Below, in pieces: positions 1-20,006 of a DNA stretch of 20,006 nt. Both the position numbers and the translations under genes were made by a program. This DNA comes from a virus. The notes under the pieces are model-generated. The model did no database searches, had not been told where the DNA came from, and saw nothing but the letters and a program-made list of their open reading frames with translations. Position 1 is the first letter of the stretch. Every line of letters begins with the position of its first letter. The stretch is taken from positions 1-20,006 of the IMG/VR virus record IMGVR_UViG_3300010413_000219; one strand, written 5' to 3'.

Positions 1-2
1 GT

Positions 3-134
3 ACTGTAAATAAAATTAGTTCACTTCGACACAATCCTCCGGATGATGTGATTATTGTTACGGGACAACCTAAGAATGGATTATTTAGAAGGACCGTTGA
101 AATTGATTGGCTTGAACAAATGGCAAGAGGATGA
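3..134 (+). CDS. C-terminal end of an unrecognised protein (cut by left edge)
   Basis: An open frame enters from the left edge and ends at TGA 132-134, giving the last 43 residues of a protein whose start lies outside the window. The visible part includes DDVIIVTGQPKNGLFRRTVE and ends WLEQMARG. I do not recognise it. Its stop overlaps the ATG of the next gene in an ATGA arrangement, the same coupling used through the following cassette, so it is probably the preceding gene of the same operon. It could be another modification enzyme or a virion gene; nothing visible decides this. Confidence 0.6.
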   Translation, partial: TVNKISSLRHNPPDDVIIVTGQPKNGLFRRTVEIDWLEQMARG

Positions 135-892
135 TGGAACCAATGTACGTCATATGTTTTTATTGGGAAGGTGATCGGTGGCAACGCAGGGTCAATCCGG
201 AAATTATATCTGATGAATCATATCGTAGACTTGCAGAGAAAACAGGGGATGTATCGTTGGAACTTGCTTCTAAATATGTAAACAATCTCTACCATGGAAT
301 AAAGAAGTTTGCTACCCGGGAATTTGAATTTATCTGTTTTACCAATGAAAATCTGAACCTTGTTGAGAACGTACAGAAGCGTGAATTTCCGATGATCACA
401 AAAACCGGGGTTCTCCCACGAATATTTATGTTCAGTCCAGAAGCCAATCTCTCGGAACGTCAGGTGCTCTGTTTGGACCTTGATGTGATGATCGTGGGTA
501 CTCTGGAGAAAATAATGGGGTATGATGGGCTGTTTTGTGCCCGAAGCAAATTCAAACCAGGTGAAGAATATAAACTGGATGGTGATGTGATGTCATTTCG
601 GGCAGGAGATCAGATTGCTCAATTGTTCTGGGATCCGTTTGTAGCCAACGTAAATGCTGCAGTTGAATTTACTCAGGGAAGAGAACGTTACTGGGTTCGT
701 CATATTGCAGATGAATTTGCAGATCGGTGGGATAATGTTGCTCCCGGTGCTGTACTGAGTTATAAATGGCATATTTCAAAGAAGGGAAGGAAACTTCCAC
801 CGGACGGAGCTTCAATAGTTTCTTTTCATGGGATACCCAGACCTCACCAGGTCAAAATACCGGAACTTAAAAAATTGTGGGATCATGAGTAA
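131..892 (+). CDS. GT8-like glycosyltransferase (GT-A fold)
   Basis: A 253-residue protein that probably transfers a sugar from a nucleotide-sugar donor. An N-terminal strand (YVICFYW) is followed near residues 112-120 by LCLDLDVMI, whose D116-x-D118 fits the metal-binding DxD of GT-A enzymes. Near the C-terminus FHGIPRPH (232-239) resembles the FxGxxKP element of GT8 enzymes. No signal peptide or membrane segment is seen, so it should be cytoplasmic. Three in-frame starts are possible (131, 134, 143). I keep 131 because it makes an ATGA overlap with the preceding stop and an AGAGG lies just before it. The later starts would sit better behind that AGAGG. Donor and acceptor cannot be read from sequence. 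First complete member of the cassette at 131-3889. Confidence 0.72.
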   Translation: MMEPMYVICFYWEGDRWQRRVNPEIISDESYRRLAEKTGDVSLELASKYVNNLYHGIKKFATREFEFICFTNENLNLVENVQKREFPMITKTGVLPRIFMFSPEANLSERQVLCLDLDVMIVGTLEKIMGYDGLFCARSKFKPGEEYKLDGDVMSFRAGDQIAQLFWDPFVANVNAAVEFTQGRERYWVRHIADEFADRWDNVAPGAVLSYKWHISKKGRKLPPDGASIVSFHGIPRPHQVKIPELKKLWDHE

Positions 893-1475
893 CCCTATCT
901 ACCATATAGCTCCAAAGAGAAGTGGTCATGCTTTTGTTGGAAACATGATCAAATCTTGGTGTCCTGGTAGGACCTATTATGATATGGAGGGACATAACCC
1001 GGCTCTTGACAGGGAGAATGGAATCAAGATATTACAGACCCGGGATTTTCTGAATTGGCTGGCTTCATATTCTACATATCATGATAATTGTGATAATCAA
1101 GCAAATACCAGACCCGTACGGGCTTGGTATCTTATTACAAGGTTTATGAATTCACACGATTCAGGTTTTGTAAGTATTGTCTATGATGATTTTGTAGTTG
1201 ATCAGCAATACCGTAAGAATATTTGTACAGCAATTGGTGGAACTTATGATGAAACTATGTTTCTACGGGTGACTGATAATGGAGACGGTAGTACTTTCGA
1301 TAAAATGGATTTTAATGGAAATGCTGATAAAATGAGAGTACTAATAAGGTACAGACAAGTTCCAAAGAAACTTTACGTCAATTTTTTCACCAGATACCCT
1401 TATTATCTGAAGTTTTATAAGAAGATATGTGATGACCCAGTTAAACTTGAATTTTTACAATCTATTGGATTATGA
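885..1475 (+). CDS. Sulfotransferase-like protein, short form
   Basis: A 196-residue protein with the layout of PAPS-dependent sulfotransferases. Residues 9-16 (APKRSGHA) sit where the 5'-phosphosulfate loop belongs. TRDFLNWLASY (52-62) matches the 3'-phosphate element, an Arg followed eight residues later by Ser. YDDFVVD (100-106) matches the later YEDL-type segment before the C-terminal helix. The frame stays open back to 828, but ATG 885 is chosen because it gives the protein-like start MSNPIYHIAP and an 8-base overlap with the previous gene; earlier starts would overlap it by over 60 bases. It is shorter than typical cellular sulfotransferases (about 250-350 residues), as is common for phage forms. 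The loop is degenerate, so a related nucleotide-binding role is possible. Confidence 0.6.
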   Translation: MSNPIYHIAPKRSGHAFVGNMIKSWCPGRTYYDMEGHNPALDRENGIKILQTRDFLNWLASYSTYHDNCDNQANTRPVRAWYLITRFMNSHDSGFVSIVYDDFVVDQQYRKNICTAIGGTYDETMFLRVTDNGDGSTFDKMDFNGNADKMRVLIRYRQVPKKLYVNFFTRYPYYLKFYKKICDDPVKLEFLQSIGL

Positions 1476-1705
1476 TTGAATTGGGTAAAAATATAGCATT
1501 GGCCAATTTCCTGATGAAATATGCAGAGAGAATAACAACTGCAGATGGAAATACCTACTATCGGTTTGATGGTTGGTTCCAGATGATTCCCGGAGATTAT
1601 GAATTCGTTTTCCATAGGGATAATTGGCCAGAGGATTTAAGTCAGTTTGTAACCAAAGCAGGATTGGGAGGTGACAATATACAAATAGAACAACCGGAGT
1701 TATGA
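1472..1705 (+). CDS. Small phage protein of unknown function (77 aa)
   Basis: A 77-residue acidic protein, ATGA-coupled on both sides (starts in the stop of the upstream gene; its own stop overlaps the next start at 1702). It has an N-terminal helix-like part (ALANFLMKYAERI), a Tyr/Phe-rich stretch (TYYRFDGWFQ) and a C-terminal segment FVFHRDNWPEDLSQFVTKAG. The last part recalls small alpha-beta phage proteins of the ABA-sandwich type, which often end in a FxxDW...LMxVVxKI pattern. That likeness is weak and by eye. Its place between two enzyme genes suggests a small partner or an old insertion, but no function is claimed. Confidence 0.6.
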   Translation: MIELGKNIALANFLMKYAERITTADGNTYYRFDGWFQMIPGDYEFVFHRDNWPEDLSQFVTKAGLGGDNIQIEQPEL

Positions 1706-2586
1706 TAAAACTATTGGCACACGATGCTTCATATGGTAACTGCGTTGGTATATACCATGCTCTGAAGAGGAATAGTTCTGTTCAGGTATACTTTCGGTAT
1801 AGGGACCGAAAGAAAATGTATGGTATGGTTCCACATAAGTTTGGTTATAAAAAGGCACTCCCGATCAGGAATCAAACAGTTGTTATTGTAGCAGGATGCA
1901 CTCTTGATGAAGTTCTTGAAATCTATGGAGAAAGTGTTTTGGATAACAAGAGAGTGAAGGTTATCCTAACTGATACTTATTATCGTGTACACCATGAAAG
2001 ATTAGACTCTTTAATGGAGGGAATGCAAATATATTGTATGCCTGATCTTTCCCGGTTCTGTTCATTACCTCATAAGATATTCTATCATCCTATGGAAATA
2101 TCAGTTCCTGACAGGAAGGAAAAGAAATTGACGATTTCTCATTCTCCATTCATTGAATCAAAGAAAAAAGTAAAAGGGACTGAACTAATTGAGAAGGCCA
2201 TACAGAATCTTTCAGAAGAATATGATCTGAACTATAAATGTATCATGCATGTAATATGGAAGAGATCTGTTCATATCAAGGCACGATCTCATATTTTCAT
2301 CGATCAGGTTTTGAGTCCGAATGGAGATGCCTGGGCAGGTGGAATAGGAAAATCTGGATTGGAAGCAATGTTGGCAGGTTGTTTAACATTCACTTCTGGA
2401 GAGGTTCATTTCCCAGATTCTGAAATACCAGATTGCCCTGTGGTTTGGGTGACTCCAGAAAATCTCCAGGATAAGTTGCAGTATTACCTTGATCATCCTA
2501 CCGAACGTAAGGATCTTGCCGCTGAACAAAAAGAATGGGCTAAGACATATTTGAATTATGAATTTCAATCATTATACCTGAGATGA
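1702..2586 (+). CDS. GT-B glycosyltransferase (GT4-like)
   Basis: A 294-residue protein whose C-terminal half looks like the donor-binding domain of group 1 glycosyltransferases. ISHSPFIESKKKVKGTEL (145-162) matches the common HSP...KGT stretch at the start of that domain. GKSGLEAMLAG (216-226) fits the E-x7-E region that contacts the donor ribose or diphosphate, and the helix after the Pro-Val-Val-Trp-Val strand (247-251) is also typical. The N-terminal half is shorter than usual, so this is a compact enzyme. No secretion signal is visible; it should be cytoplasmic. It overlaps both neighbours by four bases. Sugar and acceptor are unknown. Confidence 0.7.
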   Translation: MIKLLAHDASYGNCVGIYHALKRNSSVQVYFRYRDRKKMYGMVPHKFGYKKALPIRNQTVVIVAGCTLDEVLEIYGESVLDNKRVKVILTDTYYRVHHERLDSLMEGMQIYCMPDLSRFCSLPHKIFYHPMEISVPDRKEKKLTISHSPFIESKKKVKGTELIEKAIQNLSEEYDLNYKCIMHVIWKRSVHIKARSHIFIDQVLSPNGDAWAGGIGKSGLEAMLAGCLTFTSGEVHFPDSEIPDCPVVWVTPENLQDKLQYYLDHPTERKDLAAEQKEWAKTYLNYEFQSLYLR

Positions 2587-3176
2587 TAGACTACGAAAAA
2601 ATATATAATAGTCCTACATCTACAAAAAAGGTGGATGCTTCATGGGAGCGATACATGGTTCCTTCCGGTGAGGATAAAACCCGGGAAAGGTATGAATGGT
2701 CTGTTTCCCACCTGCATGGTTCAGTTCTGGATATAGGGGCAGGTGATGGATTTGGAGCATACCTGATGTTACAAAGACCGGATATTTACAGTATAACATG
2801 TCTGGAAGTCCAAAAGAAAGCAATTGAGCAAATGAAAAAGCACCTGAATGGAAGTGGTGTTGAAATTATCCAGGGAGCTATTGAGTATGTGAGTCTGGGA
2901 AAAGGATTTGACAGCGTTCATTGTGGTCATACTTTAGAGCATGTTGAACATTTCGGATTGGCAATGGAAGGAATAATGAGACATGCCATGAACCGGATTG
3001 TTATTTCAGTTCCACTAAATGGTGGAATTAATGGAATGCATCTGAGAGAATTTACTTCCAAAGATCAGGTGATAGAATTGATGAAAGGATATTTCCATGT
3101 AATTGGATTTAAAGAATTTAGGAAGGATAACAGAGTTAGTAGTTTAGTAGTAATAGGAAATAAAAGAACAATATGA
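2583..3176 (+). CDS. Class I SAM-dependent methyltransferase
   Basis: A 197-residue methyltransferase. Motif I is VLDIGAGDGFG (48-58), the SAM-binding glycine loop. Glu75 in CLEVQ is the acidic residue expected at the end of the second strand. DSVHCGHTLEHV (110-121) matches the motif IV region of Methyltransf_11/25-type enzymes, in which a His is often retained. No DNA-methyltransferase motif (DPPY/NPPY) is present, so a small-molecule, glycan or protein substrate is more likely than DNA. It sits between a glycosyltransferase and a sulfotransferase gene with four-base overlaps on both sides, which makes sugar O-methylation a reasonable inference. Confidence 0.82.
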   Translation: MIDYEKIYNSPTSTKKVDASWERYMVPSGEDKTRERYEWSVSHLHGSVLDIGAGDGFGAYLMLQRPDIYSITCLEVQKKAIEQMKKHLNGSGVEIIQGAIEYVSLGKGFDSVHCGHTLEHVEHFGLAMEGIMRHAMNRIVISVPLNGGINGMHLREFTSKDQVIELMKGYFHVIGFKEFRKDNRVSSLVVIGNKRTI

Positions 3177-3889
3177 ATGCACCAATCTTAATCACAGGCT
3201 GTGCACGTTCTGGTACCTCAATGGTGGCAGGGATTATTAATATATGTGGAGCATTTGGAGGGGATATGTCCGGACCTACTCCTAATAATAGGAAAGGGAT
3301 GTTTGAAAATGCCCGTATCCGGAATGCAATTGTGAAGCCTTATTACAGATCGATTGGAGTGGATCCACTCGGGCAGTATCCATTACCGGATATAAATAAT
3401 CTACGGTTTCCTGCTGATTGGCAGAATAGAGTAGAAACTGTAATGAAAGAAGAAGGTTATAAAGATGGACCGTGGATGTACAAAGGGGCCAAAATGTGTC
3501 AACATTGGACTGTGTGGCACTTTGCTTTTCCGAATGCCAAGTGGGTGATTGTACGAAGGAAGACTCCTGATATCATTAGGAGTTGTATGCATACCAATTT
3601 CATGAGGGCGTTTCAGAAACCTGCAAACCAGAAAGCTGTTCGTGCTAAAAATGAATATGAAGGTTGGCTCTGGTGGGTTCATCAGCATGAGTTTCGATTT
3701 ATAGAAATGATGCAGGAAGGGCTCAACACAGATATCGTATGGCCAGACCGTATGGTAGATGGAGATTTCAGGCAAATGCAACAAATGATAGAATGGCTCG
3801 GATTGGAATGGAAAGAAAAGGAAGTAAAAGAATTTATAGAGCCACAATTATGGAAAGCAAAACAAGGATTTAAAACCGTGAAACCATGA
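3173..3889 (+). CDS. Sulfotransferase family protein
   Basis: A 238-residue protein with clear sulfotransferase signatures. The N-terminal phosphate loop is ITGCARSGTSMVAGI (7-21), the GxxRSGTS form of the 5'-phosphosulfate loop. KGMFENARI (41-49) is the usual segment after it. KWVIVRRKTPDIIRS (123-137) is the strand and 3'-phosphate element, with Arg129 and Ser137 at the expected spacing. The expected reaction is sulfuryl transfer from PAPS to a hydroxyl, most likely on a sugar given the neighbours. It is distinct from the shorter sulfotransferase-like protein at 885-1475, which it resembles only in the two motifs. Its stop overlaps the first connector gene (ATGA at 3886-3889), so enzyme and virion genes share a transcript. 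Confidence 0.8.
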   Translation: MNAPILITGCARSGTSMVAGIINICGAFGGDMSGPTPNNRKGMFENARIRNAIVKPYYRSIGVDPLGQYPLPDINNLRFPADWQNRVETVMKEEGYKDGPWMYKGAKMCQHWTVWHFAFPNAKWVIVRRKTPDIIRSCMHTNFMRAFQKPANQKAVRAKNEYEGWLWWVHQHEFRFIEMMQEGLNTDIVWPDRMVDGDFRQMQQMIEWLGLEWKEKEVKEFIEPQLWKAKQGFKTVKP

Positions 3890-4260
3890 GCAGAAGAACA
3901 GATGCAACGAGAGTTAAAGCGATCTATTCAACATCGTTGACAAATTTTGCTGTTGAAAGTTATATAGATGTAGCTGCAGATATAGTTGATGAATTGGACA
4001 GTGATACTACTCTTGGAGATACCAGATTGGAATTAATCGAGCGATATTTGACTGCACATCTGATTGCCTTTACCAACGAAAGAATTGGTATCAGGGAGAA
4101 AATTGGTGATGCCGAAATTACTTATGCTGGTAAGTTCGGGGAAGAGATTATGGGGACACCATGGGGTCAGACTGCTGCAATGTTAGATACTTCAGGAACT
4201 TTGAGGTCTATTGGTAAAAGAAAAATTTCAATCAAAGCAATTACAAGTTTTGACACATGA
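3886..4260 (+). CDS. Head-tail connector/adaptor protein (DUF4054/gp6-like)
   Basis: A 124-residue mostly helical protein. The run RYLTAHLIAF (53-62), then a Gly-rich linker and MGTPWGQTAAMLDTSGTL (92-109), matches the pattern of DUF4054/HK97 gp6-like connectors, which have LAAHLL helices followed by a TPYGQ segment. These proteins form a ring under the portal and link head to tail. Placement supports it: the head-closure, gp10-like, terminator and tail tube genes follow in the standard order. ATGA overlaps on both sides. Identity rests on motif and gene order, not on a database hit. Confidence 0.72.
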   Translation: MSRRTDATRVKAIYSTSLTNFAVESYIDVAADIVDELDSDTTLGDTRLELIERYLTAHLIAFTNERIGIREKIGDAEITYAGKFGEEIMGTPWGQTAAMLDTSGTLRSIGKRKISIKAITSFDT

Positions 4261-4664
4261 GCACACCTGCATTCATATCAAAGCACTTCAAGCAGACAAT
4301 TGTTTATTGGGCTGCACCGGTACCTGATGGTTATGGAGGACATACCTATACAGCACCAGTTGAATTGGATTGCCGTATAGAGGAAGTAATTGAAATCATT
4401 CAATCTGAAATGGATGAAGAGATTATTTCCCGGGCTGCAGCTTATCTGGATCGTCAGTTGGACAGAGGAGGATATGTCTACGTTGGTACCCTTGATGATT
4501 CTGTGATTGATGATTCAGCTGCCTCTGAGGATCCCAAGAATGTAGAAGGGGCCATGGTGATTTTGGCAAATGAGAAGATACCGAGGTTGGGAAGCAACTC
4601 TGAATTTATGTATAAAGTTTATTTGAATGTAACTAAAGAACTCAGACCACCTTATGTGAAATAA
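4257..4664 (+). CDS. Head closure / stopper protein
   Basis: A 135-residue beta-rich protein. The N-terminal part (FKQTIVYWAAPVPDGYGG, then a Cys-Arg-Ile-Glu strand) has the look of phage head-tail joining or stopper proteins, where a strand with YW, a DGYGG turn and a C-R-I/W strand are common. Such proteins cap the connector after DNA packaging. A helical, acidic insertion in the middle (about 44-70, EEVIEIIQSEMDEEIISRAA) is longer than I would expect. It lies exactly between the adaptor and gp10-like genes, overlapping the first and one base from the second. Confidence 0.62.
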   Translation: MSTPAFISKHFKQTIVYWAAPVPDGYGGHTYTAPVELDCRIEEVIEIIQSEMDEEIISRAAAYLDRQLDRGGYVYVGTLDDSVIDDSAASEDPKNVEGAMVILANEKIPRLGSNSEFMYKVYLNVTKELRPPYVK

Positions 4665-4665
4665 A

Positions 4666-5160
4666 ATGGCACTTACACCAGGAACATATAATAAGATCAC
4701 CGGATATGCTCAACAGACCCGGTTATTGGGAATTGAGAAAGTTACTTCCAATCTTGAATCGGTATTTCGTACACTGAAGGTTGGAAGCAGACTTTCAATG
4801 GAGAGAATGATGATCTTGTTACGTGGTGCAATGGATAAAGAAGCTCCAAAGATTCCTGTTGATCTGGGTAAACTCAGGGCAAGTTGGTTTACCAAGTTTG
4901 TAAATGTGGGAGCTGTCCATGGAGTGATCTTTGGTTTCAGTGCAAACTACGCTTTGTATGTTCATGAAATGGTGGGTGCCGATTTTGTCACTCCTCGTTG
5001 GAGATATGGTCCCGGACCTGGAAAGAAACGCTGGTATGTGCCAAGACCTGGAGCAGGGCCAAAGTTCATGGAAACTCACATGAAGAGATTGGAGCCCAAG
5101 TTTTATGATATACTATTAACAGAATTTAGAGAACGAATCAGAAACCAGACAAGACTATGA
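4666..5160 (+). CDS. HK97 gp10-like tail completion protein
   Basis: A 164-residue protein of the HK97-gp10-like type, a neck/tail completion component. Visible signatures are a helix followed by APKIPVDLGKLRASW (62-76), which matches the family's APVDTGxLRxS, then ANYALYVHEMVG (95-106), matching YAxYVHE, and a C-terminal PKFMETHMK (137-145), matching the family's KFLExA. A Pro/Gly/Arg-rich loop (about 107-135) separates the last two. Start at 4666 lies one base after the previous stop; the stop overlaps the next start by ATGA. Confidence 0.82.
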   Translation: MALTPGTYNKITGYAQQTRLLGIEKVTSNLESVFRTLKVGSRLSMERMMILLRGAMDKEAPKIPVDLGKLRASWFTKFVNVGAVHGVIFGFSANYALYVHEMVGADFVTPRWRYGPGPGKKRWYVPRPGAGPKFMETHMKRLEPKFYDILLTEFRERIRNQTRL

Positions 5161-5549
5161 ATTTTGCAAGTGAGGATATTAAGGATATGCTTGAGGATAG
5201 TACTTTGGGATTAACATTCGCAAGCAATCTGTTTATCGGTAGAAATCCAAAATCACCGGATAATACCGTAACAATCTTTGATACCGAAGGGTTTGCTCCA
5301 GAGCCTACTTTGGACAAAGATGTGATGTTGTACAATAGTTCGGTCATGCTTCATATCCGGAATAATAAATATGAAGTAGGATTGACATTAGCACATAATA
5401 TAATGGACCATCTACATTCCCGGGCACAAGAAGAATGGAATGGTACGCTATATACAGCCATCCGTGCAGCAGGTGAACCTGCCCTGTTGAGTTGGGATGA
5501 CAACGAGAGAGCTATTTTCAGTATTAACTTTAATATGAAAAGGAGGTAA
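5157..5549 (+). CDS. Tail terminator / minor capsid-like protein
   Basis: A 130-residue protein in the position of the tail terminator, directly before the tail tube gene. It has an N-terminal helix (SEDIKDMLED), the strand set LFIGRNPKSPDNTVTIFDT, a central strand VMLHIRNNKYEVGL followed by an amphipathic helix (AHNIMDHLHSRAQ), and a last strand IFSINFNMKRR. This order is usual for tail terminator and Minor_capsid-type proteins that form a ring at the top of the tail. Its last two Arg codons (AGG AGG) double as the Shine-Dalgarno site of the tail tube gene. Confidence 0.66.
   Translation: MNFASEDIKDMLEDSTLGLTFASNLFIGRNPKSPDNTVTIFDTEGFAPEPTLDKDVMLYNSSVMLHIRNNKYEVGLTLAHNIMDHLHSRAQEEWNGTLYTAIRAAGEPALLSWDDNERAIFSINFNMKRR
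5541..5546 (+). promoter_or_regulatory. Strong Shine-Dalgarno site of the tail tube gene
   Basis: AGGAGG lies five bases before the ATG at 5552. It is the only perfect consensus site I found ahead of a gene start in this window; most other starts rely on overlap with the upstream stop or have AT-rich leaders. It fits the high copy number of tail tube subunits. Confidence 0.8.
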
Positions 5550-5551
5550 AT

Positions 5552-5980
5552 ATGGCTAGCAATGCAGTTGCCGGTGTCGGCACTAGTTTTAGACGGTACA
5601 GCGGAGGAGCCTGGGCAGCACTTGCCGAGGTGAATTCAATTTCTGGACCATCTATGACCCGGGACTTCATTGATGTGACTTCTCTTGACTCCACAGGGGG
5701 TTACCGGGAGTTCATCACTGGTTTCCGGGATGCAGGTACTATCCAGCTTACCATGAACTTCACAAGAGCTACGTTCGATCTAATGAAGACCGACTTTGAG
5801 AGTTCCACTGCCGTATCGTACGAAATCGTACTTTCTGATAGTGAGAATACCTCACTGGAGTTCGAAGGTTTGGTAACTGAGATTCCGCTAGAGATATCTG
5901 CTGACGATAAGATTACCGCTTCGGTAACAATTAAGATTTCCGGAGAAGTAACTGTCAACAGTGGATCAGGCTCTGGATAA
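5552..5980 (+). CDS. Major tail tube protein
   Basis: A 142-residue beta-rich protein with the lambda gpV/TP901-type tail tube pattern. Residues 37-51 (RDFIDVTSLDSTGGY) are the hallmark DVTS...STGG strand-turn, followed by the REF..G and GTIQLTMNF strand pair. The C-terminal part ends with alternating strands (KITASVTIKISGEVTV) and a short Gly/Ser tail. Hundreds of copies polymerise into the tail tube around the tape measure. The gene has a perfect AGGAGG and a base composition nearer 50% G+C over much of its length, against clearly AT-richer neighbours, as expected of a highly translated gene. A hairpin follows the stop. Confidence 0.88.
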   Translation: MASNAVAGVGTSFRRYSGGAWAALAEVNSISGPSMTRDFIDVTSLDSTGGYREFITGFRDAGTIQLTMNFTRATFDLMKTDFESSTAVSYEIVLSDSENTSLEFEGLVTEIPLEISADDKITASVTIKISGEVTVNSGSGSG

Positions 5981-5987
5981 GAATATC

Positions 5988-6020
5988 AATAACTAACCTT
6001 AATCATGGGTTAGTTATTTT
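5988..6020 (+). terminator. Possible terminator/attenuator after the tail tube gene
   Basis: AATAACTAACC (5988-5998) pairs perfectly with GGTTAGTTATT (6008-6018) across a nine-base loop, giving an 11-bp stem ending in a short T-rich stretch (ATTTT). The stem is AT-rich and the T-tract is short, so termination is likely partial. It sits in the only gap of any size in the tail module (5981-6052), between the highly expressed tube gene and the chaperone genes needed in small amounts. Confidence 0.55.
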
Positions 6021-6052
6021 AATGAATTGTTAATCAAACTAATCAAGTTGAA

Positions 6053-6370
6053 ATGGATACAATCACTTACAAAAAGCAAAAATTACCAATCAAGATTGGG
6101 TACTTCGCAATCAAAATGATGCAGAAGGAGTACAACAAGAACCTGAATGATGTACAGGGTGATCTGGAAGCTTACGAACCACTTTTATACTACTCCCTGA
6201 TGCAGGGACACAAATTAGCCGGAAAGGAATTCAAATTTACAATGGAGGATATGGAGCAAATCCTTGATGAATGTTTTTTTGATTTTGCATCTAAAGTAAC
6301 AACTTTTTTCCCGGATGATATCGTGGAAAAGATGATGGAGGGGGTGGGGAAGAACAAACAAGAGAAGTAG
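6053..6370 (+). CDS. Tail assembly chaperone, upstream frame (gpG-like)
   Basis: A 105-residue helical, acidic-to-neutral protein between the tail tube and tape measure genes, where siphoviruses carry paired chaperones that coat the tape measure during tail assembly (lambda G and GT). It begins with a short strand pair (TITYKKQKLPIKIGYFA) and continues as helices, including MEDMEQILDECFFDFASKV (80-98). It has no Shine-Dalgarno site; the leader is AT-rich. A G-rich run near its 3' end lies in the only region where a -1 shift could join it to the next frame. Role is assigned from position, size and the overlapping-frame arrangement. Confidence 0.72.
   Translation: MDTITYKKQKLPIKIGYFAIKMMQKEYNKNLNDVQGDLEAYEPLLYYSLMQGHKLAGKEFKFTMEDMEQILDECFFDFASKVTTFFPDDIVEKMMEGVGKNKQEK
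6338..6352 (+). other. Probable -1 ribosomal frameshift region
   Basis: The zero frame reads GAG GGG GTG GGG AAG. In the -1 frame there is a stop at 6316-6318 and then an open path from 6319 to 6813, while the zero frame stops at 6368-6370, so any shift must fall between 6319 and 6367. The run GGGGGTGGGG (6340-6349) allows a glycine tRNA to slip back one base on G GGG at 6340-6343 or 6346-6349. It is not the classic lambda GGGAAAG heptamer. Slipping at 6343 would give a fusion of 253 residues. Confidence 0.6.
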
Positions 6371-6396
6371 ATATCGATAAAATCTGTGGCTTTGCA

Positions 6397-6813
6397 ATGG
6401 CCACGTTGGGTATTACTTCTGAGAATTTTTATGATATGTCTCCTGTCGAGTTGTATCATGCTTTGAAATCGATGGGAGAAAGAAGGAAGTTCGAATATGA
6501 AATGCAAACGCAAATTGTAAACGACTCGATGCGTCTTCAGGCTTGGTTATTGATCAATCACCAGCCAGGTCGGACTGCAGCATATCAATATAAAAGAGCA
6601 GAAGATTTAATTGGATTTAGATGGGATAAAAAATTAACTGAGGCAGATTTACCTAAACAGCAAACCCCCGAACAGATGAAAGATTTTCTGTTGGATTTTG
6701 CAAAAAGGCATAATGAAAGAATTAAGAAACAGAGTAAAATAAGAACCACACCACCTTTGAGGATACAAAGGGAAATGCTGAAGAATAGAGAAAAAATGGT
6801 ACGTACAAAATAA
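6397..6813 (+). CDS. Tail assembly chaperone, downstream frame (gpT-like)
   Basis: A 138-residue open frame from its first ATG, but the frame is open back to 6319, overlapping the 3' end of the upstream chaperone gene in the -1 frame. The ATG at 6397 has no ribosome site, and protein-like sequence (VDIDKICGFAMATLGIT) continues upstream of it, so it is probably made only as a frameshift extension. It is helical, with an LGITSENFYDMSPVELYHAL stretch typical of such chaperone C-domains, and has a basic C-terminus (MLKNREKMVRTK). It lies just before the tape measure gene, as in lambda G/GT. Independent start is less likely. Confidence 0.68.
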   Translation: MATLGITSENFYDMSPVELYHALKSMGERRKFEYEMQTQIVNDSMRLQAWLLINHQPGRTAAYQYKRAEDLIGFRWDKKLTEADLPKQQTPEQMKDFLLDFAKRHNERIKKQSKIRTTPPLRIQREMLKNREKMVRTK

Positions 6814-6819
6814 AAGACG

Positions 6820-9800
6820 ATGGCAGGACTTGGAGCAATAGGTAATATTGGGCAATTGGTTGCTACCCTTGGTTTGAATACTCAACCTTTTATAAAGGGA
6901 ATGGATCAGGCCAAGAAGAGTATGGTTGCGTTCAATAATGGGATGATGGTTGTCGGTAGGACCATGACACGTTTTGTAACTCTTCCCATGGTTCTTGCCG
7001 GAGCAGCTGCAATTGGTACCCAGAAGAAGTTTGAAGCTTCAATGACCAAGATCATAAGTTTGGTTGGTGTTTCAAGGGAACAGGTGGAAGCCTGGAACAA
7101 GAAAGTTCTTGAAATGGCCACCGTAACTGGCCGTGGCCCGGAGGAATTGGCTGATGCTTTGTATTTCGTTACTTCTGCAGGTATTCGTGGAGCTGATGCC
7201 CTTGATGTCTTGGAGATGTCTGCCAAGGCTGCTGCAGTAGGATTAGGAGATACAAAAACTATTGCTGATCTGGTTACTTCAGCAATGAATGCTTATGGTA
7301 AAGAGAACCTGAATGCTGCACAGGCTACGGATATTCTGGTAGCTACGGTTCGTGAAGGTAAAGCTGAAGCTGAATCTCTGGCTGGTGCAATGGGATTTGT
7401 ACTTCCTATTGCTTCCGAATTTGGAGTTACCTTTGACCAGGTTGGTGCTGCCTTTGCCGGTATGACACGTACTGGTACTAATGCCCGGGTAGCTGCTACC
7501 CAGTTGAAAGCTATTCTTTCTACAATGGCTGCACCATCTCAGGCAACTGCCGATGCATTAAATGAAGCAAACTACTCTGCAGCTGATTTCAGGAAGACAA
7601 TTCGTGAACAGGGTTTGATTCAGGCATTACTCGATCTAAGAGCTGCCACAATTGGGAATGAGGAAGCCATGGCCAAGATATTCCCGAATATCAGGGCTCT
7701 TCTTGGTGTACTAGATTTGCTTGGAAAGAACGTGGATTATAATGTTCAGATATTCCATGCATTGAAAAATGCCAATGGATCCCTTGCACGTGCCTTTGCA
7801 GAAGTAGGTGGAACAGTCCAACAGAAACTTAATGTGGCAATGTCTACTTTGAAAGTCACATTTGTAGAGATAGGTAATCTGTTAAAACCAGTTGTGATTG
7901 ATAAACTGACAAAACTGAATGATTCGTTAAAGGGTTTGATTCAGAGGGTTCAGACAATGACAGAATCACAGAAGAAATGGAATCTTGTATTGGTGAAGTT
8001 TATTGCATTGGCAGGTCCTGCACTTGTTATTATATCCCGTCTTGTTTCAATTGTCACCTCTGCAATAGGGCCATATGTTCTTGCTGCAGCTGCTGTGGTA
8101 GCACTTGCTACTGCTATTGCTAAATTGGTAGCCAATAATAAATCTTATTATGCAATACAAAAACGATCAACTGAAGAACAGGCCAGGGTTATTGAAAATG
8201 CAGATAAAGAAGCAGCAACTGTGGCTTTGGTATTTGCTCGGTTGAAGTTAGCCAAAAGAGGAACTGATGAATGGAAGAGAGCCAAAGATCAAATCAATAC
8301 CCAATATGCTTCTTATCTCACAAATCTTATTACTGAAGCATCTTCTCTTGAAGATATTGAAAGAGCTCAAAGAGAAGTTACTAAAGCTCGTCAGGCTGAT
8401 GTGATAGTTAAAGGTTATCAGCAGGAAATAGAACGTGTAACTGCGGAATATGAAGGAGCTATCGAGGATAAATTCAAAAAATACAAAAAGATAGTTACTG
8501 ATGGTAGGGTAGAATTATGGAATGAAATTCAAAAAACTCCTTTTGATTTCAGTAAGGCCATAGATGATGCAATTTTGGAAGGTGTTCAGATGGAACGTAA
8601 AGGAGTTCATTTTACAATTGTCCGTAAAAAGATGCGTGAAAAAGCTGAAGAACTTTGGGATGAATATATTGCTGGATTGGAAAATGCACCCAAGAAAACA
8701 CCTGCCCGGGTAGAAGTCTTTGCAGATGCTCTTGCTTCAGCTTTCTCACTGAAGTCTTCAGAATTAGAACAATCACTTGGTATTCAGGATGCTATTGATA
8801 AAATATTGAATGATGCCAATGTGAAAAATAAAGAGCTTACCGTGGAGATGAAGATTGAGGGGATTGATAAGCAGATCAAGTATATGGAGAGTGTGAAGGG
8901 TGAACAGGAGGAAATTCTTCGATTATCTACTCTTATTGATCTTCACAGAGAAAAGGCAGCACTTTTGACAGGTGATGTAAAGAAAGGTGAAGAAGCAATT
9001 ATACAAGAACTGCAACAGGAACTTATCAAACAAAAGCAGATCCAGAGCAGCCTTGGTATTGAAGAAAGGATAAAAGGTAAGATCAGTAAACTGGAAGAAG
9101 CCCGTAAGAAACTCAGTGGTGATGCGTTGGAAGCAAATTCAAAAGCTCTCAGAGCAAAACAACTTGAACTTGCAGAAGTACAAAATGAAACTTCCGGTTT
9201 GAGTGAGATTGAAAAAATGCGTGGACGGATCAACATAGCGAAAGAAAAGACATTATCTCTTGAAGGAGATCAGAAAAAAGCAGCTTTAGAACAAATTCGC
9301 AATGATGAGAAATTGGTTGAATTGATGGATGCTCGGGATAGTGGACTTGGTAATCTTGCTATGAAAGAGTTGGAATTAAAACAATTGAAAGAGGATCAAG
9401 TTTATATGACTGAAGCTGAATCTGAACAGCAACAAAAGCTTATCGATGAGAAGGAAAAGGATATAGCACTTACCAAGAACAGAATTGCTGGTTATAATGA
9501 AATGTATCAATTGCAATATCAAATTAATCAGGCAACAGAAGAAGCAAATAAATTATCTGGAGAAGATTATAAAACAGCTCAAAAGAAGATCATTTTACAG
9601 AAGATTGCATTACTTAATATGGAAGCAAGTAATGATCTTTTAACTGAGGCCGAGAAGAGACAAAAGAAAATTTTAGCTCTAACTTATGAGCGATTGCTTG
9701 CTGAAGGAAAAGGTAAGAAAGAAGATATAGAAAAGCGTCTCAGGCAATTACGAGCGGAAGATAGTATTCTATCTGATATTGAAGCTAGAAGGACTGGAGA

Positions 9801-10473
9801 AGCTCCTCCTCTGCCAAATACAAGAGAAGCTTTACAAAGCTTACTTCAGATTCATCAGACTCTGAAAAATTTACGAGATGAAGGACAAATAACTTTCAGA
9901 GAATGGTTTTTGGCTGCAAATGAAAATTTCAAGAACATTGCAGGAATATTTGATTTTTACTTTCAGAAGATAGGGGATATAGCAAAGAATTTTGTTGATA
10001 CAATGTCAACCATTCTGGAAGCTCAGAAACAAAGAGAACTCAGTGCAGTTGGGGATAATGCAAAAGCCAGAGAGAGGATTGAGAAAAAGTACTACGAGAA
10101 ACAAAAGAAATGGGCTATCTCTCAGGCAGTAATAAATACAGCTCTCGGTGTTACAAAATCTCTTGCCGATCTGGGACCAATTGCAGGAGCAATAGCTGCG
10201 GCACTTGTTGTGGCTTCTGGTGCTGCACAGGTTGCTTTGATAAAAGCACAGAGCTTTGCCAAAGGAGGTTTGGTATATGGAGAAACATTGGCCAAGGTCG
10301 CTGATTATCCAAGTGCAAAAACCAATCCTGAAGTAATTGCTCCTCTGAGTGATTTAAAGAAAATGCTCACACCAACATTTGCTAACGTACCGGATGAAAT
10401 TAAATTGAGAGCAGAAGGTGATGATTTAGTTGGTGTACTACGGTTAAAACAATTATTATACAATACCTACTAA
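6820..10473 (+). CDS. Tail tape measure protein
   Basis: A 1217-residue protein, by far the longest in the tail module up to this point. Residues about 70-290 match the TP901-type tape measure core (EASMTKIISLVGVS, the TVTGRGPEELADALYFVTSAG segment in two parts, ATQLKAILSTM). About 387-435 is a strongly hydrophobic region (two or more helices) and about 1098-1150 a second, ending SFAKGGLVYG, a common tape measure C-terminal motif. Between 640 and 1010 is coiled coil, with a 49-residue repeat annotated separately. It sets tail length and takes part in DNA entry. Using the rough rule of 0.15 nm per residue, the tail would be about 180 nm. It follows the chaperones by six bases; its stop overlaps the next start by one base. 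Confidence 0.93.
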   Translation: MAGLGAIGNIGQLVATLGLNTQPFIKGMDQAKKSMVAFNNGMMVVGRTMTRFVTLPMVLAGAAAIGTQKKFEASMTKIISLVGVSREQVEAWNKKVLEMATVTGRGPEELADALYFVTSAGIRGADALDVLEMSAKAAAVGLGDTKTIADLVTSAMNAYGKENLNAAQATDILVATVREGKAEAESLAGAMGFVLPIASEFGVTFDQVGAAFAGMTRTGTNARVAATQLKAILSTMAAPSQATADALNEANYSAADFRKTIREQGLIQALLDLRAATIGNEEAMAKIFPNIRALLGVLDLLGKNVDYNVQIFHALKNANGSLARAFAEVGGTVQQKLNVAMSTLKVTFVEIGNLLKPVVIDKLTKLNDSLKGLIQRVQTMTESQKKWNLVLVKFIALAGPALVIISRLVSIVTSAIGPYVLAAAAVVALATAIAKLVANNKSYYAIQKRSTEEQARVIENADKEAATVALVFARLKLAKRGTDEWKRAKDQINTQYASYLTNLITEASSLEDIERAQREVTKARQADVIVKGYQQEIERVTAEYEGAIEDKFKKYKKIVTDGRVELWNEIQKTPFDFSKAIDDAILEGVQMERKGVHFTIVRKKMREKAEELWDEYIAGLENAPKKTPARVEVFADALASAFSLKSSELEQSLGIQDAIDKILNDANVKNKELTVEMKIEGIDKQIKYMESVKGEQEEILRLSTLIDLHREKAALLTGDVKKGEEAIIQELQQELIKQKQIQSSLGIEERIKGKISKLEEARKKLSGDALEANSKALRAKQLELAEVQNETSGLSEIEKMRGRINIAKEKTLSLEGDQKKAALEQIRNDEKLVELMDARDSGLGNLAMKELELKQLKEDQVYMTEAESEQQQKLIDEKEKDIALTKNRIAGYNEMYQLQYQINQATEEANKLSGEDYKTAQKKIILQKIALLNMEASNDLLTEAEKRQKKILALTYERLLAEGKGKKEDIEKRLRQLRAEDSILSDIEARRTGEAPPLPNTREALQSLLQIHQTLKNLRDEGQITFREWFLAANENFKNIAGIFDFYFQKIGDIAKNFVDTMSTILEAQKQRELSAVGDNAKARERIEKKYYEKQKKWAISQAVINTALGVTKSLADLGPIAGAIAAALVVASGAAQVALIKAQSFAKGGLVYGETLAKVADYPSAKTNPEVIAPLSDLKKMLTPTFANVPDEIKLRAEGDDLVGVLRLKQLLYNTY
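8932..9813 (+). repeat. Six diverged 49-residue repeats in the tape measure
   Basis: Residues 705-998 can be split into six units of exactly 49 residues (147 bp). Starting at 705, 754, 803, 852, 901 and 950, each has Ile or Leu at position 2, usually Glu at 7, and a small L(S/T/E)G(D/E) turn at 12-15: LTGD 716, LSGD 765, LEGD 814, a degenerate MTEA at 863, LSGE 912 and AEGK 961. Forty-nine is seven heptads, so each unit keeps the coiled-coil register. The DNA copies are too diverged to be recent. Confidence 0.65.
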
Positions 10474-12455
10474 TGGCCTGGGTAACTGAATATGATATGA
10501 CTTGGAGAAGCAGACAGGGTTCTGGTGCTACCGGTTCTGTCTATCTTCAACGTGATGGAGGATCTTATCAGATGGGTCTTACTTTGAGAGAGAATTCATT
10601 AAAGATTACCAATTCCCTTCCAAGTCTTGAGGATCCCATTGTCAGGACAAATTGTACGTTTACCGTAATTAATGATCTGAGTGATTTCTATGAACTATTG
10701 CCATTGATGACTATTTCCAATGGACAGATCAGGGTTGTAGTTACTTTATATCAACCATATCCATTGAGTTCAATTGATATATTTGTTGGTTATTTGAACT
10801 GTGAAGCTATTAATCAGAATATGTTAAACAAATCTGATTTGAATTTTACAGCTTCCGGTCTTCTGAATAAATTACAATATGATCATCCTGTAAGTGCAGA
10901 TATATTACAAACCATATCATTGATTGATCTGATTGATGATTGCCTCACAATGACAGGTTCATCCTATCCAATTTATGTTCATTGTTCTCTGGAAGAACTT
11001 AATAATGCTTTAGGAGCAGAAGAAACTCTTTTCAATAAGACTGCACTCTTTACAGAAATATTATGGGAAAACAATATTGATAGGATGAGTGCCCTTGATA
11101 TTCTGAAGATGATCCTCAAGTCTTTTGATTGTTTCTTGTATTGGTATCAGGATTATTGGTGGATTGAACATTATCCGGATATGGGAATTATTGATGGGAG
11201 TTATCACAAAACATATGTTCAGTATGACACGGGAACGTCAGCTGGCTATCAATATGCTGATGCCGGTTCTGATGTTGTTGTTTCACTTGATGCTACCCGG
11301 GATATTCATGATAAAGTAAACAGGCCACAGGTAGGTGATACACAAGTATTATCTATTACTCCAGGTATGAAATATGTGGAAATCCGATTAGATCAAAAGC
11401 AATATTTCAATATCATCAATAGTGATCTTACAGATATTACCTACAATACTGATATATTCCCTTTACCAGCATGGAGACAATGGATTGCTTACGATGATGC
11501 AAATGTGGATTGGGGTTATGCCGGTGCCAGATTTTTTGATATTGCTAATAGTATTTATCGGACCGGTTGGAGTACTGTTGCAGTAAATGGATATGGTAAT
11601 GGATTGACTACAATGTTCAAATTAACACTTAAAAGTGATACACAACTTACTTTGAAATGGAAATACAGTGCGGTGAGTGAAACAATTATTCCAGGTAGTA
11701 GTGCTTTGGAAGATTATACAATTACATTTACTTATTGGATAGCTGTAATTGTTGGAGCAAGTACTTACTTTTTATTCTATAATGAAAGTGCTGGAACCTG
11801 GACATATAATGTAGCTACAGTTGCAACTGCTTTACAAACAATTGAAGTGAGTGGTTCAGAATTGGATCCATCTACATTCTCCTGTGAAGTATCCTTAACT
11901 ATTCCAATTGGTGATACTCTCGTTAATACAACTGATCCACCGGATGTTAATGTTTATTTCGGTATTGGTACTGAAGAATTTGATGATGGGATTATTACTC
12001 CTCAACCAAGTGCTTATGCAGCATATGGAGATATATCGGCAACTATCTCAGAAACTGCAGATAACAATTTGATTAAAGGAAGCGTAAATACAGCTTTTCT
12101 TAATGAGTTAATTGTAGACTTGGAATTATTTGATTCAGGTTGGAGTTACCGGAATGTATTACTTACAGGAAGTAATTTTCATCTCAGGGCTACAGAATGG
12201 GGGTATGCCAGTTCTTCAGATAGCCTAGCAAGGAGATTACTTGCTTCCAAATTCAGATATTATAATGTAGCCAGACAGAAAATAACTTTGGATTATATCA
12301 CTGATGAATTACTTCATCCTCTTCAATTGTGGTTAGATAATAAACAAAGTGATAAAAAATTTATTCTGACAGGTGATGCTTTTTTGCCTGAAGCCGATAG
12401 ACATTCTGTTGAACTTACGGAATATGATGATGAAACAGAAATAAATTTGATTTGA
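10473..12455 (+). CDS. Distal tail / baseplate hub protein
   Basis: A 660-residue protein directly after the tape measure, the place of the distal tail and hub proteins. The N-terminal 140 residues look like a distal-tail beta domain: strands ending GLTLRENSLKITNSL, a conserved-looking P..R.NCTFTVIND turn, then IDIFVGYLNC and LNFTASGLLNKLQYD. A second part contains the hub-like stretch MSALDILKMILKSFDCFLYW followed by WWIEHYPD, a pattern (helix, then a Trp-rich strand) I associate with large tail proteins of Bacteroidota phages. The rest (about 340-660) is beta-rich and may be carbohydrate-binding or structural. No peptidase motif was found. It starts on the A of the preceding TAA and is one base from the fiber gene. 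Confidence 0.66.
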   Translation: MAWVTEYDMTWRSRQGSGATGSVYLQRDGGSYQMGLTLRENSLKITNSLPSLEDPIVRTNCTFTVINDLSDFYELLPLMTISNGQIRVVVTLYQPYPLSSIDIFVGYLNCEAINQNMLNKSDLNFTASGLLNKLQYDHPVSADILQTISLIDLIDDCLTMTGSSYPIYVHCSLEELNNALGAEETLFNKTALFTEILWENNIDRMSALDILKMILKSFDCFLYWYQDYWWIEHYPDMGIIDGSYHKTYVQYDTGTSAGYQYADAGSDVVVSLDATRDIHDKVNRPQVGDTQVLSITPGMKYVEIRLDQKQYFNIINSDLTDITYNTDIFPLPAWRQWIAYDDANVDWGYAGARFFDIANSIYRTGWSTVAVNGYGNGLTTMFKLTLKSDTQLTLKWKYSAVSETIIPGSSALEDYTITFTYWIAVIVGASTYFLFYNESAGTWTYNVATVATALQTIEVSGSELDPSTFSCEVSLTIPIGDTLVNTTDPPDVNVYFGIGTEEFDDGIITPQPSAYAAYGDISATISETADNNLIKGSVNTAFLNELIVDLELFDSGWSYRNVLLTGSNFHLRATEWGYASSSDSLARRLLASKFRYYNVARQKITLDYITDELLHPLQLWLDNKQSDKKFILTGDAFLPEADRHSVELTEYDDETEINLI

Positions 12456-12456
12456 T

Positions 12457-15400
12457 ATGGATGTAACTGTTGTTGAAGCATTTGTTGATCCTGATTTTTT
12501 TGGAGAGAAAACATCACCTACTTATGCATTTGCAAGTGGTGGAGGTGGAGGAGGTGTTTCTGGTATCCTTTGGAGTGGATCTACTCCATATGGAATAGGA
12601 ACTTATCTTGATGCAGGTACTATTGTAGCAAATCAATACCTTACATTTGATGGTACTTCTCTGGATATATTGAATGGTGCCTATCTAAATCAGTATTCCA
12701 GATATGCTTTAATCGGGGCCGATGCGGTTGGTGGTACAGTTAGAACTGATGCTGAGCCTAAGAATGGAGCGATTGCTGTTCCACATGCTACTAATGCTGA
12801 AGAACCAGTTTTGGCATTTGATATAGTGAGTGATGGATCAGATAATTTCCTGCGTTTTGGTGGAGGATACAGTGCTTATAATGCTATTACGGAGATGCGG
12901 TTTTATGCTGCTGCCAATAATACAACAACTACTGGAACACAGGTGGCTTCCTTATCATTGACAGGATTATCCATAGATATCATTAATGAATTTACTACAG
13001 ATGCTGGAGTAACCATAGAAGGTGTAGAATTACAGAATGGAATAATTACTCTTGGAGAAGATAGTGTACCAGCACAGATGTATGTAGACTCGGCTGGTGC
13101 TTTGGTTTTTATAGACAGTATTGGAGGACCTTATGAATTGAGTGAATTAATTGCTGGAGGGACTTTTATTGGTTTACCTGATACTCCTGCCAATTACACC
13201 AGTTCTGGTGGATTTCTGGTTATGGTTAATGCTACTCCAGATGCTTTGGAATTTGTGGATCCTTCTGGTTATGGACTATCAAATTTTGATAATGATTCTG
13301 GCTTTATAACAGGTAATCAAAGTATAACATTATCCGGTGATGTTACTGGTAGTGGGACAACTTCAATAACTACAACTATTGCCAACGATGCAGTAGAATC
13401 TGGTATGTTGAATGACAATGTTATTTCAGGTCAAACGGCTTTGACTTCTGGATTAGCAGGAACAGACGAATTATTTGTTAGTGATGGAGGAGTTTTAAAA
13501 CGTATGGATGTAAGTGTTATGAATGCTTACTTTGATGCAAATCTTTCTTTCCTTACGGGTAATGAAAGTATCACTCTATCAGGGGATGTATCTGGTTCCG
13601 GTACTACATCTATTGCAGTTACTATTGCTGCAGCTGCTGTTGAGAGTAGCATGTTGAACAATAATGTTATCTCCGGGTTGACTGCTCTTACATCTGGCCT
13701 TGTTTCCACTGATGAATTGATGATTAGTGATGCTGGGGTAATCAAACGCATGGACGTGAGCGTTATTGAAGCCTATATGCAGAGCAATCTTAGTTTCGGT
13801 ACAGGAGATGGTACAGTCACTTCAGTAGCTGCTGGTAATGGAATGAGCTTTACTACTATCAATACAACCGGTTCGGTGACAATGGGAACTCCTTCCACGT
13901 TAACGGCTGCTACTTCTAACGCTGTTACTGCAACAAGTCACACTCACGCAATTACAGGTTTTCTTACAGGTAATGAAACAATTACTTTATCAGGAGATGT
14001 ATCTGGTAGTGGTGCTACATCCATAGCTGTTACAATAGCTGCTTCTGCAGTGGAAGCCAGTATGATTAACAATAATGCTATTTCTGGGAAGACAGCACTG
14101 ACTTCTGGATTAGCGTCAACAGATGAACTATGGATAAGTGATGCCGGTACAATTAAACGAATGGACGTATCGGTCCTTCAGACTTATATGCAAGACAATC
14201 TTTCATTCAGTGCTGGTACTGTAACGGCTTCTGGAACTTTAACTAATAATTATGTCATAGTTGGTAATGGAACAACAGATGTATCAATTGCCGATGCTGC
14301 AGTCAATTTTAATAGTCAAACAATAACCGGTTTAGGAGCTACATCGTTTGGTTCAGCCGCCAGTGAATATCTGATTCAGGATAGTGGTACTGTTCGTTAC
14401 AGAGTTCCAGCAGGGGTGCTTTCAGATATTTCTCCCTTGACTACAAAGGGAGATATCATGGCATATTCTACTCTAAACACTCGTCTTGGAGTAGGATCAA
14501 ATGGTCAAGTTCTTTCTGCAAATAGTACTACAGCAACCGGATTAGAGTGGACTGATCCTACAGGTGGTATTGATATGACCAATGGTGCTAATAACCGTGT
14601 TGTAACTGCTGTAGATACAGATACTATTAATGGTGAAGCAAATCTCACATTTGATGGTACTACTTTGACAGTTGCTGGTGTTATTAAGTCAACGGGTGGA
14701 AACCCAGTTTTTTATTCTACTGGAGAAGCCGATACACGGTTGACATTTAATGTTTCTGGAGGCAGTGTGACTCAAATATATTATTGGGATGAGGGAGATA
14801 GTTTGTTTCAAGATATTCAGATAGGAACAAATTCATCAAACATTGGAATAATTTGGGATAATAGTGAGACCAGTGTTGGGATTAATACAAGTACTCCTGC
14901 TGCAACATTAGATGTGAATGGAGATGTTTTAGGAGACAATTTAGTAAATGCTCAATATGGAATATTTACCAGCATTGATTCAGCTGCTCAATGGTATACT
15001 TTAGCGGAAACAAATGGAGGGGATCATGCAATGGCAATAGTTACTGTTATGGGTTATGATACCAGTGATCATGCTGCTGCAAAGTTTATTATATCTTGGC
15101 ATTATGGTCAGGGACAGATAACACAAATTGCTGGTGAATCTTATTTGAATTATGAATTTTCTGAGGTTGGTTTATTCTACAATGATGCAGATCGTGCCAA
15201 TAATGGTGGAAGATTTGCTGTTCTATTAGAACCTGGAGCCACTGTACGAGTAATGATAGAAGATTATAATGTAAGTAACTCTTATAGCGAATGGATTATC
15301 TATGAACCAGATTCTTCTGGTGATTGGGGAGATCAAACAGGTTGGACTCAATTTCAGTCATTAACCAATGTTCATAATACACCACTTGCTACAACAGGAA

Positions 15401-16278
15401 TTACAAGATTGGGCAGTAATGTTTTTATAGCTTCAAATACATTTATTGGGGATGACACAACTACTCGTAAAAGTGGATACAATAATACACTAAATATAGC
15501 TTCAATTGGTAGTGCTGAGATATCAACGTTGGAATTGGTAGGTAATCAAACTACAAATAGTCCTGTGGGAAGTATCACATTCCATAATACACAATCTGGT
15601 ACAACCTATGATATCATTGGATATATGACAGTAGAAAGATATAATGATAATGATGCAGGTAGGATGTATATCGGCCTATCGGATTCCAGTGCCAACTTAC
15701 GTGTCATGAAGGAAATGATGGCTGACCACCATTATTGGTATATAAACGGTACATCAGAGATGATATTAGATGCTAATTATCTCTATCCTACAACTACATT
15801 GGGTCTTGGTCTTGGGGATTCAACTCATGTATGGAGTACCTCATATATCAATCGTGTTTATTTACCCGGCACTCCTAATACAAATAGGGCTGAAACACTT
15901 CAATTTTATACAACTGATGGAGCAGTATCTTACTATGATGATACATCGGATATCCGTTTAAAGCAGGACATTATAAGGATTGAAAATGCTTCGGAAAGAA
16001 TTAAGCAATGGGAATGTTTCACTTTTCGGTTCAATGATCTGGCCAAGGAAGTAATGGGACATGATACTGAAATGATTCGTCTTGGTATCTCAGCACAATC
16101 AGTTCAATCCAATACTCCTCAAGCTGTGACGGTAAAAGACAATGGATATCTGAAGTTGTGGTATACTGATTTGATACCGGTATTGGCTGCAGGACACAAT
16201 GAACATACGGGTGAAATTGATAAATTGAAAAAAGAAATAGAGATATTGAAAAAACAAATGCAAACTCTATTAAATTAA
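12457..16278 (+). CDS. Tail fiber with S74 intramolecular chaperone
   Basis: A 1273-residue trimeric-type fiber. A short N-terminal attachment part leads into SGGGGGGVSG (27-36), then beta-repeat shaft regions. Residues about 286-584 hold three copies of an 82-residue unit. A SHTHAITG motif (in the spacer before copy 3) is of the type seen in metal-binding fiber shafts. VGINTSTPAATLDVNGDV (about 807-824) is a common segment of S74-family fibers. From about 1160 the chaperone domain begins with TSDIRLKQDI, the self-cleavage site of endosialidase-type chaperones, and ends in a coiled coil (EIDKLKKEIEILKKQMQTL). The receptor-binding part is probably the unique region of roughly 830-1160. It is the likely host-range determinant. 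Confidence 0.88.
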   Translation: MDVTVVEAFVDPDFFGEKTSPTYAFASGGGGGGVSGILWSGSTPYGIGTYLDAGTIVANQYLTFDGTSLDILNGAYLNQYSRYALIGADAVGGTVRTDAEPKNGAIAVPHATNAEEPVLAFDIVSDGSDNFLRFGGGYSAYNAITEMRFYAAANNTTTTGTQVASLSLTGLSIDIINEFTTDAGVTIEGVELQNGIITLGEDSVPAQMYVDSAGALVFIDSIGGPYELSELIAGGTFIGLPDTPANYTSSGGFLVMVNATPDALEFVDPSGYGLSNFDNDSGFITGNQSITLSGDVTGSGTTSITTTIANDAVESGMLNDNVISGQTALTSGLAGTDELFVSDGGVLKRMDVSVMNAYFDANLSFLTGNESITLSGDVSGSGTTSIAVTIAAAAVESSMLNNNVISGLTALTSGLVSTDELMISDAGVIKRMDVSVIEAYMQSNLSFGTGDGTVTSVAAGNGMSFTTINTTGSVTMGTPSTLTAATSNAVTATSHTHAITGFLTGNETITLSGDVSGSGATSIAVTIAASAVEASMINNNAISGKTALTSGLASTDELWISDAGTIKRMDVSVLQTYMQDNLSFSAGTVTASGTLTNNYVIVGNGTTDVSIADAAVNFNSQTITGLGATSFGSAASEYLIQDSGTVRYRVPAGVLSDISPLTTKGDIMAYSTLNTRLGVGSNGQVLSANSTTATGLEWTDPTGGIDMTNGANNRVVTAVDTDTINGEANLTFDGTTLTVAGVIKSTGGNPVFYSTGEADTRLTFNVSGGSVTQIYYWDEGDSLFQDIQIGTNSSNIGIIWDNSETSVGINTSTPAATLDVNGDVLGDNLVNAQYGIFTSIDSAAQWYTLAETNGGDHAMAIVTVMGYDTSDHAAAKFIISWHYGQGQITQIAGESYLNYEFSEVGLFYNDADRANNGGRFAVLLEPGATVRVMIEDYNVSNSYSEWIIYEPDSSGDWGDQTGWTQFQSLTNVHNTPLATTGITRLGSNVFIASNTFIGDDTTTRKSGYNNTLNIASIGSAEISTLELVGNQTTNSPVGSITFHNTQSGTTYDIIGYMTVERYNDNDAGRMYIGLSDSSANLRVMKEMMADHHYWYINGTSEMILDANYLYPTTTLGLGLGDSTHVWSTSYINRVYLPGTPNTNRAETLQFYTTDGAVSYYDDTSDIRLKQDIIRIENASERIKQWECFTFRFNDLAKEVMGHDTEMIRLGISAQSVQSNTPQAVTVKDNGYLKLWYTDLIPVLAAGHNEHTGEIDKLKKEIEILKKQMQTLLN
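13312..14208 (+). repeat. Three 82-residue fiber repeats, two in tandem
   Basis: Copies begin at 13312, 13558 and 13969, each starting GNxSITLSGDV (third: GNETITLSGDV) and running through ALTSGL..TDEL..SD.G..KRMDVSV. The first two abut (246 bp apart); the third is separated by a 57-residue spacer (13798-13968) with GDGTVTSVAAGNG and SHTHAITG. Protein copies are close while many third codon positions differ, so the duplication is not recent and the protein sequence is under constraint. Confidence 0.8.
15946..16278 (+). other. Peptidase S74 chaperone domain, predicted release fragment
   Basis: Ser1164 (codon 15946-15948) in TSDIRLK is the predicted nucleophile, with Lys1169 five residues on. 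In endosialidase and T5 fibers the peptide bond just before this Ser is cut after the fiber has trimerised. Here that would release the last 110 residues and leave a mature fiber of 1163. The key residues of the SDxRLK motif are all present. Confidence 0.8.
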
Positions 16279-16300
16279 GTATTAATCAAATATTCTAATC

Positions 16301-16597
16301 ATGAGTGTTTTAAGATCAAAAAAGCGTGCTTCGGTTAGTAATCAGAAAGCACCACAAACAGAAGAACGTACATTTAATCGTGCATATGTTATCCCAGCAC
16401 AAATGGGGGACCAATTGATTCTCTTTCTACAAGAAATGCCAAAAAAGTATGATCCAGTCCTTGATACTTTAATCAAGGGATTGCAAAATGCTTTTCGGGC
16501 AGATGTTACATTAAATGTACCAAAGCCTACTCCAACGAAGCCGGTAAAGGCAACTCCAGTCAAACCTGAAAAGGAAGAGAAAGATGAAAAGGTTTAG
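16301..16597 (+). CDS. Small phage protein of unknown function (98 aa)
   Basis: A 98-residue protein between the fiber and spanin genes. A basic N-terminus (MSVLRSKKRASVSNQK) is followed by a compact helical part (about 28-66: AYVIPAQMGDQLILFLQEMP) and a low-complexity tail of Pro, Lys, Thr and Glu (TPTKPVKATPVKPEKEEKDE). No membrane segment is seen, so it is not a plausible holin. It starts behind an AT-rich leader ending TTCTAATC with no Shine-Dalgarno site; its 3' end overlaps the next gene by 14 bases. The disordered tail suggests a binding or tethering role, but I do not recognise it. Confidence 0.65.
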   Translation: MSVLRSKKRASVSNQKAPQTEERTFNRAYVIPAQMGDQLILFLQEMPKKYDPVLDTLIKGLQNAFRADVTLNVPKPTPTKPVKATPVKPEKEEKDEKV

Positions 16598-17078
16598 TCT
16601 GTTATTGATGATAGTGTTGGTTGGCTGTTCCCCTACAAAGCGGTTGGCCCGCTTATTGGAACGTTATCCCATACCGGAAACACATGATACTGTATTGATT
16701 CCTGGAGAGGTTATCTATAGGGATACCATAATATATAAATATCTACCGGGAGAATCTACGGTGAATAATGTTTATTTCCATGATACGGTAAATATACCAG
16801 ATACCATTATTATGGCAGAAACTACTTTTGCCAGAGCTCTGGCTCATCTGGATGACAATCACCTCGGATTGGAGCTTATACAATTCGACACAGTGTTTAA
16901 ATGGAAACTTGATAGTGCCATTAGGGTGAATCGGGATACAATCAGAATAACAAATGATATTCCTTATCCGGTAATAACAGAGAGAGGGGTTAAAAGTTAT
17001 TGGAGAGTAGTTGCTATCACTCTTTTTGGAATCATTTTGATTGCAATGATTCTATTATTTGCTTTTCGGAAGCGGTAG
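16584..17078 (+). CDS. Lipoprotein with C-terminal membrane anchor, probable unimolecular spanin
   Basis: A 164-residue protein. The N-terminus KRFSLLLMIVLVGC is a lipoprotein signal with lipobox LVGC (12-15); Ser at +2 favours the outer membrane. The C-terminus has one hydrophobic helix (about 140-161) ending RKR. A lipid-anchored N-terminus and an inner-membrane C-terminus is the u-spanin plan (as in phage T1 gp11), which fuses inner and outer membranes at lysis. The periplasmic part is rich in short D-T-V/I strands (at 35, 47, 68, 73, 102 and 118), fitting an extended beta rather than coiled-coil spanin. An AAGGA lies eight bases before ATG 16584. It closes the late operon, a usual place for lysis genes. 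A non-lytic envelope lipoprotein is the alternative. Confidence 0.7.
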   Translation: MKRFSLLLMIVLVGCSPTKRLARLLERYPIPETHDTVLIPGEVIYRDTIIYKYLPGESTVNNVYFHDTVNIPDTIIMAETTFARALAHLDDNHLGLELIQFDTVFKWKLDSAIRVNRDTIRITNDIPYPVITERGVKSYWRVVAITLFGIILIAMILLFAFRKR

Positions 17079-17403
17079 AATCTTTCAAGTTAACAAACTT
17101 CCATACAAAACCACCAGCAGTCTTGGCTTTCCTTTTACCAGCAGCACATCTACCTATATCTGATGGATCAACACCGGTTTTACGGGAAGCCTCGGCTGCA
17201 CTTTCATATATTTCAATTATCTTTCCTTCGGTAGTACATTGTACAATAGCCTTTTGAAATGAATGTGCTTTCTTACCAGCATCAAAGCCAGCAGAGTATG
17301 CTTGCATGAGACGATTGTAAACTTCCCATTCATTGTCTTCATTGACAATTCCAAGATCCATTAATTCAGCAAATAATCTTCCGGCTATTACTTCCTGTTT
17401 CAT
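17032..17403 (-). CDS. Orphan NUMOD1-like DNA-binding protein
   Basis: A 123-residue protein. Residues about 50-104 match the NUMOD1 pattern of homing-endonuclease DNA-binding modules: KAIVQCTTEGKIIEIYESAA, then EASRKTGVDPSDIGRCAAGK and AGGFVWKF. These make a small strand-helix-turn-helix unit. There is no HNH or GIY-YIG nuclease domain; the N-terminal 45 residues (GRLFAELMDLGIV, NRLMQAYSAGFDAGKKA) are helical and unlike a nuclease. It is therefore a stand-alone module, perhaps a regulator or remnant. Its start overlaps the upstream gene's stop (ATGA, 17400-17403), and its 3' end overlaps the oppositely oriented spanin gene by 47 bases. Confidence 0.7.
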   Translation of the reverse strand: MKQEVIAGRLFAELMDLGIVNEDNEWEVYNRLMQAYSAGFDAGKKAHSFQKAIVQCTTEGKIIEIYESAAEASRKTGVDPSDIGRCAAGKRKAKTAGGFVWKFVNLKDSTASEKQIIESLQSK

Positions 17404-17702
17404 GCTGTTGGATTTGGTTTTATCAATCCACCATCTGCAAAAGATTTGATTGGCTTTGTTGTAAAATTATCAAATCTTGAAAGAGCTAAAGCTGCTGCAT
17501 CAGCTGCATCAGCTGCATCTTTCATCATTCTTGTTGATATTCCGAGTTCAAGAGTAGTTTTTAATCTTTCAGTCAACAAGGAAGATGGGATTATTACCTC
17601 TGGATGTGAGGAAATTCCAAAGGTAATGTTGGATTTCTTCTCTTCCTTTTTATCATTCAACAAATGATATAAATCCCATTCTTCCTTACTAAGATATTCC
17701 AT
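17400..17702 (-). CDS. Phage protein of unknown function (100 aa)
   Basis: A 100-residue protein, not recognised. It starts with a helix rich in charged residues (YLSKEEWDLYHLLNDKKEEKK broken by Leu/Tyr), has a middle with a strand-like EVIIPSSLL, then an Ala/Asp tract DAADAADAAALAL coded by a 9-base tandem repeat. It ends KSFADGGLIKPNPTA; SFADGGLI resembles the SFAKGGLV of the tape measure C-terminus. Two bases separate it from the upstream 264-residue gene, and it is ATGA-coupled to the NUMOD1-like gene. No membrane helix. Confidence 0.6.
   Translation of the reverse strand: MEYLSKEEWDLYHLLNDKKEEKKSNITFGISSHPEVIIPSSLLTERLKTTLELGISTRMMKDAADAADAAALALSRFDNFTTKPIKSFADGGLIKPNPTA
17494..17520 (-). 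repeat. 9-bp tandem repeat, three copies
   Basis: GCTGCATCA is repeated at 17494 and 17503, with GCTGCATCT at 17512 (plus-strand reading). On the minus strand it codes three Asp-Ala-Ala units. It is a likely slippage-prone in-frame tract. Confidence 0.85.
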
Positions 17703-17704
17703 AA

Positions 17705-18499
17705 CTAATTATCAAGTGGATTTGCAAGTTCTGGATCATTTGCTTCCAATCCCCACTTGGTTAGTACCTGGATACCACCACGGACATAACGGAATACAAT
17801 TGGATCCTTTGTTTCATGTATGACCATGGATTTGAAGAATCCTAACTTTCCGTGTTTTTTCAATCCTTTCAAATTGAAATGAGATTTCGGAGCTGCTATA
17901 AATAAACTACTTTCCCTTTCTATCTTTTCTCTATTAATGGAAGAATAAACATATCCGGAATGTGCTACAGGAGAATATCTGTTAAACCAATCATCAGTTC
18001 CAGGTCTTTCCTCAAATTCAGTGTACAATATCCAATCTTTCATCTCCTGTGGAACATCACTGTAAAATTCTACTGAAGTTATTTTCCAGATATCTTTAGC
18101 TATATCTTCTTCTTTTAATTCCTGTGCTGAGAGAACATCATTGAGATTCTTTTCCGGTACATCTTCCAGGTAACGATCCACCGGACCATGGATAAGATCA
18201 TACTTTTCACAAATCTCATCCAGTTTTTCTATTGTCAGGAATTTCAAGAATGGATAAGTCCGTTTGTAATAAACGATCAATTCAGCCATCTCTGCATTTT
18301 TCACTGCAACTTTCAAGCGTTGATTTGTTTCTTCCACAATTTTGGCATTCCGGAATCCGGCTTCTACCATCTTCGTAATATGAGAAGTATCTGTGATGTG
18401 ATTACTCTCAATGATTTCATGAGCTTGTTCCAACAATACATCTTCAGCATTGTCAAATGCATTGTGGATTTCCTGTACTAAAACTTGTTCTTTTTTCAT
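17705..18499 (-). CDS. Phage protein of unknown function (264 aa)
   Basis: A 264-residue soluble, acidic protein. The N-terminal third is helical (AFDNAEDVLLEQAHEIIES; NAKIVEETNQRLKVAVKNAE), followed by YPFLKFLTIEKLDEICEKYD and LIHGPVDRYLEDVPEKNL, a pattern I associate with uncharacterised Bacteroidota phage proteins. The C-terminus is a beta/loop region ending GGIQVLTKWGLEANDPELAN. No catalytic motif, signal peptide or membrane segment was found. The start at 18499 follows an AT-rich leader ending TTCTAATC, as for the plus-strand gene at 16301. It is 11 bases downstream of the Tat-signal gene in the same operon. Confidence 0.66.
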   Translation of the reverse strand: MKKEQVLVQEIHNAFDNAEDVLLEQAHEIIESNHITDTSHITKMVEAGFRNAKIVEETNQRLKVAVKNAEMAELIVYYKRTYPFLKFLTIEKLDEICEKYDLIHGPVDRYLEDVPEKNLNDVLSAQELKEEDIAKDIWKITSVEFYSDVPQEMKDWILYTEFEERPGTDDWFNRYSPVAHSGYVYSSINREKIERESSLFIAAPKSHFNLKGLKKHGKLGFFKSMVIHETKDPIVFRYVRGGIQVLTKWGLEANDPELANPLDN

Positions 18500-18510
18500 G
18501 ATTAGAAATT

Positions 18511-19026
18511 TTAATTTATGTTTTCATTAATAAATGCTTCTCCCGATACTCTGAATTCAAATGAACTTACCAGTGGATGATCAATCTGTGCCATGGTATT
18601 TATACTAACAATCAATCCATCCGCTTCTACCGTAAAACTTTTATCCGGTCCCGATACTACGCAATGGAGTAATTCTTCACTATTAAATAGTTCCCATTCT
18701 GTTGTATTATCTACCAGCATTGTTAGATCACCACTTATTATTACTTCTAGTTTGCCAGGCCAGAAAGTTCTATAAGGAAGATCATTGGATGTAGTGATTT
18801 CAATTGTATCCCTATTCATTTCAATATTACAATTGGCTATTGCACAAACCTGTTCTGCACCTCTGTAGATATATCCTGCTTCATATTGTATTTGTTTTAC
18901 TTTAGGAACTTCAGGTTCTTCTGGAACTGGTTTATTGAGTAATTCATATAATTCCAATTCAGGTTTTGAAAGTAGAGCACCAGCTCCCAAACCAGCCAAT
19001 TTAAAAAATTCTCTACGATCCATCAT
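18511..19026 (-). CDS. Tat-signal protein with tail-tube-like beta domain
   Basis: A 171-residue protein. The N-terminus DRREFFKLAGLGAGALLS (3-20) is a clear twin-arginine signal (RRxFFK, then a mildly hydrophobic segment), predicting folded export across the inner membrane by Tat. No obvious AxA cleavage site follows, so it may stay anchored. A Pro/Glu linker (33-42) leads to a beta-rich domain (about 45-168). This resembles the tail tube protein at 5552-5980: RDTIEITTSNDLPYRTF beside the tube's RDFIDVTS...YREF, and SFEFRVSGEAFI beside SVTIKISGEVTV, in the same order and at similar spacing. I infer a tail-tube-like fold. Starts at 19026 or 19023 are both possible; 19026 makes the ATGA overlap. 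Confidence 0.66.
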   Translation of the reverse strand: MMDRREFFKLAGLGAGALLSKPELELYELLNKPVPEEPEVPKVKQIQYEAGYIYRGAEQVCAIANCNIEMNRDTIEITTSNDLPYRTFWPGKLEVIISGDLTMLVDNTTEWELFNSEELLHCVVSGPDKSFTVEADGLIVSINTMAQIDHPLVSSFEFRVSGEAFINENIN

Positions 19027-19193
19027 TCATGATTATGTTTCCATCTGTAAGAGGCATTTGGTTTTGTGTCTTTTAACTTTTGATTATATTCTTCAACAGC
19101 TTCCTTGTCAGTTTTATCCGGACCAACTTCTATCACAAGTTTTGGATTGATCCGAACATAACGAAATCCTTTCTTTGGTTTCAGCTTTTTCAT
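19023..19193 (-). CDS. Small basic protein of unknown function (56 aa)
   Basis: A 56-residue Lys-rich protein: MKKLKPKKGFRYVRINPKLV at the start, then a VGPDKTDKEAVEEYNQKL helix and a His-rich end (WKHNHE). FRYVR also occurs near the C-terminus of the 264-residue protein of the same operon; this may be chance. It starts inside the stop of the upstream gene (ATGA 19190-19193) and ends inside the start of the Tat-signal gene (19023-19026). No membrane segment. Confidence 0.6.
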   Translation of the reverse strand: MKKLKPKKGFRYVRINPKLVIEVGPDKTDKEAVEEYNQKLKDTKPNASYRWKHNHE

Positions 19194-19363
19194 TTCTTAT
19201 TTTTCCATTCTTTCAAAGCTTTCTTAAGTCTTTTTAATTCTTGTTGAGCCCCTTCTTCATTATTCCATGGATACAAGGCAAACTGTTTTCCTTTTATTCC
19301 ACCAATATAAAAGATTGGGGTAAACCTCTTTCGAGTACCACTTGCAATAACTTCTGTTTTCAT
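19190..19363 (-). CDS. Small basic protein of unknown function (57 aa)
   Basis: A 57-residue protein with a beta-like N-terminal half (VIASGTRKRFTPIFYIGGIK; KQFALYPW) and a basic amphipathic C-terminal helix (QQELKRLKKALKEWKNKK). Such a tail could bind nucleic acid or a membrane surface, but I do not recognise the family. ATGA overlaps on both sides (19360-19363 and 19190-19193) support that it is a real, co-translated gene. Confidence 0.6.
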   Translation of the reverse strand: MKTEVIASGTRKRFTPIFYIGGIKGKQFALYPWNNEEGAQQELKRLKKALKEWKNKK

Positions 19364-19473
19364 AACAATCCGTTGTTATACATTATTCCACACAAGATAG
19401 GTACTAACAGGAATAAAAGTACTACTATTCCTGTAAAATCATATCCATTATACCAGCGTTCAATCGGTGTCAT
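19360..19473 (-). CDS. 37-residue single-pass membrane protein
   Basis: A 37-residue peptide that is almost all one membrane helix: a short polar start MTPIERWYNGYDF, then TGIVVLLFLLVPILCGIMY (about 14-32) and a short polar end. It overlaps the upstream gene by 14 bases and the downstream gene by an ATGA. Function unknown; a small membrane-active or partner-binding peptide is possible. Confidence 0.55.
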   Translation of the reverse strand: MTPIERWYNGYDFTGIVVLLFLLVPILCGIMYNNGLL

Positions 19474-19633
19474 TTTCTTCAAACCATAATTCTATCCATT
19501 GCTTCCAGGTATGTTCGTAACCGTAGTGTTTAAAAAAAGCCATTGTAATTTCTCCACTTTTCAATTTTACTTTATATACTCCTGCAAAAGTAGGTAATCT
19601 GTCAGATACTTTTATAGCTTTAGAATTAACCAT
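19460..19633 (-). CDS. Small protein with DUF551-like layout (57 aa)
   Basis: A 57-residue protein. The pattern KVSDRLPTFAGVYKVKLKSG, then MAFF and a Trp-rich end (TWKQWIELWF), resembles DUF551-type small phage proteins (S.xDRLP...G.YLV...G, then W...W). Start at 19633 is used because the next upstream ATG (19643) runs into a stop after five codons, and an in-frame stop precedes 19633. No membrane helix. Confidence 0.58.
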   Translation of the reverse strand: MVNSKAIKVSDRLPTFAGVYKVKLKSGEITMAFFKHYGYEHTWKQWIELWFEENDTD

Positions 19634-19666
19634 GACCAGTCATATCCTATTCTATCTCGTTGTATT

Positions 19667-19840
19667 TTATTCATCATTATATTCATTTAATATTTTAATT
19701 GTCTCAATGCCATACATTGTTTTGCAATCTGCCCAATCTACAAATTCACCAGAGAAATGTTTATATACAATAACTTTCTTGCCATTAACAATTGCATTAT
19801 AAAGTTTTTTCCTTTCAATTACTAATTCTTTTGATTTCAT
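19667..19840 (-). CDS. Small protein of unknown function (57 aa)
   Basis: A 57-residue protein: a helix KELVIERKKLYNAIVNGKK, a strand VIVYKHFSGEFVDWADC and an acidic end (IKILNEYNDE). Not recognised. Its start has no Shine-Dalgarno site but overlaps by ATGA the stop of a nine-codon micro-ORF that does have one, so it is probably translated by coupling. Thirty-three bases separate it from the next gene downstream. Confidence 0.58.
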   Translation of the reverse strand: MKSKELVIERKKLYNAIVNGKKVIVYKHFSGEFVDWADCKTMYGIETIKILNEYNDE

Positions 19841-19866
19841 ATTCTTTGTCTTTGAATGTTAGTCAT
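19837..19866 (-). CDS. Nine-codon micro-ORF (MTNIQRQRI)
   Basis: ATG 19866-19864 overlaps the stop of the upstream gene, and TGA 19839-19837 overlaps the next start; both junctions are ATGA. AAAGGAG lies a few bases before its ATG on the minus strand. It may act only as a translational bridge. Whether the peptide is made is unknown. Confidence 0.4.
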   Translation of the reverse strand: MTNIQRQRI

Positions 19867-20006
19867 CTCTCTCCTTTTAGTAGGTTAGTTATGGCTTTGA
19901 TTGATTGATTTGCGGCTAATTTTTGCCACGAATTAGCAGTCTTTCCTTGTCCGTAGTGATGATATAAAATTTCCCTTACCTCCTCTGTTGGTAGCTCGTA
20001 GGGTTC
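19863..20006 (-). CDS. C-terminal end of an unrecognised protein (cut by right edge)
   Basis: An open minus-strand frame enters from the right edge and ends at TGA 19865-19863, giving the last 47 residues. It is helical (PTEEVREILYHHYGQGKTAN, then SWQKLAANQSIKAITNLLKG). Its start lies outside the window, so neither size nor function can be judged. It is the first visible gene of the leftward operon, and its last codons include the AAAGGAG used by the micro-ORF. Confidence 0.55.
   Translation of the reverse strand, partial: EPYELPTEEVREILYHHYGQGKTANSWQKLAANQSIKAITNLLKGER

Follow-up and report, generated by a model that had tools for sequence, protein, structure and literature searches.

Why would a tailed phage carry genes for sugar, methyl and sulfate transfer directly in front of its head-tail connector genes, and would their products act on the virion or on the surface of the host cell? 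The question is raised by the window analysed here, which comprises the whole of a 20,006-base IMG/VR record and represents a fragment of a tailed-phage genome. The stretch is best explained as the left portion of a late morphogenesis operon belonging to a siphovirus-type phage of an uncultured lineage.

Gene layout of the operon

All genes of the window described below lie on the plus strand. The enzyme genes begin with GT1 (131–892), a glycosyltransferase matching PHROG 1962 (E 3.9e-20) and carrying a DxD-like LDLDVM motif, followed by ST1 (885–1475), a possible sulfotransferase in which two PAPS-type motifs can be read by eye. A small ORF of 77 amino acids (1472–1705; family 'sm'), which recurs in seven sequences and mostly sits immediately 5' of ST2, separates ST1 from GT2 (1702–2586), a probable GT-B-type glycosyltransferase with a match to Glyco_trans_1_2 below the cut-off. 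The row continues with MT (2583–3176), a SAM-dependent methyltransferase (Pfam Methyltransf_11, E 2.6e-9), and ends with ST2 (3173–3889), placed in the PAPS-dependent sulfotransferase class by Pfam Sulfotransfer_3 (PF13469) and its AlphaFold2 model. The head-tail connector gene conn1 (3886–4260) matches a PHROG 302 virion structural protein (E 2.5e-4) and, weakly, Pfam DUF4054, and its family has 108 members among the loci collected. Downstream lie a second connector gene, conn2 (4257–4664; weak PHROG 3881 match and conserved synteny), a neck or tail completion protein (4666–5160; PHROG 5, E 7e-9), a tail terminator (5157–5549; Pfam PF12691, E 1e-16) and the major tail (tube) protein (5552–5980; PHROG 158, E 4e-22; Pfam Phage_TTP), and further on a tape measure protein and a large protein that carries an intramolecular chaperone (Peptidase_S74).

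The initial annotation had described the six ORFs from 131 to 3889 as a cassette joined by 4- or 8-base overlaps that extend into the connector gene at 3886, and re-derivation of the coordinates reproduced this exactly. The first junction (131–892/885–1475) is an 8-base overlap, and every later one through 3886–4260 is a 4-base ATGA overlap. A special meaning of these overlaps for the enzyme genes was rejected, since 4-base overlaps also join structural genes (3886/4257, 4666/5157); they are thus a sign of one operon and nothing enzyme-specific. No terminator-like site was found on the coding strand between the cassette and the connector genes. The start of the cassette at 131, however, has to be revised, as a further glycosyltransferase-like ORF (3–134), open on its 5' side, precedes GT1 and overlaps it by four bases. 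Only its C-terminal end is present, 70% identical over 34 residues to a gene at 5363–6046 of contig L003, and the ends of cassette genes in three other contigs (L008, L038, L024) also resemble it. As this gene is truncated where the record begins, the cassette is longer than visible.

The proposed enzyme classes stood for GT1, MT and ST2, all of which have family matches. GT2 is a probable case, and its relative in contig L009 passes the Glyco_trans_1_2 cut-off (27.5 versus 25 bits). For ST1, no family match was obtained in Pfam, PHROGs or NCBIfam. Its PKRSGHAF loop and RDFLNWLAS stretch (R-x7-S) resemble the 5'- and 3'-phosphosulfate-binding motifs of PAPS enzymes, and by this motif resemblance it is an unproven candidate sulfotransferase. 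Structure prediction, suggested as a check in the initial annotation, gave a confident sulfotransferase fold for ST2 and, for ST1, a low-confidence single-sequence model (pLDDT 35).

ST2 is a core gene of the lineage

Single-sequence IMG/VR scans with GT1, ST1 and the tape measure protein returned no relatives, and the family work was therefore based on ST2 and the tail terminator. The ST2 scan yielded 80 viral loci at 47–73% identity, a separate tail-terminator scan yielded 44 loci, and a second terminator query added no contigs beyond those already found. About 100 IMG/VR contigs carry ST2, as a rule directly 5' of the connector genes. With profiles built from the window genes, the order ST2, conn1, conn2, neck, terminator and tail tube was recovered in nearly all loci; in four contigs (L015, L017, L018, L079) conn1 precedes ST2. 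Of the contigs fetched by their terminator, 21 extend 1 kb or more upstream of conn1, and all 21 carry ST2; a few of these also came from the ST2 scan. Some contigs are near-copies, and contig counts are not counts of independent lineages.

Where all six genes are present (79 loci), ST2 has a median pairwise identity of 55%, compared with 40% for conn1, 40% for conn2, 37% for the neck protein, 44% for the terminator and 57% for the tail tube. ST2 is thus more conserved than most of the structural genes. Its distances track those of the structural genes over the same loci (Mantel r 0.64, reached in 0 of 2000 permutations), and the median dN/dS of 0.11 for 16 pairs with unsaturated dS indicates purifying selection. 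ST2 is a core gene of this uncultured phage lineage and a constant part of its head-tail block. No recognisable relative of ST2 or of the terminator was detected among 50,697 phage records.

A recently captured cellular gene was considered as the origin of ST2 and rejected. The family is rare in sampled genomes (about 1% or less), a tree of weak support separates the cellular genes from those of the phages, and the divergence of ST2 follows that of the structural genes. Hosts suggested by MAG contigs (Deltaproteobacteria, Firmicutes, Spirochaetota and Bacteroidota) were likewise rejected as unsafe, as the one contig examined in full resembles a phage contig and not a chromosome.

Enzyme class and predicted fold of ST2

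ST2 scores 31.9 bits against Pfam Sulfotransfer_3, above the curated cut-off of 27, and all 48 aligned ST2 relatives match this family at E ≤ 0.01. The AlphaFold2 model is confident (pLDDT 93.4, pTM 0.90), and the closest solved folds are the human and tick tyrosylprotein sulfotransferases (TPST1/2) at Z 14.8–15.2, followed by bacterial and heparan sulfotransferases at Z of about 13 and below. The best 24 VIA-align entries are all sulfotransferases (Z 10.9–15.2), and Foldseek is in agreement. TPST1/2 and ST2 have both PAPS-binding motifs in common, but their sequence identity in the structural alignments is 16–19%. Within the family, R12, S13 and G14 of the phosphosulfate loop and R129 of the 3'-phosphate site are present in all 79 sequences, and S137 in 77 of them. 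Aligning the ST2 profile with TPST1/2 brought both PAPS-binding stretches into register with TPST1, in a weak match that covers part of the chain (E 0.007). Together, the profile matches and the predicted fold show ST2 to be a PAPS-dependent sulfotransferase by class, and the protein is probably catalytically active. The high rank of the TPSTs may serve as a lead to protein tyrosine as the acceptor, though fold rank does not itself give the acceptor.

An APS kinase gene beside ST2

APS kinase (CysC) is the enzyme producing PAPS, the sulfate donor. A gene encoding about 130 residues directly adjoins ST2 in 27 distinct contigs and lies between ST2 and conn1 in 22 of them. The two such neighbour proteins that were scanned match APS kinase (PF01583) with scores of 58 and 60 bits (cut-off 21), with the C-terminal part of the profile uncovered. 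In contig L032 the APS kinase gene occupies 4715–5110, and in contig L026 the APS kinase is fused to a nucleotidyltransferase-like domain. Mapping the presence of the gene on the ST2 tree requires about nine changes, which implies repeated gain or loss, always beside ST2. This neighbourhood is evidence, independent of the ST2 protein itself, that ST2 probably uses PAPS. The 20,006-base window contains no APS kinase gene, and this phage must therefore rely on host PAPS, which is not present in all hosts.

A variable cassette next to a constant gene

In 42 contigs holding both capsid-side genes and ST2, the interval between them contains 1–10 genes over 1.3–7.4 kb. The cassette genes are on the same strand in 229 of 232 cases, and the first of them is usually glycosyltransferase-like (37 of 44 contigs). 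When 148 cassette proteins were classified with Pfam, the result placed methyltransferases, family 2 glycosyltransferases, MptE-like proteins, epimerases, GDP-mannose dehydratases, sulfotransferases and radical SAM proteins among the top 25 of 70 families. A second sulfotransferase family also recurs upstream of ST2 and forms a separate group on the tree. Genes of the window reappear in new combinations elsewhere, GT2 with MT in L008, GT2 with an ST1 relative in L009, and the small ORF in L082 and L004.

For pairs with core identity of 45–90%, the median identity of ST2 is 64%, whereas 17% of cassette families are shared. The cassette is missing altogether in two of 44 contigs (L110 and L125), and there ST2 comes after the capsid gene and a small protein and before conn1; the 50 kb contig L125 encodes one family-2-like glycosyltransferase elsewhere, recognised by eye from its N-terminus. 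The locus thus has two layers, a constant ST2 and a set of surface-chemistry genes that are exchangeable and sometimes absent. While the operon coupling and most of the enzyme classes of the initial annotation were borne out, the treatment of the six genes as a single cassette was not. Comparison with relatives, which it had proposed as a check for presence or absence as a block, found ST2 to be a constant gene and the other genes exchanged or occasionally missing.

On which surface may the enzymes act?

Late decoration of either the virion or the cell surface, as proposed in the initial annotation, is still the most fitting reading of the locus. The version we prefer, with a probability of roughly 0.55, is that enzymes made late in infection build a decoration on virion proteins and sulfate it. 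The cassette would then build or attach a glycan on a virion protein, and ST2, produced together with the head and tail proteins, would move sulfate from PAPS onto that glycan or directly onto the virion protein; in many relatives, the phage APS kinase would secure the supply of PAPS. We infer that the genes are co-expressed late, that the enzymes are active and that the acceptor lies on the virion rather than on the host surface.

An overlapping sub-case of this reading, unlikely to be the full account yet the best placed of the alternatives, is that ST2 sulfates a virion protein directly, on tyrosine or another side chain, and that the glycan cassette is not involved. It could draw on the closest solved folds, since the TPSTs reach Z of about 15 versus 13 for the next sulfotransferases and the ST2 profile can be aligned with them, and on the constancy of ST2 beside a variable cassette. 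Tyrosine sulfation is also known in bacteria, as for RaxST (PMC6637879), and the two contigs that keep ST2 without an adjacent cassette mean that the substrate of ST2 need not be a cassette glycan. The sequence match to the TPSTs is, however, weak and partial, the fold rank leaves the acceptor unspecified, and the glycan cassette is adjacent to ST2 in 42 of 44 contigs.

Location in a late operon is not proof that the product is found on the virion, as late enzymes could also alter the cell envelope. Accordingly, the cassette and ST2 may together remodel the host surface by modifying an envelope polysaccharide, e.g., against re-adsorption to debris or against superinfecting phages, a scenario we regard as slightly less probable still. 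GDP-mannose dehydratase, GT2-type glycosyltransferases and methyltransferases are indeed genes of envelope polysaccharide synthesis, and a sulfotransferase relative in a cell genome (L144) adjoins a second sulfotransferase-like gene and an MptE-like gene. Yet a flippase, a polymerase or an undecaprenyl-phosphate transferase was not recognised among the top 25 of the 70 cassette families. The lineage-wide placement of ST2 in the head-tail block and its retention where the cassette is missing suit a virion substrate better, and modification of the virion is favoured over host-surface remodelling because of these two features. Finally, a non-catalytic sulfotransferase fold with a structural or assembly role would explain the constant place of a nearly universal gene between capsid and connector genes, but is very improbable given PAPS-binding residues invariant in 79 sequences (S137 in 77) and an APS kinase beside ST2 in 27 contigs, which would be pointless without PAPS chemistry.

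Related systems

One related case is the cultured alphaproteobacterium Euryhalocaulis caribicus JL2009 (NZ_ASJA01000008), in which a diverged ST2 relative (39% identical) lies in a provirus-like region. Its head module reads portal, sialyltransferase-like gene, ST2 relative, protease and capsid, and the ST2 relative overlaps the sialyltransferase-like gene. The sulfotransferase is inside a head module whose gene order is different from that of the lineage described here. GT1 also has relatives in cultured phages, one of them clustered with sulfotransferase and methyltransferase genes. In this case, Pelagibacter phage Mosig EXVC030M, the GT1 relative is grouped with an annotated sulfotransferase, a glycosyltransferase and methyltransferases, but the genome is 141 kb, the phage belongs to another family (Kyanoviridae) and no structural gene is annotated in the 10.6 kb examined. 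In Citrobacter phage phiNP, the GT1 relative stands beside a sialyltransferase-like gene in a row just 5' of the packaging genes; this row differs in lying before the terminase and not between capsid and connector, and no sulfotransferase is annotated in the stretch examined.

Decoration of phage particles by phage-encoded enzymes has precedents. One report, which cites others on this point, describes glycosyltransferase genes and glycans on capsid proteins for mycobacteriophages Che8 and Rita, the phage-encoded glycosyltransferases being proposed to act on the capsid proteins (PMC11256854). In the related phage Maravista, the glycosyltransferase genes are located close to the genome's 3' end, and sulfation is not mentioned (PMC11256854), whereas here a constant sulfotransferase is inside the head-tail block. 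In OM43 phages, Sulfotransfer_3 genes have been classed as auxiliary metabolic genes, with their function in phages called unclear (PMC10580990), and a sulfotransferase has also been reported in glacier viruses (PMC8290583). In contrast to these studies, where such genes were found in a few genomes (two MVGs for the OM43 phages; PMC10580990), ST2 is nearly universal and syntenic within one lineage. Phage glycosylation and phage sulfotransferases are thus already known, while a search of open-access papers recovered no lineage with a constant morphogenesis-operon sulfotransferase and no sulfated phage particle.

Implications for the lineage

More broadly, and more tentatively than for the decoration itself, it may be suggested that virion sulfation is part of morphogenesis throughout this lineage. 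In every member a dedicated ST2 would then modify a protein of the head or tail, or the glycan on it, PAPS would be made by the phage itself in some members, and the coat would be diversified by a glycan cassette open to exchange. If true, such sulfation would be without precedent among the phage particles known to us. The constancy of ST2, its place in the head-tail block and its pairing with PAPS synthesis turn a vague auxiliary-gene label into a testable claim on virion chemistry, and the provirus-like region in a cultured bacterium offers a starting place for testing it. Sulfated coats could influence the adsorption, stability and recognition of the particles.

Gene order and relatives of the sulfotransferase ST2

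The variable cassette between the capsid and connector genes holds another sulfotransferase family, which is distinct from the PAPS-dependent sulfotransferase ST2 and lies upstream of it (L005, L008, L010, L014, L020, L024, L035, L038, and L077). In L015, L017, L018, and L079, the usual order is reversed, with the head-tail connector gene conn1 coming first and ST2 following, usually with a glycosyltransferase-like gene ahead of ST2; thus, the cassette can be placed on either side of conn1. In L026, ST2 adjoins a gene encoding an APS kinase and a cytidylyltransferase-like domain in one fused protein (7273-7992), a candidate enzyme that possibly forms PAPS in two steps.

Cellular relatives of ST2 are also found in gammaproteobacterial genomes (L127:9977-10657 and L148:1447-2163), where they adjoin a purD-like gene. 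In addition, the cultured bacterium Euryhalocaulis caribicus JL2009 carries a provirus-like region (L128:4997-19998; NZ_ASJA01000008) in which terminase and portal genes are followed by a sialyltransferase-like gene and an ST2 relative, and these by genes for the head protease, the capsid, the tail tube, and the tape measure.

Structural and candidate structural proteins

The 1273-aa protein encoded at window 12457-16278 has a C-terminal Peptidase_S74 chaperone domain and few relatives among the loci compared, and is probably a tail fibre or spike. Beyond the tail genes, genes lie on the opposite (minus) strand (window 17400-19026), and one of these (18511-19026) weakly matches the major tail protein family PHROG 1407 (E 2e-4). 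Finally, a conserved family of ~120 aa, without a Pfam match, is encoded directly 3' of the capsid gene, between it and the cassette (e.g., L004:5103-5462). This family is a candidate capsid accessory protein and may be a target of modification.
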